Shown here: piece by piece, positions 1 through 64,000 of the stretch
How positions within the stretch are numbered: the first letter of the stretch is position 1
Layout: the number at the start of each line of letters is the position of its first letter
NCBI RefSeq assembly: GCF_007005445.1
Contig: NZ_CP041387.1
Location: 4,978,907-5,042,906 of the forward strand
Direction: 5' to 3'
DNA length: 64,000 nt
Source: Rhodopseudomonas palustris
GTDB lineage: Bacteria; Pseudomonadota; Alphaproteobacteria; Rhizobiales; Xanthobacteraceae
Made by a program: the position numbers and the translations under genes
Notes under the pieces: model-generated
What the model was told of the DNA's origin: nothing
Seen by the model: the letters and a program-made list of their open reading frames with translations, nothing else
Database searches by the model: none

Positions 1-2
1 TC

Positions 3-932
3 GGCACCGCGCTGCTCGGCCGGATCGACGCGGTCTGGCAGCTCTATGCGGTCGATGCGCTGCTGGCGGTCGGCTGGGCGGGGACCAGTCTTGGCGCGAT
101 CACCAACACGCTCGGCCTGTGGTTCGACCGGCGCCGCGGCATGGCGATCAGCCTGGCGCTGAACGGCGCCTCTTTCGGCGGCATCGTGGGCGTGCCGCTT
201 CTGGTGGCGCTGATCGGCGCGCTCGGCTTCGCCGGGGCGACCTTTGCGGCGGCAGTCGCCGCGGTGATATTGCTGATGCCGCTGGTCGCGATCGTGGTTG
301 CGCCGCCGCGGCATCCCGCCAATGCCGCTCCGGTCGCCGCCGCGCCGCGGCCGCTGTCGTCCGGCGCGATCCGCGGCAGCGCGTTGCGCGACCTCGGTTT
401 TCTGACCGCGACGATCGCGTTCTCGCTGGTGCTGTTCGCGCAAGTCGGCTTCATCGTCCACCTGATCGCCTATCTCGATCCGCTGATCGGACGGGAGCGT
501 GCCGCGCTGGCGATGTCGCTGCTGACCGCGATGGCGGTGGTCGGACGCGTGTCGCTGTCGGTGGTGATCGATCGTCTCGATCAGCGTCTGGTCTCGGCGC
601 TGTCGTTCGCCAGCCAGGCGGTGGCGCTGGGCGTGTTGATCTCCACCCGCGATGAGGCGCTGCTGCTGGCCGCTTGCGCGCTGTTCGGCTTTTCGGTCGG
701 CAATCTGATCACCTTACCGGCGCTGATCATCCAGCGCGAATTTCCTGCGTCGTCGTTCGGCGTCCTGGTCGCGCTCAACACCGCGATCAACCAGGTCGCC
801 TATGCGTTCGGCCCCGGCATCATCGGCCTGCTGCGCGACGCCTCCGGCAGTTACACGCTGCCGTTCGCCGGCTGCATCGCGCTGCAACTCGCCGCCGCAG
901 CGCTGATCATGGTGCGGCGGGGGCGACGATAG
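3..932 (+). CDS. MFS transporter, 5' end outside the window
   Basis: The frame is open from base 3 with 309 residues visible, so the true start lies before the window. It shows at least nine hydrophobic membrane segments and, at visible residues 40-48, WFDRRRGMA, the charged cytoplasmic loop signature of major facilitator transporters. The likely role is secondary transport of a small metabolite across the inner membrane; no substrate can be read from the sequence. It converges with the minus-strand gene ending at 961, with only 28 bases between them. Confidence 0.85.
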   Translation, partial: GTALLGRIDAVWQLYAVDALLAVGWAGTSLGAITNTLGLWFDRRRGMAISLALNGASFGGIVGVPLLVALIGALGFAGATFAAAVAAVILLMPLVAIVVAPPRHPANAAPVAAAPRPLSSGAIRGSALRDLGFLTATIAFSLVLFAQVGFIVHLIAYLDPLIGRERAALAMSLLTAMAVVGRVSLSVVIDRLDQRLVSALSFASQAVALGVLISTRDEALLLAACALFGFSVGNLITLPALIIQREFPASSFGVLVALNTAINQVAYAFGPGIIGLLRDASGSYTLPFAGCIALQLAAAALIMVRRGRR

Positions 933-960
933 CCTTTCGGCCGCCGCGGAAACGACTGTC

Positions 961-1506
961 TCACGCCAGCTCCGGCGTCTCGTCGTCTGGCAGCGGGAAC
1001 TGGTAGGCGTTGAGCGTCATCGACACCATAGTGTAGTAGCCGCACAATCCGATCACTTCGACCAAGCCGCGCTCGCCGAGCAGCCGCATCGCCTCGTCAT
1101 ACAGCGGCTGCGGCAGCCCCTTGGCTTCGTGCAAGGCGCGGGCGACATCGTAGATCACCTGCGCCTTCGGATCGTCGAACGATGGGGTGCGGCGGTCGCG
1201 GATCGCGTCGATGATGGCAGGGTCGAGCCCGCCGTCGAGCGCCATCTTCTTGTGCGCGTACCATTCGAACTGCGCGGTCCAATGCCGCGCGGTGACCAGG
1301 ATTGCCAGTTCCGACAGCGCCGGGGGCAGCGAGGTGTCGTAGCGCAGGAAGGCGCCGAGCCGCGTCGCGTGGCGGGCCATCTCCGGGCTCGCCAGCCACG
1401 CCATCATCGGCGGCGGCGGGCTGCCGCGCTTGCTGGCGATCGACTCGTCGTAGATGGCGCGCTGTTCGGCGCTCATTTCGCCAGGCGAAAGTAAATTCAG
1501 GCGCAT
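961..1506 (-). CDS. carboxymuconolactone decarboxylase family protein
   Basis: A 181-residue protein starting MRLNLLSPGEM. The frame is open far upstream, but that extension runs antisense to the acyl-CoA dehydrogenase gene, so the start at 1506 was chosen. The central segment LAILVTARHWTAQFEWYAHKK (the last K belongs to the next helix) fits the helical core of the CMD/AhpD-like family. No CxxC redox pair like that of AhpD is present, so a hydrolase or decarboxylase role on an aromatic-derived or lactone substrate is more likely than peroxidase reduction. It is divergent from the acyl-CoA dehydrogenase at 1672, which suggests a shared promoter region of about 165 bases. The substrate is unknown. 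Confidence 0.75.
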   Translation of the reverse strand: MRLNLLSPGEMSAEQRAIYDESIASKRGSPPPPMMAWLASPEMARHATRLGAFLRYDTSLPPALSELAILVTARHWTAQFEWYAHKKMALDGGLDPAIIDAIRDRRTPSFDDPKAQVIYDVARALHEAKGLPQPLYDEAMRLLGERGLVEVIGLCGYYTMVSMTLNAYQFPLPDDETPELA

Positions 1507-1671
1507 CCTCGGTTGTCCTCTTCGGGTATCGGGCGTTCGTTCCCTAGCACATCGCCGCAAGACCGCAGCCCGAGACGGATATTGAATTCCACCGCGTGAC
1601 GCGCCAAGGTCGCCGCCAATAAATGCATCGTCGGCGTGCAACGCGCCGGCGCAAATGTGGATGGAAACCGC

Positions 1672-2856
<1,185 letters not shown>

Positions 2857-2861
2857 TAGGC

Positions 2862-2969
2862 GTCCTCATCCTGAGGAGTGGCCGTCAGGCCGCGTCTCGA
2901 AGGATGAGGGGCCGCGGCGCTCATGGTTCGAGACGGCGCGCTGCGCGCGCCTCCTCACCATGAGGTCCT
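2862..2969. repeat. palindromic intergenic repeat, family 1
   Basis: Two imperfect inverted units sit between the acyl-CoA dehydrogenase genes. The left unit begins CCTCATCCTGAGGAG and closes with CGAAGGATGAGG; the right unit begins CATGGTTCGAGACG and closes with CCTCACCATGAGG. GC-rich palindromes of this style are frequent between genes in Rhodopseudomonas and Bradyrhizobium (from general knowledge). As transcript it would fold into two stem-loops and could attenuate or stabilise the message between the two genes. Confidence 0.7.
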
Positions 2970-3011
2970 CGTATCGTTGCAACATCATTGATCTGATCGG
3001 AAACCTCACCC

Positions 3012-4151
3012 ATGGCTCTCGTCCTCACCGAAGAACAAACCATGCTGCGCGACTCCGCGCGCGGGCTGATCGGCGACAAGGCGCCGGTCGCTCATCTGCG
3101 CAAGCTGCGCGACGAGCGTGACGCCACCGGCTTTTCCCGCGACCTCTGGAAGAGTTTTGCCGAGATGGGCCTCGCCGGCCTGCTGGTGCCGGAAGAATTC
3201 GGCGGCTCCGGGCTCGGCTGTGTCGAGGCCGGCGTGGTGATGGAGGAGATCGGCCGTAACCTGACGCCGTCGCCGTTGCTGTCGACCGCGATCCTGGCGG
3301 CTTCCGCACTCGTCCGCGGCGGCTCGGACGCGCAGAAGAAGAACTACCTGCCGAAGATTGCCGACGGCTCGCTGATCGCCGCGCTCGCAGTGGACGAAGG
3401 CGCCAAGCATCGGCCGTCGCGCATCACCCTGAGCGCGACGCGTGCGGGCAACGGTTTCAAGCTGAAAGGCGACAAGGCGCTGGTGGTCGACGGCCACGTC
3501 GCCGACCTTTTGATCGTCGCGGCGCGGAGCAGCGGCCAGCCCGGCGATGTCGACGGTCTGACGCTGTTCCTGGTCGACCCGAAGGCCAAGGGCGTTGCGA
3601 TCGAGCGTACCGTGATGGTCGACGCGCACAATGCGGCGCGGATCGGCTTCGACGACGTCGAGGTGAATGCCGATCAGGTGCTCGGCGAGGTCGATCGCGG
3701 TGGCGCGCTGCTCGAGGCGGTGCTCAACGTCGGCCGCGCTGCCGTCGCGGCCGAAATGCTCGGCGTCGCCGACGAGGCGTTTGGGCGGACGGTGAGCTAT
3801 CTCAAGGAGCGCAAGCAGTTCGGCAGGCTGATCGGCGAATTCCAGGCGCTGCAGCACCGCGCCGCACATCTCTACACCGAGATCGAGATCCTGCGCGCCG
3901 CCGTGCTCAAGGCGCTGCAGGCGGTCGATGCCGACGCGGCGCAGGCGCGCCTCGCGGTCGCGGTCGCCAAGGCCAAGGCCGGTACGGTGACCACGCTCGC
4001 AGTGCAGGAAGGTGTGCAGATGCACGGCGGCATGGGCATGACCGATCAGTTCGATATCGGCCTGTTCATGAAGCGCGGCCGCGTGCTGCAGGAGCTGTTC
4101 GGCGACAGCGCCTACCACACCGAAGCACTGGCGGAGTGGAAGAAGTATTGA
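3012..4151 (+). CDS. acyl-CoA dehydrogenase lacking the usual catalytic Glu motif
   Basis: A 379-residue acyl-CoA dehydrogenase-fold protein starting MALVLTEEQ. The N-terminal helical domain contains LLVPEEFGGSGLG, and the C-terminal helical domain contains MHGGMGMTDQFDIG, which contacts FAD and substrate in the family. The segment where most family members have a YEGT-like motif with the catalytic Glu reads VLQELFGDSAYHTEAL instead, so the classical base is not visible. Next to the first acyl-CoA dehydrogenase on the same strand, it is best read as the partner subunit of an alpha2beta2-type enzyme; an independent enzyme using another residue is the alternative. Confidence 0.85.
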   Translation: MALVLTEEQTMLRDSARGLIGDKAPVAHLRKLRDERDATGFSRDLWKSFAEMGLAGLLVPEEFGGSGLGCVEAGVVMEEIGRNLTPSPLLSTAILAASALVRGGSDAQKKNYLPKIADGSLIAALAVDEGAKHRPSRITLSATRAGNGFKLKGDKALVVDGHVADLLIVAARSSGQPGDVDGLTLFLVDPKAKGVAIERTVMVDAHNAARIGFDDVEVNADQVLGEVDRGGALLEAVLNVGRAAVAAEMLGVADEAFGRTVSYLKERKQFGRLIGEFQALQHRAAHLYTEIEILRAAVLKALQAVDADAAQARLAVAVAKAKAGTVTTLAVQEGVQMHGGMGMTDQFDIGLFMKRGRVLQELFGDSAYHTEALAEWKKY

Positions 4152-4168
4152 GGGGTTAGCATCACAAG

Positions 4169-4285
4169 CCGTCATTCCGGGGCGCGAACGGAAAGTTCGC
4201 GAACCCTGAATCCGGAGATTGTTTTCGGTGCGTGCCCTGAACCGCGAGATTCCGGGTTCGCGCTGCGCGCGCCCCGGAATGACGA
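4169..4285. repeat. palindromic intergenic repeat, family 2
   Basis: The unit opens with GTCATTCCGGGGCGCG and closes with CGCGCCCCGGAATGAC, a 16-base inverted match about 85 bases apart, with internal sub-palindromes around GTTCGCGAACC. It lies in the 340-base stretch between the second acyl-CoA dehydrogenase (+) and the amino-acid binding protein (-), which are convergent. No gene is visible in this stretch; the repeat may end transcripts from both sides. Confidence 0.75.
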
Positions 4286-4327
4286 ACGAGAGGGTGTTTG
4301 AGAGCGCAGGCGCACCAACACTCTAAA

Positions 4328-4452
4328 CTGTCATTCCCGCCCATTGCCGTCATCCCCGCGTAGGCGGGGATCCAGTATCCCAGGGCGCTCTCGTGCCGAT
4401 CGCCGTCGCTATGCAATCCTGGTTCGCCCGCCTGCGCGGGCGATGACGGTGG
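4328..4452. repeat. palindromic intergenic repeat, family 3
   Basis: Two hairpin-forming arms, CCCCGCGTAGGCGGGG near 4354 and CGCCCGCCTGCGCGGGCG near 4428, are each bordered by GTCATC or its complement. The same family appears inverted at 38,479-38,597 and as a single arm at 29,517-29,547. It completes the convergent intergenic region with the family 2 element. Confidence 0.75.
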
Positions 4453-4491
4453 AGGGTGTCGAAGCGCCGACGAGACGAGCCGACGCCGTCC

Positions 4492-5526
4492 TTACCGGAT
4501 CGGCGGGGCGTATTGGATGCCGCCGTTGCTCCAGAGCTGGTTGAGGCCGCGCGGGATGCCGAGCTTGCCGACGTTGCGGTCGTAGACTTCGCCGTAATTG
4601 CCGACATGGCGGACGATGCGGGCGGCCCAGTCCTTCGACAGGCCGAGATCCTCGCCGAATGCGCCCTCGGTGCCGACCAGGCGCATCACGTCCGGCTTCT
4701 TCGACTTGAGGGCTTCGTCGATGTTCTGCGAGGTGATGCCGAGCTCTTCGGCGTTGATCATCGCGTACAGCGTCCACTTCACGATCATCATCCAATCGTC
4801 GTCGCGCTGCCGCACCACGGGTGCGAGCGGCTCCTTGGAGATGACGTCGGGCAGGATGACGTGGTCGCCGGCGTTGGCGAAGGTCTTGCGCAGCGCGTAG
4901 AGCTGCGACACGTCGGCCGTGAAGGTGTCGCACTGGCCGTCCTTGTAGGCCTTCACCACGTCGTCGAACTTCTCGGATTTGACCTCCTGATAGGTCATGT
5001 TGTTGGTGCGGAAGTAATCGGCGAGGTTGAGCTGGGTGGTGGTGCCGTTCTGGACGCAGACCTTGCTGCCGTCGAGTTCGACCGCGCTGTCGATCTTGCG
5101 CGAGGCCGGCACCATGAAGCCCTGGCCGTCGTAATAGGCGACCGCCGGGAAATACAGCTCGTAGTTCGTCTCGCGCGACATGCTCCAGGTCGAGTTGCGC
5201 GACAGGATGTCGACCTTGCGGCTCTGCAATTCCTTGAACCGTTCGTTGGCGTCGAGCGGCAGGAATTTGACCTTGGTCGGATCGTCGAAGATCGCCGCCG
5301 CCACCGCGCGGCAGAAGTCGACGTCGAAGCCGGTCCAGTTGCCCTTGTCGTCCGGGGTCGCGAAACCGGGCAGACCCTTGTTGACGCCGCACAGCACCGC
5401 GTCGCGGCGGATGGTGCGCTTCAGCGTCTTGGTGTCGTAGCGCTCATAGGTGACCGCGGCAGCCGCGATTCCCGCCGCGACCACGAGCCCGAGGGCGAGC
5501 CCGGTCTGAAACGTCCGTTTGAACAT
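4492..5526 (-). CDS. aapJ: general L-amino-acid ABC transporter, periplasmic binding protein (AapJ-like)
   Basis: A 344-residue solute-binding protein. Residues 1-24 form a signal peptide (MFKRTFQTG followed by a hydrophobic Ala/Gly/Val core). The mature part shows the polar amino-acid binding fold: GFATPDDKGNWTGFDVDFCRA binds the amino-acid backbone in this family, and the WSMSRETNYELYFPAVAYYDG region is typical of AapJ/BztA rather than of single-substrate proteins. Permease and ATPase genes (aapQMP) are not adjacent; the next gene downstream in reading direction is across the repeat region. Start at 5526 keeps the complete signal peptide. Confidence 0.85.
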   Translation of the reverse strand: MFKRTFQTGLALGLVVAAGIAAAAVTYERYDTKTLKRTIRRDAVLCGVNKGLPGFATPDDKGNWTGFDVDFCRAVAAAIFDDPTKVKFLPLDANERFKELQSRKVDILSRNSTWSMSRETNYELYFPAVAYYDGQGFMVPASRKIDSAVELDGSKVCVQNGTTTQLNLADYFRTNNMTYQEVKSEKFDDVVKAYKDGQCDTFTADVSQLYALRKTFANAGDHVILPDVISKEPLAPVVRQRDDDWMMIVKWTLYAMINAEELGITSQNIDEALKSKKPDVMRLVGTEGAFGEDLGLSKDWAARIVRHVGNYGEVYDRNVGKLGIPRGLNQLWSNGGIQYAPPIR

Positions 5527-5568
5527 GCTGAGTCTTTCGCAATGAGAACAGTAGGCAGGCGGGGTGCG

Positions 5569-6162
5569 TTACAGCTCGGGCTTCTGCCGGACCACCACCT
5601 TGGTGCCGACCGGGACGCGGTCGTACAGGTCCATCACGTCGGCGTTGACCAGCCGGAAGCAGCCGGACGAGATCGCGGTGCCGATGGTGTCGGGGCGGTT
5701 GGTGCCGTGGATGCGATACACCGTCGAGCCGAGATACATCGCGCGAGCGCCCATCGGGTTGCCCGGGCCGCCGGCCATGAAGCGCGGCAGATAGGGCTGA
5801 CGCTGGATCATCTCCGGCGGCGGGGTCCAGTCCGGCCATTCGGCTTTCCGCGAAATCTTCAGCAGCCCCTGCCACTGGAAGCCTTCGCGGCCGACCCCGA
5901 TGCCGTAGCGCAGCGCGCGGTTGTTGCCCTGAACCAGATACAGGTAACGTTCCGAGGTCTGCACGATGATGGTGCCGGGCGCCTCCGTGCTGCGGTAATA
6001 CACCATCTGCTTGCGCCATTCCGGCGGCAGCACGTAGCCGTCGTCTGCGATCAGCCCGGGCTCGTCGCCGACGTCGGGCTGTTGCGCGTAGCTCGGTACC
6101 GAGACGAACGTGATCAGGGCCGCCGCCGTGGCGAGCCGGCCGATCCAACGCGGCATTCTCAT
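5569..6162 (-). CDS. L,D-transpeptidase (YkuD family)
   Basis: A 197-residue periplasmic enzyme that cross-links peptidoglycan or attaches proteins to it. The start MRMPRWIGR at 6162 was chosen over an ATG 21 bases upstream because a GGGGG ribosome binding site lies just before it; residues 1-26 are a signal peptide ending SYA-Q. The YkuD catalytic segment reads HGTNRPDTIGTAISSGCFRL (residues about 151-170), with the conserved His, the GCFR catalytic Cys and Arg. It lies 40 bases downstream of the start region of the preceding binding-protein gene on the same strand and may share its message. Confidence 0.9.
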   Translation of the reverse strand: MRMPRWIGRLATAAALITFVSVPSYAQQPDVGDEPGLIADDGYVLPPEWRKQMVYYRSTEAPGTIIVQTSERYLYLVQGNNRALRYGIGVGREGFQWQGLLKISRKAEWPDWTPPPEMIQRQPYLPRFMAGGPGNPMGARAMYLGSTVYRIHGTNRPDTIGTAISSGCFRLVNADVMDLYDRVPVGTKVVVRQKPEL

Positions 6163-6201
6163 GAGACCCCCATCGCGAAACACCGCAGGCTGTGTACCAC
6201 G

Positions 6202-6333
6202 TCAGCCCGGCGCGATCCACAACCGCAGCAGCAGCGAGACCAGCGTCACGGTGCCGACGCCGGCCAGCCACAGCGCCACGAACCACAGCAGTCGTCGCGA
6301 CACCGGGCGTCGAGGTTCAATGGGGCCGGTCAA
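6202..6333 (-). CDS. DUF2474 small membrane subunit of the cio oxidase
   Basis: A 43-residue protein beginning at a TTG codon that overlaps the cioB stop (ATTGACC, four-base overlap style). It has a positively charged N-terminus (EPRRPVSRRL) followed by one membrane helix (WFVALWLAGVGTVTLVSLLL). Tiny single-helix proteins of this kind, named DUF2474, sit directly after cydB/cioB in many proteobacteria and are thought to be accessory subunits, comparable in place and size to CydX. The assignment rests on size, topology and position. Confidence 0.72.
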   Translation of the reverse strand: MTGPIEPRRPVSRRLLWFVALWLAGVGTVTLVSLLLRLWIAPG

Positions 6334-7340
6334 TGATAGCCGCTCTCCGGATCGACCTTGCCGCGAAACACCCAATAGGCCCACGCGGTGTAGGCGAGAA
6401 TGATCGGCACCAGGATGGCGACGCCGACCAGCATGAAGATCTGGCTGTTCTCCGGCGCCGCGGCCTGCCAGATGGTGATGCTGCGCGGTACCACATACGG
6501 CCACAGGCTGATCCCGAGGCCCGCATAGGACAGTGCGAACAGGCACAGCGTCAGCAGGAACGGCTGGTAGTCGCGGCGCTGCGCCAGCGCCCGCAACAGC
6601 AGCGCGGTGACGATGGCGACAGCGAGCGGCACCTGCGCGGTGGCGAGCACGTTCGGCCAGGCGAACCAGCGCTCCGAGTAATCATAGCTGAGGAACGGCG
6701 TCGCGGCGCTGACGGCGATGATCGCGACGATCATGGCGGCCAGCAGCCAGCGGCTCAGCCGGTAGGCGGTCTCGCGCAGATCGCCGGTGGTCTTCATCAC
6801 CAGCCAGGTGGCGCCGAGCATCGCGTAGCCGATCACCAGCGCGACGCCGGTGAGCAGGCTGAACGGCGTCAGCCAGTCCCACCACCCGCCCGCATAGGCG
6901 CGGCCTTCGACCGCGACGCCTTGCAGCAGCGCGCCGAGCGCGATTCCCTGTGCCAGCGTGGCGATCAGCGAGCCCAGGAAGAACGCCAGATCCCAGCGGT
7001 TGCGTTCGCGCTGGGTCCGCCAGCGGAATTCGAACGCCACGCCGCGGAACACCAGGCCGAGCAGCATCGCGATGATCGGCGTGTACAGCGCCGGCATCAG
7101 CACCGCATAGGCCAGCGGAAACGCCGCGAACAGTCCGCCGCCGCCGAGCACCAGCCAGGTTTCGTTGCCGTCCCACACCGGGGCGACGCTGTTCATCACC
7201 ACGTCGCGGTCGCGCTTGGTGCGAAACAGCGGAAACAGGATGCCGAGGCCGAGATCGAACCCGTCCATCACCACATAGACGAACACCGCAAAGGCGATGA
7301 TGAAAGCCCAGATCGTCGCGACGTCGTAAGCCATGGTCAC
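6330..7340 (-). CDS. cioB: cyanide-insensitive/bd-type quinol oxidase subunit II
   Basis: A 336-residue integral membrane protein with about eight helices. The N-terminal VVMDGFDLGLGILFP and VAPVWDGNETWLV segments are hallmarks of CydB/CioB. Together with subunit I it forms a terminal oxidase that takes electrons from quinol and reduces oxygen without proton pumping. It follows cioA by 16 bases and overlaps the DUF2474 frame at its 3' end, so the three genes form one operon read cioA-cioB-DUF2474. Start at 7340 (MTMAYD); the Met at codon 3 is an equal alternative. Confidence 0.92.
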   Translation of the reverse strand: MTMAYDVATIWAFIIAFAVFVYVVMDGFDLGLGILFPLFRTKRDRDVVMNSVAPVWDGNETWLVLGGGGLFAAFPLAYAVLMPALYTPIIAMLLGLVFRGVAFEFRWRTQRERNRWDLAFFLGSLIATLAQGIALGALLQGVAVEGRAYAGGWWDWLTPFSLLTGVALVIGYAMLGATWLVMKTTGDLRETAYRLSRWLLAAMIVAIIAVSAATPFLSYDYSERWFAWPNVLATAQVPLAVAIVTALLLRALAQRRDYQPFLLTLCLFALSYAGLGISLWPYVVPRSITIWQAAAPENSQIFMLVGVAILVPIILAYTAWAYWVFRGKVDPESGYH

Positions 7341-7356
7341 AACCGAATCCTGCTGC

Positions 7357-8763
<1,407 letters not shown>

Positions 8764-9302
8764 TCCACCGACCCGCAGAAGTGACGGAAAAATGATGCCT
8801 GCAGCATCGCATGGAACTGTATCGCCGCAGTGCAACGATGCCTAGACAGCGGCGGTTAACAATTCCGCGACGGTGCAGCTCAATTGATCGTCGATCGATT
8901 TGTTCCTACGCGGTCGCTGCCGCAGCGCTGCGTCAACGCAACGCACCGCGGATGTGGCGTATCCGGATCGGGGCACAGCGAAAACCCGGACGAGGGGGCA
9001 TCTCGTCCGGGTCCCTTGGAGGCCTGCGATTGGGGGGTCGAAGGCTTTTGGAATTTCGCAGTCGTGCGATGCTCGATCCGGTGACCGCCACATCGACGAG
9101 GATCAGTCTAACAACTCGATCTTTCCGTTCGATGTCGTCGATCGTTTCAATTGTTCCGTTCGCCGGCTCGTGACGTCGCTGTGATGAGTATAGTGATCAA
9201 CACATCGTGGCACGAGGGCGGCGAATCAGAACCGCTCCAAATTGTTCGTCTGCGACCAAGCGGCGCGGGGACATCGCGGGACGCCGGGCGGATGGCGCAG
9301 CA
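8764..9302. other. 539-base intergenic region upstream of cioA
   Basis: No convincing gene is visible on either strand. It must hold the cioA promoter at its left end (minus strand). The one clear structure is the hairpin at 8981-9012 described separately. A TTGAT at 8884-8888 is not followed by the second FNR half site. Confidence 0.6.
8981..9012 (-). terminator. rho-independent terminator, minus strand
   Basis: A perfect 11-base-pair stem, ACCCGGACGAG (8984-8994) with CTCGTCCGGGT (9002-9012), encloses a seven-base loop. Read on the minus strand it is followed by TTTT, as in an intrinsic terminator. The nearest minus-strand gene upstream is the ECF sigma factor ending at 9303, about 290 bases away, so it either closes a long 3' untranslated region or ends a small RNA between 9300 and 8980. 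Confidence 0.7.
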
Positions 9303-9914
9303 TCAGGCCGCGAGGCTTTCGACGCCGTGCCGCTTGAGCAGTTCGGCGAGCTGCTTGCGGGCATAGAACATCCTGGTCTTCACGGTGCTCTGCGGGATGC
9401 CGACGATTCGGCCGACCTCTTCGACCGACTTCTCATGATAGTAGACCAGATTGATGATCTCGCGATGCGCCGGTGACAGCTTGGCGATGCAGGCACGCAG
9501 GATGTCGCCGGTGCGGCTGCGGTCGAGCGCGGTCTCCGGCGAGTCCGAGCCGTCGGCGATTTCCAGCACGTCGTCCTGGTCGATGTCTTCGTGCTGGCGC
9601 TGACGAAGCGCGGTCAGCGCCTTGAAGCGGGCGATCGACAGCAGCCAAGTCGACACCTGGGCGCGGCCTTCGAACTGCCGGGCGGTCCGCCAGACGTCGA
9701 GAAACACCTGGCTGACCAGATCCTCGGCGGTGGCGGCATCGCGCACCATCCGCAGGATGAAACGATACACCCGCACATTGTGTCGGGCGTACAGAGTGTG
9801 CATCGCAGTCCGGTCACCGCCCGCAATGCTGGCGAGCAGCATTTCATCGCTCGTGGCTCTGGCGGCGAGGATGCCCAGGCGGCCGGCGTCGTTGAGCGCA
9901 ATGACGTTCTGCAT
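9303..9914 (-). CDS. ECF-type RNA polymerase sigma factor
   Basis: A 203-residue sigma-70 family protein. Region 2 (about residues 34-100) contains VRVYRFILRMVRDAATAEDL and VFLDVWRTARQFEG; region 4 (about 140-192) contains LSPAHREIINLVYYHEKSVEEVGRI and the helix-turn-helix PQSTVKTRMFYARKQL. It directs RNA polymerase to a small regulon. No anti-sigma gene adjoins it; the next gene upstream on the same strand is the OmpR-type regulator 232 bases away. How its activity is controlled cannot be seen here. Confidence 0.9.
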   Translation of the reverse strand: MQNVIALNDAGRLGILAARATSDEMLLASIAGGDRTAMHTLYARHNVRVYRFILRMVRDAATAEDLVSQVFLDVWRTARQFEGRAQVSTWLLSIARFKALTALRQRQHEDIDQDDVLEIADGSDSPETALDRSRTGDILRACIAKLSPAHREIINLVYYHEKSVEEVGRIVGIPQSTVKTRMFYARKQLAELLKRHGVESLAA

Positions 9915-10146
9915 GACGAGCTCCCTTATGCCGCGCTCCCCCGCGGCGTGTTGGGAGAACTACTAGCCAGCTACCGTTTCAGGAGGTCTGCGCCGGTGCC
10001 CAAAATGGTTTCGTGCCATGCTGAAAATGTTTCGTGGCCGGGCCGGCGACGAAACAATCGGTCGGAACGACAGGGGAGGCGTTACCGCAGCCGTGCCGCG
10101 GGGCGACGAGCAGCCTCAGGCCCGCGCGGGGGGCGGGCGAGGACGA

Positions 10147-10887
10147 TCAGGCCCGCTCGGAGGCGGGCGAGAACAAATAGCCGCCGCCGCGGATGGTGCG
10201 GATGACCGCCGGTTTGGTCGGGTCGGGCTCGATCTTGCGCCGGATCCGCATGATCCGCAGATCGACCGCGCGGTCGAACGCCTCGGCATCGCGGGCATTC
10301 GCCAGCTCCAGCAGGCGCTCGCGCGACAGCACCCGTTTCGGATTGGCGGCGAACACTTTGAGCAGCCCGAATTCCGACGCCGTCAGCGGATGCTCGTTGC
10401 CATCGTCGTCGCGCAGCGCCTGCGCCTCGAGATCAAGCCATTTGGTGCCGAACCGGACGAGCTGGGTGGTGTCCGGTTTGGGCGCGCTCGCCGGTTCTGC
10501 GGCGGCCGGCTTGGGCGGCGCCGCGCGGCGCAGCACCGAGCGGATGCGGGCCATCAATTCGCGCAGCTCGCACGGCTTGGCGACGTAGTCGTCGGCGCCG
10601 AGCTCGAGACCGACGACGCGGTCGATCGGACTGGCCGTGGCGGTCAGCATGATCACCGGCACGTTGGACTTGGCCTTGAGGTCGCGGATGATCGACAGAC
10701 CGTCCTCCTCCGGCATGTTGAGGTCGAGCACCACCAGGTCCGGCAGCTTGACGGCGATCTCGGCGCGCAGGCTCCTGCCGCCGTCGCACAGCGTCACGGC
10801 GAAGCCGTGCATCTTCAGATAGTCGCCGACCATTTCGCGGGCTGGAGCTTCGTCGTCGACGACGATGATGTGCGGATTCTGGCTCAT
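10147..10887 (-). CDS. OmpR-family response regulator
   Basis: A 246-residue DNA-binding response regulator. The receiver domain (residues 5-120) has the acidic pair Asp11-Asp12, phospho-acceptor Asp55 in VVLDLNMPEEDG, and the conserved Lys in YVAKP. A Pro/Ala-rich linker (about 125-145) leads to a winged-helix domain (about 147-240) with the PLTASEFGLL motif and the RTIRGGGYLF wing. The start MSQNPHII at 10887 overlaps the stop of the upstream hybrid kinase by four bases (ATGA), so translation is coupled. It is the probable output of the phosphorelay encoded by the next two genes. Confidence 0.92.
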   Translation of the reverse strand: MSQNPHIIVVDDEAPAREMVGDYLKMHGFAVTLCDGGRSLRAEIAVKLPDLVVLDLNMPEEDGLSIIRDLKAKSNVPVIMLTATASPIDRVVGLELGADDYVAKPCELRELMARIRSVLRRAAPPKPAAAEPASAPKPDTTQLVRFGTKWLDLEAQALRDDDGNEHPLTASEFGLLKVFAANPKRVLSRERLLELANARDAEAFDRAVDLRIMRIRRKIEPDPTKPAVIRTIRGGGYLFSPASERA

Positions 10888-12623
10888 GACATCGACGCTG
10901 CGGGCAGGATGATGGTGAAGGTCGCGCCCTGGCTCGGGCCGGGGCTTTCGGCGACGATCTCGCCGCCATGCATGTCGACGATCTTCTTGACGATCGACAA
11001 TCCGAGCCCGGTCGAGCTCTCCCCGGCGGTCGGCTTGGCGGACAGCCGCTGGAACCGGCCGAACAGCCGGCCGAGATCTTCCGGCGACAGGCCGGCGCCC
11101 TCGTCGGTCACGCGGATCACGGTGCCGTCGTCGTCGCTGTCGACCTGCAGGGCGATGTTGCCGCCGATCGGACTGTATTTGATGGCGTTGCTGACCAGAT
11201 TGTCGATCGCCTCGCGCATCCGGTCGGAGTCGCACATCGTGGTGCACGCCTCTGGCGTCGATACCGAAATCACCTGCTGCTTGTTCTGGGCCATCGGCCG
11301 GTTGGCTTCGGCGACCTCGCCGACCAGCGCGGCGATGTCGACCGCCTCGCGCCGGATCGAGATGTCGAACGCATCCGCCATGGCGTCCGAGATCAGATGA
11401 TCGACCATCAGCGTCAGCCGCCGTGTGGCGTCGCGGATGTGGTCGACCTGGGCGATGACGTGATCCTTGGAGGCTTCGGCTCCGATCAGCTCGGTCAGCA
11501 TCTCGGTGCGGCCGAGGATGACGCCGAGCGGGTTCTTCAGATCGTGGGCGACGGTGCCGAGGATCTCGTTCTTGAACGCATTGGCGCGCTGCAGCCGCAG
11601 CCACTGCGTCGACAGCCGGCGGTTGGCCTGGGTCAGCGCCCGGGTGCGCTGCGCCACCCGATCTTCGAGCTGGGTGTTGGCCTCGTGCAACTGCCGATAC
11701 AGAATGACGTTGTCGAACGCGATCGACAGCCGGCTTCCGAAGATCTCGACCAGCGAGCGGTCGGTGTCGGACAGTTCGCGCTCGGCCTGCAACAGCACCA
11801 CCACTTCGCGGCCGCTGCCGGTGCGTATGTAGAGCACGGTGCGATGGTCGGCGAATTCGTGCTTGCGGCGGCGGAACGCCTCCTCGACCATCTGGCGCAG
11901 ATCCGGATCGAGCGCATTGCTGTTGCGCGTGGTGCCGATGAAGCGGCTGTAGCACCCCGAGCCGGCCAGCACCGACAGATCCTCGCCGCAATCCCTGAGC
12001 ACCAAAATACCGGCGCAATCGACATTGAGCAGCGAGGCGAGCTGGGTCAGCACGCCCTCGGCGAGCCGCTGCATCGACTTGAAGTCGTACAGCGTCGAGG
12101 CGGCGTCGATGATGATCTCCAGGCCGCGCCGGGTCTGCACCATCCGTTCGAGCTGCTGATAGCTGCGCAGCGCCGCGGTCAGCGACGTGAACAGCTTGTC
12201 GGCGGTCAGCTCGGTCTTGGCCTTGTAGTCGTTGATGTCGTAGTCGACGATGACGCGGCGCTCCGGCGCCTGGCCGGGCTGGCCGGTCCGCAGGATGATG
12301 CGGACGGTCTCGTTCTTCAGTTCGTTGCGGATGAATTCGACCAGGTCGAGCCCGGCCGCGTCGGTCTCCATGATGACGTCGAGCAGCACCGCGGCGATGT
12401 CCGGATTGGCCCGCATCAGGTCGCGGCCCTCGGCGCCCGAATAGGCCGACAGGATTTCCAGCCCCTGGCCGTTGAGGCTGTAGTCGCTCAGCGCGAAGCG
12501 GGTACCGTCGTGAACCGCGAGATCGTCGTCGATCACCGCGATCTTCCATTTCCGCGTGTCCGATGCCTCCGGCGCCGAATCGCTGTCTTCGATCAGCTCG
12601 AGGATATCGTCCTGGTCGGCCAT
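10884..12623 (-). CDS. receiver-DUF3369-histidine kinase hybrid
   Basis: A 579-residue cytoplasmic protein with no membrane helix. Domains in order: receiver (about residues 25-145) with Asp33-35 and phospho-acceptor Asp82 in LLDVIMET; a DUF3369/GAF-like sensory domain (about 165-320); a short coiled coil; HisKA with VAHDLKNPLGVILGR (about 360-375); HATPase with NLVSNAIKYS and GLGLSIVKKI. It can both receive a phosphoryl group and act as kinase, placing it between the membrane kinase and the OmpR-type regulator. It overlaps the upstream kinase gene by 31 bases. Confidence 0.9.
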   Translation of the reverse strand: MADQDDILELIEDSDSAPEASDTRKWKIAVIDDDLAVHDGTRFALSDYSLNGQGLEILSAYSGAEGRDLMRANPDIAAVLLDVIMETDAAGLDLVEFIRNELKNETVRIILRTGQPGQAPERRVIVDYDINDYKAKTELTADKLFTSLTAALRSYQQLERMVQTRRGLEIIIDAASTLYDFKSMQRLAEGVLTQLASLLNVDCAGILVLRDCGEDLSVLAGSGCYSRFIGTTRNSNALDPDLRQMVEEAFRRRKHEFADHRTVLYIRTGSGREVVVLLQAERELSDTDRSLVEIFGSRLSIAFDNVILYRQLHEANTQLEDRVAQRTRALTQANRRLSTQWLRLQRANAFKNEILGTVAHDLKNPLGVILGRTEMLTELIGAEASKDHVIAQVDHIRDATRRLTLMVDHLISDAMADAFDISIRREAVDIAALVGEVAEANRPMAQNKQQVISVSTPEACTTMCDSDRMREAIDNLVSNAIKYSPIGGNIALQVDSDDDGTVIRVTDEGAGLSPEDLGRLFGRFQRLSAKPTAGESSTGLGLSIVKKIVDMHGGEIVAESPGPSQGATFTIILPAASMS

Positions 12624-14698
12624 TGCAGGTTTCCGTCGATGGGCGGGTCGGTGGGCGCCGCGCCGCCGGTGGCGGTTTTGGGCATGATAATGCGAAAAGT
12701 CGTGCCTTGTCCTAGTCTTGATTCCAGCATCATCCGGCCGCCGAGCTGCTGGGTCACCAGATTGTAAACGATGTGCAGCCCGAGCCCGGTGCCACCCTCG
12801 TTGCGGCGGGTGGTGAAGAACGGATCGAACGCCTGGCGCTGCACGTCCGGGGTCATGCCGGCGCCGTCATCGGTGAAGATCACCTCGACGTCATCGGCGC
12901 CGCGCGACCGGGCCGTGATGGTGATCGATCCGGCCCGACCGTCGGGGAAGGCGTGGTTGGCGGCATTCAGGAACAAATTGGTCAGGATCTGTCCGTAGGC
13001 GCCGGGATAGCCGTCGATCGTCAGCCCGTCCGGCACGTCGATCTCGATCCGGATCGGCGAGCGCTTGAGCACCGGCTTCAGGCTGGCGACGATCTGGTCG
13101 GTGGCCTCGTGCAGGTTGAAGTGCCGGCGCTCGGCGTGCGACCGGTCGACCGCCACCTGCTTGAAGGACTGGATCAGTTCGGCGGCGCGCTGCAGGTTGC
13201 CGACGAGTTGCTGGGCGGCGTCGCGCGTCGAGCGCACGAATTCGTCGAGCTGTGAGCGGCGCAGCGGGGTGTCTCCCTTCAGCTCGCTCTCGAACGTCGT
13301 CGCCCTGCGGGCGAAGCTCGATGCCACCGTCAGGCTGATGCCGATCGGGTTGTTGACCTCGTGAGCGACGCCGGCGACCAGACTGCCGAGCGCGGCCAGC
13401 CGTTCGGCGTCGATCAAGTTCTGCTGCGCGGTCTTCAGTTCGAGCAGCGCGCTCTCCGCCTTCTCCTTGGACTCGCGCAGATCGTTCTCGGCCTTTCGCT
13501 TGTCGATGGCGTTCTCGCGGAACACTTCGACCGCGCGCGCCATCGCGCCGATCTCGTCCCTCGCCTCGGTCCCGGCGACGCGGCGATCGTAGTTGCCCGA
13601 GGTGATGGCGTGCATCGCGGCCAGGATCTGCTGCAGCGGCAGGCGGATGCTGAGCGCGATGACGATTCCGGCAGTGATGATCACGCCGAGGAAAATCAGC
13701 GCAATCGACAGCACCTTGCGCGATATTCCGGTCAGGGTGCGGTCGAACGTCTCCTGGGCCTTCTGCTCGCGCTGACGCATCTTCACCGACAGCGCGTCGA
13801 TCGCCGCGATGGTGGCGGCCTGACTGGCATCGATCGAGTTGCGCAACAGATCGCTGCGCTTGGCGAGCTGATCGGTCAATTCCTGCAAACCGTCGCTCAG
13901 CGCCGCGGTGCGCAGATCGAGCTTCTGTAGCGCCATCTTCTGCAGATCGTTGTCGGCGAGCTCGGTCATGACCGGAATCGTGCGGACGATCGTCTCGGTA
14001 TTCTGTCGCGCGTCCTCGGCGGCCTGCGGCGACAGCGACAGATAGTAGGAGTTCGCCGCGACCAGCATGGCAGTGAACGCCTCGCGGGCACGGCCGAGCG
14101 GCGGCAGGATCAGCGCGTCGCGCTGGCCGGTGGCGCCGCCGATCACCGCGAACAGGGCGGCGATGTCGCGTGCCGGAGCCTGGATCTGGTTCTCGTAGGT
14201 CGCCTTGATCGTGGTCTGCAGCGCCCGTAGATCGCCGAAGCCGCCGAGGAAGCGCTCGGTGGCCCGCTCCAGCTCTTCCACCGAGCCGGACAGCATCGGA
14301 TCGGTCGAGGCGCGATTGGTCAGCGTCCCGAGCACCGCTTCGCGCAGCAGCAGGATTTCGGCGAACAGTTCGGGGCTGGGCTGATTGATGTAGCGGTGGA
14401 TGAGGTTCTGTAGCCGGCCGGTTTCGCTTTCCAGCAGCGCCAGGATCTTGTCGGATTCCCTCACCTGGCGGACGTCATCCCAGGCGGTGCGCAGCACTCG
14501 TGTGCCGCTCCAGATCATGCTGACGAGTACCAGCACGACCAGGGAATTCAGCGCCGCAATCGACAGGATGCGCCAGCGGATCGGCACCGCTCGCACCAGG
14601 CCGACGAGGCCGGTGCGCCCGCGCCGGTCCGGCCGCGGCTCGGCTTCCGAGAGGGGCGGGGCGAGCGGATCCAACTCAGTCGACCTCGTGCCGATCAA
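12593..14698 (-). CDS. membrane sensor histidine kinase with large periplasmic domain
   Basis: A 701-residue kinase. A membrane helix at about 43-64, a largely helical periplasmic region of about 265 residues, a second membrane helix at about 330-350, a HAMP segment (RLPLQQILAAMHAITSGNYDR begins it), a coiled coil (EVFRENAIDKRKAENDLRES), HisKA with VAGVAHEVNNPIGISLTV, and HATPase with NLFLNAANHAFP and GGTGLGLHIVYNL. The long helical periplasmic module resembles TorS-type sensors, which read a periplasmic binding protein. It is divergent from a binding-protein gene at 14,868, an arrangement that fits such a partnership. First gene of the three-gene signalling operon. Confidence 0.88.
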   Translation of the reverse strand: MIGTRSTELDPLAPPLSEAEPRPDRRGRTGLVGLVRAVPIRWRILSIAALNSLVVLVLVSMIWSGTRVLRTAWDDVRQVRESDKILALLESETGRLQNLIHRYINQPSPELFAEILLLREAVLGTLTNRASTDPMLSGSVEELERATERFLGGFGDLRALQTTIKATYENQIQAPARDIAALFAVIGGATGQRDALILPPLGRAREAFTAMLVAANSYYLSLSPQAAEDARQNTETIVRTIPVMTELADNDLQKMALQKLDLRTAALSDGLQELTDQLAKRSDLLRNSIDASQAATIAAIDALSVKMRQREQKAQETFDRTLTGISRKVLSIALIFLGVIITAGIVIALSIRLPLQQILAAMHAITSGNYDRRVAGTEARDEIGAMARAVEVFRENAIDKRKAENDLRESKEKAESALLELKTAQQNLIDAERLAALGSLVAGVAHEVNNPIGISLTVASSFARRATTFESELKGDTPLRRSQLDEFVRSTRDAAQQLVGNLQRAAELIQSFKQVAVDRSHAERRHFNLHEATDQIVASLKPVLKRSPIRIEIDVPDGLTIDGYPGAYGQILTNLFLNAANHAFPDGRAGSITITARSRGADDVEVIFTDDGAGMTPDVQRQAFDPFFTTRRNEGGTGLGLHIVYNLVTQQLGGRMMLESRLGQGTTFRIIMPKTATGGAAPTDPPIDGNLQWPTRTISSS

Positions 14699-14867
14699 CG
14701 ACCGGATGCCCCGACCGCCGCGTCAGGGGGCGTGCAGGGGCGGCGCGCGGGACCTCGGCTCGGCTGGACAGCGGCAAGTTCAATCCCATACAGTTGACCC
14801 GATCGCCGGGACCGGAGAAGTCCTGCCAAGCTAGCAGATCAGCCTGGGCGATGGCTATCGGGAGTGA

Positions 14868-16208
14868 GTGCGTCGGGCGATGGCCGGAATCCTGGGAAGA
14901 CTCGCGCAGCTCGCTACCGCCGGACTGGTTTGGGCCGCCGCCGGTATCGCCCCTGCCAGCGCCGTCACGGAGATCGCCTGGTGGCATGCGATGTCCGGCC
15001 AGCTCGGCCGGCAGCTCGAAAAGCTGGCGGCGGATTTCAATGCGTCGCAGTCCGACTACCGCGTGGTCCCGACCTACAAGGGCAACTACACCCAGACCGT
15101 CACCGCGGCGATCTTCGCGTTCCGCTCCTCCAGTCAGCCGACGATCGTGCAGGTCAACGAGATCGCGACCGCCACCATGATGGCGGCGAAGGGGGCGGTC
15201 TATCCGGTCTACGAATTGATGCGCGACGAGCGCGAAGCATTCTCGCCCGCGGATTATCTGCCGGCCGTCACCGGCTACTACACCGATCTCGGCGGCAATA
15301 TGCTGTCGTTTCCGTTCAACGCCTCGACGCCGATTCTGTATTATAACAAGACGCTGTTCAGGCGCGCCGGGCTCGATCCGGAGACGGCGCCGACCACTTG
15401 GCCGGAGCTCGCCGCCATGGCGGAGCGGCTGGTCGAGGCCGGCGCGGCGTGCGGCTTTACGACCTCGTGGCCGTCCTGGGTCCAGGTCGAGAATTTCTCC
15501 GCCTATCACAACCTGCCGCTGGCGACGCGGTCGAACGGCCTCGGCGGATTGGATGCCGTCCTGGTGTTCAACAATCCGGTAGTGGTGCGTCATGTCGCGC
15601 AGCTCGCCGATTGGCAGAAGACCAGGATCTACGACTATGGCGGTCGCGCCACCGCCGCCGAACCACGATTCCAGCAGGGCGATTGCGGCATCTTCATCGG
15701 CTCGTCGGCGACCCGCGCCGACATCCTCGCCAATGCGCAGTTCGAGGTCGGCTACGGCCGGCTGCCGTATTGGCCGGACGTCGCCGATGCGCCGCAAAAC
15801 ACCATCATCGGCGGCGCGACCCTGTGGGTACTGCGTGGCCGTTCGGCGGGGGAATACAAGGGCGCCGCCAAGTTCTTCGCTTACCTGTCGAAGCCGGAGA
15901 TTCAGGCGGCGTGGCACCAGCACACCGGTTATCTGCCGATCACCAAGGCAGCCTATGATCTCACCCGCGCGCAGGGGTTCTACGACCGCAATCCGGGTAC
16001 CGCGATCTCGATCGAGCAGATGACATCGAAGCCGCCGACCGAGCATTCGCGCGGGCTGCGACTGGGGTCGTTCGTGCTGGTGCGGGCGGCGATCGAAGAC
16101 GAGTTCGAGCAGGCGGTGCGCGGCCTCAAGAGCGCGCAGGCGGCGATGGATGCGGCGGTGGAGCGCGGCAACAAGCTGCTGCGGCAGTTCGAGCGCACGA
16201 AGCCTTGA
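14868..16208 (+). CDS. UgpB-like periplasmic binding protein without transporter genes
   Basis: A 446-residue extracytoplasmic solute-binding protein of the sugar/glycerol-3-phosphate class. A signal peptide covers residues 1-32 (ends APASA). The mature start EIAWWHAMSGQLGRQLEKL and the segments YKGNYTQTVTAAIFAFR and AAKFFAYLSKPEIQAAWHQH match UgpB. The GTG at 14,868 is used; the ATG at 14,880 is an equal alternative and leaves the signal peptide intact. No permease or ATPase gene is nearby, and the gene is divergent from the sensor kinase, so a role as ligand receptor for that kinase is more likely than, or in addition to, glycerophosphodiester uptake. Confidence 0.85.
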   Translation: MRRAMAGILGRLAQLATAGLVWAAAGIAPASAVTEIAWWHAMSGQLGRQLEKLAADFNASQSDYRVVPTYKGNYTQTVTAAIFAFRSSSQPTIVQVNEIATATMMAAKGAVYPVYELMRDEREAFSPADYLPAVTGYYTDLGGNMLSFPFNASTPILYYNKTLFRRAGLDPETAPTTWPELAAMAERLVEAGAACGFTTSWPSWVQVENFSAYHNLPLATRSNGLGGLDAVLVFNNPVVVRHVAQLADWQKTRIYDYGGRATAAEPRFQQGDCGIFIGSSATRADILANAQFEVGYGRLPYWPDVADAPQNTIIGGATLWVLRGRSAGEYKGAAKFFAYLSKPEIQAAWHQHTGYLPITKAAYDLTRAQGFYDRNPGTAISIEQMTSKPPTEHSRGLRLGSFVLVRAAIEDEFEQAVRGLKSAQAAMDAAVERGNKLLRQFERTKP

Positions 16209-16215
16209 AGTCCAG

Positions 16216-17133
16216 CTAAGACGCCGGCTTGCGCAAGCCGAACACATTGGAGTCGCGGTTCAACACCGGGGCCACCATCGCGACCAGTTTCTGCGCGGCT
16301 GCCTCGATCGTCAGCCCGGCAGTGTCGAGCACGCCGGCCGCGCGTGCGTATAATGGCTCGCGGCTTTGCAGAATGGTGCGCAGCTCCTGCATCGCGGCGC
16401 GGTCGTCGGCCATCGGCCGCAAATCTCCCTGGCCGCGCACGCGCGCCATGTGTTCCTCGGGCTCGGCCTTGAGCCACAGCGTGTAGAACGAGGTCAGAAT
16501 CTGGTCGAAGGTGATCGGCTCGGAGACGATGCCGCCGCCGGTCGCCAGCACGATCGGCTCGTTGCGGGCGAGCAGCCGCGACAGCGCGGTCTGCTCCATG
16601 CGCCGGAAGCCTTCCTGTCCGTAGAGCGCGATGATCTCCGATACCGAGAGCCCGTTCTGACGCTCGATCTCGCGGTTCAACTCGACGAAGCTCCAGCCGA
16701 TGCTGTCGGCCAGCATCTTGCCCAGCGTCGATTTGCCGGCGCCGCGCAGACCGATCAGCGCGATGCCGTGGAAGGTCGCGTTCCGCTCCGGACCGCTGCC
16801 GAACCGGCCGAGACCGGACAGCACGTCCTTGGCATGCGCGATCTGCACCGGGGTGGCGCGCCGCACCAGATCGCGGATCACCGGCCAGTCGGCCGACGTT
16901 TCATTGGACGGCAGCAGGTCTTCCAGCGGTGTCGCCAGCGCTTCGGAGATCCGGCGCAGCAGCATGATCGACACGTTGCCCTTGCCGCTTTCGAGCTGCG
17001 CGATGTAGCGCTCCGAGATGCCGGAGACCTTGGCCAGCACCTTGCGCGACATCCCGCGTCGCCCGCGCATGGTTCGGACATGGCGGCCGAGGTCGAGCAG
17101 AAAGCTCGCGTCGGTATCGTCTGGCTCGGCCAT
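16216..17133 (-). CDS. XRE regulator fused to a shikimate-kinase-like domain (BoxR/BzdR type)
   Basis: A 305-residue regulator. Start MAEPDDTDA at 17,133 gives family length; the frame is open upstream without a plausible start. An XRE helix-turn-helix (about residues 12-70: RKVLAKVSGISERYIAQLESG) is joined by a linker to a shikimate-kinase-like domain (about 122-290) with an intact P-loop GLRGAGKST, a GGG motif (LATGGGIVSEP) and EGFRRMEQ. The shikimate-binding Asp-x-Asp of true kinases reads ELNREIE, so kinase activity on shikimate is unlikely. In Azoarcus and relatives this architecture senses benzoyl-CoA. No box or bzd genes adjoin it here; the SDR is upstream on the same strand. Confidence 0.85.
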   Translation of the reverse strand: MAEPDDTDASFLLDLGRHVRTMRGRRGMSRKVLAKVSGISERYIAQLESGKGNVSIMLLRRISEALATPLEDLLPSNETSADWPVIRDLVRRATPVQIAHAKDVLSGLGRFGSGPERNATFHGIALIGLRGAGKSTLGKMLADSIGWSFVELNREIERQNGLSVSEIIALYGQEGFRRMEQTALSRLLARNEPIVLATGGGIVSEPITFDQILTSFYTLWLKAEPEEHMARVRGQGDLRPMADDRAAMQELRTILQSREPLYARAAGVLDTAGLTIEAAAQKLVAMVAPVLNRDSNVFGLRKPAS

Positions 17134-17355
17134 CTCGGTCCATTCACTGCTGTTTGGGGAATGATAGTGCCGGCCGAAAGCGCCAGCAATCCGATGGATT
17201 GCCGTTCGATGCATTATAGTACAAGGAGAATTTCGTGGGTGGGACGGAACATCGCGGAATGCTGGTCCTGCGCGCGTCAGCGCGCAGGGGAGCAGCGGAG
17301 CCCTATCGGAGGCGACCTCTCCCGCCACGCCCAGCGGGAGACGAGGCGAGGCGGC

Positions 17356-18162
17356 TTACGCCCAGCCGTCGCCCTTGATGCCGGGGTTGGCGAAAGCGAC
17401 GCCGCCGTCCACCGTCACGGTCGATCCGACCACGTAGTCGCCGGCGCGCGAGGCGAGGAATACGGCGGTGCCGGCCATGTCCTCGTCGGTGCCGATCCGG
17501 CCGGCCGGCACGCGCTTGGCGACCGCATCGGCTTCGTCCCGCGCGGCCTTGTTCATGTCGGAGGCGAACGGCCCGGGCGCGATCGCGGTGACCACGATGT
17601 GGTCCTTGATCAGCCGCACCGCCATCCGCCGGGTCAGATGGATCAGCCCGGCCTTCGACGCAGCGTAAGGATAGGTCTCGAGCGGATTGACGAAGATGCC
17701 GTCGATCGAGGCGATGTTGATCACCTTGCCGGGCTGCTCGGCGCTTGCGGCGGCGCGAAGCTGCTGGGCCAGCGCCTTGGTGAGGAAGAACGGGGTTTTG
17801 ACGTTGAGGTCCATCACCTTGTCCCAGCCGCTCTCCGGGAATTCGTCGAAGTCGGCCGCCCAGGCGGCTCCGGCGTTGTTGACCAGAATGTCGAGCTTGG
17901 TTTCGCGGCGCTTGATCTCCGCAGCCAGCGTGTCGATGCCGGCCATCGTCGAGATGTCGATCGGCAGCGCGATGCACTCGCCGGGATACATTTCGGTGAG
18001 TTCGTCGGCAGTCGCCTGGCAGACCGCCGCCTTGCGCGCGGTGATGTACACCCGGGTCGCGCCGTAGGCGAGAAAGCCCGCCGCGATCATCTTGCCGATG
18101 CCGCGCGAGCCGCCGGTCACCAAGGCGACGCGGCCTTGCAGCGAGAACAGATCCTTGAACAT
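17356..18162 (-). CDS. short-chain dehydrogenase/reductase
   Basis: A 268-residue NAD(P)-dependent oxidoreductase. The cofactor motif TGGSRGIG is at about residues 16-23, NNAGAAW at about 95-101, and the catalytic Ser (NIASIDG, about 150) with YPYAASKAG (Tyr-x-x-x-Lys, about 163-171). The C-terminal VVGSTVTVDGGVAFANPGI is typical of classical SDRs. No substrate can be inferred; the FabG/RhlG-like sequence suggests a 3-oxo or aldehyde/alcohol substrate. The BoxR-type regulator follows it after 222 bases and might control it. Confidence 0.87.
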   Translation of the reverse strand: MFKDLFSLQGRVALVTGGSRGIGKMIAAGFLAYGATRVYITARKAAVCQATADELTEMYPGECIALPIDISTMAGIDTLAAEIKRRETKLDILVNNAGAAWAADFDEFPESGWDKVMDLNVKTPFFLTKALAQQLRAAASAEQPGKVINIASIDGIFVNPLETYPYAASKAGLIHLTRRMAVRLIKDHIVVTAIAPGPFASDMNKAARDEADAVAKRVPAGRIGTDEDMAGTAVFLASRAGDYVVGSTVTVDGGVAFANPGIKGDGWA

Positions 18163-18222
18163 GACGCCTCCCTCGGGTGTTTGGCCGCCTGTTTGCGGTG
18201 ACGGGGAGGGCGAGTCAAGAAA

Positions 18223-19281
18223 TCACGCCGCAGCGACGCGGCGGAAGCCGTTCCACATTGCGGTGGCGGCGCCGGAAGTCAGCACCGGCAACAACCGGTC
18301 GTCCTGATAAAGACCGTTGAGCGAGACGCGTGGCAGCGCGGTGAGGCGGTCGGCGCATTCGGCGAACATCATGCCGGGCCTGGTCGTCACGGCGGTCTTG
18401 AAGCCGGCCGCCTTGGCCAGCGCGAATTCACGGGGCCCCGCTGCGGCTTTGTCGCCGTACGGATAGGCGAGATGATCGACCGTTTGCTGCAACTCGTCCT
18501 GGATCCGGGCGCGGCTGCCGGTCAATTCGTGGGCCGCGACCAGTTCGCTCTGTCGGCGCAGCATGCAGTGGGTGATGCCGTGAGCGCCGATCGTCACCAG
18601 CGGGTGCGCGGCGAAGCGGCGCAGTTCCTCCCAAGGCAGGCAGAGTTCACGCGACGTAGCGGTTTCGTCGATGTCGTAGCGCAGGCACAGCGCGGTCATC
18701 GCAGCGTCGAGATCGCTGCCATTCGGCAGGCTGCGCAGCAGATCGTGCAGCCGGTCGAAAGCCGCCTGCTTGGCCTCGGGCGTTTCGGTGTCGAGGCGCA
18801 ACTCGTGGCCGCCGATCGATACTTCGAGCCGGCTTTGGGCGGCGATCAGCCGCTCCAGCGTCACCCACCACAATCGTCCGGTGCCTTCGGCGAAGTCGCA
18901 GGTGACGAACACCGTGAAGGGGGCGCCGAACTCCTCGAAGACCGGCAGCGCGAAGTCGCGGTTGTCGCGATAGCCGTCGTCCAGCGTGATGCAGGCGAAT
19001 CGTCGGCTGAAATCCCGCGCGTCGAGCCGCCGGTACAGTTCGTCCATGGTGACGAGGTCGACCTCGAGCTGCCGTAGGTGCGCCAGTGTGGCACGGAGGA
19101 AGTCCGGCGTGACTTCGAGGTGGCGATTGGGCTGAAACGGATCGTCGCGAGCCGGACGAACGTTGTGCAGCATGAAGATCGTGCCGATTCCCGAAAAGAT
19201 CGGCCGCAGCACCCGATGCGCGCCGGTGTAATAAAGGGCCTCGAGCCCGGCGCGGATCATGCTGTGGCGGAAGTGCTTCAT
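18223..19281 (-). CDS. polysaccharide deacetylase (NodB) family protein
   Basis: A 352-residue carbohydrate esterase-4-like protein. The metal-binding Asp-Asp is in FACITLDDGYRDNRD (about residues 95-108), a His pair lies in ITHCML and TIGAHGITH (about 230-240), and HLAYPYGDKAA matches the NodB motif 3. The protein would remove acetyl groups from a cell-surface or exported polysaccharide. An N-terminal hydrophobic stretch (ALYYTGAHRVLRPIFSGIG) is too polar for a clear signal peptide. It is divergent from the OmpA-family gene at 19,436. Confidence 0.82.
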   Translation of the reverse strand: MKHFRHSMIRAGLEALYYTGAHRVLRPIFSGIGTIFMLHNVRPARDDPFQPNRHLEVTPDFLRATLAHLRQLEVDLVTMDELYRRLDARDFSRRFACITLDDGYRDNRDFALPVFEEFGAPFTVFVTCDFAEGTGRLWWVTLERLIAAQSRLEVSIGGHELRLDTETPEAKQAAFDRLHDLLRSLPNGSDLDAAMTALCLRYDIDETATSRELCLPWEELRRFAAHPLVTIGAHGITHCMLRRQSELVAAHELTGSRARIQDELQQTVDHLAYPYGDKAAAGPREFALAKAAGFKTAVTTRPGMMFAECADRLTALPRVSLNGLYQDDRLLPVLTSGAATAMWNGFRRVAAA

Positions 19282-19435
19282 CGAACCCGGCTACTCAATT
19301 TCCGCACGATGATAGGTGCCGACGGTTGAAGAAACGGTTATGGGAAGCGCAACTTTGGGCGCTGTTTCCTTGAATTGGGTTTGACAGCCTTCCAACGGTT
19401 TGATTTCTCTCTGCTTCTGATCCACGGGAAGCGGA

Positions 19436-20830
19436 ATGCGCGGACTCTACAGCTCCAGCGGTAAATGGTGGCCCGGCGCCATTCCGCTGGTCATTCTCTG
19501 GGCGATCGCCGCTTGGACGACGATGCCGGCCGTGGAAGCCGACCTTGGCGCTCGCGCCACGGCCGTGCTCAAGGACACCGTTCTCGACAAGACGAGAATC
19601 ACCGCAGCGGGCCGCGACATCACGCTGGCCGCCGAGGCGTTCTCCGAGGAGGGGCGCCGCGCCGCGGTGTCCGCGGTCGAGGCTGTGCCGGGGCTTCGTC
19701 TGGTGAACGACCGGACCAGACTGGTTCCGGAAGCCTCTCCTTATGTCTGGTCGATCGAGCGCGATGTGGTGCGGGTGACACTGACCGGCAGTGCGCCGCT
19801 GCCGGCGAGCCGTACCCGGCTGGTCGACGGCGCGCGGTCGGTGGTCGGCGGTGTCGAGGTGATCGACCGGATGGCGCTGGCGCGCGGCGCCCCGCAGCGG
19901 TTCGACGCCGCCGCGATGCTGCTGATCGACCAGATCGGCAAGTTGAAGCAGGGCAGGATCACCCTGACGGGCACGCAAGTTGCGCTGAAGGGGATGGCCA
20001 GGGATATCGGCGGCCGGGAGTCGATCGCCGCGGCACTGCGCAACCTGCCCGATGGTTACACGATCGGCGACAACGAGATCGAAGCACCGCCTTACGTGTT
20101 CCGCGCCTATAAGGATCCGGTCGCCGGGCAGGTCGCGCTCGACGGCTATGTTCCGGACAACGCCGTGCATGCCGCGCTCGCCGCCGCCACCGGCCGCAAG
20201 TTCTTCGGCGAGAAGGTGGTCGATAACCTCAAGGCCAGCGTCGGCGCCCCGAAGGGCTTTCTCGACGCCGCGGTGACGGCGCTGGGCGCGCTGTCACGGC
20301 TGTCGACCGGCACCCTGGTACTGTCGGACCGGGAGATCCATCTGTCCGGCGATGCGCTTTACGAGGCCGCGGCGAGCCAGATCCGCGGCGGGCTCAACAA
20401 GGAACTGCCGCAGGGCTGGACGGTGAAGGCCGACCTCTCGGTAAAGCCGGCGGCGGCGCCGGTGGACGCCTCGGTGTGCCAGCAATTGTTCAATGGCCTG
20501 CTGGCCAAGACCACCGTGCAGTTCGATTCCGCCAGCGCCGGGATTTCCAAGGATTCCGCCGGTCTGCTGGACCGGCTGATCGAGACCGCGATGCGCTGTC
20601 CCAACGCCAGGATCGAGATCGCCGGCCACACCGACAGCGACGGCGACGACGCCTTCAACCAGTCGCTGTCGGAAAAGCGCGCGCGCGCGGTGGTCGACTA
20701 CATGGTGCGGGCCGGCGTGACGCCCGAGCGTCTTCAAGCGTTCGGCTACGGCAGCAAGATTCCGCTCTCCGGGAACGATTCCGACGCCGGCAAGGCGAAG
20801 AATCGCCGGATCGACTTCGTGGTCAGGTGA
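19436..20830 (+). CDS. OmpA-family protein with BON-like repeats
   Basis: A 464-residue envelope protein. One N-terminal membrane anchor (PLVILWAIAAWT, about residues 15-30) is followed by three or so BON-like repeats of about 70-75 residues (the ITAAGRDITLAAEAF, ITLTGTQVALKGMARD and LVLSDREIHLSGDAL units mark them). The C-terminal OmpA/MotB domain (about 340-464) has TVQFDSASAGI, IEIAGHTDSDGD and KNRRIDFVV, the residues that hold meso-diaminopimelate in peptidoglycan. The layout resembles ArfA/OmpATb of mycobacteria: inner-membrane anchored, peptidoglycan bound. It overlaps in operon with the small membrane protein that follows three bases later. Confidence 0.85.
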   Translation: MRGLYSSSGKWWPGAIPLVILWAIAAWTTMPAVEADLGARATAVLKDTVLDKTRITAAGRDITLAAEAFSEEGRRAAVSAVEAVPGLRLVNDRTRLVPEASPYVWSIERDVVRVTLTGSAPLPASRTRLVDGARSVVGGVEVIDRMALARGAPQRFDAAAMLLIDQIGKLKQGRITLTGTQVALKGMARDIGGRESIAAALRNLPDGYTIGDNEIEAPPYVFRAYKDPVAGQVALDGYVPDNAVHAALAAATGRKFFGEKVVDNLKASVGAPKGFLDAAVTALGALSRLSTGTLVLSDREIHLSGDALYEAAASQIRGGLNKELPQGWTVKADLSVKPAAAPVDASVCQQLFNGLLAKTTVQFDSASAGISKDSAGLLDRLIETAMRCPNARIEIAGHTDSDGDDAFNQSLSEKRARAVVDYMVRAGVTPERLQAFGYGSKIPLSGNDSDAGKAKNRRIDFVVR

Positions 20831-20833
20831 CGC

Positions 20834-21130
20834 ATGGTGGCTTTGGCGGATTTCTTCTGGGGCTGGCTGATCGGATCGCTGCTGCTCGGCTTCGCGGTCG
20901 GCTGGATCTCGGTGGTGCATCGCGGACCCGACCTGTCGAAGAACGCCTTGCTGGGGATCGGCGGCATCGCTGCGGTGCTGCTCGGGCTCTCGCTGGCGCG
21001 GCTGGTTCCGGGCCGGGCCGGCTACTGGCTCGACCTTTTCCTGGCCATGCTGGCTGCCTATCTGATCGGTTGTGCCATCGGCTCGTGGCTCCGCTATTGG
21101 GTGGTGGCGCGGCAATCGCAGCGGTCCTGA
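20834..21130 (+). CDS. small integral membrane protein
   Basis: A 98-residue protein with three predicted membrane helices (about residues 6-28, 38-56 and 62-88) and a short basic tail. It starts three bases after the OmpA-family stop and is almost certainly cotranslated with it. I do not recognise the family. The pairing suggests an inner-membrane partner for the anchored OmpA-like protein. Confidence 0.75.
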   Translation: MVALADFFWGWLIGSLLLGFAVGWISVVHRGPDLSKNALLGIGGIAAVLLGLSLARLVPGRAGYWLDLFLAMLAAYLIGCAIGSWLRYWVVARQSQRS

Positions 21131-21362
21131 GCTGGTGACCGGCGTCGCTGCGACGATAGGTCCCGCGCTGCAGCGAAAGCCAATAACGGCGAAGTCGCAG
21201 CCGACGGCCGAACCGGATTCGAGACGCCGAAAGCTGCCCTCGGGGGTCGACCGAATTCCACTCGGCCGGAAAACACGCTACCAACGACCGGCGGCCGGCC
21301 TCAGTTCGGCACACGTGCCGGAACACCAGGGGTAGATCGCGGCGAAGGGGATCGAGGTCTCG

Positions 21363-22397
21363 ATGCGGATCGCAATACGCAGGACGATCAAAGTTCTGCG
21401 CGAGAAGCAAATCCTGCACAAACTCGGTGTTGCGGTCAGCATCGCGATCATCGCAGCCGCCTGCTATGTTCTGTATCACATTCTCCGTGGCATCGACACC
21501 GACCGGGTGCTCGATGCGATGAGCCAGACCGACCCGAGCTCGATTGCGCTCGCCGCGGTGTTCGTCGCCGCCGGCTATTTCACCCTGACGTTCTACGATC
21601 TGTTTGCCGTCCGTGCGATCGGGCGCGACGACGTGCCTTACCGGGTCAACGCGCTCGCCGCCTTCACCAGCTATTCGATCGGTCACAATGTCGGCGCCAG
21701 CGCGCTGACCGGCGGTGCGGTGCGCTACCGGATCTACTCGGCCTGGGGACTCGATGCGATCGACGTCGCCAAGGTTTGCTTTCTCGCCGGCCTGACGTTC
21801 TGGCTCGGCAATGCCGCAGTGCTTGGCCTCGGCGTGGCGTATCATCCGGAAGCGGCCTCGGCGGTCGATCAATTGCCGCCTGAGGTCAATCGGGTTCTTG
21901 CGCTGCTGATCATCGCCGGGCTGGCGGTCTACGTCGCCTGGGTGTCGATCAAGCCGCGCTGCGTCGGGCGCGGCAGTTGGACGGTGACGCTGCCCGGCGG
22001 CAAGCTGACGCTGCTGCAGATCGGGATCGGCATCGTCGACCTCAGCTTCTGTGCGCTGGCGATGTACGTGCTGACGCCCGAAGAGCCGCATGTCGGCTTC
22101 GTCGTGGTCGCGGTGATCTTCGTGTCGGCGACTCTGCTCGGCTTCGCCAGCCACTCGCCCGGCGGTCTCGGCGTGTTCGACGCTGCGATGCTGGTCGGCC
22201 TTTGGCAGATGGACAAAGAAGAGCTGCTCGCCGGCATGCTGCTGTTCCGTCTGCTGTACTACATCGTGCCGTTCGTGATATCGATCCTCGTACTCGCGAT
22301 CCGGGAGATCGTGCTCGGTGCGAGGCCGAAGCGGGTCCGCCCGCTGGGCGAAGCGCTGGAGCCGAAGCCGGTGCGCGGAGATCCCTCACCAGGTTGA
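21363..22397 (+). CDS. YbhN/LPG-synthase-like membrane protein (UPF0104)
   Basis: A 344-residue protein with eight or so membrane helices. The FTSYSIGHNVGASALTGGAVRYR segment (from about residue 100) and the FASHSPGGLGVFDAAML segment (about 265-281) are signatures of the family that includes YbhN and the flippase half of MprF. Members move or process phospholipids; the exact substrate is unknown. It ends three bases before phoR and probably shares its transcript, which may place it under phosphate control. Start at 21,363 (ATG CGG) shortly follows a GGGGAT-type binding site. Confidence 0.8.
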   Translation: MRIAIRRTIKVLREKQILHKLGVAVSIAIIAAACYVLYHILRGIDTDRVLDAMSQTDPSSIALAAVFVAAGYFTLTFYDLFAVRAIGRDDVPYRVNALAAFTSYSIGHNVGASALTGGAVRYRIYSAWGLDAIDVAKVCFLAGLTFWLGNAAVLGLGVAYHPEAASAVDQLPPEVNRVLALLIIAGLAVYVAWVSIKPRCVGRGSWTVTLPGGKLTLLQIGIGIVDLSFCALAMYVLTPEEPHVGFVVVAVIFVSATLLGFASHSPGGLGVFDAAMLVGLWQMDKEELLAGMLLFRLLYYIVPFVISILVLAIREIVLGARPKRVRPLGEALEPKPVRGDPSPG

Positions 22398-22400
22398 GCC

Positions 22401-23765
22401 ATGACCACCGCCCCCGCGCCCGACGAGCAAGCCCGCCCCGGTCGTGATCTCGTATTCGCGGCGCCGGCCGCGCCGGCTTCGCTGCTGACGCATTGGTCTG
22501 ACCGGCTCCGTCATGCGGCGATCATCCTGCTGGCCGCGGTGCTGGCGCTCACCGCGCTGGTGCTGTTCGCGGACCTCGCGGTCGTGCCGGCGCTCGCCGC
22601 CTTCGTCGGCCTCGTCGCGGCGGCGCTGGTGCCGTGGCGTCTGCACGACGGCGCCAATGCGATCGACGACACTCTCGGCATCAGTCCGGTGGAAATGCCG
22701 GTGGTGAGTGCCATCGTCGGCGGCATGCCGGACCCGGCGGTGCTGCTCGATCGTGCCGGCCGCGTCATTCATCTCAACGCCGCGGCCGCGCAACTGGCGC
22801 CGGCGCTGCGGGTGCGTGAATTGGCGCAGTTCGCACTGCGCAGCCCCGAGATAGTCACCGCGCTGCGCGAGGCGATCGCCACCTCCGAGCCGCGCCGCGT
22901 CTCCTATCTCGATCACGGCTCGATCGAGCGCTGGCTCGAACTGATCATCGCCCCGGTGGAGGTGCCGACCGCGTTCGGCGGTACCGATCAGTGCATGTTG
23001 ATGACGTTCCACGATCTCACTCCGCTACGCCGGGTCGAGGAGATGCGCGCCGATTTCGTCGCCAACGCCAGCCACGAACTGCGCACGCCGCTCGCCGCGT
23101 TATCGGGTTTCATCGACACGCTGCAGGGGCAGGCGCGCGACGATCCGAAAGCGCGCGAACGTTTCCTCGGAATCATGCACGCCCAGGCGACCCGGATGGC
23201 GCGTCTGATCGACGATCTGCTGTCGCTATCGCGGGTCGAGCTCAGTGTGCACGTCCGGCCCGACGCTCTGATCGACCTGCGGCCGCTGATCAAGCAGGTC
23301 ACCGACGGCCTCGAGCCGCTGGCGAAGGAGCGCCAGGTGGTGATCGATCTGGATCTGCCCGAGGAGCCGGTGACGATCGCGGGCGACCGCGAAGAACTGT
23401 TGCGGCTGTTCGAGAACCTGATCGAGAACGCGCTGAAATACGGCGCCTCCGGCGGACGCGTCGTCGTTTCGGTGACGGCTTCGGTCTCGGGCGACGGCGT
23501 GCCGGAGTATCGTGCGCTGGTCCGCGATTTCGGACCGGGTATCGCCCCGGAGCACCTGCCGCGGCTGACCGAGCGCTTCTACCGGGTCGATGTCGGCGAC
23601 AGTCGATCCCAAGGCGGTACCGGGCTAGGATTATCCTTGGTGAAACATATTGTTAACCGCCATCGCGGCCGGCTTTTGATCGAAAGCGTGCTGAAAAAAG
23701 GTGCGACTTTCACCGTCTGTCTGCCTCGGGGAAAGCCCCAGGTCGTAGTTGAAAAAGTCAATTAA
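22401..23765 (+). CDS. phoR: phosphate regulon sensor kinase
   Basis: A 454-residue histidine kinase. Two close membrane helices (about residues 38-76) are followed by a PAS domain (about 100-200: DPAVLLDRAGRVIHLNAAA), HisKA with FVANASHELRTPLAAL (about 213-228), and HATPase with LFENLIENALKYG, DFGPGI and GGTGLGLSLVKH. Lack of a sizable periplasmic domain is normal for PhoR, which reads phosphate through the Pst transporter and PhoU. It precedes pstSCAB-phoU-phoB, the usual alphaproteobacterial order. Confidence 0.92.
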   Translation: MTTAPAPDEQARPGRDLVFAAPAAPASLLTHWSDRLRHAAIILLAAVLALTALVLFADLAVVPALAAFVGLVAAALVPWRLHDGANAIDDTLGISPVEMPVVSAIVGGMPDPAVLLDRAGRVIHLNAAAAQLAPALRVRELAQFALRSPEIVTALREAIATSEPRRVSYLDHGSIERWLELIIAPVEVPTAFGGTDQCMLMTFHDLTPLRRVEEMRADFVANASHELRTPLAALSGFIDTLQGQARDDPKARERFLGIMHAQATRMARLIDDLLSLSRVELSVHVRPDALIDLRPLIKQVTDGLEPLAKERQVVIDLDLPEEPVTIAGDREELLRLFENLIENALKYGASGGRVVVSVTASVSGDGVPEYRALVRDFGPGIAPEHLPRLTERFYRVDVGDSRSQGGTGLGLSLVKHIVNRHRGRLLIESVLKKGATFTVCLPRGKPQVVVEKVN

Positions 23766-23780
23766 TTCATTTGGTTAGTG

Positions 23781-23820
23781 AAGTCACATGACTGTCATCA
23801 AACCCTCATAAAAGGTCAAC
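23781..23820 (+). promoter_or_regulatory. tandem Pho boxes upstream of pstS
   Basis: Four PhoB half sites occur at an exact 11-base period: AAGTCAC (23,781), CTGTCAT (23,792), CCCTCAT (23,803) and GGTCAAC (23,814), with the A-rich spacers CAAA and AAAA after the second and third. CTGTCAT-N4-CTGTCAT is the classical Pho box, so the middle pair is the core site. It ends about 78 bases before the pstS start. Confidence 0.8.
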
Positions 23821-23897
23821 CGACCGCCCGTAGACGGGGCGGGGTAAGCGCAGTCGGGCGCGCGGAGCGCTTCGCTTACAGATGGAGAACCTTCCCC

Positions 23898-24908
23898 ATG
23901 AATTTCATCAAGGCAATCGTCGCGGCCGGCATGGTTGCGGCGTCGACGTCGGCCTTCGCCGCCGACATCACCGGCGCGGGTGCGAGCTTTCCTTTCCCGA
24001 TCTATTCGAAGTGGGCCGATGCCTATAAGAAGGAAACCGGCAACGGTCTGAACTACCAGTCGATCGGTTCGGGCGCCGGCATCAAGCAGATCATCGCCAA
24101 GACCGTGACGTTCGGCGCCACTGACGCTCCGCTGAAGCCCGAGCAGCTCGAGAAGGAAGGCCTGGCGCAGTGGCCGATGGTGATGGGCGCGATCGTCCCC
24201 GTCATGAATATCGAAGGCATCAAGCCCGGCGAAATGGTGCTCGACGGCAACACCCTCGCCAAGATCTATCTCGGTGAGATCAAGGCCTGGAACGATCCGG
24301 CGATCGCCAAGCTGAACCCGAAGCTGAAGCTGCCGACCGACGCGATCGCCGTCGTGCGCCGCTCGGACGGCTCGGGCACCACGTTCAACTTCACCGACTA
24401 TCTGTCGAAGGTGAGCGCCGACTGGAAGTCGAAGGTCGGCTCGGGCACCGCGGTCGAATGGCCGGTCGGTGTCGGCGCCAAGGGTAACGAAGGCGTTGCC
24501 GGCAACATCAGCCAGACCAAGAACTCGATCGGCTACGTCGAGTACGCCTACGCCAAGCAGAACAAGCTGACCTACGCGTCGATGATCAACAGCGCCGGCA
24601 AGACCGTGCAGCCGACCATGGCGTCGTTCCAGGCCGCCGCTGCCAACGCGGATTGGGCGAAGGCTCCGGGTTACTACCTGATCCTCACCAATCAGCCTGG
24701 CGACGCGTCCTGGCCGATCGCCGCCGCGACCTTCATCCTGATGCACAAGGACGCGACCGACAAGGCGGCCTCGACCGAAGCCCTGAAGTTCTTCAAGTGG
24801 GCGTTCGAGAAGGGCGGCAAGATGGCCGAAGAACTCGACTACGTCCCGATGCCGGACTCGGTCGTCAAGCAGGTCGAGAAGACCTGGGCCTCCGAGATCA
24901 AGAGCTGA
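23898..24908 (+). CDS. pstS: phosphate ABC transporter, periplasmic binding protein
   Basis: A 336-residue protein with a signal peptide (residues 1-22, [10 protein letters not shown] to SAFA). The mature protein begins [17 protein letters not shown]; the phosphate-binding loops GSGAGIKQI and [16 protein letters not shown] are plain. The start at 23,898 rather than 23,778 is set by the signal peptide. First gene of the pst operon, under the Pho boxes at 23,781-23,820. Confidence 0.96.
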
Positions 24909-25128
24909 TCGCAGAACGACCAGGCGGCGCGGTTCCGACAGCGGATCGCGCCGCCGCCGGCCGCGCCGGAACTCGAGCCTTCGGGTTGAGTTCCGGCTCG
25001 GTCTTCGCGAACGCGATCACGTTCGCAGCGAGCCACGATGAGCGATCGTGGCAATTCCTGACAAACTGAAATCTCCAGGCTACGCGGCGCGGAAAGTCGT
25101 AACCTGCACCGGCACAAGGGGAAATGGC

Positions 25129-26130
25129 GTGGCGGACATGGCGGTGGACACTACAGGGTTGCAAGCGGCTGCCGGACCTTTCGATCGCGCCAAGGCGCTG
25201 AGCGCCTTCAAGCTGGGTGACAAGACATTCTATTGGGCCACGCGCGCCTGCGCGATCTCGGTCCTGCTGATCCTCGGCGGCATCATCCTGTCGCTGTTCG
25301 TCGGTGCCTGGCCGGCGATCCAGGAATTCGGCCTGTCGTTCCTGACCACCGCGCGCTGGGCGCCGGCCAACGACCCGCCGGTACTCGGCGCGCTCGGCCC
25401 GATCTACGGCACGCTTGTGACGTCGCTGATCGCGATGATGATCGCCATCCCGGTCGGTCTCGGCATCGCGATCTTCCTCACCGAGCTGTGCCCGATGTGG
25501 CTGCGCCGCCCGATCGGCCTCGCCATCGAACTGCTGGCCGGCATTCCGTCGATCATCTACGGCATGTGGGGCTTCTTCGTGCTCGGGCCGTTCCTGGCCA
25601 ATCATTTCCAGCCGGCGATGATCGCGCTGTTCGAGGGCGTGCCGGTGCTCGGCGACATCTTCGCGGGACCGCCGTCCTATCTCAGCCTGTTCAACGCCTC
25701 GCTGATCCTGGCCATCATGGTGTTGCCGTTCATCACCGCGATCTCGGTCGACGTGTTCAAGACCGTGCCGCCGGTGCTGAAAGAGGCCGCCTACGGCGTC
25801 GGCTGCACCACCTGGGAAGTCGTGCGCAGCGTCGTGATCCCCTACACCCGGGTCGGCGTGATCGGCGGCATCATGCTGGCGCTCGGCCGCGCGCTCGGCG
25901 AGACCATGGCGGTCACCTTCATTATCGGAAACTCGTTCAGGATCACCGGATCGATCTTCTCGCCCGGCACCACGATCTCGGCGGCGATCGCCTCGGAATT
26001 CGCCGAAAGCGACGGTTTGCATCAGTCCGGCCTGATCCTGCTCGGCCTGCTGCTGTTCATCCTCACTTTCATGGTGCTGGCTGCGGCGCGGCTGTTGCTG
26101 ATGCGTCTCGAAATGAAGGCGGGAAAGTAA
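25129..26130 (+). CDS. pstC: phosphate ABC transporter permease
   Basis: A 333-residue inner-membrane permease. The GTG start at 25,129 follows AAGGGG at ideal distance; an ATG at 25,138 is the alternative. After a cytoplasmic lead of about 35 residues come six or more membrane helices; the permease motif EAAYGVGCTTWEVVRSVVIP is the loop that docks the ATPase. It abuts pstA with no gap. The 220-base space after pstS shows a short GC-rich inverted region but no T-run. Confidence 0.94.
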   Translation: MADMAVDTTGLQAAAGPFDRAKALSAFKLGDKTFYWATRACAISVLLILGGIILSLFVGAWPAIQEFGLSFLTTARWAPANDPPVLGALGPIYGTLVTSLIAMMIAIPVGLGIAIFLTELCPMWLRRPIGLAIELLAGIPSIIYGMWGFFVLGPFLANHFQPAMIALFEGVPVLGDIFAGPPSYLSLFNASLILAIMVLPFITAISVDVFKTVPPVLKEAAYGVGCTTWEVVRSVVIPYTRVGVIGGIMLALGRALGETMAVTFIIGNSFRITGSIFSPGTTISAAIASEFAESDGLHQSGLILLGLLLFILTFMVLAAARLLLMRLEMKAGK

Positions 26131-26994
26131 ATGTCCCTCAACGCGCACAACAATCCGATCTATGTCCGCCGGCATCGCAGCGACGTGGTCGTCAAGGTGC
26201 TGTGCTCCATCGCCGCCGTGTTCGGCGTCACCTGGCTGGCGCTGATCCTGTTCACGCTGTTCTGGAATGGCCTCGCCGGTCTCGATCTCGGCGTGTTCAC
26301 CAAGAGCACGCCGCCTCCCGGGTCGACCGACGGCGGCCTGCTCAACGCCATCGTCGGCTCCGTGATCATGACGGTGCTCGGCGTCGGCATCGGTGCGCCG
26401 CTCGGCCTGTTCGCCGGCACCTACCTGGCCGAATACGGCAAGTACGACAAGCTGACCTCGGTGATCCGTTTCATCAACGACATCCTGCTCAGCGCGCCGT
26501 CGATCATCATCGGCCTGTTCATCTACGGCGCGGTGGTGGTGACGATGGGGCGATTCTCCGCGCTCGCCGGCGCGCTGGCGCTCGCGGTGATCGTGATTCC
26601 GGTGGTGGTGCGGACAACCGAGGACATGCTGCTGCTGGTTCCGAGTTCGCTTCGCGAAGCGGCGTCCGCGCTCGGGCTGCCGCGCTCGCTGGTGATCCGC
26701 CGGATCGCCTATCGGGCCGCTCGCGCCGGTCTGATCACCGGCATTCTGCTCGCCACCGCGCGCGTCGCCGGTGAAACCGCGCCGCTGCTGTTCACCGCGC
26801 TCAGCAACCAGTTCTTCAGCCTGGACCTCAGCCGCACGATGGCCAACCTGCCGGTGACCATCAACAACTTCGTGCAGAGCCCCTACGACTACTGGAAGCA
26901 GCTCGCCTGGACCGGCGCGCTGCTGATCACCCTGACCGTTCTCGCCCTCAACATCGGCGCGCGTATCATCGGCGCGGAGAGGACCCCGAAATGA
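26131..26994 (+). CDS. pstA: phosphate ABC transporter permease
   Basis: A 287-residue permease with six membrane helices. The ATPase-docking loop reads [21 protein letters not shown] (first 20 residues of the match at about 176-195). It starts directly after the pstC stop and overlaps pstB by four bases. With PstC it forms the membrane channel of the high-affinity phosphate importer. Confidence 0.94.
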
Positions 26995-27815
26995 CCGAGA
27001 TCTCGATCGCGACCAATGTTCCCTCAGCGGCGATGCCGCCGATCGGCGCCCAGCCGGACGGTCCGCCCAAGATGACCGTGCGGGATCTGAATTTCTACTA
27101 CGGCCAGAACCACGCGCTGAAGCACATCAACCTCGCGCTCGCCGCCAACCGGGTCACCGCCTTCATCGGCCCGTCGGGTTGCGGCAAGTCGACCTTGCTG
27201 CGGATCTTCAACCGGATGTACGATCTGTATCCGGGCCAGCGGGCCGACGGCCAGGTGCTGCTCGACAACACCAACATCCTCGACCCCAAGCTCGACCTCA
27301 ATCTGCTGCGCGCCCGGGTCGGCATGGTGTTCCAGAAGCCGACGCCGTTCCCGATGACGATCTACGACAACATCGCGTTCGGCGTCCGTCTGTACGAGAA
27401 GATTTCCAAGTCGGAGATGGACGGCCGGGTCGAGAAGGCGCTGCGCGGCGCCGCGTTGTGGAACGAGGTCAAGGACAAGCTCAGCGCCTCCGGCCTCAGC
27501 CTGTCGGGCGGTCAGCAGCAGCGGCTGTGCATCGCCCGGACCATCGCGGTGCGGCCCGAAGTGATCCTGTTCGACGAGCCGTGCTCGGCGCTCGACCCGA
27601 TCTCGACCGCCAAGATCGAGGAACTGATCGACGAGCTCAAGGAGCAGTACACGATCGCGATCGTCACTCACAACATGCAGCAGGCGGCCCGCGTGTCGGA
27701 ATCGACCGCCTTCATGTATCTCGGGGAGCTGATCGAGTTCGGGCCGACCAACAAGATCTTCACCTCGCCGAACGATCGGCGCACCCAGGATTACATCACC
27801 GGCCGGTTCGGCTGA
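26991..27815 (+). CDS. pstB: phosphate ABC transporter ATPase
   Basis: A 274-residue ATPase. Walker A is GPSGCGKST (about residues 60-68), the Q-loop lies in [17 protein letters not shown], the signature is [16 protein letters not shown], and Walker B is [14 protein letters not shown] 26-residue Pro/Ala-rich lead precedes the ABC domain. It overlaps the pstA stop by four bases (ATGA). Confidence 0.96.
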
Positions 27816-27838
27816 CGCCGCGGGCGAGGAGAACGGAC

Positions 27839-28555
27839 ATGGGATTCGAGCACACCACCAAGGCGTTCGACGGCGATCTGCAGGAGTTGACGCGGTTGGT
27901 CGCCGAAATGGGCGGCCTCGCCGAACGCCAGATCGTCGACTCGGTCGACGCGTTGATTAGGCGCGATGTCGCGCTGGCCTCGCGCGTGGTTGCGGCCGAT
28001 GCCGAGATCGACCAGATGCAACGCAGCATCGAAGAGCGCGCGGTGCTCACGATCGCCCGGCGGCAGCCGATGGCGATCGACCTGCGCGAGATCGTCGGGG
28101 CGATGCGGGTCGCGACCGATCTGGAGCGGATCGGCGATCTGTCGAAGAACATCGCCAAGCGCGTCAATGCCATCGACAGCGACTTTCATCCGCTGAAGCT
28201 GATCCGCGGACTGGAGCACATGACCGATCTGGTGCAGTCGCAGGTCAAGGCGGTGCTCGACGCCTACACGGCCCACGATCTGCCGGCCGCGATGGTGGTG
28301 TGGAACGGTGACGAGGAAGTCGACGCGATCTGCACCTCGCTGTTCCGCGAGCTGCTCACCTACATGATGGAAGATCCGCGCAACATCTCGTTCTGCATCC
28401 ATCTGATGTTCTGCGCCAAGAACATCGAGCGGATCGGCGATCACGCCACCAACATCGCCGAGACGGTATTCTACATGATCGAGGGGCAGCAGATCATGGA
28501 CAAGCGCCCCAAGGGCGACACGACGACCTTCGCGAACGCGACGCCGGGCAACTGA
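27839..28555 (+). CDS. phoU: phosphate transport and signalling regulator
   Basis: A 238-residue cytoplasmic protein made of two PhoU helical repeats. The metal-binding motifs are ERIGDLSKNIAKR (about residues 98-110) and ERIGDHATNIAE (about 199-210). PhoU links the Pst transporter to PhoR and silences the regulon when phosphate is plentiful. The start MGFEHTTKAF at 27,839 lies 24 bases after pstB and follows GAGGAGAA. Confidence 0.95.
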   Translation: MGFEHTTKAFDGDLQELTRLVAEMGGLAERQIVDSVDALIRRDVALASRVVAADAEIDQMQRSIEERAVLTIARRQPMAIDLREIVGAMRVATDLERIGDLSKNIAKRVNAIDSDFHPLKLIRGLEHMTDLVQSQVKAVLDAYTAHDLPAAMVVWNGDEEVDAICTSLFRELLTYMMEDPRNISFCIHLMFCAKNIERIGDHATNIAETVFYMIEGQQIMDKRPKGDTTTFANATPGN

Positions 28556-28628
28556 CGTCGATCCCGCCGCCGGCTCCCGGGCCGCCGGCGGTGCACGAAC
28601 CGGGACGAGGACTAAGACGAGGACGACG

Positions 28629-29342
28629 ATGGCTGCGCGCATTCTGGTGGTCGAAGACGAGGAAGCGCTGACGACGCTGCTGCGATACAATCTGGAATCC
28701 GAAGGCTACGAGGTCGAGGCGGTGGCGCGCGGCGACGACGCAGACACTCGGATGAAAGAGCGGATTCCCGATCTGGTGGTGCTGGACTGGATGCTGCCGG
28801 GCCTGTCCGGCATCGAGCTGTGCCGCCGGCTGCGGGCCCGCCCGGAAACCAAGCAACTGCCGATCATCATGCTGACGGCGCGCGGCGAAGAAAGCGAGCG
28901 CGTCCGCGGGCTCGCGACCGGTGCCGACGACTACATCGTCAAGCCGTTCTCGGTGCCGGAACTGTTGGCGCGGGTGAAGGGTTTGCTGCGCCGGGCGGCG
29001 CCGGAACGGCTCGCCACCGTGCTGGCCTACGGCGATCTCGAACTCGACCGCGACAAGCGCCGGGTGGCGCGTTCCGGCCGGCCGATCGATCTCGGACCGA
29101 CCGAATATCGGCTGCTCGAGTTCTTCCTCGAACATCCCGGCCGGGTATTCAGCCGCGAGCAACTGCTCGACGGCGTGTGGGGCCGCGACATCTACATCGA
29201 CGAGCGCACTGTCGACGTCCACATCGGGCGCCTGCGCAAGCTGCTGAATATCGGCCGCGAACAGGATCCGATCCGCACCGTCCGCGGCGCCGGCTACGCC
29301 CTCGACGACCGCTTCGCCAAGGTGGAAGGCAGCCCATCGTAG
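28629..29342 (+). CDS. phoB: phosphate regulon response regulator
   Basis: A 237-residue OmpR-type regulator. The receiver carries Asp11-Glu12 and phospho-acceptor Asp55 in LVVLDWMLPG, with Lys in YIVKPFS; the winged helix spans about 135-232 and contains LGPTEYRLLEFFLEHPGRVF and VRTVRGAGYAL. It closes the pst-pho operon and would bind the Pho boxes upstream of pstS. Confidence 0.95.
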   Translation: MAARILVVEDEEALTTLLRYNLESEGYEVEAVARGDDADTRMKERIPDLVVLDWMLPGLSGIELCRRLRARPETKQLPIIMLTARGEESERVRGLATGADDYIVKPFSVPELLARVKGLLRRAAPERLATVLAYGDLELDRDKRRVARSGRPIDLGPTEYRLLEFFLEHPGRVFSREQLLDGVWGRDIYIDERTVDVHIGRLRKLLNIGREQDPIRTVRGAGYALDDRFAKVEGSPS

Positions 29343-29364
29343 TTGTTAGCAGGTTTGCGGCGGA

Positions 29365-29472
29365 GGGTTGGCAAGGCGAAGCGTGCCCACCAAATCCCTC
29401 GTTTCAAACAGCGATGACAGTGAACGTGATTTTGTGACCCGTGGGCACGGCGCTACGCGCCCTTGCCGACCC
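29365..29472. repeat. palindromic intergenic repeat, family 4
   Basis: Two inverted arms: the left contains GGCGAAGCGTGCCCACC and the right GTGGGCACGGCGCTACGC, each edged by GGTTGGCAAG or its near complement. The 50-odd bases between them show nothing else. Elements built on GTGGGCAC...GTGCCCAC are common in Bradyrhizobium-group genomes. It lies right after phoB and before the truncated acyl-CoA synthetase. Confidence 0.7.
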
Positions 29473-29516
29473 GACCGCTGTTGCGATCGTTCAGCCGCGG
29501 CCTCAGCCCAACATCG

Positions 29517-29547
29517 CAGCGTCATCCTCCGCGCAGGCGGAGGATGC
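29517..29547. repeat. single arm of repeat family 3 at a gene break
   Basis: GTCATCCTCCGCGCAGGCGG with its continuation AGGATGCGG forms one hairpin of the same type as those at 4328-4452 and 38,479-38,597. It falls exactly where recognisable acyl-CoA synthetase sequence begins, so it may mark the deletion joint. Confidence 0.55.
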
Positions 29548-30373
<826 letters not shown>

Positions 30374-30429
30374 GGGGCTGTCTCGTTGTGCCGGCGGAGC
30401 CACCGTGATCCGGGCCGCGGTGACGCAGC

Positions 30430-30455
30430 CGGTGCGCCGGATCTCCGGCGCACCG
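30430..30455 (-). terminator. strong hairpin after pioC
   Basis: An 11-base-pair perfect stem, CGGTGCGCCGG (30,430-30,440) with CCGGCGCACCG (30,445-30,455), encloses ATCT. It begins six bases past the pioC stop on the minus strand. There is no T-run after it, so it may act as a 3' end stabiliser or a factor-assisted terminator; it also lies between the two convergent genes. Confidence 0.6.
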
Positions 30456-30461
30456 TTCGGG

Positions 30462-30743
30462 TCATCCCTTGGCGACGTAGAGCCGGCACCAGCCGTTCTC
30501 GCTGATCGGACTTTCGACCGTCACGCAAGCGTTCGGCGGCCTGAACTGCCGGCAGGTGCCGCAGCGCTTGGCTCCGCTCGGCGACTCCTGGTAGCCGGAA
30601 TCCTTGTGCGATGCCTTCTTGGTGACCTGCGCGGTCGCCGTCGCGACGCCGGCGCCGAGCAGCGCCGCGACGCCGGCAACGCCGGCTCCGGCCATCAGCA
30701 TCTTCCTCCGCGACAGCGGCTGATCCTTGGGATTGTGGTCCAT
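30462..30743 (-). CDS. pioC: high-potential iron-sulfur protein of the pio system
   Basis: A 93-residue HiPIP. The Tat signal is SRRKMLMAGAGVAGVAALLG (about residues 11-30) with a twin Arg, so the folded protein is exported to the periplasm. Four Cys ligate one 4Fe-4S cluster: the CGTC pair at about 61 and 64, the Cys in PPNACV and the Cys in NGWCRL. In R. palustris, PioC shuttles electrons from PioAB toward the photosynthetic reaction centre. It follows pioB after 139 bases that hold several hairpins; a GGGAGGA binding site precedes the ATG. Confidence 0.92.
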   Translation of the reverse strand: MDHNPKDQPLSRRKMLMAGAGVAGVAALLGAGVATATAQVTKKASHKDSGYQESPSGAKRCGTCRQFRPPNACVTVESPISENGWCRLYVAKG

Positions 30744-30853
30744 CGTCGGTAGTCCTCCCGTTGTTGACGTTGTTTGCTGTGACCGGCGGCCACGTCTTCG
30801 CCGCCGGCTGCGAACCCGCGCGCCCGAAGGCGTGCGGGCGATTGGTTGGACGC

Positions 30854-30880
30854 GGTGCGACGGCGTCGACCGTCCGCACC
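30854..30880 (-). other. intercistronic stem-loop between pioB and pioC
   Basis: GGTGCG/CGCACC plus ACGG/CCGT form a ten-pair stem with one bulged base and a six-base loop, starting two bases past the pioB stop. Two more GC hairpins follow nearer pioC (CCGGCGG/CCGCCGG at about 30,782-30,806 and CGCCCG/CGGGCG at about 30,820-30,840). They probably set message stability and so the PioB:PioC ratio. Confidence 0.5.
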
Positions 30881-30882
30881 GC

Positions 30883-33315
30883 TCACCACTTGGCGTTCAG
30901 CGACACCTGGACGTATTGTGCGTCGTAGTTCGGATTGGTCGCGCCCATGTCGATCATCCGCGCCAGCGTGGTGTCGACCAGATACAGATAGGGCGACATC
31001 AGATCCTGCTGCCAATTGTCGACGCTGTTGCGCTCCCAGATGTAGCGGGCCTTGAGATAGACCTCTCCGGTCCAGCCCAGCTTCGCCACGATCGATGGGT
31101 CGATGGTGTGTTTGAGCGAGGCGTCGAGCCGCTGATAGTTGGTCGACACCGTCGGGAACGGCCGGTACACGGCGCCGCCGGCATTCGCCAGCATCGCGTA
31201 GCCGTTGTAGGGCCCGTAGTCCCAATCCTCGTGCGAGAACGAGATCGCGTAGCCGAGCTTGAAATCCAGCACGCCGGGGACCAGCTCCAGCGTGCTGGCG
31301 ATCAGGATCGTCTGCACCTTCTCGAGCGTGTTGCTGCCGAATGCGTTGATCGGCGTGGCGTTGGGCCTGCCGGCGGCCGAATTGGTCAGCGTGCCGCTGC
31401 CGACCTGGAAGCGGTCGTAGGTTTCGTACAGATACGACGCCTGGATCGACGATCCGGGTGTGAAGGTATAGGTGACGTCGACGCCGGCGTTCCAGGTGTT
31501 GTTCTTCTTCAAGCCGAAGAACAACGGATCGTCCGGGTAATCCTCAAACCGCAGGCCGGCGGTGGGAGACACCACGAAATCGCGGAAAATGCTGCCGCTC
31601 GGGCCGGAAATGTCGAGGAACGCATTGGCCTTGGTCTGGTTGCGGTTCGCCATGTCGAACTTGCGCAGCAGCATGTTGGTACCGTTGTTGGCGGTGGCGC
31701 TGTAGTAGGTCTCGCGCGCCATCGCCAAGCCGTCGTAATTGTCGTAGCGCCGTTCCGAATACTGGCCGCTGGTGCGCAGCGTCGCGATGTCGTGAACCTT
31801 GAAGTCGGCGGTCAGCTTGCCGATGAACTCGTTGGTGACGTTGGCGTCGCGACGGGTGCGGTCCCATTGCTCCCACCCGAAGCTGCTGCCGAGCGTCACC
31901 CACTTGGCGGGACGCCACTGCATTTCGCCGCTGGCATTCTGCTTGGTGTAGGACATCGACAGCGACCGCCGCGGGACGCCGGCGGCGATGCCGGTGGCGG
32001 ACGAATCCTCCACCACATAGTTCGGCATCAGCAATTCGGGCGTCTGATTGTCGTTGTCGTAATAGCGATAACGCGTGGTGGTACGGAATTCCGGCGTCCA
32101 CTGGGTGGTCGCGGTGGTGTTGTACAGCGCGGTGTTGACTTCACCGTTGAGGCTCGATGCCGGCAGCGGCGACGTCCTGACGTTCGGATTCGCCGTGAAC
32201 GGAATGAATGACTCGTTCTGCCGCATCGTCGAATACTGGAAGGTGCTGTTCCAGCGGGTCTTGAATGGCAGATCGATGCCGCTGGTCACCCCGGTGTTGT
32301 ACGCCTGATTGCTCGGCATCAGGCTGATCCGCGCCGCCGGTGAGAAGACCCGAGGGTTGCCGGCGTCGTAGAACGGATTCTGCACCGTGAACGAATCGAA
32401 GCTGTTGTCGTACAGCGAGAAGCCGCCGCCGACCTGGACGTTGTAGCGGCCGCCCCACGGCGTCGCGCCGAAATACTGGCCGCTCAGCTTGCCGATCTGC
32501 GTGGTGTCGTCGATCGGCCGCGGCGCCTGCATCTGCTGCAACGAAGTTCCGGCGAGGCCGCCGATCGGGAAGCCGGCGATCTGGGTGCCTTCGCGTTTTT
32601 CATGCGAGTACGCCGCCTTGACGTCCCAGTTTGGATCCGGCGTCCAGCGATACGCGGCCGAACCTTTGCGGCGGTCGATGCCGACGTCGATCAGGTTGGT
32701 CTTGCCAGCCAGGGCGTTGCTCACCGCGGCGCGCTGGGCCGGGCTCGTCGTGGTGGCCGGGGCGACCACCGACAATGCGCTGCCGGGGATCGTGACCGGG
32801 GTGGTCAGGTTGGCGGTACCGACGCCGTTCCAGATGCTGAGTGCGCTGGTGGTGTAGAGATGCGGGATCTCGTCCCACCCCAGGGTCAGGTAGTGTTCGC
32901 CGGCCTTGGAAAAGTCGAACACGTAGCGCTGATTGTTGTTGCCGATGTTGTCGGCGCGCAGTTCGTTCCAATAGGTGCCGTCCTTGGTCTGCAGCGTCAT
33001 CTGCAGATATTCGGCGTACAGGCCCGGTGCGATCCGGCCGTACTCCTCGAATTTGGATCGGTTGTTGCGAGCGCCGCCGCCGAACGGATTGGTCGGCGAC
33101 ACCCACGGCGTCGCCGACTTCGGCGGACGCTGGATGAACGAACGCCAGCCGGCTTCGAATTCGCCCGAATACGACCAGCCGCCGTGCGCCGCATCGAAAT
33201 CCGAAACCGAGCGTGCCGTCTCTTCCTTCGCTACCGGCTCAGCGGTCACACTCAGCGGCATTGCGGTCGCCACCGATACAGCCGCCGACGTCAGCAGCAA
33301 TTGCTTGAACGTCAT
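30883..33315 (-). CDS. pioB: outer-membrane beta-barrel porin of the pio electron conduit
   Basis: An 810-residue MtrB/PioB-family porin that sheathes the decaheme cytochrome across the outer membrane. The start MTFKQLLLTSA at 33,315 gives a standard signal peptide (cleavage after SVTA) and follows a GGGGGG binding site; the frame is open 36 bases further up. The mature protein shows the long alternation of polar and aromatic residues of a large barrel, and ends in NAKW, an aromatic terminus as barrel assembly requires. The length equals that of R. palustris PioB as I recall it. It lies 97 bases after pioA in the same direction. Confidence 0.93.
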   Translation of the reverse strand: MTFKQLLLTSAAVSVATAMPLSVTAEPVAKEETARSVSDFDAAHGGWSYSGEFEAGWRSFIQRPPKSATPWVSPTNPFGGGARNNRSKFEEYGRIAPGLYAEYLQMTLQTKDGTYWNELRADNIGNNNQRYVFDFSKAGEHYLTLGWDEIPHLYTTSALSIWNGVGTANLTTPVTIPGSALSVVAPATTTSPAQRAAVSNALAGKTNLIDVGIDRRKGSAAYRWTPDPNWDVKAAYSHEKREGTQIAGFPIGGLAGTSLQQMQAPRPIDDTTQIGKLSGQYFGATPWGGRYNVQVGGGFSLYDNSFDSFTVQNPFYDAGNPRVFSPAARISLMPSNQAYNTGVTSGIDLPFKTRWNSTFQYSTMRQNESFIPFTANPNVRTSPLPASSLNGEVNTALYNTTATTQWTPEFRTTTRYRYYDNDNQTPELLMPNYVVEDSSATGIAAGVPRRSLSMSYTKQNASGEMQWRPAKWVTLGSSFGWEQWDRTRRDANVTNEFIGKLTADFKVHDIATLRTSGQYSERRYDNYDGLAMARETYYSATANNGTNMLLRKFDMANRNQTKANAFLDISGPSGSIFRDFVVSPTAGLRFEDYPDDPLFFGLKKNNTWNAGVDVTYTFTPGSSIQASYLYETYDRFQVGSGTLTNSAAGRPNATPINAFGSNTLEKVQTILIASTLELVPGVLDFKLGYAISFSHEDWDYGPYNGYAMLANAGGAVYRPFPTVSTNYQRLDASLKHTIDPSIVAKLGWTGEVYLKARYIWERNSVDNWQQDLMSPYLYLVDTTLARMIDMGATNPNYDAQYVQVSLNAKW

Positions 33316-33411
33316 TTCAAAGGCCCCCCTTTGCGCGAGTCGTTCCATCACCCTCTGCGGCTTGTCGGAGTGACCAGCGACGGCGGCCGCAGCCGTCGCT
33401 GTTGCCGCCGG

Positions 33412-35064
33412 CTATCGGTGCCATCGCGATCCGGACGGGGAGTTCGAGCCGTGAATGTTGTTGTGGCAGTTCTGGCAGGCGTTACCGACCGCCCAGCGTG
33501 CCGCCGTCGGCAGGCCCGGCTGGTTGTGCGGGTTGGTATGGCACTGCTGGCACAGCCGCTGCCGCGCGACGATCAGCAGCGACTCGTGATTGGAGCCGTG
33601 CGGTTCGTGGCAGTTCAGGCAGTTTTCGCGCACCGGCGGGTGTTCGAACAGGAACGGTCCGCGCTTGTCGGCGTGGCAGGTGTAGCAGGTGTCGTTGACT
33701 GTCGCTTCCTTGAGCAGCTTTTCGGTGGCGCTGCCGTGCGGGTTGTGACAGTTGACGCAGGTGATTTTGGTTTCGCGGATCGGCATGTGCGAGGTGCGCT
33801 GCACCTGGGCCTTGCGGTCCTTGTGGCACTGGAAACAGGTGTCCATCACCTGCGCGGTCTTGAGCTGATTGCGCGGCGACACTTTGCGCATCACGGTGTG
33901 GCAGTTGACGCAGGCCAGTCCGCGAGACTCGTGTTGCGAGCCCTGCCAGTAGGTCTGGTCGCCCTTCTCGTGGCAGCTCAGGCAGACGCTGTTGGCCTCG
34001 GCGACATCGAAGCCGCGGCTGTCGGTGGGGCGGAACGAGCGGATGCCGCCTTTCTCGCGGCCGCCGCCGCCGTTGACATGGGCGGAGCCGGGGCCGTGGC
34101 AGGTCTCGCATTCCATCTTGCCCTGCGGCGTGATCTTGCCGGACTTGATGTTGCGGCCCATCACGGTCTGCTGGAATTCGTCGAACAGGCCGGCGTGGCA
34201 GGTCTCGCACGGCTTGGAGCCGACGAAGTAGCGGCCGTCCGGATCGCCCGGCGCCGGCGCCACCATCGGGGCCCGTCCCGCAGCCTCAGCCTTTGGTTCG
34301 CGCTTGGCGACCATCAGGACGGGACGGGACGAGTCCGCCTTGGCGGCGAGGATCTCGATGAAGCCAAACTGCTTCGGCGGCTCGACGGCGTCGTCGAAAT
34401 TCTCCAGCGCCACCCAGGTCGTCACCATGGCGGCATCGCGGATCAGCTCCGGCATCTGCGCCACGTAGTCGGGCTCGCGGGCAAGCCGCGCCGCCAGGGT
34501 GCGCCGGGTCTCGTGCGAACGCAGGATGCGCCGCTCGGTGATGCTGGCGAGGCGGAGCGTACCGGCCAGCCGCAGCGTCTGTTCGAACTGGGAGGCGCCG
34601 TCGATCGGCGGCAGCGGCAGCGCCGCGCTGGTCAGCCCGTGTCCGGCATAGCGGGTGTCGAAGCGCGGTCCGCCCGATGCCGACGCTGCGCCGTGCGGCG
34701 AAGCGCCGTGGGGCGAGGCACCATGGGGAGAGGCGCCGTGGCCGGCGCCGCTGCCATGTCCGTTGCCGAGGACGATGCCGGCATGGGCTGCGGCTGCGCC
34801 GGCGAAGCCATGGCCGGGCAGCGGCGTGAAGTTCGGTTCGGTCTTGCCGGCCCCTTGCAGGCCGCGCACGAAATCGACCAGTGCGTTGACGGACGGGTCG
34901 ACCGCGCCGACCTGACCGTCCGACGCGGCGCTGCGTTCCGGCTCGGCGCCGGCCGGCCACGTCGCGCAGGCCAGCGCTATCGACACGAACAGCGATGAAA
35001 GCCACCCGCGGCGGCCGCGCCGATTCCGGCCGCGCGCCGCCGCTGCCCCCCCAGAGCCCCCCAT
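33412..35064 (-). CDS. pioA: decaheme c-type cytochrome, photoferrotrophy
   Basis: A 550-residue periplasmic multiheme cytochrome that takes electrons from extracellular Fe(II) through PioB. Ten CxxCH sites are counted in order: CETCH, CETCH, CLSCH, CVNCH, CFQCH, CVNCH, CYTCH, CLNCH, CQQCH and CQNCH, all in the C-terminal 270 residues, as in MtrA/DmsE cytochromes. Before them is an extension of about 200 residues after the signal peptide, absent from MtrA, with a Gly/His-rich repeat. The ATG at 35,064 has a GGGGGACGGA binding site; a GTG at 35,091 is possible. First gene of pioABC. Confidence 0.94.
   Translation of the reverse strand: MGGSGGAAAARGRNRRGRRGWLSSLFVSIALACATWPAGAEPERSAASDGQVGAVDPSVNALVDFVRGLQGAGKTEPNFTPLPGHGFAGAAAAHAGIVLGNGHGSGAGHGASPHGASPHGASPHGAASASGGPRFDTRYAGHGLTSAALPLPPIDGASQFEQTLRLAGTLRLASITERRILRSHETRRTLAARLAREPDYVAQMPELIRDAAMVTTWVALENFDDAVEPPKQFGFIEILAAKADSSRPVLMVAKREPKAEAAGRAPMVAPAPGDPDGRYFVGSKPCETCHAGLFDEFQQTVMGRNIKSGKITPQGKMECETCHGPGSAHVNGGGGREKGGIRSFRPTDSRGFDVAEANSVCLSCHEKGDQTYWQGSQHESRGLACVNCHTVMRKVSPRNQLKTAQVMDTCFQCHKDRKAQVQRTSHMPIRETKITCVNCHNPHGSATEKLLKEATVNDTCYTCHADKRGPFLFEHPPVRENCLNCHEPHGSNHESLLIVARQRLCQQCHTNPHNQPGLPTAARWAVGNACQNCHNNIHGSNSPSGSRWHR
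34690..34743 (-). repeat. 15-base tandem repeat inside pioA
   Basis: Three and a half 15-base units (34,690, 34,705, 34,720, partial at 34,735) encode repeated GASPH in the PioA N-terminal extension. The units differ at several third positions, so the array is not freshly made, but such arrays change copy number easily. Confidence 0.8.
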
Positions 35065-35611
35065 TCCGTCCCCCGCATGTGCTCGTGGCACAATAAATTC
35101 GTCAAGCCAGCCGCGATCGGCGTCCGCGAATGGCGAACGACGTCGGTTCGAAGATCAATGGTAGTTTGAAAGAGTCCGATGGTGCAGGCGTTTCCTGCAT
35201 CGCGAAAATTGCCGGACGTTGCCGGAGACGATTAGTTATCGTTGAACTAAGCGTAACACGCGGCTTGGAACTTCGTATTTGATCGAAATCAAATGTGACA
35301 GGTAGTTAGCATATGCAGCAAGACGGCGTACTCGGGTGCCTTGGAGTCGAGTTCGATTCGAGCGCTAACTCTTCATTAGAACTAATCAATTTTACGGTGA
35401 CGCGGTGCCGCAACAAGGTAATTCAGGGTTCCTGATCGAGGGTTGTTGCGTCGTTCTGTCGCATGGATTGTACGAGGTCCTACGTCCGGTGAGATCCCGA
35501 GATCGGACATCTCCGGTGCATCATGACGCTACGAGGTCATTAGTTGCGTGCCCGCTCCGCCGGGGGCGGGCGTCATCTGCAAATCGTTGCTAATTGCTTC
35601 GATTGAAGGCG
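35065..35611. other. 547-base region between cysA and pioA: pio control region
   Basis: No gene is visible. It contains the FixK box at 35,279-35,292, a stretch of lower GC content (about 35,200-35,410) and a long presumed pioA leader. At the cysA side, GCCCGC (35,550-35,555) and GCGGGC (35,566-35,571) form a hairpin that may end the cysTWA transcript on the minus strand. Confidence 0.6.
35279..35292 (-). promoter_or_regulatory. FixK/FNR-type binding site upstream of pioA
   Basis: TTGATCGAAATCAA matches the FixK/FNR consensus TTGAT-N4-ATCAA at all ten fixed positions, and the flanking T and A extend the dyad to 16 bases. If it acts as a class II activator site, transcription starts near 35,244 and leaves an untranslated leader of about 180 bases before pioA. 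Control of pio by FixK is established in R. palustris TIE-1. Confidence 0.85.
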
Positions 35612-36658
35612 TCAGCGGTCGGCGAAGATCCGGTAGCGCTGCGGCTGCAGTCCGACGCGATCGCCTGCCTTCAGCGAGTGGTCGCGCGGCGCGTCGATCT
35701 CGATCAGCGTGTCGCCCGCGACGCCGCTCAGCACGATATCGGCGCGCTGCATCGGGCCGAACGCGCGCACAGCTTTCACGGCGCCTTCGAACACGCCGCT
35801 ACCGCTCGGGCCAACCGCGATGTCGTGGCGTCGCACGAACAATTTCGACGGACCGGCAGCGGCGTCCTCCGCTGCGAGCTCCAGCTCGCGGCCGCCGAGC
35901 CGGACGCGACCGTTCTGGACCTCGACCGGCAGCACGATCGACTCGCCGATGAAGCCGTGCACGAAGGCCGACGCCGGCCGCTCGTAGACGTCGCCGGGCG
36001 ATCCGATCTGTTCGATGCGGCCTTTGTCCATTACCACCACGCGGTTGGCGACCTCGAGCGCCTCCTCCTGGTCGTGGGTGACGAAGATCGAAGTGACGTG
36101 AATTTCCTCATGCAGATTGCGCAGCCAGGCGCGCAGCTCTTTGCGGACCTTGGCGTCGAGCGCGCCGAACGGCTCGTCGAGCAACAGGATCCGCGGCTCG
36201 ATGGCCAGCGCGCGGGCGAGCGCGATGCGCTGGCGCTGTCCGCCGGAGAGCTGGTTCGGGTAGCGATCGGCGAGCCAGCCGAGCTGCACCAGATCGAGCA
36301 GATCGCCGACCCGTTTCTTGATTTCGGCCTCCCGCTTGCGGATTTTGCGCGGCTGCACCCGCAGCCCGAACGCAACGTTCTCGAACACGTTCATGTGCCG
36401 GAACAGCGCATAGTGCTGGAATACGAATCCGACATGGCGCTCCGCTGCGCCGCGCGCCAACGCGTCTTCGCCGTCGATCGTGACCGCGCCGGAATCCGGC
36501 CATTCCAGCCCGGCGATGATCCGCAGCAGCGTGGTCTTGCCGGAGCCGGACGGGCCGAGCAGCGCCATCAGCTCGCCGGACTCGACCCGCAGATCGACAT
36601 CGTCGAGCGCACGGAAACTGCCGAAATTCTTGACGATGTTGCGAACTTCAATGGTCAT
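35612..36658 (-). CDS. cysA: sulfate/thiosulfate ABC transporter ATPase
   Basis: A 348-residue ATPase. Walker [10 protein letters not shown] (about residues 35-43), signature [16 protein letters not shown] and Walker [14 protein letters not shown] are complete. A C-terminal TOBE-like regulatory domain (about 240-348) fits CysA. It overlaps the cysW stop by 11 bases. It energises sulfate uptake through CysT and CysW with the binding protein upstream. Confidence 0.93.
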
Positions 36659-37565
36659 CGGGATGTAGCCCTTGTTCGATCCGGCCTTCCAGGACGGTCT
36701 TGACGATCAACGTCACCAGCGCCAGCAGCGCCAGCAGCGAGGCGATCGAGAACGCAGCGACCATCTGGTATTCGTTGTAGAGAATTTCCACCAGGAGCGG
36801 CATGGTGTTGGTCTCGCCGCGGATGTGACCGGAGACGACCGACACCGCGCCGAATTCGCCCATCGCCCGGGCATTGCACAGCAGCACGCCGTACAGCAGT
36901 CCCCATTTGACGTTCGGCAGCGTGACGCGCCAGAACGTGGTCCAGCCGCCGGCGCCGAGCGAGATCGCGGCCTCTTCCTCCAGCGGTCCCTGTTCCTGCA
37001 TCAGCGGAATCAGTTCGCGCGCTACGAACGGGAAGGTTACGAAAGTGGTTGCCAGCACGATCGCGGGCACAGCGAACAGAATCTGGATGCCGTGGGCTTG
37101 CAGCCAGGGGCCCAGGAACCCTTGCGCGCCGAACAGCAGCACGAAGACGAGGCCGGAGATCACCGGGGAGACCGAGAACGGCAGGTCGATCAGCGTGATC
37201 AGTAGCGTCTTGCCGGGGAACTCGAACTTCGCGATCGACCAGGCGGCGATCACGCCGAACACCAGATTGAGACCGACCGAAATCGCCGCCGCGATCAGCG
37301 TCAGCTTGATCGCCGCCAGGGCCTCGTCGTTCGCCAGCGACGAGAGGTAGAAGCCGACGCCCTTCGAGAGGGCCTCGGAGAACACCAGAACCAGCGGCAG
37401 CACGACGAAGACGGTGAGGAACGCGACCGCAAAGCCGATGATCAGCAGCCGGACCCACGCCGGCTCGGTGTGCGCGGCGCGCCGTGTTGCAGCCGCGGGG
37501 GCCGCGGCCGTGTCGGCCGATCTGCGCACGGGGCGCCTCACTTGACTGGTTGCGACCATCGTCAT
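36648..37565 (-). CDS. cysW: sulfate ABC transporter permease CysW
   Basis: A 305-residue permease with six membrane helices after a basic 35-residue lead. The ATPase-contact loop is [20 protein letters not shown]. The distinctive [21 protein letters not shown] segment is typical of CysW. Start at 37,565; it begins four bases after the cysT stop. Confidence 0.93.
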
Positions 37566-37569
37566 GATA

Positions 37570-38406
37570 TCACGCCGTGGCCAGCGACCGGGACTGCGCC
37601 CAATGCTGGATCCGGTTGAGAACGAAGATGATCAGGAACGAAAACACCAGCATCACGACCGCAATCGCGGTCGCGTCGGAATAGCGGAACTCCGACAGTC
37701 GGATCACGATCAGCAAGGGCGCGATCTCCGAAACATTGGGCAGATTGCCGGCGATGAAGATCACCGAGCCGTATTCGCCGACGGCGCGAGCGAAGGCGAG
37801 GGCAAATCCGGTCAGCGCCGCCGGCACCAGGCTCGGCAGGATGACGCGGCGGATCGTCTGCCAGCGCGAGGCGCCGAGCGACTCGGCGGCTTCCTCGATC
37901 TCGACGTCGAGATCGATCAGCACAGGCTGTACAGTGCGAACCACGAACGGAATGCCGATGAAAATCATCGCCAGGAAGATGCCGAGCGGCGTGAACGCCA
38001 CCTTGATGCCCAGTTCGGCGAGCGGTGCGCCGAGCCAGCCCTTTTGCGCGAACAGCGTCGTCAGCGCGATGCCCGCGACCGCGGTCGGCAGCGCGAACGG
38101 AATATCGACGATCGCGTCGAAGATCCGGCGACCGGGGAAACGATAGCGCACCAGCGCCCACACGATCACCAGGCCGGCGATCAGATTGACGCAGGCCGCC
38201 GCAAAGGCGAGCCCGAACGAGATCTTCAGCGCATGCAGGGTCCGCGGTGCTGTAACGATCGCCCAGAATTCCGCAGGGCTGAGTTCGGCAGTCTTCACGA
38301 ATAGGCCGGCGAGCGGGATCAGGATCAGCAGCGACAGCCAGGTGATCGTCAGCCCCATGGTCAGTCCGAAGCCGGGCAAGGAGCGGCGACGCCCAGCGCT
38401 GGTCAT
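37570..38406 (-). CDS. cysT: sulfate ABC transporter permease CysT (CysU)
   Basis: A 278-residue permease with six membrane helices. The docking loop [20 protein letters not shown] and the following [12 protein letters not shown] segment identify CysT. It is separated from the binding-protein gene upstream by 333 bases holding a repeat element, so it may have its own promoter or be read through from sbp. Confidence 0.93.
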
Positions 38407-38478
38407 GGCGACACCTGTGGATGCGTCTGAGCTGACGCGCGGAAGCCATCAGCGAGTGGTGCCTCGGTTGTCCGCGGG

Positions 38479-38597
38479 TCGTCCCCGCGCAGGCGGGGAC
38501 CCATACTCCGCAGCGTTTCGGTTGAAGCCCAACGGCAGACGCCTTCCTTCACTGGCGAAGCCAGGGGATAGGGGGCCCCGCCTGCGCGGGGACGACT
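38479..38597. repeat. palindromic repeat, family 3, inside the sulfate operon
   Basis: The outer arms GTCGTCCCCGCGCAGGCGGG (38,480) and CCCGCCTGCGCGGGGACGAC (near 38,577) are exact complements over about 20 bases, and each arm is itself a hairpin. It splits sbp from cysTWA. Nothing else is visible in this 333-base gap. Confidence 0.8.
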
Positions 38598-38739
38598 CGT
38601 TGTCGATGCAGCGGCTAAACATGCGATCCACATGCGATGAAACTGCGCGCAGAAGGGGAGCGCGTTGCTGTCGGTGCTAAGCATACTGCCCCCAATCTTG
38701 CGAATCGCGGCCGCATGGCACGGATCGCGATGACGCCGC

Positions 38740-39729
38740 TCAGTTCTTGTAGATCTTATCGAACACGCCGCCCTCGGCGAAGTGTTCGGACTGTGCCTTG
38801 GTCCAGCCGCCGAACACGTCGTCGATCGTGAACAATTCGACCTTGGCGAACGCGCCTTCGTGCGCCTTGGCGACGTCAGGATCGCGCGGACGGTAGAAAT
38901 GCCTTGCGGCGATTTCCTGGCCCTGTTTCGAGTAGAGGTGCTTCAGATAGGATTCCGCTGCGGCGCGGGTGCCCTTCTTGTCGACGACGCTGTCGACGAC
39001 GGTGACCGGAGGCTCGGCGAGGATCGAGAGCGAGGGGGCGACGATCTCGAACTTGTCGGCGCCGAATTCCTTGACGGCGAGATACGCCTCGTTCTCCCAC
39101 GCCAGCAGCACGTCGCCGACGCCGCGTTCGACGAAGGTGACGGTGGAGCCGCGCGCGCCGGTATCGAGGACCGGAACCTGCTTGTACAGCTTGGCGACGA
39201 AATCCCGCGCCGCCTCGGGCGAACCGGACTTCTTCAAGGCATAGCCCCAGGCCGCGAGGTAGTTCCAGCGCGCGCCGCCCGAGGTCTTGGGGTTCGGCGT
39301 GATCACGCTGACGCCGGGCTTGAGCAGATCGTCCCAATCCCTGATGCCCTTCGGGTTGCCCTTGCGCACCAGGAACACGATGGTCGAGGTGTAGGGCGAC
39401 GAATTCTGCGGCAATCGCTTCTGCCAGTCCTTGGCGAGCAGCCCTCTGCTGGCGATGGCGTCGATGTCGTAGGCGAGCGCCAGTGTGACGACATCGGCCT
39501 GCAGACCGTCGATCACCGAACGCGCCTGCGCACCGGAGCCGCCGTGCGACTGCTTGATGGTGGCGGTGTTGCCGGATTCTTTCCGATAGTCCGCGGCGAA
39601 CGACTTGTTGAAATCGGCGTACAGCTCGCGGGTCGGATCATACGATACGTTCAGCAGCGATATGTCGGCGGCATTCGCGGCGGTCGCCGCCAACAAGCCG
39701 GCGAGGATGGGGAATAAGCGGCGGATCAT
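38740..39729 (-). CDS. sbp: sulfate-binding periplasmic protein
   Basis: A 329-residue binding protein with a signal peptide ([20 protein letters not shown]). The start at 39,729 is fixed by that peptide; the frame is open 81 bases further. Family motifs are [36 protein letters not shown] and [13 protein letters not shown]. It captures sulfate for CysTWA. cysH is 124 bases upstream on the same strand. Confidence 0.93.
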
Positions 39730-39853
39730 CGATTGTCTCCATTGTGCCTGACGACGTCGTTGTCGTCTGCGCGGAGGGCCGAAGGTCACGAACAAAGCGC
39801 GCCAAGTCAACGAAACGGCATTTCATTGTTCGCTTAGTTGCGACCGCAGTGTT

Positions 39854-40594
39854 CTATGAAGTCTTCGTCGTGTGAATGCCGCATTCTGTCTTGCCGCGCC
39901 CGCGCCAGCGGCCGGCGCGCGCATCCTCGCCGACTTCGGCGCGGCTGGTACACGGCATGCAACCGACCGACAGGAATCCAGCAGCCAGCAGCGGATGCTG
40001 CGGCAGCCTGGCGGTCGCGTAGATCGCCGAGATGTCGGCAGGCGTGACGTTGGCGAACGGATTGAACTTCAGCCGCGCGCCATCGGCCTCGACCACCGGA
40101 ATGTCGGCGCGCGCGCCGCCCTGAAAGCGCTTGCGGCCATTGATCCAGCCGTCGAACGGCGCGAGAGCGCGGCGCAGCGGCTCGACCTTGCGGATCAGAC
40201 AGCATTTGTCCGGATCGGAGAACCACAATTCGCGCGACACATCATCGCGGTCGAGATCAGTGTCGAGCGGCCGGATCGAACGCACGTCGCGCAGGCCGAG
40301 CGTTGCGGTGAGTGTATCGCGATACGCCAGCGTCTCTTCGAACAGCCAGCCGGTGTCGAGAAATACCACCGGGATCGCTGAATCGACATCGGCCATCACT
40401 TTGAGCAGCGCGGCCGACTCGGTGCCGAACGACGACACCAGCGCCAGCTTGTCGCGGCCGATCTCGCGCAGCGCTGCTGCGATTACTTCGGCCGGCGAGG
40501 CGGCGCGCAACGCGGCGTCGAGCGCCTGCGCGCGCAACTCCAGGCCGGCAGGGCCGGTAGTGGGGGAGGAAAGAGGCTGCGCCAGTTCGGTCAT
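39854..40594 (-). CDS. cysH: adenylyl-sulfate (APS) reductase
   Basis: A 246-residue thioredoxin-dependent reductase that converts activated sulfate to sulfite. Two Cys pairs, CC in SDPDKCCLIRK and CxxC in GCMPCTSR, mark the 4Fe-4S type that acts on APS rather than PAPS; the C-terminal ECGIH holds the catalytic Cys. The PP-loop region SSFGTESAALL and the LDTGWLFEET segment are present. It is divergent from cysD and heads the minus-strand sulfate operon. Confidence 0.93.
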   Translation of the reverse strand: MTELAQPLSSPTTGPAGLELRAQALDAALRAASPAEVIAAALREIGRDKLALVSSFGTESAALLKVMADVDSAIPVVFLDTGWLFEETLAYRDTLTATLGLRDVRSIRPLDTDLDRDDVSRELWFSDPDKCCLIRKVEPLRRALAPFDGWINGRKRFQGGARADIPVVEADGARLKFNPFANVTPADISAIYATARLPQHPLLAAGFLSVGCMPCTSRAEVGEDARAGRWRGRGKTECGIHTTKTS

Positions 40595-40676
40595 CGATCA
40601 CCGCGTCCAGATCGTCACTATCGATCGCGTTGCTTGCGCGGCTCAGCGACGCGCTGATCCACGAAGAAGGATTGAC

Positions 40677-40735
40677 TAGAAATATTTTCTATCTAAGTAT
40701 CGTGCAAGCGCCAAAATAGAAAATTATTCTTTCTA
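40677..40735. promoter_or_regulatory. paired palindromes in the cysH-cysD promoter region
   Basis: TAGAAATATTTTCTA (40,677-40,691) is a perfect dyad with a three-base centre. A second dyad spans 40,717-40,735, with TAGAAA and TTTCTA as arms and seven bases between. Both contain AGAA-N5-TTCT, with centres 40 bases apart. A half site TAGAAATTTC follows at about 40,752. The AT-rich block stands out from its surroundings and lies midway between two divergent sulfur operons, so it is probably the operator of their shared regulator, which I cannot name. Confidence 0.65.
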
Positions 40736-40877
40736 AATGCGGCGTTCGAAATAGAAATTTCACCTCCGTTCTGCGCGTTCCAGAGATGCCCGTTCTCCTC
40801 CCCCGTCGGGCGGCATTGCGAACCCGCAGTCACGACTGGCCCGATGCTGATCGGGACCGCTAATTCTGGAGCTTGTC

Positions 40878-41783
40878 ATGACGCTCGCTGCGCGAGAAAC
40901 CGCCGCACTGGCCCTGGTCCCGGACCGGGGCTTGGTCCCTGCGCGGGGCTTGGTCCCTGAGCCGCCTTTGGAGGATCAGCTCCGCGCGATGGATCACCTC
41001 GACGCCTTGGAGGCGCAGAGCATTTTCATTTTGCGCGAGGCGTTCGCCCGACTGAAGAAGCTGGCGCTGCTGTGGTCGCTCGGCAAAGACTCCAACGTGA
41101 TGATCTGGCTGGCACGGAAAGCGTTTTTCGGCCGCGTCCCGTTCCCGGCGCTCCACGTCGATACCGGCAAGAAATTTCCCGAGATGTACGCCTTCCGCGA
41201 TACCTACGCGAAGGAATGGGATCTCGATCTGCGCGTCGATCCATGCCCGCCGATCGACAGCGTCGATCCGACACTGCCGCCGGCTGCGCGCTCCGCTGCC
41301 CGCAAGACCGAAGGCCTCAAGCTTGCGCTGGCCAAATACGGCTTCGACGGACTGATCGCCGGCATCCGTCGCGACGAAGAAGCCACTCGCGCCAAGGAGC
41401 GGGTGTTCTCGCCGCGCGGCACCGAGGGCGGATGGGACGTCCGTGATCAGCCGCCGGAATTCTGGGATCAGTTCAACGCCTCGCCGCCGCCCGGCGCGCA
41501 TCTGCGCATTCATCCGATCCTGCATTGGACCGAGGCCGACATCTGGGCCTACACCAAGCGCGAAGGTATCCCGATCATTCCGCTGTATCTGGCGCAGGAC
41601 GGCAAGCGCTACCGCTCGCTCGGCGACCAGGACATCACCTTCCCGGTGGACTCGAACGCCGCCTCGATCGACGAGATTTTGCTCGAACTCGAGACCACCA
41701 AGGTGCCGGAGCGCGCCGGCCGTGCGCTCGACCACGAAACAGAGGACGCGTTCGAGCGGCTTCGTGTCGCCGGCTATCTGTGA
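40878..41783 (+). CDS. cysD: sulfate adenylyltransferase subunit 2
   Basis: A 301-residue ATP sulfurylase subunit. The PP-loop is LLWSLGKDSNVMIWLARKAF, followed by FPALHVDTGKKFPEMYAFRD and GIRRDEEATRAKERVFSPR. The first 35 residues are unusual, with three copies of LVPxRG/P. It makes APS from sulfate and ATP together with the CysN part of the next gene, nine bases downstream. Confidence 0.94.
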   Translation: MTLAARETAALALVPDRGLVPARGLVPEPPLEDQLRAMDHLDALEAQSIFILREAFARLKKLALLWSLGKDSNVMIWLARKAFFGRVPFPALHVDTGKKFPEMYAFRDTYAKEWDLDLRVDPCPPIDSVDPTLPPAARSAARKTEGLKLALAKYGFDGLIAGIRRDEEATRAKERVFSPRGTEGGWDVRDQPPEFWDQFNASPPPGAHLRIHPILHWTEADIWAYTKREGIPIIPLYLAQDGKRYRSLGDQDITFPVDSNAASIDEILLELETTKVPERAGRALDHETEDAFERLRVAGYL

Positions 41784-41792
41784 TCCGCACCC

Positions 41793-43715
41793 GTGAGTGA
41801 CGCCATGACCATCGCCGTTCCGCCCGCCTCGCTCGCCGCCGACGCCGTTCGTCCGCTGGTGCGCATCGTCATCGTCGGCCACGTCGACCACGGCAAGTCG
41901 ACGCTGGTCGGCCGCCTGCTGCACGAAACCGGTTCGCTGCCCGAAGGCAAGCTCGAGATGCTGAAGGCGGTCAGTGCCCGCCGCGGCATGCCGTTCGAGT
42001 GGTCGTTCCTGCTCGATGCGCTGCAGACCGAGCGCGACCAGGGCATCACCATCGACACCACCCAGATCCGCTTCCGCACGCCGTCGCGCGACGTGGTGCT
42101 GATCGACGCGCCCGGCCACGCCGAATTCCTGCGCAACATGATCACCGGCGCCTCGCAGGCCGACGGCGCGGTGCTGATCATCGACGCGCTCGAAGGCGTG
42201 CGCGATCAGACCCGGCGTCACGGCTATCTGCTGCAACTGCTCGGCATCAAGCAGGTCGCCGTGGTGGTCAACAAGATGGACCGCGTCGAGTTTTCGGCGG
42301 CGCGGTTCGGTGACATCAGCAACGAGATCACCGCACATCTGACCTCGCTCGGCGTGACGCCGACCGCCGTGATTCCGATCTCGGCCCGTGAGGGCGACGG
42401 CGTGGCGGCGCGCACCGACAATATCGCCTGGTACGACGGCCCGACCGTGGTCGAGGCGATCGACAAGCTGACGCCGGCGCAGCCGCTCGACGCGTTGCCG
42501 CTGCGCCTCGCCGTGCAGGCGATCTACAAATTCGACGATCGCCGCATCGTCGCCGGCCGTATCGAATCCGGGCATCTGCGGGCGGGCGACGACATCGTCA
42601 TCATGCCGGCCGGCAAGATCGCCAAGATCAAGACCGTCGAAGGTTGGCCGGTGACGCCGCTTGCAGGTTCGTTCGGCGCCGGCCGTTCGGTCGGCATCAC
42701 GCTCGACCGTGAGCTGTTCGTCGAACGCGGCGACGTGATCGGCCATGCCGGCACCGCGCCGCGCGATACCCGCCGGCTGCGCGCGCGGATTTTCTGGCTG
42801 CACGATCAGCCGCTCACCGCCGGCGCCTCGGTGCTGGTGCGGCTCGGCACCCGCGAGACCCGCGCCAACGTCGTGGCGATCGAGAAGGCGGTCGATCCCG
42901 GCGATCTCGCCAGCGAGGCCGCATCCGAGATCAAACGCAACCATGTCGGCGAAATCGATCTGTCGCTGTCGCAGCCGGTCGCGGCCGATCCGGCCGATAG
43001 CAATCCGCGCACCGGGCGGCTGGTGATCGAAATCAACGGCCGGATTGCGGGCGGCGGTCTGGTGCTCAGCGTCGATAGCGGCCAGCGCGCCGCGACCGCC
43101 GATATCGTCCCGGTGGAGTCCGCGCTGCTGCCGGGCGAACGCGCCGCGCGCTATCGCCACAACGGCGCGGTGTTGTGGTTCACCGGGCTGCCGGGCTCCG
43201 GCAAGACCACGATCGCGCGAGCGCTCGAGCGTCGGCTGTTCGATCGCGGCGGCTCGCCGATCCTGCTCGACGGCGACACGCTACGCGCCGGACTGAACAA
43301 TGACCTCGGCTTCTCGCCGGCGGATCGGGCGGAGAACATCCGCCGCCTCGCCGAGCTCGCCGCGCATCTGGCCGCCAATGGCCATGTTGCGATCGTTGCG
43401 GCAGTATCGCCGGCGCTCGCCGACCGCGCCGCGGCACGGCGCATCGCCGGTGATCGCTTCCGCGAGATCTATGTCGCGACCTCGGCTGACGTCTGCGAGC
43501 AGCGCGACCCGAAGGGGCACTACGCCAAGGCGCGTGCCGGCGGGTTGCCGAACTTCACCGGCATCGGCAATGACTATCAGCCGCCGACCGCCAGCGAACT
43601 GGTGCTCGACACCGCGGGTCTGTCGGTCAGCGAAGCCGTGGGGCAGGTAGAGACAATGCTGGCGCAGACCGACGTGCTGATCGAAGACCTGGCCGACCTC
43701 GCGGCGCACATCTGA
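41793..43715 (+). CDS. cysNC: bifunctional sulfate adenylyltransferase subunit 1 / APS kinase
   Basis: A 640-residue fusion. The N-terminal GTPase (CysN, about residues 25-440) has [21 protein letters not shown] and NKMDRVEF; the C-terminal APS kinase (CysC, about 455-640) has the P-loop GLPGSGKTT and [16 protein letters not shown]. It drives APS formation by GTP hydrolysis and makes PAPS, as NodQ does in rhizobia. The GTG at 41,793 is used; the ATG at 41,805 is equally possible. The adjacent cysH product looks APS-specific, so PAPS here probably serves sulfation. Confidence 0.94.
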
Positions 43716-43742
43716 AGCACAAGCCGGCGGCCGGCTGCGCGC

Positions 43743-44720
43743 TCAGCCGACCAGTGCGGCCGGCTCGGCCAGGATGCAGCGCGCCATCCGGCCCGGGCCG
43801 AGTGCGACTTCGGGCGGCAGGCCGGCGGAGCAGCGTGGCTGGGCATGGGCGCAGCGCGGCGCGAACGAGCAGGCGACCGGCTTAGCGTCGAGCGATGGTG
43901 GCGCACCCGGAATGGTTTCCAGCCGCGCGCCGCGTTTGGCGCCATGCACCGTCGAGGCGAGCAGTCCCTGCGCGTAAGGATGCTGCGGCTCGCGTACGAT
44001 ATCGCGCAACGAACCCTGCTCGATCGTCTGACCGGCATACATCACGGCGACGCGGTCGCAGATCTCGATCGCGACGCCGATGTCGTGAGTGACGAAGATC
44101 ACCGACATGCCGAATTCGCGCTGCAGTTCACGCAGCAGCAGCAGGATCTGGATCTGCACGGTGGCGTCGAGCGCTGTGGTCGGCTCGTCGGCGAGCAGGA
44201 TCTTCGGCTTGCAGGCGAGCGCCAGCGCGATCATCGCGCGCTGCCGCATGCCGCCGCTCATCTCGTGCGGATAGGCGTCGAGCCGCCGCTTCGCCGAGGG
44301 AATCCGGACCACCTCCAGCATCTCCAGCGCGCGGGCCATCGCCTCGCGCTTGCTCTTGCCTTCGTGGCGCATCACCGACTCGGCGATCTGTTGGCCGACC
44401 GTGTAGACCGGATCGAGCGCCAGCGCCGGCTCCTGGAAGATCATCGACACGGTCTGGCCGCGGAAGGTCGACAGCGCCTCGTCATCGAGCGCCAGCACGT
44501 CCTGGCCGGCGACCCGGATGCTGCCGGTGATCCCTGTGCGCTTCTTCGGCAGCAGCCGCATCAGGGCGCGCAGCGTCACGCTTTTGCCCGAGCCGGACTC
44601 GCCGAGCAGGCCCAGCACCTCGCCCTGGCCGAGCGACAGGTTGAGATCGTTGATGGCGTACACGGTCCGCTCGCCGGTGAAGCGGACGTTGAGATCGCGG
44701 ATGTCGACCAGGTTGCTCAT
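43743..44720 (-). CDS. dipeptide/oligopeptide-type ABC transporter ATPase (DppD-like)
   Basis: A 325-residue ATPase. Walker [10 protein letters not shown], signature [16 protein letters not shown] and Walker [13 protein letters not shown] are present, and the C-terminal zinc/FeS-like Cys motif ([14 protein letters not shown]) is typical of DppD/OppD. It follows the amidase with no gap and is separated from its partner ATPase by the amidase pair. Last gene of the operon that starts at 51,122. Confidence 0.9.
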
Positions 44721-46133
44721 CTACAGCTCCGGACATTGTCGATGGAAGTCGGTGGTGCGCTGCCAGCCTGCGCCGATCCGCAGCAGCATCGCTTCGTCGA
44801 ACGGGCGGCCGATCAGTTGCAGGCCGATCGGCAGGCCGGCATTCGAGAAGCCGCACGGCAGCGCCAGCGACGGCAGGCCGAGATAGTTGATCGGCCGGGT
44901 GAAGCGGGTCAGCCGCTGGATCACGGTCTCGGCGTTCAGGCTGTTGCCGACGTCGCTCTCGGCGATCGTCGGCGCAGGCACCGGCGACACCGGCGCCAGC
45001 ACCGCGTCGACACCGGCCACGGCTGCGACGAATTCGGCGAGCGCGACGCCGCGCCAGCGCATCGCTTCCAGATAAGTGACGGCCGGAATCGCCAGCGCGT
45101 TCTGCAGCCGCATCAGCACCTGCGGGCCGTAGTCCTGCGGCTGGTCCCGCATCCACTGGCCATGGAAGCCGGCGGCTTCGACCGCGAGCACGAGCTGTGC
45201 GGCGGCGCTGAGCTGGCGCTGATCCGGCAGTTCGACTTCGATGACACGCACGCCTTCGCGCACCAGTGCGGCCTTGGTGTCGTCGAGCACGCGAGCGACC
45301 TCGGCATCGAGATCGTCGACATAGAACGATTTCGGAATGCCGATGCTGATGCCCTGCAGCGGTTGTTTGGTGGCGGCCAGATAGTCCGGCACCGGGCGGT
45401 GCGAGGCGGTCGGGTCGGCGGGATCGGCGCCGGCCATCAGCCCGGTGAGCAGGGCGCAATCCTGGGCAGTCCGAGCGAGCGGCCCGACGGTGTCGAGCGA
45501 ATGCGATAGCGGCATCGCGCCGGCGCGGCTGACCAGCCCTACGGTCGTCTTCAGCCCGGTGACGCCGCAGAAATGCGCCGGCATCCGGATCGATCCGCCG
45601 GTGTCGGAGCCGAGCGCCGCAAACGTCAGCCGCGCGGCGACTGCCGAACCGGAGCCCGACGACGAGCCGCCGGTGATGTGGTCGAGCCCCCACGGATTAC
45701 GCACCGCGCCGTAATGCGCGTTGTGGCCGGTCGGGCCGTAGGCGAACTCCGACATCTGCAGGCTGCCGAGCCGCACCTGGCCGGCGTCCTTCAGCCGCTG
45801 CAGCGCGGTCGAGGTCGTGGTGGCGACGAAATCGCGGCGGACCTTGGAGCCGCAGGTCACGACGAAGCCGGTCTCGTAGTACATGTCCTTGTGCGCCAGC
45901 GGCACGCCGTGCAGCGGTCCTTTGCGTTCACCCTTCGCCAGTGCGGCGTCGGCTGCGTTCGCTGCGGCGAGCGCGCTGTCCGGCTCGATCGCCATGAACG
46001 CGTTCAGCTTCGGCTGCGCCAGGACGATGCGATCGAGGCAGGCCTCGGTGACCTCGCGCGAGGACAGCTCCTTGGACGCGATGGCTTCGGCGACTTCGGT
46101 CAGCGTCAGCAATGCCGGATTGCTCAGGCTCAT
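44721..46133 (-). CDS. amidase of the GatA/AtzE type
   Basis: A 470-residue amidase-signature hydrolase. The Ser-cisSer-Lys triad can be placed as Lys82 (GVPLAHKDM), Ser157 (ITGGSSSGSGSA) and nucleophile Ser181 (GSDTGGSIRMPA). It starts inside the stop of a 64-residue AtzG-like gene (ATGA overlap), the arrangement seen for AtzG-AtzE, where the small protein is a required subunit. Inside a peptide-type ABC operon it probably hydrolyses the imported amide. The substrate is unknown. Confidence 0.88.
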   Translation of the reverse strand: MSLSNPALLTLTEVAEAIASKELSSREVTEACLDRIVLAQPKLNAFMAIEPDSALAAANAADAALAKGERKGPLHGVPLAHKDMYYETGFVVTCGSKVRRDFVATTTSTALQRLKDAGQVRLGSLQMSEFAYGPTGHNAHYGAVRNPWGLDHITGGSSSGSGSAVAARLTFAALGSDTGGSIRMPAHFCGVTGLKTTVGLVSRAGAMPLSHSLDTVGPLARTAQDCALLTGLMAGADPADPTASHRPVPDYLAATKQPLQGISIGIPKSFYVDDLDAEVARVLDDTKAALVREGVRVIEVELPDQRQLSAAAQLVLAVEAAGFHGQWMRDQPQDYGPQVLMRLQNALAIPAVTYLEAMRWRGVALAEFVAAVAGVDAVLAPVSPVPAPTIAESDVGNSLNAETVIQRLTRFTRPINYLGLPSLALPCGFSNAGLPIGLQLIGRPFDEAMLLRIGAGWQRTTDFHRQCPEL

Positions 46134-46324
46134 CGTGCAGCCTCGTTCTGCGCGACGACGTAGGTCGAGGGCTCGAGGTCGAACGGCAATTTGCCCGCGA
46201 CCGGCATGAACCCTTCGAAGGCCGGGCCGATCGAATTGGCGATTCGCTTCGCGACGTCGTCGTCGACCGGAAGCCCGGTGATCTCCGCCATGGCCTTGAT
46301 GGTTGCGGGATCTGGCTTGATCAC
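46130..46324 (-). CDS. AtzG-like small amidase subunit (DUF4089)
   Basis: A 64-residue protein starting at GTG with a strong AAGGAGA binding site eight bases before. The sequence (MIKPDPATIKAMAEITGLPV at the start, LDV/LPFDLEP-type end) resembles AtzG/DUF4089, a relative of GatC that clamps its amidase. Its stop overlaps the amidase start by four bases. It is easily missed because of its size and start codon. Confidence 0.72.
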   Translation of the reverse strand: MIKPDPATIKAMAEITGLPVDDDVAKRIANSIGPAFEGFMPVAGKLPFDLEPSTYVVAQNEAAR

Positions 46325-46337
46325 TGCTGATTTCTCC

Positions 46338-47396
46338 TTACGGGGCGCGGCTGTGTCCCGAGCCGGGGATCGACATGAAGCACGCGGCCTGATGACCGCT
46401 GTCGCCGATCGGCGACAGCTTCGGCTTGGCCTGCGAGCATAGCGCCTCGGCGAACGGACAGCGCGGGTGAAAACGACAGCCGGCCGGTGGATCGATCGGG
46501 TTCGGCGGATCGCCGGTGATCGGCGGAACGTCGGTGCGGCGATCCGGATCGGACGACGGCATCGCCGCGAGCAGCGCCCGCGTGTACGGATGCGCCGGCG
46601 CGTCCCACACTTCGTCGACCGGGCCGAGTTCGACGACTTCGCCGAGATACATCACCAGCACGCGGTCGGAGATGTAGCGCACCACGTTGAGATCGTGGCT
46701 GATGAACAGATAGGTCAGGCCGAACTCGCGCTTCAGGTCAGCGAGCAGGTTCAGCACCTGCGCCTCAACCGATTTGTCGAGTGCGGAGACCGACTCGTCG
46801 AGGATCACCAGCCGCGGCGACAGCGCCAGCGCGCGTGCGATGTTGACGCGCTGACGCTGGCCGCCGGAGACTTCGTGCGGATAGCGATGCGCGAAGTTCT
46901 CGGGTCGCAGCCCGACCTTGCCGAGCAGTTCGCGCGCCAGCGCACGGGCGCTTGTATCGCTCATGCCGTGGACCTTGGGACCGAACGCGATCGAGTCCTC
47001 GATCGTCAGCCGCGGATTGAGCGAGGCATAGCTGTCCTGAAACACCATCTGCATGCCGCGGCGCAGCTCGCGCAAGCTCAGCTCGCGCCCGACCTGCCGG
47101 GCGTCGAAGATGATCTCGCCGGCCGTCACCGGCATCAGGTGCATCAACAGCCGCGCGGTGGTCGATTTGCCGCAGCCGGATTCGCCGACGATGCCCAGCG
47201 TCTCGCCCTTTGCGATCGAGAAGGTGACGTCATCGACCGCCCGCACCGTTTTGGCGCCGCCGAACAGTCCGGTGCCGCGCACCGGGAAGTGCTTGGTGAG
47301 ACCGTTGACCTGCAGCAGCGGCTGGGCGGCGCCGCCGATGTCTTCGATCGGCTCGAACTTTTCGACTTCTGCGATTGCGGAGACTGCTTTGCTCAT
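46338..47396 (-). CDS. dipeptide/oligopeptide-type ABC transporter ATPase (DppF-like)
   Basis: A 352-residue ATPase. Walker A GESGCGKST, signature VSGGQRQRVNIARALA and Walker B LVILDESVSALD are present, and the C-terminal RCPFAEALC motif marks the DppF/OppF type. A 40-residue lead precedes the ABC domain. It starts four bases after the dppC-like stop and is followed after 13 bases by the AtzG-like gene. Confidence 0.9.
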   Translation of the reverse strand: MSKAVSAIAEVEKFEPIEDIGGAAQPLLQVNGLTKHFPVRGTGLFGGAKTVRAVDDVTFSIAKGETLGIVGESGCGKSTTARLLMHLMPVTAGEIIFDARQVGRELSLRELRRGMQMVFQDSYASLNPRLTIEDSIAFGPKVHGMSDTSARALARELLGKVGLRPENFAHRYPHEVSGGQRQRVNIARALALSPRLVILDESVSALDKSVEAQVLNLLADLKREFGLTYLFISHDLNVVRYISDRVLVMYLGEVVELGPVDEVWDAPAHPYTRALLAAMPSSDPDRRTDVPPITGDPPNPIDPPAGCRFHPRCPFAEALCSQAKPKLSPIGDSGHQAACFMSIPGSGHSRAP

Positions 47397-47400
47397 CGCG

Positions 47401-48291
47401 TCAGTTCCTGATGTCCATGGCGCTGCGCATCGAGTCGCTCAGCAGGTTGAAGCAGATCGACACCGCGAAGATCATCACGCCGGGCAGCGCCGCCACCCAG
47501 GGATTGACGTAGATCGCGGTGCGCAGCGTGTTCAGCATCAGGCCCCATTCCGGCTCCGGCGGCTTGGTGCCGAGGCCGAGAAACGACAGGCCGGCGGCGA
47601 GGATCATCGACACCGAGATCAGGCCGGTGGCGTAGACGAAGATCGGTCCGAGCACGTTGCCGAGCATGTGCACCCGCATGATGGTGAAGGCGCCGGCGCC
47701 GGAGGCGCGTGCGGCTTCGACGAAGTCCATGTTGCGGACGCTGGTGGTGACGCTCTCGGCGACGCGGGTGATCTGCGGCACGAACACCACGGTCAGCGAC
47801 ACGATCGAGTTGGTGATGCCGGCGCCGAGCGCACCGGAGATCGCGATCGCCAGCAGCACCGAGGGGAAGGCGTAGAACACGTCGATCGTCCGCATGATCG
47901 CGGTGTTGACCTTGCCGCCGACATAGCCGGCGACGAGGCCGAGCGAGGTGCCGATCATGAAGGCGAAGATCACCGGCAGCACGCCGATGAACAGCGACAG
48001 CCGGCCGCCATAGACCAGCCGGGCCAGCATGTCGCGGCCGAGCTCGTCGGTGCCGAGCGGATAGTTGGCGGTGCCGATCGGCTTCAGCCTTCGGATCATC
48101 GAGCCCTGATACGGGTCGGCGAGGTGCAGCCAAGGTGCGAACACGGCCGCCAGCACGATCAGCAGCAGGATGACGCCGCAAGTCATCGCGATCTTGTCGC
48201 GGATCAGGCGCCGGCCGACATTGGCCCAATAGCCGCGCGCTTTGCCGGCGGGGGCGGTCTGCGGTGCGGCGTCGGCAGCGGTCAAACTCAT
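47401..48291 (-). CDS. dipeptide-type ABC transporter permease (DppC-like)
   Basis: A 296-residue permease with six membrane helices. The start MSLTAADAA at 48,291 follows GGGAG; an ATG at 48,306 is possible. The docking loop is VEAARASGAGAFTIMRVHML, and DELGRDMLARLVYGGRLSL is typical of DppC. Lies 19 bases after the dppB-like stop. Confidence 0.9.
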   Translation of the reverse strand: MSLTAADAAPQTAPAGKARGYWANVGRRLIRDKIAMTCGVILLLIVLAAVFAPWLHLADPYQGSMIRRLKPIGTANYPLGTDELGRDMLARLVYGGRLSLFIGVLPVIFAFMIGTSLGLVAGYVGGKVNTAIMRTIDVFYAFPSVLLAIAISGALGAGITNSIVSLTVVFVPQITRVAESVTTSVRNMDFVEAARASGAGAFTIMRVHMLGNVLGPIFVYATGLISVSMILAAGLSFLGLGTKPPEPEWGLMLNTLRTAIYVNPWVAALPGVMIFAVSICFNLLSDSMRSAMDIRN

Positions 48292-48310
48292 CGTCGGTGC
48301 TCCCATGACG

Positions 48311-49264
48311 TCAGGCCCGCTTGATCCGCGGATCGATCAGCGCCTGGGCGATGTCGACCGAGAGATTGAGCAGCACGAAGAACAGCGCCAACACCAGGAT
48401 CGTGCCCTGCAGCAGCGGCAGGTCGCGCTGGAAGATCGCCGAGTTGAGCAGCAGGCCGGAGCCAGGCCAGGAGAACACCGTCTCGACCAGGATCGAGCCG
48501 CCGAGCATGTAACCCAACTGAAGGCCCATCACCGCGAGCGCGGTCGGCGCCGCGTTCTTGATGACGTGACCGAACACGCCGGTCTCACGCAGGCCCTTGG
48601 CGCGCAGCGCCTCGACGAAATCCTGCGACAGGGTATCGCCGGTCAGCGCCCGCACCGTGCGGGTGACGATGCCCATCGGAATGACGGATGTGGTGATCGC
48701 CGGCAGGATCAGATAGCGCAGGTGCTCCCAGTCCCAGGCCCATTGTCCGGAGCCGCCGGGACCGGCGCCGACCGCGGGCAGCCAGTTGAGCTGCACCGAG
48801 AACACGATCACCAGCACCATGCCGAGCCAGTAATGCGGCACCGAGACGCCGGCGATGGCGATGCCGGTGGCGAGCTTGTCGATCCAGGTGTCGCGGAAGT
48901 AGCCGGCGATCAGGCCGAACAGCAGTCCGAACGAGAATCCGATGATCGCGGCGGCGATCGCCAGCATCACGGTGTTGCTGACGGCGCGCATCACCTCGGC
49001 CAGCACCGGCCGGCCGGTGGCGATCGAGGTGCCGAGATCGCCGTGCACCGCCTTCCACAGCCACAGCCCGAACTGCACCGGCAACGGCCGGTCGAAGCCG
49101 TAGGCGGCGCGGAGCTGCGCCGCGAGTTCCTGCGACGCGTCCGCCGGCAGCACGGCGACCAGTGGGTCGCCGGGCGTGATGTGCACCAGCAGGAAACACA
49201 CCAGCGCGACGCTGAGGACGATCGGAACGACATAGACGATGCGGCGGGCGATATAGGCGAGCAC
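48311..49264 (-). CDS. dipeptide-type ABC transporter permease (DppB-like)
   Basis: A 317-residue permease starting at GTG (MLAYIARRIVYVVP). The periplasmic loop after the first helix reads HITPGDPLVAVLPADAS, and the docking loop is VEALRAKGLRETGVFGHVIK, both typical of DppB/OppB. The upstream gap of 196 bases holds a repeat element. Confidence 0.9.
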   Translation of the reverse strand: MLAYIARRIVYVVPIVLSVALVCFLLVHITPGDPLVAVLPADASQELAAQLRAAYGFDRPLPVQFGLWLWKAVHGDLGTSIATGRPVLAEVMRAVSNTVMLAIAAAIIGFSFGLLFGLIAGYFRDTWIDKLATGIAIAGVSVPHYWLGMVLVIVFSVQLNWLPAVGAGPGGSGQWAWDWEHLRYLILPAITTSVIPMGIVTRTVRALTGDTLSQDFVEALRAKGLRETGVFGHVIKNAAPTALAVMGLQLGYMLGGSILVETVFSWPGSGLLLNSAIFQRDLPLLQGTILVLALFFVLLNLSVDIAQALIDPRIKRA

Positions 49265-49302
49265 GGTGCACCTTCGATTCAGCAGATCAGGACGACTTCC
49301 TT

Positions 49303-49450
49303 GCCCTTCTCCCCTCGTGGGAGAAGGTGGCGCGGACGAAGTCCGCGCCGGATGAGGGGGCGAGGCGGGAGAGGTGCGTCACCGCGTCTACCCCTCACCC
49401 GTCTGCGCGCCTGGCGGCGCGCATCCACCCTCTCCCACAAGGGGAGAGGG
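49303..49450. repeat. palindromic repeat, family 5, inside the ABC operon
   Basis: CCCTTCTCCCCTCGTGGGAG at the left and CTCTCCCACAAGGGGAGAGG at the right form the outer inverted arms, with inner palindromes around GGCGCGGACGAAGTCCGCGCC and GCGCGCCTGGCGGCGCGC. It sits between the binding-protein gene and the permeases, where a stem-loop would favour more binding protein than permease. Confidence 0.75.
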
Positions 49451-49460
49451 AAGCCGTCTC

Positions 49461-51122
49461 CTACGGTGCGATCGACACCGGGGAGAAGTCGACGAACCAG
49501 CTCTTCGGCTGCACGAAGCCCTTGACCTTCTGGCTCATCGCGCGGGGCCCGACGTCGTGGGCGACGTAGAGGAACGCGGCGTCGTCGATCGAGGCGGCGT
49601 TCAGCTCGGCGAGGACTTCATCACGCTCCTTGTCGGTGAAGGTGGTGCGCGCCTTCTTCACCAGTTCGTCGAACTTCGGATTGTTGATGTAGCCCCAGTT
49701 GTTCGACACCGGCGGCGCCATCGACGACTGCAGGAAGCGCACCAGCGCGAAGAACGGATCCATCGCCGCGTAGGTGACGTTGATCGCATCCGAGCCGTTC
49801 GCCGACGGATCCTTGACGCCGCGGCGCCAGTTGGTGAACAGCGTGTTCCATTCGATCACGTCGAGCTTGACGTCGAAGTAACACTCCGCCAGCGCCTGCT
49901 GCAGATACTCGTTCATCGGCAGCGGCAGCATCTGGCCCGAGCCGGACGCCGAGGTCTGCACCTTGACGGTGAGTTTCTTGTTCGGGCCGTAGCCGGCTTC
50001 CTTCATCAGCTTCTGCGCCGCCGGCAGATCGTACTTGATCTGGAACTGCGGCTTGCCGCGCCAGGGATGGCCGGGCTCGAACGTGCCGGTCGCCGGCACC
50101 ATCAGGCCGGCGAGCAGGCCGTCGCGCATGCCCTCGCGATCGATGCACAGATTGGCGGCGCGACGGACGCGGATGTCGTTCCACGGCGAGCCTTCGATTC
50201 GCGAGAACTGCCACGGCCAGACGTGCGGCTGCTCGTTCTTCTCGATCTTGAAGCCGCGGGCCTCGATCTCCTTCACCGCATCCGGCGCCGGCGCTTCGAC
50301 CCAGTCGACCTGGCCGGACAGCAGCGCCGCGGTGCGGGCATTGGCTTCCGGCATCGGCAGCAGCACCATGCGGTCGACATGCGGGACGCGCTTCTTGTCC
50401 CAGTAGCCGTCGTTCTTGGTGAGCTCCAGCCGTTCGCGCGGCGTGAACTTCGCCATCTTCCACGGGCCGGTGCCCGACGCGTCCTTGGCGAAGGCGGCCC
50501 AGGCGGCGGTCGACTTCGCCTTGGCGTCGGCGCCCTCGGCCTTGTCGTACAGCGCCTGCCACTTGGTCGGGCTCGCCATGAACAGGTTGGTGAGGTTGAT
50601 CGGCAGGAAGCTGTCGGGCTCCTTGGTGGTCAGCTCGACGGTCAGGTCATCGATCTTCTTCGCCGACACCAGCGTCGGCATCCGCGATGCTGTCACGCCG
50701 ATCTGGCTGGGGTCGTATTGCGGTGCATCTTTGTTGAGCACCTTGTCGACGTTCCACACCACAGCGTCGGCGTTGAAGTCACTGCCGTCGTGAAACTTCA
50801 CGCCCGGACGCAGTTTGAAAATCCACTTTGTGTGATCATCGTCCTTCACCTTCCACTCGGTGGCGAGGCCGGGGATGACCACACTCGCTTTGGTTGCCGA
50901 CGACAGGTCCCACATCGTCAGGCCGTCATACATCGTCAGACCCGTGAAGCGATTACCTTCGAAGCCCTGATCGGGCTGACCGAGCGTGCGTGGAATGTCC
51001 GCGGCCGTCATGCCGATGCGCAGAACGGATTCGGCGGATGCCAGCGACGGCACCATGAAGACGCTTGCCATCGACAGAGCGAGCAGCACAGCACGGCGGT
51101 TGTTACGACCAAAATTACGCAT
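49461..51122 (-). CDS. dipeptide-type ABC transporter binding protein (family 5)
   Basis: A 553-residue periplasmic protein. Signal peptide residues 1-29 (MRNFGRNNRRAVLLALSMAS begins it, cleavage after ASA). Family 5 motifs are WKVKDDDHTKWIFKLRPGVK and FHDGSDFNADAVVWNVDKVL. First gene of the operon binding protein-DppB-DppC-DppF-AtzG-amidase-DppD. It is clearly paralogous to the divergent gene at 51,310. Confidence 0.9.
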   Translation of the reverse strand: MRNFGRNNRRAVLLALSMASVFMVPSLASAESVLRIGMTAADIPRTLGQPDQGFEGNRFTGLTMYDGLTMWDLSSATKASVVIPGLATEWKVKDDDHTKWIFKLRPGVKFHDGSDFNADAVVWNVDKVLNKDAPQYDPSQIGVTASRMPTLVSAKKIDDLTVELTTKEPDSFLPINLTNLFMASPTKWQALYDKAEGADAKAKSTAAWAAFAKDASGTGPWKMAKFTPRERLELTKNDGYWDKKRVPHVDRMVLLPMPEANARTAALLSGQVDWVEAPAPDAVKEIEARGFKIEKNEQPHVWPWQFSRIEGSPWNDIRVRRAANLCIDREGMRDGLLAGLMVPATGTFEPGHPWRGKPQFQIKYDLPAAQKLMKEAGYGPNKKLTVKVQTSASGSGQMLPLPMNEYLQQALAECYFDVKLDVIEWNTLFTNWRRGVKDPSANGSDAINVTYAAMDPFFALVRFLQSSMAPPVSNNWGYINNPKFDELVKKARTTFTDKERDEVLAELNAASIDDAAFLYVAHDVGPRAMSQKVKGFVQPKSWFVDFSPVSIAP

Positions 51123-51309
51123 TCGACGAGAGTCCCTATGCAGTGACTAATTGGCAGGCTGGTCAATGCAATGCATGTGCCATCCAAAGCGGCAGTCGGC
51201 CGCGGGGCGCGCCGGAGAAGACGCGCAGACCCCCAATGCAAAACTGCAGGTCCGGCGTGGCGCGTCCGTTGCAAGCGGTTCGCCCATCGTCATCAGGAGA
51301 TCAGTTGCG

Positions 51310-52911
51310 ATGGTGCGACTTAAGAGTTCATGGGTGCTGGGCGCGTTGTTTGCCGCGGCGAGCGCAATCGGTGCGGCGCGTGCGGAAACAGTGGTGCGTT
51401 ACGGGATCTCGATGGCCGACATTCCGCTGACCACCGGTCAGCCGGATCGCGGCGCCGGCGCGTATCAGTTCACCGGCTACACCATCTACGATCCGCTGGT
51501 GGCGTGGGAGATGAACGTCGGCGATCGGCCGGGCAAACTCGTGCCGGGGCTGGCGACCGAGTGGAAGGTCGACGATGCCGACAAGACCAAGTGGCGCTTC
51601 ACGTTGCGGAAGGGCGTCAAGTTTCACGACGGCAGCGACTTCAACGCCGACGCGGTGATCTGGAATCTCGACAAGGTCCTCAACGACAAGGCGCCGCAAT
51701 TCGACAAGCGGCAGAGCGCGCAGGTCAAGACGCGGCTGCCCTCGGTGAAGAGCTACGCCAAGATCGACGATTCCACCGTCGAGATCACCACCAAGACGGT
51801 CGACTCGTTCTTTCCGTATCAGATGCTGTGGTTCCTGGTGTCGAGCCCGGCGCAGTACGAGAAGGTCGGCAAGGATTGGGACAAGTTCGCCGCCAATCCG
51901 TCCGGCACCGGTCCGTTCAAGCTCACCAAGCTGGTGCCGCGCGAACTCGCCGAGCTGACGAAGAATAGCGATTACTGGGACAAGTCGCGGCTACCGAAGA
52001 CCGACAAGCTGGTGCTGGTGCCGATGCCGGAGGCGCTGACCCGCACCAATGCGCTGCTGGCCGGGCAGGTCGATCTGATCGAAACGCCCGCGCCCGACGC
52101 GGTGCCGCAGCTCAAGGCCGCCGGCATGAAGATCGTCGACAACGTCACGCCGCACGTCTGGAACTATCACCTTAGCGTGCTGCCCGGCTCGCCGTGGACG
52201 GACGTTCGCCTGCGCAAGGCGCTCAATCTCGCGATCGATCGCGAGGCGGTGGTCGGGCTGATGAACGGCCTCGCCAAGCCGGCGATCGGTCAGGTCGATC
52301 CGTCGAGCCCGTGGTTCGGTCATCCGTCGTTCAAGATCAAATACGATCTGGCCGAAGCCAAGAAGCTGGTGAAGGAAGCCGGCTATTCGCCGGAAAAGCC
52401 GCTCAAGACCACCTTCATCATCGCCAACGGCGGCACCGGCCAGATGCTGTCGCTGCCGATGAACGAGTTCCTGCAGCAGAGCTTCAAGGAGATCGGGATC
52501 GACGTCGAGTTCAAGGTGGTTGAACTCGAAGTGCTGTACACCGCCTGGCGCAAGGGCGCGGCCGACGAATCCAACGCCGGCATCACCGCCAACAACATCG
52601 CCTACGTCACCTCCGACCCGCTGTATGCGATCGTGCGGTTCTTCCATTCCGGTCAGGTGGCGCCGGTCGGCGTCAACTGGGGCGGCTACAAGAACCCGAA
52701 GGTCGATGCGTTGATTGACGAGGCCAAGCAGACCTTCGACGACAAGAAGCAGGACGAGCTGCTGGCTCAAGCGCATGCCCAGATCGTCGACGATGCGGCG
52801 CTGGTGTGGGTGGTGCACGACACCAATCCGCATGCGCTGTCGCCGAAGGTGAAGAGCTTCGTCCAGGCCCAGCACTGGTTCCAGGATCTGACGACGATCG
52901 GCCTGCAGTAG
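51310..52911 (+). CDS. family 5 binding protein, orphan paralogue
   Basis: A 533-residue periplasmic protein. Start MVRLKSSWVLG at 51,310 gives a signal peptide ending AARA. The mature sequence follows the divergent paralogue closely (SMADIPLTTGQPDRG, LATEWKVDDADKTKWRFTLR, KFHDGSDFNADAVIWNLDKV). No transporter genes follow it, so it probably feeds the same permease with a second substrate. A clear terminator follows at 52,941. Confidence 0.9.
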   Translation: MVRLKSSWVLGALFAAASAIGAARAETVVRYGISMADIPLTTGQPDRGAGAYQFTGYTIYDPLVAWEMNVGDRPGKLVPGLATEWKVDDADKTKWRFTLRKGVKFHDGSDFNADAVIWNLDKVLNDKAPQFDKRQSAQVKTRLPSVKSYAKIDDSTVEITTKTVDSFFPYQMLWFLVSSPAQYEKVGKDWDKFAANPSGTGPFKLTKLVPRELAELTKNSDYWDKSRLPKTDKLVLVPMPEALTRTNALLAGQVDLIETPAPDAVPQLKAAGMKIVDNVTPHVWNYHLSVLPGSPWTDVRLRKALNLAIDREAVVGLMNGLAKPAIGQVDPSSPWFGHPSFKIKYDLAEAKKLVKEAGYSPEKPLKTTFIIANGGTGQMLSLPMNEFLQQSFKEIGIDVEFKVVELEVLYTAWRKGAADESNAGITANNIAYVTSDPLYAIVRFFHSGQVAPVGVNWGGYKNPKVDALIDEAKQTFDDKKQDELLAQAHAQIVDDAALVWVVHDTNPHALSPKVKSFVQAQHWFQDLTTIGLQ

Positions 52912-52940
52912 TCGGGCGTCCGTAAATTCTCGACGACGAT

Positions 52941-52978
52941 AAGGGCTGCGCATGATGGTGCGCAGCCCTTTTCTTATC
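52941..52978 (+). terminator. rho-independent terminator after the orphan binding protein
   Basis: AAGGGCTGCGC (52,941-52,951) pairs perfectly with GCGCAGCCCTT (52,960-52,970) around an eight-base loop, and is followed by TTCTTATC. It lies 30 bases past the stop codon. Confidence 0.88.
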
Positions 52979-53024
52979 GCTGAAGATTGTTGCTTATCGC
53001 TTGTGCAAAGCTGGTCTTATCGCT
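52973..53024. repeat. three direct copies of CTTATCGCT
   Basis: CTTATCGCT occurs at 52,973, 52,993 and 53,016, spacings 20 and 23. The first copy is within the terminator tail. The stretch is convergent between the binding protein and the EF-hand gene, so a promoter role is not obvious. Confidence 0.6.
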
Positions 53025-53112
53025 TCCGGATGCCCGCCCAACATTGCGGCAGCATCTGCCTAATGTTGGCGCGGCCCGATTCCGAATCCGTTCGAGCGCA
53101 TCCGGTGAATTG

Positions 53113-53547
53113 TCACTCCGGGAAGTCGCGGGCCGTCAGCCGACCGTCGCCGTCCTTGTCGATCTCCTTCATCCAGCCGACGCTGCCGTCGATGAACTCG
53201 GCGCGCGACACCCGGCCGTCACCGTCGGCGTCGTTGCGCGGCAGAGTCAGGCCGTCGGCTATCTGCCGGATCTTGGCCTGCTCCGCAGGCGAGAACCGCG
53301 CGATTCCGGCGTCGCGCACCTTGTCGAAGCGGGCGTATTCGTCGCGGTCGAGAGAACCGTCCGCATTGGCGTCGAAGGCGTAAAACCGCTGTGCGCGTCC
53401 CTCCCGGATCTCGTCCAGCGTCACGACGCCGTCATTGTTGATGTCCCATTGTTCCAGGAAGTGGGACAGGCTGGCCGAGTCCGCGGCGATCGCCGGCGTG
53501 AGAAACGTAGCGGCCGCAACGGCCGCCACGAGAAGGCGTTTGGTCAT
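53113..53547 (-). CDS. periplasmic four-EF-hand protein, lanmodulin-like spacing
   Basis: A 144-residue protein with a signal peptide (residues 1-21 or 22, cleavage near PAIA-A). Four 12-residue EF loops start at residues 35 (DINNDGVVTLDE), 59 (DANADGSLDRDE), 106 (DADGDGRVSRAE) and 130 (DKDGDGRLTARD). Loops 1-2 and 3-4 are 24 residues apart, leaving only 12 between loops, which is the compact spacing of lanmodulin and much closer than in calmodulin. The Pro at loop position 2 of lanmodulin is absent. It follows a TonB-dependent receptor by 20 bases and may bind the same metal. Calcium is the default guess. Confidence 0.85.
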   Translation of the reverse strand: MTKRLLVAAVAAATFLTPAIAADSASLSHFLEQWDINNDGVVTLDEIREGRAQRFYAFDANADGSLDRDEYARFDKVRDAGIARFSPAEQAKIRQIADGLTLPRNDADGDGRVSRAEFIDGSVGWMKEIDKDGDGRLTARDFPE

Positions 53548-53567
53548 ATCGTATCCTTGCTGGTTGA

Positions 53568-55937
53568 TCAGAACGACGCCTTGATGCCGGCGTAGAAGCC
53601 GCGGCCGTCGCCGGGCAGGAAGGCGGCCTGATCGGGGCGCGCCTGATCCACCACCAGCGTGGTCGCCGCATAGGTCTTGTCGAACAGGTTGGTGATCTCG
53701 CCGAACACCCGGAAGGTCTTGTTGATCCGGTACTCGCTGCGCAGGTCGACCACGGCGTAAGGGTCGGCATACAGCGTGTTCATGTTGTCGACCGCGACCT
53801 TGGCCGGGCTCCAGCGCACCGCGCCCTGCATCATCCAGGCGTCGGTCGCCTGCAATTGCAACTGCGCGTAGATCAGATGCGGCACGGCGCCGCCGAGCCT
53901 GTTGTTGCCGCGCAGCGGATCGTCGACGAAACGGAAGTCCTGATAGGTGTAGGCGAGTCGGCCCGACAGCCGATCGGTGAACTTCATGCCGGCGCCGAGC
54001 TCGATGCCGAAATGCGTGGTGCGGTCGGCGTTGATCGCACCGAGCGAGGCGCCGGTGACGTCGCGCAGGTTGAGCAGTTCGTTGTCGATCCAGGAGTAGT
54101 AGGTGACGACGTCCCACGAGAACCGGTCGGCGCGGCCGCGCCAGCCGCCCTCCACCGTGACCGCGGTCTGTGCCGACAGGTTTGGTGTCGCGAACGCCGC
54201 GGCCGCCAGAGTCGGGCTGGGTGGCGTCGGGCGGCCGGGGCTCGAATTCGGCGTGCCGTTGATGGTGGCGATCAGGTCGTCGTGGGTCGGCGGCTCGAAG
54301 CTGTGGCTGCCGGCGATGAAGAAGGTCTGGGTCGAGTCCGGCCGGTACGACAGTGCCAGACTTGGATTCCAGCCCGAGTACGATCGCGCATAGCTGTTGG
54401 TCTGAGTCGGCACCGCTCCGTTCGGCAGCAGCACGTTCGGCCTGGACGGATTGTACGCGATGGTCGGCCGCGTCGCGGCGGTGTAGAGATCGTCGTTGTC
54501 GCGCGTCGCATAGGCGTAGGAGATCGCCGGCGACACCGTCCATTGCTGCCAGACCGGCACGTTGGCGCCGGCGTAGAGCGACAGCGTCTGCGCATCCAGC
54601 CGGTTGCTGCCGAACTGCGCGCCGGTCATGCCGCTCTGATTGAGGTAGTAGTCGCGATCCGCCGAGCCGACGCTGTACTGCGCGGTGGTTTCGAACAGCG
54701 GCAGCAGCGCGTCGGCCGGGTTGTAGGCGTAGCGCACCAAGCCGGTGAAGTCGCCGCCCTTGGTGGCGCGCACCCCCGAAGAGATCGGAAACCGGAAGGT
54801 GTCGTCGGTGTAGGTGTAGCCGAGCGCGATATCGATCAGATGCGCATCGAAGGTCGCGGTGGTGCGGTTGCCGATCATGAACTGGCTGGCGTCGCGCCGC
54901 GGCTTGTCGCGCACCGCGTTCGGCCCCGGATTGATCGCGACGCCGTTGACCACGGTCGGGCCGGTCGCGGTCTGCCGCGGATTGGCGAACAGCGCATCCT
55001 TGTTGATCGGCCCGGCGACGTCGAATCCGAGATCGGTGTAGCCCAGGAAGAACCGGGTCTTGACGTTCTCCGACAGCGCGATGCCGACATTGGCGTTGAG
55101 GCTGGTGCGGTCCGACGCATTGTAGTCGCGGAATCCGTCGCGGCGGGTGGTGTCGAACTGCAGGAACGCGTCGACATTGTCCTTCTTGGTGCCGATCTGG
55201 GCGCTGCTGTTGATCTGGCCGAAGCTGCCGCCGCTCACCGACATCTGCACGCCGGGCTGGCTCGATCCGGTCGGCGATACGAAATTGATCGCGCCGCTCA
55301 GCACGGTGGCGCCGAGCCGGTTGGCCATGTAGCCGCGATACACTTCGATCGCCTCGGCTTGCCGCGGATTGGCGAAGCCGACGATGTAGGAGCCGTCGGC
55401 GCGATTGATCGGCAGGCCGTTGTACAGCACCAGCACGCCGCGCTCGGCCGGATTCTGCTGTGCCGATCCGCGCATCTGGATCCGCGGCTGGTCATTGGCG
55501 CCGAGGAAATTCTGGATGATCAGCCCGGGAACGCCGGACAGCGTATTGGCCAGCGTCGGGTTGCCGGCGTTCGGCATGTCCTTCTGCGACACCAGCGCGA
55601 CGCCGCCCGCCAGCACGTTGAAGCGCTCGCGCACCAGGTCCACGGTCCGGGTTGCGGAAGCCGCCGGCGCGGTGCTGGGCGTCGCGGCCGGCGCGGCGCG
55701 GCGCACTACCGATTGCGGACGTGCCGGGCTGCGGACGGCTTCACGGCGCTGCTCGACCACGATGGTGTCGAGCGTGATGGTGGCGCCGGGCGTAGCCGAT
55801 TGCGCAAAGCAAAGCTGGCTGCTCGACGTCAACAGCGCCGCGACCGCGATGGTCGACACCGATCGCCGTCGTGCCCCCGTCTCGACCCCCTCGGTCAAGC
55901 CGCGCAATTCCGGATGTGCATCCGCTTTCATTCCCAT
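53568..55937 (-). CDS. TonB-dependent outer-membrane receptor
   Basis: A 789-residue receptor. Start MGMKADAHPE at 55,937 (a second ATG two codons later is equal); the signal peptide is N-extended and ends LCFA-Q near residue 46. The plug domain has LANTLSGVPGLIIQ and ERGVLVLYNGLPINRADGSY; the barrel ends in GIKASF, the C-terminal Phe needed for assembly. A Pro/Ala linker with RSPARPQSVVRRAAPAATPS precedes the plug. The plug resembles FecA/siderophore-type receptors. The ligand is unknown; the downstream EF-hand gene points to a metal or metal complex. Confidence 0.9.
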   Translation of the reverse strand: MGMKADAHPELRGLTEGVETGARRRSVSTIAVAALLTSSSQLCFAQSATPGATITLDTIVVEQRREAVRSPARPQSVVRRAAPAATPSTAPAASATRTVDLVRERFNVLAGGVALVSQKDMPNAGNPTLANTLSGVPGLIIQNFLGANDQPRIQMRGSAQQNPAERGVLVLYNGLPINRADGSYIVGFANPRQAEAIEVYRGYMANRLGATVLSGAINFVSPTGSSQPGVQMSVSGGSFGQINSSAQIGTKKDNVDAFLQFDTTRRDGFRDYNASDRTSLNANVGIALSENVKTRFFLGYTDLGFDVAGPINKDALFANPRQTATGPTVVNGVAINPGPNAVRDKPRRDASQFMIGNRTTATFDAHLIDIALGYTYTDDTFRFPISSGVRATKGGDFTGLVRYAYNPADALLPLFETTAQYSVGSADRDYYLNQSGMTGAQFGSNRLDAQTLSLYAGANVPVWQQWTVSPAISYAYATRDNDDLYTAATRPTIAYNPSRPNVLLPNGAVPTQTNSYARSYSGWNPSLALSYRPDSTQTFFIAGSHSFEPPTHDDLIATINGTPNSSPGRPTPPSPTLAAAAFATPNLSAQTAVTVEGGWRGRADRFSWDVVTYYSWIDNELLNLRDVTGASLGAINADRTTHFGIELGAGMKFTDRLSGRLAYTYQDFRFVDDPLRGNNRLGGAVPHLIYAQLQLQATDAWMMQGAVRWSPAKVAVDNMNTLYADPYAVVDLRSEYRINKTFRVFGEITNLFDKTYAATTLVVDQARPDQAAFLPGDGRGFYAGIKASF

Positions 55938-56327
55938 GCCCCGTCCATTCGATGATCGCCCGTCGTGTCGACGCGCGCAGCGGCGATGTGCTCGCCCTCC
56001 TCGCGAACGAAAGACCGGCCGTCCCAGCCGACCCCCGTGCCGGCAACAGCACAGGAGGGGCGATGACGAGCGATCTTTCGGATGTGATCTCGATGGCAAC
56101 CCGGCTTTCTCGATCGGCCTCGACCATATCGAGCACGTCCGCGGCGCTGTTTGCTTTCGAGCAAACAACGCGCGACGTCGCACGCGGCGAAGCTGGAAAT
56201 CCTTGCAAGTGTGACATTTATTCACGCGCCGATTAGAGGGCTTCAAAACACAGCCGGCCTCCGTGCTGATAGGGAGAGCGTCGTAGGGAACGCTCGACGA
56301 CAAACGCCGCACATTCACGGATCGACG
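55938..56327. other. 390-base divergent promoter region
   Basis: Lies between the TonB receptor (-) and the Crp-type regulator (+). No gene and no cobalamin-riboswitch core could be recognised. The only clear structure is the 20-base palindrome at 56,148-56,167. Confidence 0.55.
56148..56167. promoter_or_regulatory. 20-base palindrome, candidate operator
   Basis: TGTTTGCT (56,148-56,155) and AGCAAACA (56,160-56,167) are perfect complements around TTCG. It lies 211 bases before the receptor start and 161 before the regulator start. As DNA it could bind a dimeric regulator such as the neighbouring Crp-type protein; as RNA it would form an eight-pair stem with a UUCG loop. No T-run follows on either strand. 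Confidence 0.6.
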
Positions 56328-57032
56328 ATGCAAAAGGGTGTCCTACGCGCGGCCGCGACGCGGAGCGCGCTGTTCTCGCAGTTGCCTGCGGCCGAGACGT
56401 CGCGGCTGCTGGCGGCGTCGACGCCGCGCCAGTTTCAGCCGGGTCAGGTGCTGTTTCATCAGGGCGACGCCCCGGAATATCTGTTTCAGATCGTGTCCGG
56501 ACTGGTGCGTATCACCCAGATCAACAGTGAGGGCGAGCAGATCACACTGCGGATCATGCGGCCGGGCGATCTGTGCTGTGTGGCGGCGTTTCGCCAGGAG
56601 ACCTATCCGGCGACCGCAACCGCGATCAAGGACACCACGGCGCTGGCGTGGCGAATTGGTTCGTTCGTGGCGCTAACCCGGCAACATCCCATGATTGCCG
56701 ACAACGTGGTGTGTATCGCCGGCGATCGTACGCGCGAGATGCTGCAGCGCGCGACCGAGATGACCGGCAAGTGCATCGCGCAGCGGATCGCCGCCTCGCT
56801 GCTGCGGTTGTCGGCCCAGGCCGGAACTACCACCGTGGACGGCATCCATATCGAATCCCCGGTGACCCGGGTCGATCTCGCCTCGATGGCCGGGGTCACT
56901 TATTTCACCGTGAGCCGCACCCTGAGCGCCTGGCAGAAACAGGGCCTGGTCAGAAGCGGCCGCCACCGCCTGACGATCCTGGACATGGCCCGGATTTCGG
57001 AGATCGCCGAGCCGCGGGCTGCCCGGGGGTGA
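56328..57032 (+). CDS. Crp/Fnr-family transcriptional regulator
   Basis: A 234-residue regulator. Start MQKGVLRAAA at 56,328; the frame is open upstream but gives unlikely residues. The effector domain (about 10-130) has the cupin-like FQPGQVLFHQGDAPEYLFQI, and the helix-turn-helix (about 175-225) reads VDLASMAGVTYFTVSRTLSA. The N-terminal Cys cluster of FNR is absent, so it is not an iron-sulfur oxygen sensor. It is divergent from the TonB receptor and is the obvious candidate for its control. Confidence 0.88.
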   Translation: MQKGVLRAAATRSALFSQLPAAETSRLLAASTPRQFQPGQVLFHQGDAPEYLFQIVSGLVRITQINSEGEQITLRIMRPGDLCCVAAFRQETYPATATAIKDTTALAWRIGSFVALTRQHPMIADNVVCIAGDRTREMLQRATEMTGKCIAQRIAASLLRLSAQAGTTTVDGIHIESPVTRVDLASMAGVTYFTVSRTLSAWQKQGLVRSGRHRLTILDMARISEIAEPRAARG

Positions 57033-57190
57033 GCCGGACGCAGGGCCTCGCCTTCGAACACCGTTGATATTCCGAGGATTGCGCCAGGACTGCCGACGTT
57101 CGGGGTCGAGGCGGCGGCGCGCGCTTGCTAGACTGGCGTGCGACGCGTGGAAACGCGCCTGGATGCAACTTGCGTGATGCGGGTCGAAAC

Positions 57191-58609
57191 ATGGCCGACA
57201 AGCATATGCTCAGGGGACTGATCAAGCATGCGTTGCGCGATCCGTGGGTCGATCGGTTCGAAGTCGTCCTCGCCAGCCACACCATGCCCGCCTGCGAGGA
57301 AGCCGGTGTCGATCTGGACGACGCGGTGTCGATCATCGGCCAGGATCTGTTCGCGAGCACCATATGGGCGTGCGCGTTCGAAGATTTCCTCACCCGGGAT
57401 TTCGAAGACGGCGGCAACGTTGTCGACGACTATCTCAAGCGCCGCGGCTGGAAGGAAACGGCGTCGGTCCGCGCCTATATCGCGGCGCTGCGCGATTCGA
57501 CGATGAGTCTCTACGAGGTGAGCGACGTCGTCCGTGACACTTCGTTCCGCGCGCGCGATCTGATCCGCGGCGGCGAGCCGGTTCTGGTCAGCGAGCGGAG
57601 CGCGACCCAAACTCTGAAGTGCTGGGATCGGATCGCCGCCCGCATCGTTCAGGTCGGGTCGAAGATGCAGATCAGCGGCGGCGTCCTGCCGTTCGAACGC
57701 GAGGTCGCGGAGGCCTTGATCACGGCCTTCAATCAGTTAGGCACTCTCAGCATCGAGGAGCAGAGGGAACTGGCGGAGGAGGCCGGAGAGGAGTTCGACG
57801 ACGACTTCGACGGCGAGGCCGCACTGGCGGCACTGGCTCCTGCGGAACGACTGCGGCTGGTCGCTCCGATGTTCTCGTCGTTCTGGCTGATCGACGCGAT
57901 CGACCGGATCGAGTCGGCCCGGCTTCCCGAGCTGCGCAACGCCGAAGGCGACGAGCTGCTGCTGTGCGAGGTGTCGTTTCGGCTCGGTACCGGCATCACC
58001 GGCGACGAGATCGGTCGATGCCTGCAGGCGCGCCCGGAGTTTCGTCCGACCAGCGCGACCTCCTGGTCGTGGGTCGGTCAGCGCGAGCGGGGCGGTACGG
58101 CCCCGGACGACGACTCGCCTGAAGAAACGCTGATGTTCGAAACCCTGCAGGAGGACGGCATGCTTCAGCTCGGCGAACTTCTGCTGGAGGACGACACGCT
58201 GGTGCTCTGCGTCAACTCGCAGCAGCGTTGCAACCGTGGCTGCGCGCTGCTGACCGAGATCCTCGGCCCCCGCGTCGGCCTGCCTCTGATCAGGACGGAG
58301 GCGGTCGAGGAAATGCTGGAGTCGAGCCGCGCCGCAATGCCGACCCCCGACGAGATCCCCGAACACGAGCGGCGCGCCGTCGTCCACCAGCATCTGGAGC
58401 GGCACTATCGCGAGGTGCTCGATCAACCCGTCGCCATGCTCGACGGACAGACGCCGAGACAGGCTGTCGAAGATGAAAGCGGGCGGGCGAAAGTCGTCGA
58501 TTGGCTGAAGCTGATCGAAAATCGGACGGCGAAATCCGATGGTCCGATGGCGGATTACGATTTCGGCTGGCTCTGGGCCGAATTGGGCGTCGCAAACCTG
58601 CGGCGATGA
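57191..58609 (+). CDS. hypothetical protein, 472 residues
   Basis: I do not recognise the family. The start MADKHMLRGL at 57,191 was chosen over 57,125 because the earlier codons read like leader DNA. The protein is soluble and acidic, with a run of acidic residues at about 195-215 (EEAGEEFDDDFDGEAAL), no signal peptide and no membrane helix. The tail (MLDGQTPRQAVEDESGRAKV) resembles the end of some conserved bacterial proteins, but I cannot name one with confidence. It stands alone, 158 bases after the Crp-type gene and 177 before the diguanylate cyclase. Confidence 0.75.
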   Translation: MADKHMLRGLIKHALRDPWVDRFEVVLASHTMPACEEAGVDLDDAVSIIGQDLFASTIWACAFEDFLTRDFEDGGNVVDDYLKRRGWKETASVRAYIAALRDSTMSLYEVSDVVRDTSFRARDLIRGGEPVLVSERSATQTLKCWDRIAARIVQVGSKMQISGGVLPFEREVAEALITAFNQLGTLSIEEQRELAEEAGEEFDDDFDGEAALAALAPAERLRLVAPMFSSFWLIDAIDRIESARLPELRNAEGDELLLCEVSFRLGTGITGDEIGRCLQARPEFRPTSATSWSWVGQRERGGTAPDDDSPEETLMFETLQEDGMLQLGELLLEDDTLVLCVNSQQRCNRGCALLTEILGPRVGLPLIRTEAVEEMLESSRAAMPTPDEIPEHERRAVVHQHLERHYREVLDQPVAMLDGQTPRQAVEDESGRAKVVDWLKLIENRTAKSDGPMADYDFGWLWAELGVANLRR

Positions 58610-58786
58610 ACGGGGCTCCGCCTGCTCGGCCCAAATCGGCGACGCCGCGGATCGTCCGGCAGCGCCGCGCCAACGTTCGACCGCCGCCGTTTCGGACCGA
58701 TGCCGGCCGGCATATAGAGTTCATTAACACCGCCGTCCTAGTCCTAAAGTTGGTAGATGAAGTCGTGAGATGCTGCCGGATCGCCG

Positions 58787-59728
58787 ATGAGGAAAGACCC
58801 TGCTGCCTCGCTTTTCCCAGACGAAGCACGCGTAAGGCTCTATGACGAGGCTCTGAACGCCGCTCGGATCGGCGCCTGGGAGTGCGACCTCGACACCGAG
58901 CGCCTGAGCTGGACGTCGGGCGTCTATGCCTTGTTCGGCTATCCGGTCGGCAATCCGCTGCGGCGCGCCAGCATCGTCGATCTGTATGTCGACGAATCCC
59001 GGCGCCACATGGAGCTCGCCCGCGCCGAGGCGATCAGGACCGGCTGCCCGATCACGCTCGATACCGAGATCAGGACGTGGCGCGGCGAAGCGCGCTGGAT
59101 GCGGTTGTCGATCAACGCGGCACGAGAGAACGGCCGGACGGTTCGGGTGTTCGGCTGCAAGCAGGACGTCACCGCCGACCGGCTGTCGATCGAACAGCTC
59201 CGGCGGCAGGCCGAAACCGATCCGCTCACCGGGCTCGCCAATCGCGCGATGTTTCAGGCGCGCTATCGCGAGGTGGTGGACGACAGCCTCAATCACGGCT
59301 TCGCCTCGGCGCTGGTGCTGATCGACCTCGACGGCTTCAAGGAGCTCAACGACACGCTCGGTCATCTGGCCGGCGACGCATGTCTGTGCGAGGTCGCGCA
59401 GCGCCTGCGGCGGGCGTTCCACAACGCCGGTCTGATCAGCCGTCTCGGCGGCGACGAATTCTCCATTATCCTGCGGGCGCCGACCGATCCGGCGCGGATC
59501 GCAGAGGTGCTGCAGCGGACCATCGTGATGCTCAGCCGCCCGCTGTTCTGGAACGGTCATCGGATCGCGGTCAGCGCCTCAATCGGCGCCGCCCTGATCG
59601 GCCGCCCGCATCGCAGGCGGATCGCCGACCTGTTCGAAGAAGCCGACCTCGCGCTGTATCAGGCCAAAGCTGCGGGCCGGAATCGCGTGCACCTGATCGG
59701 GGATCAGGCGCAGAGCAGGGCGGCTTAG
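58787..59728 (+). CDS. diguanylate cyclase with PAS domain
   Basis: A 313-residue cytoplasmic enzyme that makes cyclic di-GMP from GTP. A PAS/PAC domain (about residues 15-135: ARIGAWECDLDTERLSWTSG) leads to a GGDEF domain (about 143-305) with DPLTGLANRAMF, LIDLDGFKELNDTLGH and the intact active-site LGGDEFSIIL. The product-inhibition site RxxD normally five residues before GGDEF is not seen. Start at 58,787 (ATG AGG AAA). Last chromosomal gene before the island. Confidence 0.9.
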   Translation: MRKDPAASLFPDEARVRLYDEALNAARIGAWECDLDTERLSWTSGVYALFGYPVGNPLRRASIVDLYVDESRRHMELARAEAIRTGCPITLDTEIRTWRGEARWMRLSINAARENGRTVRVFGCKQDVTADRLSIEQLRRQAETDPLTGLANRAMFQARYREVVDDSLNHGFASALVLIDLDGFKELNDTLGHLAGDACLCEVAQRLRRAFHNAGLISRLGGDEFSIILRAPTDPARIAEVLQRTIVMLSRPLFWNGHRIAVSASIGAALIGRPHRRRIADLFEEADLALYQAKAAGRNRVHLIGDQAQSRAA

Positions 59729-59861
59729 GGGCGGCCGGCGTCGGCCGGGCCCACACGCGCCGCTTTGCCTACGAGCCGCTTTGCATCCGCAGCCGCGCGC
59801 GGCCTCGGTTGTTCAGAGATGGGATTGGGAGGTCGCCAAACGTGTCTGCGCAAAGCCAGAC

Positions 59862-59907
59862 TGGCGCACCCGACACGATTCGAACGTGTGACCTTTGCCT
59901 TCGGAGC
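59862..59907 (-). other. island attachment site: displaced 3' half of tRNA-Arg(CCG)
   Basis: Read on the minus strand, the 46 bases give an anticodon loop CTCCGAA (anticodon CCG), stem GGCAA, a variable loop, the T-arm ACACG-TTCGAAT-CGTGT, an acceptor strand CGGGTGC, discriminator G and CCA. Upstream of the loop the sequence turns abruptly into non-tRNA DNA (TCACG instead of a pairing TTGCC), so no functional tRNA is made here. This is what remains when an element inserts in a tRNA gene at the anticodon loop and carries its own 3' half. The intact tRNA should lie at the far end of the island, past base 64,000. Confidence 0.88.
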
Positions 59908-60171
59908 GTGACTTCTTGTGTTTTCCCGAGATTTCCAGTGGTCGCTCGACTATACCTAAATAGTTGATTTATTTGAAATATTGCTGTTTCTCTTGATTGA
60001 ACGGCGGTGTGGTGAACCCTGGAGATTACCGCCCCCGTGCTACCCCGGTGCTACCCGGAGCGATCAAGAGATGGCAAATGAGAAGCTGACAAAGAAGGTC
60101 GTGGACGGTCTTCTCCCGCAGGCGGGGACTATGTCGTCTGGTGCGGCAAGCTACCCGGTTTCGGATGCCGG

Positions 60172-61371
60172 GTGCGCTCGACGGGCACGAAATCCTTCAT
60201 CGTGATGTACCGGGTTGGCGGACGGAACGCGACACCGCGTAAAGTCACCATCGGCACCTATGGGAAGATCACCGTCGAGCAGGCGCGGGAGGAGGCGAAC
60301 AAGGTTCTCGCCAAGGCCGAGCTGGGTGAAGATGTCGCGGTCGAGCGCGCCCGCGTGCGAGCCGAAATGACGATCTCGCAGCTCTGCGACGAGTATTTGC
60401 GCGAAGGCGTGGATCACAAAAAGGCCTCCACCATCGAGAGCGACAAAAGCCGGATCGAAGCCCATATCCGTCCGCTCTTGGGCACCAAACGGATCGGTGC
60501 GGTGACGCGCGGCGATATCAGTAAATTCCTGCGCGATGTTGCATCGGGAAAGACTGCACGCCCGAAAAAGCCCGGGCGGCGTGGCAGCGGCGTCAAAGGC
60601 GGGCGAGGCACCGCCACCCGGACAGTTCGCTTGCTCGGCGGCATGTTCACCTACGCCGTGCGCCGCGACTATCTCAAAGAGAACCCGTGCCGGAACATGC
60701 TGCTCTACAAGGATCGCAAAGGCGAGCGCTTTTTGACGACCGAGGAGTTCCGGCGCTTGGGCGAAACGTTGGCGCTTGCGGAAACGGAAGGCCTGCCTTG
60801 GGCCTTCAACGAAGGCAAGAAGGCCAAGCATCGTCCCGTTCGCCCCGAGAACCAGCGCGAGGTCTTTTCCCCATACGTCACAGCCGCCATCCGGCTCTTG
60901 ATGCTCACCGGGTGCCGCTTGCGCGAAATTTTGCATCTGCGTTGGCAGGATATCGACTTTGAACGCGGCGTGTTGAACTTGCCGGACAGCAAGACCGGCC
61001 AGAAAAAGGTGCTGCTCGCCGGATCGGCCTTAGCGGTCCTGTCGGACCTGCCACGCAGCGGCGTCTATGTCATTGCCGGAAACGATCCGGAGAAGCCACG
61101 CGCCGATCTGCATCGTCCCTGGGCACGCATCATCAAGCACGCGGAGCTTGATGGGCTACGCCTTCATGATCTGCGCCATTCCTACGCCTCTATCGGAGCG
61201 GCGAGCGGGATCGGACTGCCAGCGCTCGGAAAGCTGCTCGGTCACAACAATCCGTCCACAACGCAGCGCTATGCGCATCTTGCCGACGATCCGCTGCGGC
61301 GAGCATCGGAGGAGATTGCCAATACCATCGCTGCCGCCATCGGAAGTGTGCCCTCAGAGCAACAACCTTAA
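60172..61371 (+). CDS. tyrosine site-specific integrase, N-terminus frameshifted
   Basis: A phage/island-type integrase. From GTG 60,172 the open frame gives 399 residues, but the natural start is ATG 60,071 (MANEKLTKKVVDGLLPQAG), whose frame runs out of register at 60,125-60,127: the expected continuation DYVVWCGKLPGFGCRV is found one base off, so one base seems to be missing from the GGCGGGGAC run. The catalytic domain is complete: Arg in TGCRLREILHLRWQD, His-x-x-Arg in LHDLRHSYAS, and Tyr in LLGHNNPSTTQRYAHL. Starting at 60,172 would lose the first strands of the arm-binding domain and probably impair excision. Confidence 0.85.
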   Translation: MRSTGTKSFIVMYRVGGRNATPRKVTIGTYGKITVEQAREEANKVLAKAELGEDVAVERARVRAEMTISQLCDEYLREGVDHKKASTIESDKSRIEAHIRPLLGTKRIGAVTRGDISKFLRDVASGKTARPKKPGRRGSGVKGGRGTATRTVRLLGGMFTYAVRRDYLKENPCRNMLLYKDRKGERFLTTEEFRRLGETLALAETEGLPWAFNEGKKAKHRPVRPENQREVFSPYVTAAIRLLMLTGCRLREILHLRWQDIDFERGVLNLPDSKTGQKKVLLAGSALAVLSDLPRSGVYVIAGNDPEKPRADLHRPWARIIKHAELDGLRLHDLRHSYASIGAASGIGLPALGKLLGHNNPSTTQRYAHLADDPLRRASEEIANTIAAAIGSVPSEQQP

Positions 61372-61476
61372 AATCACCGTAGATCATCGTCGCCGGACAC
61401 CCGGTAGAATCCAGCGTCCACTGTATATACCACAGTCGGGGAACAGCCCCGGCGCTCTTCAATCAGGAGAACCGGG

Positions 61477-61758
61477 ATGAAATCTATCTACCTCAATCGC
61501 AAGCAGGCCGCCCACTACGTTACAGAGATGTGGGGCGTGCCGTGTTCCTACAAATGGCTGGCCAAGCTCGTTGTCGTCGGCGGCGGCCCGAGGCATTGGA
61601 AATGGGGACGTGCCGTCCGTTATCGCGCTGACGCCCTGGATGCATGGGTGTTCGGTCGCATGACTGGCCCCTTCGCCTCCTCAAGCGAGGCTCATTTGCA
61701 CCTTCGAGCTTTCTCTTATTTGAAGAGCGGCCAAGGCCTGCCATTCGAGGAGGCCTAA
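61477..61758 (+). CDS. excisionase-like DNA-binding protein
   Basis: A 93-residue protein. The N-terminal half (YLNRKQAAHYVTEMWGVPCS, then KWLAKLVVVGGGPRHWKWGR) has the winged MerR/AlpA-like helix-turn-helix of excisionases and prophage regulators, ending in VRYRADALDAWV. A start with a strong AGGAGAA binding site lies 106 bases after the integrase stop. It probably sets the direction of integrase action or activates island genes. Confidence 0.8.
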   Translation: MKSIYLNRKQAAHYVTEMWGVPCSYKWLAKLVVVGGGPRHWKWGRAVRYRADALDAWVFGRMTGPFASSSEAHLHLRAFSYLKSGQGLPFEEA

Positions 61759-61798
61759 AAGATGCACGAGGAAAAATTTTCTGGGGAAAATCAATTAG

Positions 61799-61827
61799 TT
61801 GACACCATATGGGGGTCTGGTTTGTAT
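61799..61827 (+). promoter_or_regulatory. possible sigma-70 type promoter
   Basis: TTGACA at 61,799-61,804 and TTGTAT at 61,822-61,827 are 17 bases apart in an AT-rich stretch, ahead of the 72-residue gene at 61,881. The -35 is perfect, the -10 weak. Confidence 0.35.
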
Positions 61828-61880
61828 TGGAGGGGCGAGGACGGCTCGCCCTTTCAACGCCAACTGAAAGGACCATTCCC

Positions 61881-62099
61881 ATGGCCGACTTCGACACCGA
61901 CGACAATTTCATTCTCATCCCTGCCGCTTCGGGCGGCGGCGCGCTGGTGCGTCGCAGCCAGATCGCGGGCGGACGCGCGAATGGCGCGGATGGCGCAATC
62001 GTCTATCTGGCAGCCGGGCCGAGCGTTTACACGACCGCGACCATTCCCCAGCTCGCGCGCTACCTCGGCGCGGAGGTGGCGGACATCCGCCGCGAGTAA
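61881..62099 (+). CDS. small acidic protein, 72 residues
   Basis: Starts MADFDTDDNFILIPAASGGG after an AAAGGA binding site. It continues GALVRRSQIAGGRANGADGA and ends with ATIPQLARYLGAEVADIRRE. The first half looks like short beta strands, the end like a helix. Family unknown. The GATES-like chain of island genes 61,477-62,747 runs in one direction and may be one transcript. Confidence 0.55.
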   Translation: MADFDTDDNFILIPAASGGGALVRRSQIAGGRANGADGAIVYLAAGPSVYTTATIPQLARYLGAEVADIRRE

Positions 62100-62162
62100 C
62101 CAGCACCGCCATGCACCATCGGGTCCGCTCGATGGTGCATGGTCTTGCCGGAGGGCTGGCGC

Positions 62163-62747
62163 ATGAAGGCCCGCAACAACCCCACCGACGAACAGCTCTT
62201 AAGGCGATTGCAGCGGGAACCTATCACGTCGCATGATCCCCGCGTCCGTCGCGATCCCTACTGGGCATTGCGGCATCAGGGCTATTCCGACGCATTCGCC
62301 CGCCGGGCTTTTCGGGACATGCTGCCCCGATACTACAAGGAAAAGGTCACTCTATCAGGCGAATACGTTGCCGATATCGATGACGCAGACCTTCTCTTTG
62401 TCCCGAACATGAATGCGGACATTCAGAAGCTGGCCGTCGTGGTGCGGCCTGACCTGTCGGAAGAGATCGCCTTGAATGCACCACCCCGCTCCACCGAATA
62501 TACGATGTGGTCGGAGGCAGTGCCGGGATTTGGTCTTCGTGTTCGGCCAACAGGCGTCAGAACTTATATTGTGATGTTCCGCATTGGGGGGCGTGGTCGG
62601 CAAGGCAAGATCAGCCTTGGCAAACCGGGCATCCTCTCATTCGACCTCGCTAGACGCATGGCTAAGGAGGCTAGATTGGAAGCCTTGGCGGGAAACGATC
62701 CTCGTCCGATGCACAGGAGCGGCGAGTTGTTGCGCCGGGCGAAGTGA
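62163..62747 (+). CDS. stand-alone integrase arm-binding-domain protein
   Basis: A 194-residue protein starting MKARNNPTDEQ after a GGAGGG binding site. Residues about 1-105 match nothing I know. Residues about 108-180 are an integrase N-terminal (DUF4102-like) domain: MWSEAVPGFGLRVRPTGVRT, YIVMFRIGGRG and LSFDLARRMAKEARLEALAG line up with the arm-binding domain of the integrase at 60,172 (PGFGCRVRSTGTKSFIVMYR). No core-binding or catalytic domain follows and the stop is clean. It may compete for arm sites and act as directionality or copy-control factor, or be a decayed second integrase. Confidence 0.72.
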   Translation: MKARNNPTDEQLLRRLQREPITSHDPRVRRDPYWALRHQGYSDAFARRAFRDMLPRYYKEKVTLSGEYVADIDDADLLFVPNMNADIQKLAVVVRPDLSEEIALNAPPRSTEYTMWSEAVPGFGLRVRPTGVRTYIVMFRIGGRGRQGKISLGKPGILSFDLARRMAKEARLEALAGNDPRPMHRSGELLRRAK

Positions 62748-63230
62748 TCCGGTTCCGTCACGGCCCGGTTCCCCCTTGTTACCCCGGCCATGCGAAATGC
62801 CGCTGAAACGCGGAACCGCACCAGCGAGTCCCCGTGACGCTCTTACCTGCCGAGCTGCTGAAACGGGGAGATGAAACACGAGAAACAGAGGCAAAACGCC
62901 AGCGAGACACCGTGAAACGCGCCATCGCCGCCGTGGAGTCGGCATTTCGATGCCGGTTATCGAGTCTGTAAGACTGTATCTTGAAGAGAGAAGTTTCCGC
63001 ACTGCTCTCTTCAGTCATTGTTTCTGCCGACGTCGGATCCCCGGCGGCCAATGATTATCCTTCTGAGGGAACTCCGACAACCCAACCTAGGAAAACTCAG
63101 AAAGCAAAGTCTTTCTCTCCCAACAAAAATGTAGGAAGCAAACACATCTAATAGTCTGGCTAAAAATCAGGAACCAAGCAGAAACAACGGACCAGAATAG
63201 AGCGGCATAGCCCTTCAACCTGTTGATACT
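62748..63230. other. 483-base stretch without a clear gene
   Basis: A 45-codon open frame starting GTG at 62,834 and ending at 62,971 (MTLLPAELLKRGDETRETEA at its start, highly charged, helical) is possible but has no strong binding site. The rest, especially 63,040-63,200, is AT-rich and holds nothing I can name. Confidence 0.35.
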
Positions 63231-63563
63231 TCAGGGCGAAGGGCTTCCTGCCTCCAGTTGTTGGGGCCCTTCCCATTCCCCGGTCTCGTATCGCCGCCAT
63301 AGCTCCCGCCGGACCCGATGCCACTTGCCTTGCTCGAAGGTTTCGGAATAGCGCCAAGCCCGATCTTCTTCGATAAAGGCGATCTCCTCGGCACGCGGGC
63401 CGTACTTGGCAATTAAATCGTCAGCCAACGCCTTGATATCACCTACCGGGATCAGCCGGGGCCGGATGCTCAGCTCCCATGTGTGCCAGAGCAACGTGCC
63501 CCAAATGGGTGAAGTGGCGATGCCGCCAATGATCCAGCCAGAAAGCTCCACCAGCAGCCCCAA
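63231..63563 (-). CDS. hypothetical protein with one membrane segment
   Basis: Up to 110 residues. The earliest in-frame start is TTG at 63,563; GTG at 63,551 is possible. One hydrophobic segment (LVELSGWIIGGIATSPIWGT) is followed by a charged cytoplasmic-type domain rich in Arg, Glu and Trp (EEDRAWRYSETFEQGKWHRV). I do not recognise the family. It is divergent from the XRE regulator 70 bases away. Confidence 0.6.
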   Translation of the reverse strand: MGLLVELSGWIIGGIATSPIWGTLLWHTWELSIRPRLIPVGDIKALADDLIAKYGPRAEEIAFIEEDRAWRYSETFEQGKWHRVRRELWRRYETGEWEGPQQLEAGSPSP

Positions 63564-63633
63564 ACCGCCGTCAATTATCTGAATTTAAGATACCTGAAAA
63601 TCAGATATAACTGAAGCCCCCATCTGGCACCAG

Positions 63634-63888
63634 GTGGGGCGATTCGTGGTCAAGACCCTCGGAACGGAGCGGCACAAAGCCCTGATCGCGCTGCTTGTCG
63701 AGAAGCGCGAAGCGGCGGGGCTGACGCAGACCGAGCTGGCCGCGAAGCTGGGGGAATATCAGTCCTTCGTGGCGCGGCTGGAAAGCGGGCAGCGAAGGGT
63801 GGACGTCGTGGAGTTCTTGGAGTTGGCGGAATTGCTGAATTTCGACCCGGCAAAGGCAATCCGGCAGATCGTCGGAAGTAGAAACTAG
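63634..63888 (+). CDS. XRE-family regulator
   Basis: An 84-residue single-domain protein. The helix-turn-helix is at about residues 28-60 (AGLTQTELAAKLGEYQSFVA, then RLESGQRRVD). A GTG start at 63,634 or 63,646 is assumed. Size and layout match controller proteins of restriction-modification systems and small island repressors. It sits 61 bases before the partial gene at the right edge. Confidence 0.8.
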   Translation: MGRFVVKTLGTERHKALIALLVEKREAAGLTQTELAAKLGEYQSFVARLESGQRRVDVVEFLELAELLNFDPAKAIRQIVGSRN

Positions 63889-63949
63889 ATCGCCGCGCAT
63901 TGCGGCGGGGACTGCCATCCATGCATGGTGGCTAAGGGGCAATCAAAAC

Positions 63950-64000
63950 GTGTCGCGACTAACGGACCTAATCGCACAAGCTAAAGCTAAAGACCCAGCT
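63950..64000 (+). CDS. start of a gene cut by the window, possibly a DNA methyltransferase
   Basis: GTG at 63,950 after AAGGGG opens a frame that runs off the end; only 17 residues (MSRLTDLIAQAKAKDPA) are visible. This N-terminus recalls type III-like adenine methyltransferases found in Rhizobiales islands, and the preceding XRE gene would fit a controller. With so few residues the product is a guess. Confidence 0.35.
   Translation, partial: MSRLTDLIAQAKAKDPA

Follow-up and report, generated by a model that had tools for sequence, protein, structure and literature searches.

The pioABC operon of a Rhodopseudomonas strain is very probably transcribed from a promoter that FixK activates from a class II site, with a start near 35241 and an apparently constrained leader of ~177 nt ahead of pioA. 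We analyzed a 64-kb stretch of Rhodopseudomonas palustris DNA, henceforth the window, to which positions refer unless stated otherwise. A FixK-controlled pio promoter with a long leader is already known: it was mapped in R. palustris TIE-1 in 2010 (Bose & Newman, PMC3050613). The bare promoter finding matters little because it repeats a mapped promoter. Beyond PMC3050613, our analysis adds the apparent constraint on the leader, a poly-G ribosome-binding site (RBS) in most related pioA genes, and a non-FixK element at the position called FixK II. The constrained leader, with its poly-G RBS across four families of the order, offers a handle on extra pioABC regulation. A second handle is the promoter element, which FixK did not bind in vitro in the TIE-1 study (PMC3050613) and which is not a FixK box here. 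The TIE-1 authors state that "additional levels of pioABC regulation" await discovery (PMC3050613).

The features of the locus are collected in Table 1. The operon has the gene content of a photoferrotrophy operon, a PioA with ten CXXCH motifs followed by PioB, and orthologues of pioA have an adjoining pioB. We take the name and function of pioB from the operon, and the name of pioC from operon order; pioC had no Pfam match at E 0.001. The upstream neighbour of pioA encodes an ABC-transporter ATPase according to profile search and is presumably cysA.

Table 1. Coordinates of the pio genes and of observed and predicted regulatory features in the window
Feature	Position	Strand	Detail or basis
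pioC, HiPIP-like	30462..30743	(-)	GGGAGG before ATG
pioB, presumed outer-membrane porin	30883..33315	(-)	likely start ATG 33315
GGGGGG run, pioB Shine-Dalgarno position	33324..33329	(-)	sequence and pioB count
pioA, decaheme cytochrome	33412..35064	(-)	ten CXXCH; begins ATGGGGGGCTCT
pioA leader	35065..35241	(-)	~177 nt; published geometry and conservation
GGGGG run, pioA Shine-Dalgarno position	35070..35074	(-)	alignment and orthologue count
Hairpin H4 (GTGC / GCAC)	35079..35091	(-)	predicted, just 5' of the RBS; in own MFE of 4/5 strains
Hairpin H3	35113..35146	(-)	predicted; in own MFE of 4/5 strains
Hairpin H2 (TGCAGG / CCTGCA)	35183..35199	(-)	predicted; in own MFE of 5/5 strains
Hairpin H1 (CCGG / CCGG here)	35212..35225	(-)	predicted; absent from the window's own MFE
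Predicted transcription start	35240..35243	(-)	transferred from TIE-1
FixK I box	35279..35292	(-)	TTGATTTCGATCAA in pioA reading direction; perfect box in Rhodopseudomonas loci
Conserved block GCTGCATATGCTAAC	35305..35319	(-)	directly 5' of FixK I; alignment
FixK II place, TTGATTAGTTCTAATGAAGAGTTAG	35365..35389	(-)	conserved 25-bp element, not a FixK box here

The initial annotation had reported a perfect TTGAT-N4-ATCAA box, TTGATCGAAATCAA on the forward strand at 35279-35292, and both reading of the sequence and a motif scan confirmed it. The coordinates also bear out the 215 bases given between the near edge of the box and the pioA ATG (35064), and the 547-base gap between the end of the ABC-transporter ATPase gene (35612) and that ATG. 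This is the single perfect site within the window (shuffle mean 0.02; 2 of 100 shuffles had one). Tolerating one mismatch added one further site, at 43023, and two window sites at ≤1 mismatch are about the chance level (shuffle mean 0.90; two or more sites in 24 of 100 shuffles). The whole genome (5.04 Mb, one contig) contains 19 perfect FixK boxes and none of the backward control pattern. The frames beside these boxes were picked by a simple nearest-plausible-frame rule, and 15 adjoining proteins were named via profile search. Because they include the cbb3 oxidase subunit ccoN, 5-aminolevulinate synthase, benzoyl-CoA reductase subunit C and two Crp/Fnr regulators, the set fits a FixK regulon. 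The genome encodes a FixK2 orthologue, whose best solved chain is 4i2o_A, "FixK2 protein" (E 4.9e-113). Another perfect box, at genome positions 4724793-4724806, sits close to where two divergent frames start; one of these frames encodes a beta-lactamase-family protein (PF13354), and its ATG is preceded by a GGGGGG run. At 56781-56999 the window encodes one more regulator of the Crp/Fnr type, which has an HTH_Crp_2 domain.

A perfect box is found 5' of pioA in all seven loci that carry the name Rhodopseudomonas or fall within the genus of the window. Relative to the pioA ATG it lies at -228 or -229 in five close strains, at -210 in R. infernalis and at -197 in R. rhenobacensis, which the taxonomy used assigns to a different genus within the family. 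Among the other pioA loci, 5 of 31 upstream stretches have a perfect box (L040, L045, L048, L050 and L053), and the upstream stretches examined for Blastochloris and Afifella pioA have none. The FixK I spacer is TTCG in this strain and CTCG in four relatives. The adjacent block GCTGCATATGCTAAC is identical in four of the five close strains, with one substitution in L035, and contains the 8-bp palindrome GCATATGC.

In TIE-1, the pioABC start is a G located 177 bp before the ATG, as determined by cRACE and 5' RLM-RACE under three growth conditions, with FixK I at -44.5 and FixK II at -137.5 (Bose & Newman 2010, PMC3050613). In lacZ fusions, deletion of FixK I caused a dramatic drop in activity and deletion of FixK II a modest one, and purified FixK bound FixK I but not FixK II in vitro (EMSA; PMC3050613). 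FixK is not a simple activator under non-photoferrotrophic phototrophic conditions, because pioABC expression rose in the TIE-1 fixK mutant under those conditions (PMC3050613). A processed 5' end, an A at 152 bp before the ATG, lies inside the TIE-1 leader, and the authors suggested that it might matter for regulation (PMC3050613). The initial annotation suggested that the long leader leaves room for post-transcriptional control not yet described; the leader itself is not new, as the 2010 paper reports it together with its processed end. Its observation was confirmed and its interpretation is partly supported, right on the anatomy and wrong on the novelty.

The promoter analyzed here resembles that of TIE-1 in FixK I box-to-ATG geometry, leader length, pioABC order and FixK regulator. 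Since the experimental mapping is from TIE-1, another strain, the start coordinates given for the window are transferred. A 2-base gap separates box and start in this strain in the alignment with four relatives, and we therefore place the start at 35240-35243, with a predicted leader of 176-179 nt. Exactly 177 bases before the ATG the window has a C, whereas L016 and L035 have a G there, as TIE-1 does; in L017 and L036 the G is at 178. The transferred start puts the box centre 42.5-45.5 bases before it, depending on the base, compared with ~41.5-44.5 for class II sites. Judged by the TIE-1 geometry (PMC3050613), the class II assignment made in the initial annotation was probably right, as was its leader of ~180 bases (~177 nt by that geometry), and its start at 35244 falls within 4 bases of the range obtained by transferring the published -44.5 and 177-bp distances. 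At low oxygen, FixK would occupy the perfect box and, acting in class II mode, would drive transcription from a start ~45 bases downstream, near 35241. The transcript would then carry a leader of ~177 nt before pioA, as in TIE-1. Selection appears to act on this leader, which probably forms hairpins, and both the leader and the processed end of TIE-1 may have a regulatory role.

The perfect dyad is that of FNR/CRP class II promoters, and the box-to-start distance of ~42.5-45.5, transferred from TIE-1, would be similar to theirs, whereas the leader is longer than, e.g., that of ccoN, which is encoded in this genome too (221.5 from box centre to ATG, versus 69.5 for ccoN). The pio gap is not the longest of the genome, as two boxes are 282.5 and 315.5 away from a frame of the phosphoketolase type, with one or both of these boxes inside another frame. 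From the beginning of the box to the assigned ATG there are only 94 bases in L040 and 83 in L048, loci that belong to two other genera. The same arithmetic predicts leaders of only ~43 and ~32 nt for them, which makes a long leader dispensable.

We compared the position of FixK II among strains. The element TTGATTAGTTnnAATCAnGAGTTAG (25 bp, ≤3 mismatches) is confined to the pio promoter and is present in 5 of the 16 genomes of the genus. Identity to four relatives is 84% over 35365-35390 and 33% over the stretch 35364-35325. At this place, this strain has no TTGAT-N4-ATCAA at ≤2 mismatches; the registers TTAGT-TCTA-ATGAA and TTGAT-TAGT-TCTAA have 3 mismatches each. In L035, a register of the TTAGT-TCTA-ATGAA type has 2 mismatches, TTAGTTCCAATCAA, and spans -143 to -130 with its centre at -136.5, one base off the text of PMC3050613. 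That paper gives FixK II in TIE-1 as 129 bp upstream of the start in a legend and as centred at -137.5 in the text (PMC3050613). We equate the 25-bp element with TIE-1 FixK II by its position, and that it is bound by something other than FixK is a fair hypothesis. We rejected the element as the operator of a regulon, since no second copy within 3 mismatches was detected in the 16 genomes.

The Shine-Dalgarno positions of pioA and pioB are occupied by runs of G. We counted such runs among orthologues using a generous rule that accepts at least 5 G's located 3-20 nt before an in-frame ATG or GTG within the first 60 codons. A run was present in 31 of 38 pioA orthologues, comprising 31 of the 34 from the same order and none of the 4 from outside it. 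These runs measure 5 to 7 G's and spread over four families of the order, and 15 of the 38 orthologues have six or more G's. The background was 11 of 469 genes, based on simple-rule gene calls in stretches of twelve genomes, one of which (L137) itself includes a pioA. The Fisher p (1e-33) overstates the difference because related sequences are not independent. The set of 38 omits L026, whose frame is oddly long, the Elusimicrobia loci L027 and L028, L054, which the contig edge truncates at its 5' end, L058 (a fragment from the same genome as L054) and hits weaker than E 1e-50. By the same rule, there is no run in L026, L027, L028 or the weak hits L029-L031, and there is one in L058. For pioB, the rule gave 17 of 36, a count in which the starts are uncertain both ways; in L086 and L087 the run precedes a GTG, and translation may in truth begin elsewhere. 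The pioC gene of the window has GGGAGG before its ATG and no run of five. The pioA run persists where the surrounding leader sequence is lost. Among the papers listed by searches of an openly licensed library, no title or abstract opening concerned the function of the leader or of the RBS.

GGGGGG at the Shine-Dalgarno position is uncommon in this genome. The pattern GGGGGG-N3-9-ATG occurs 63 times counting overlapping registers, at 54 distinct places, and the reversed pattern 15 times. A functional regulon defined by poly-G Shine-Dalgarno sequences was considered and rejected, as nine frame-heading cases scanned against Pfam, a sample and not a survey, were functionally mixed.

We assessed the conservation of the leader by comparing the window to L016, L017, L035 and L036, whose PioA proteins are 83-85% identical to that of the window; we note that these five strains represent barely more than two lineages. 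Identity of the window to the four relatives is 69% in the leader, 47% in the upstream spacer (35620-35401) and 84% in the coding start. None of 10,000 permutations, which treat sites as independent, reached the difference between leader and spacer (0.69 vs 0.47). DNA similarity searches of the 16 genomes of the genus detected leader-like DNA at pio in 5 and none outside pio. RNAalifold predicted a consensus of four local hairpins, H1-H4. Variable columns make up 10 of 60 in the stems, 56 of 123 in all the non-stem leader (Fisher p 1.4e-4) and 13 of 15 in the loops, a test that is partly circular because the structure derives from the same alignment. In H2, 5/5 loop and 1/12 stem columns are variable. 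In a less circular test based on each strain's own fold, paired columns of the leader are less variable in all five strains (p 0.011 or less), whereas in the upstream control no strain has significantly less variable paired columns and two of the five are significantly opposite. Folding the leader, a check proposed in the initial annotation, predicts four hairpins with less variable stems; covariation is no better than in shuffles. Overall, the leader is conserved and is probably folded, short of a proven RNA switch.

What the leader is conserved for can be read in more than one way. There is a little under an even chance that the reasons are other than translational control, e.g., mRNA stability or undetected DNA sites past the start. 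The conservation comes without covariation, as one of 30 pairs changed on both sides, in H3, and 293 of 500 shuffles reach that number. Conserved DNA palindromes can mimic the stem effect, because the promoter stretch 35420-35242 gives the same paired/unpaired difference in three of the five strains. Rfam contains no family at gathering score within the window, and the single leader match with E up to 5 is at chance level (E 3.9). On the other side, the loops of H1, H2 and H4 vary while their stems hold, for which DNA sites alone are no obvious explanation.

It is rather unlikely that the leader acts as a post-transcriptional module in which translation of the conduit is set jointly by hairpins, by processing within the loop of H1 and by poly-G RBSs on pioA and pioB. 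The conservation along the whole leader, the variable loops and steadier stems, the own-fold contrast with the upstream control, the frequency of G runs in pioA and pioB over background, and the processed end of TIE-1 (PMC3050613) all favour such a module. As in structured bacterial leaders (Rfam cis-regulators), hairpins are predicted 5' of the RBS; the lack of an Rfam family sets the pioA leader apart from them. The near-absence of double-changed pairs and the mimicry by the promoter stretch weigh against the module, as does the short predicted leader of L040 and L048. The own-fold effect disappears for L017 with slightly shifted ends (p 0.26), and fold z-scores in the three strains scored are -2.3 (window), -0.4 (L035) and -2.3 (L016). 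The base at 152 before the ATG differs among strains (T in the window, C in L016, A in L017 and L035, G in L036); that of L035 matches the processed position of TIE-1 and sits in the predicted H1 loop. The simplest mechanism, a switch in which a 5' strand masks the Shine-Dalgarno sequence until processing releases it, was rejected as a conserved one: predicted pairing of leader nt 1-25 with the G run is 0.80 in the window and 0.00-0.02 in the four relatives. An upstream ORF in the leader (ATGCAGG...) was likewise rejected, as by eye indels interrupt its frame from strain to strain and no RBS is evident. A hairpin right before the G run is not a general pioA trait either; Afifella and R. rhenobacensis have a strong one, several genera have none, and the z-scores of 22 loci are of mixed sign.

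A more elaborate proposal, which we consider improbable, is that the pio mRNA is a conserved module of post-transcriptional control whose folded leader is cut in the first hairpin loop and whose pioA and pioB poly-G RBSs are read by a shared trans factor that sets the cytochrome and porin of the conduit together, with the FixK II site of TIE-1 binding another, pio-specific regulator. The trans factor might be, e.g., a C-rich small RNA such as RF00519, of which this genome has two copies.

Initiation of pioA at GTG 35091, which would shorten the leader to ~150 nt, is very unlikely: the frame is open to that codon in the window, but in four close relatives it reaches just 18 nt upstream of the ATG, the G run and ATGGGGGGCT are kept in all seven aligned loci, and the ATG is used for TIE-1 in PMC3050613. 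The sequence ATGGGGGGCT at the pioA start (35055-35064) is also identical in L040, from another genus, and the codons that follow it diverge.
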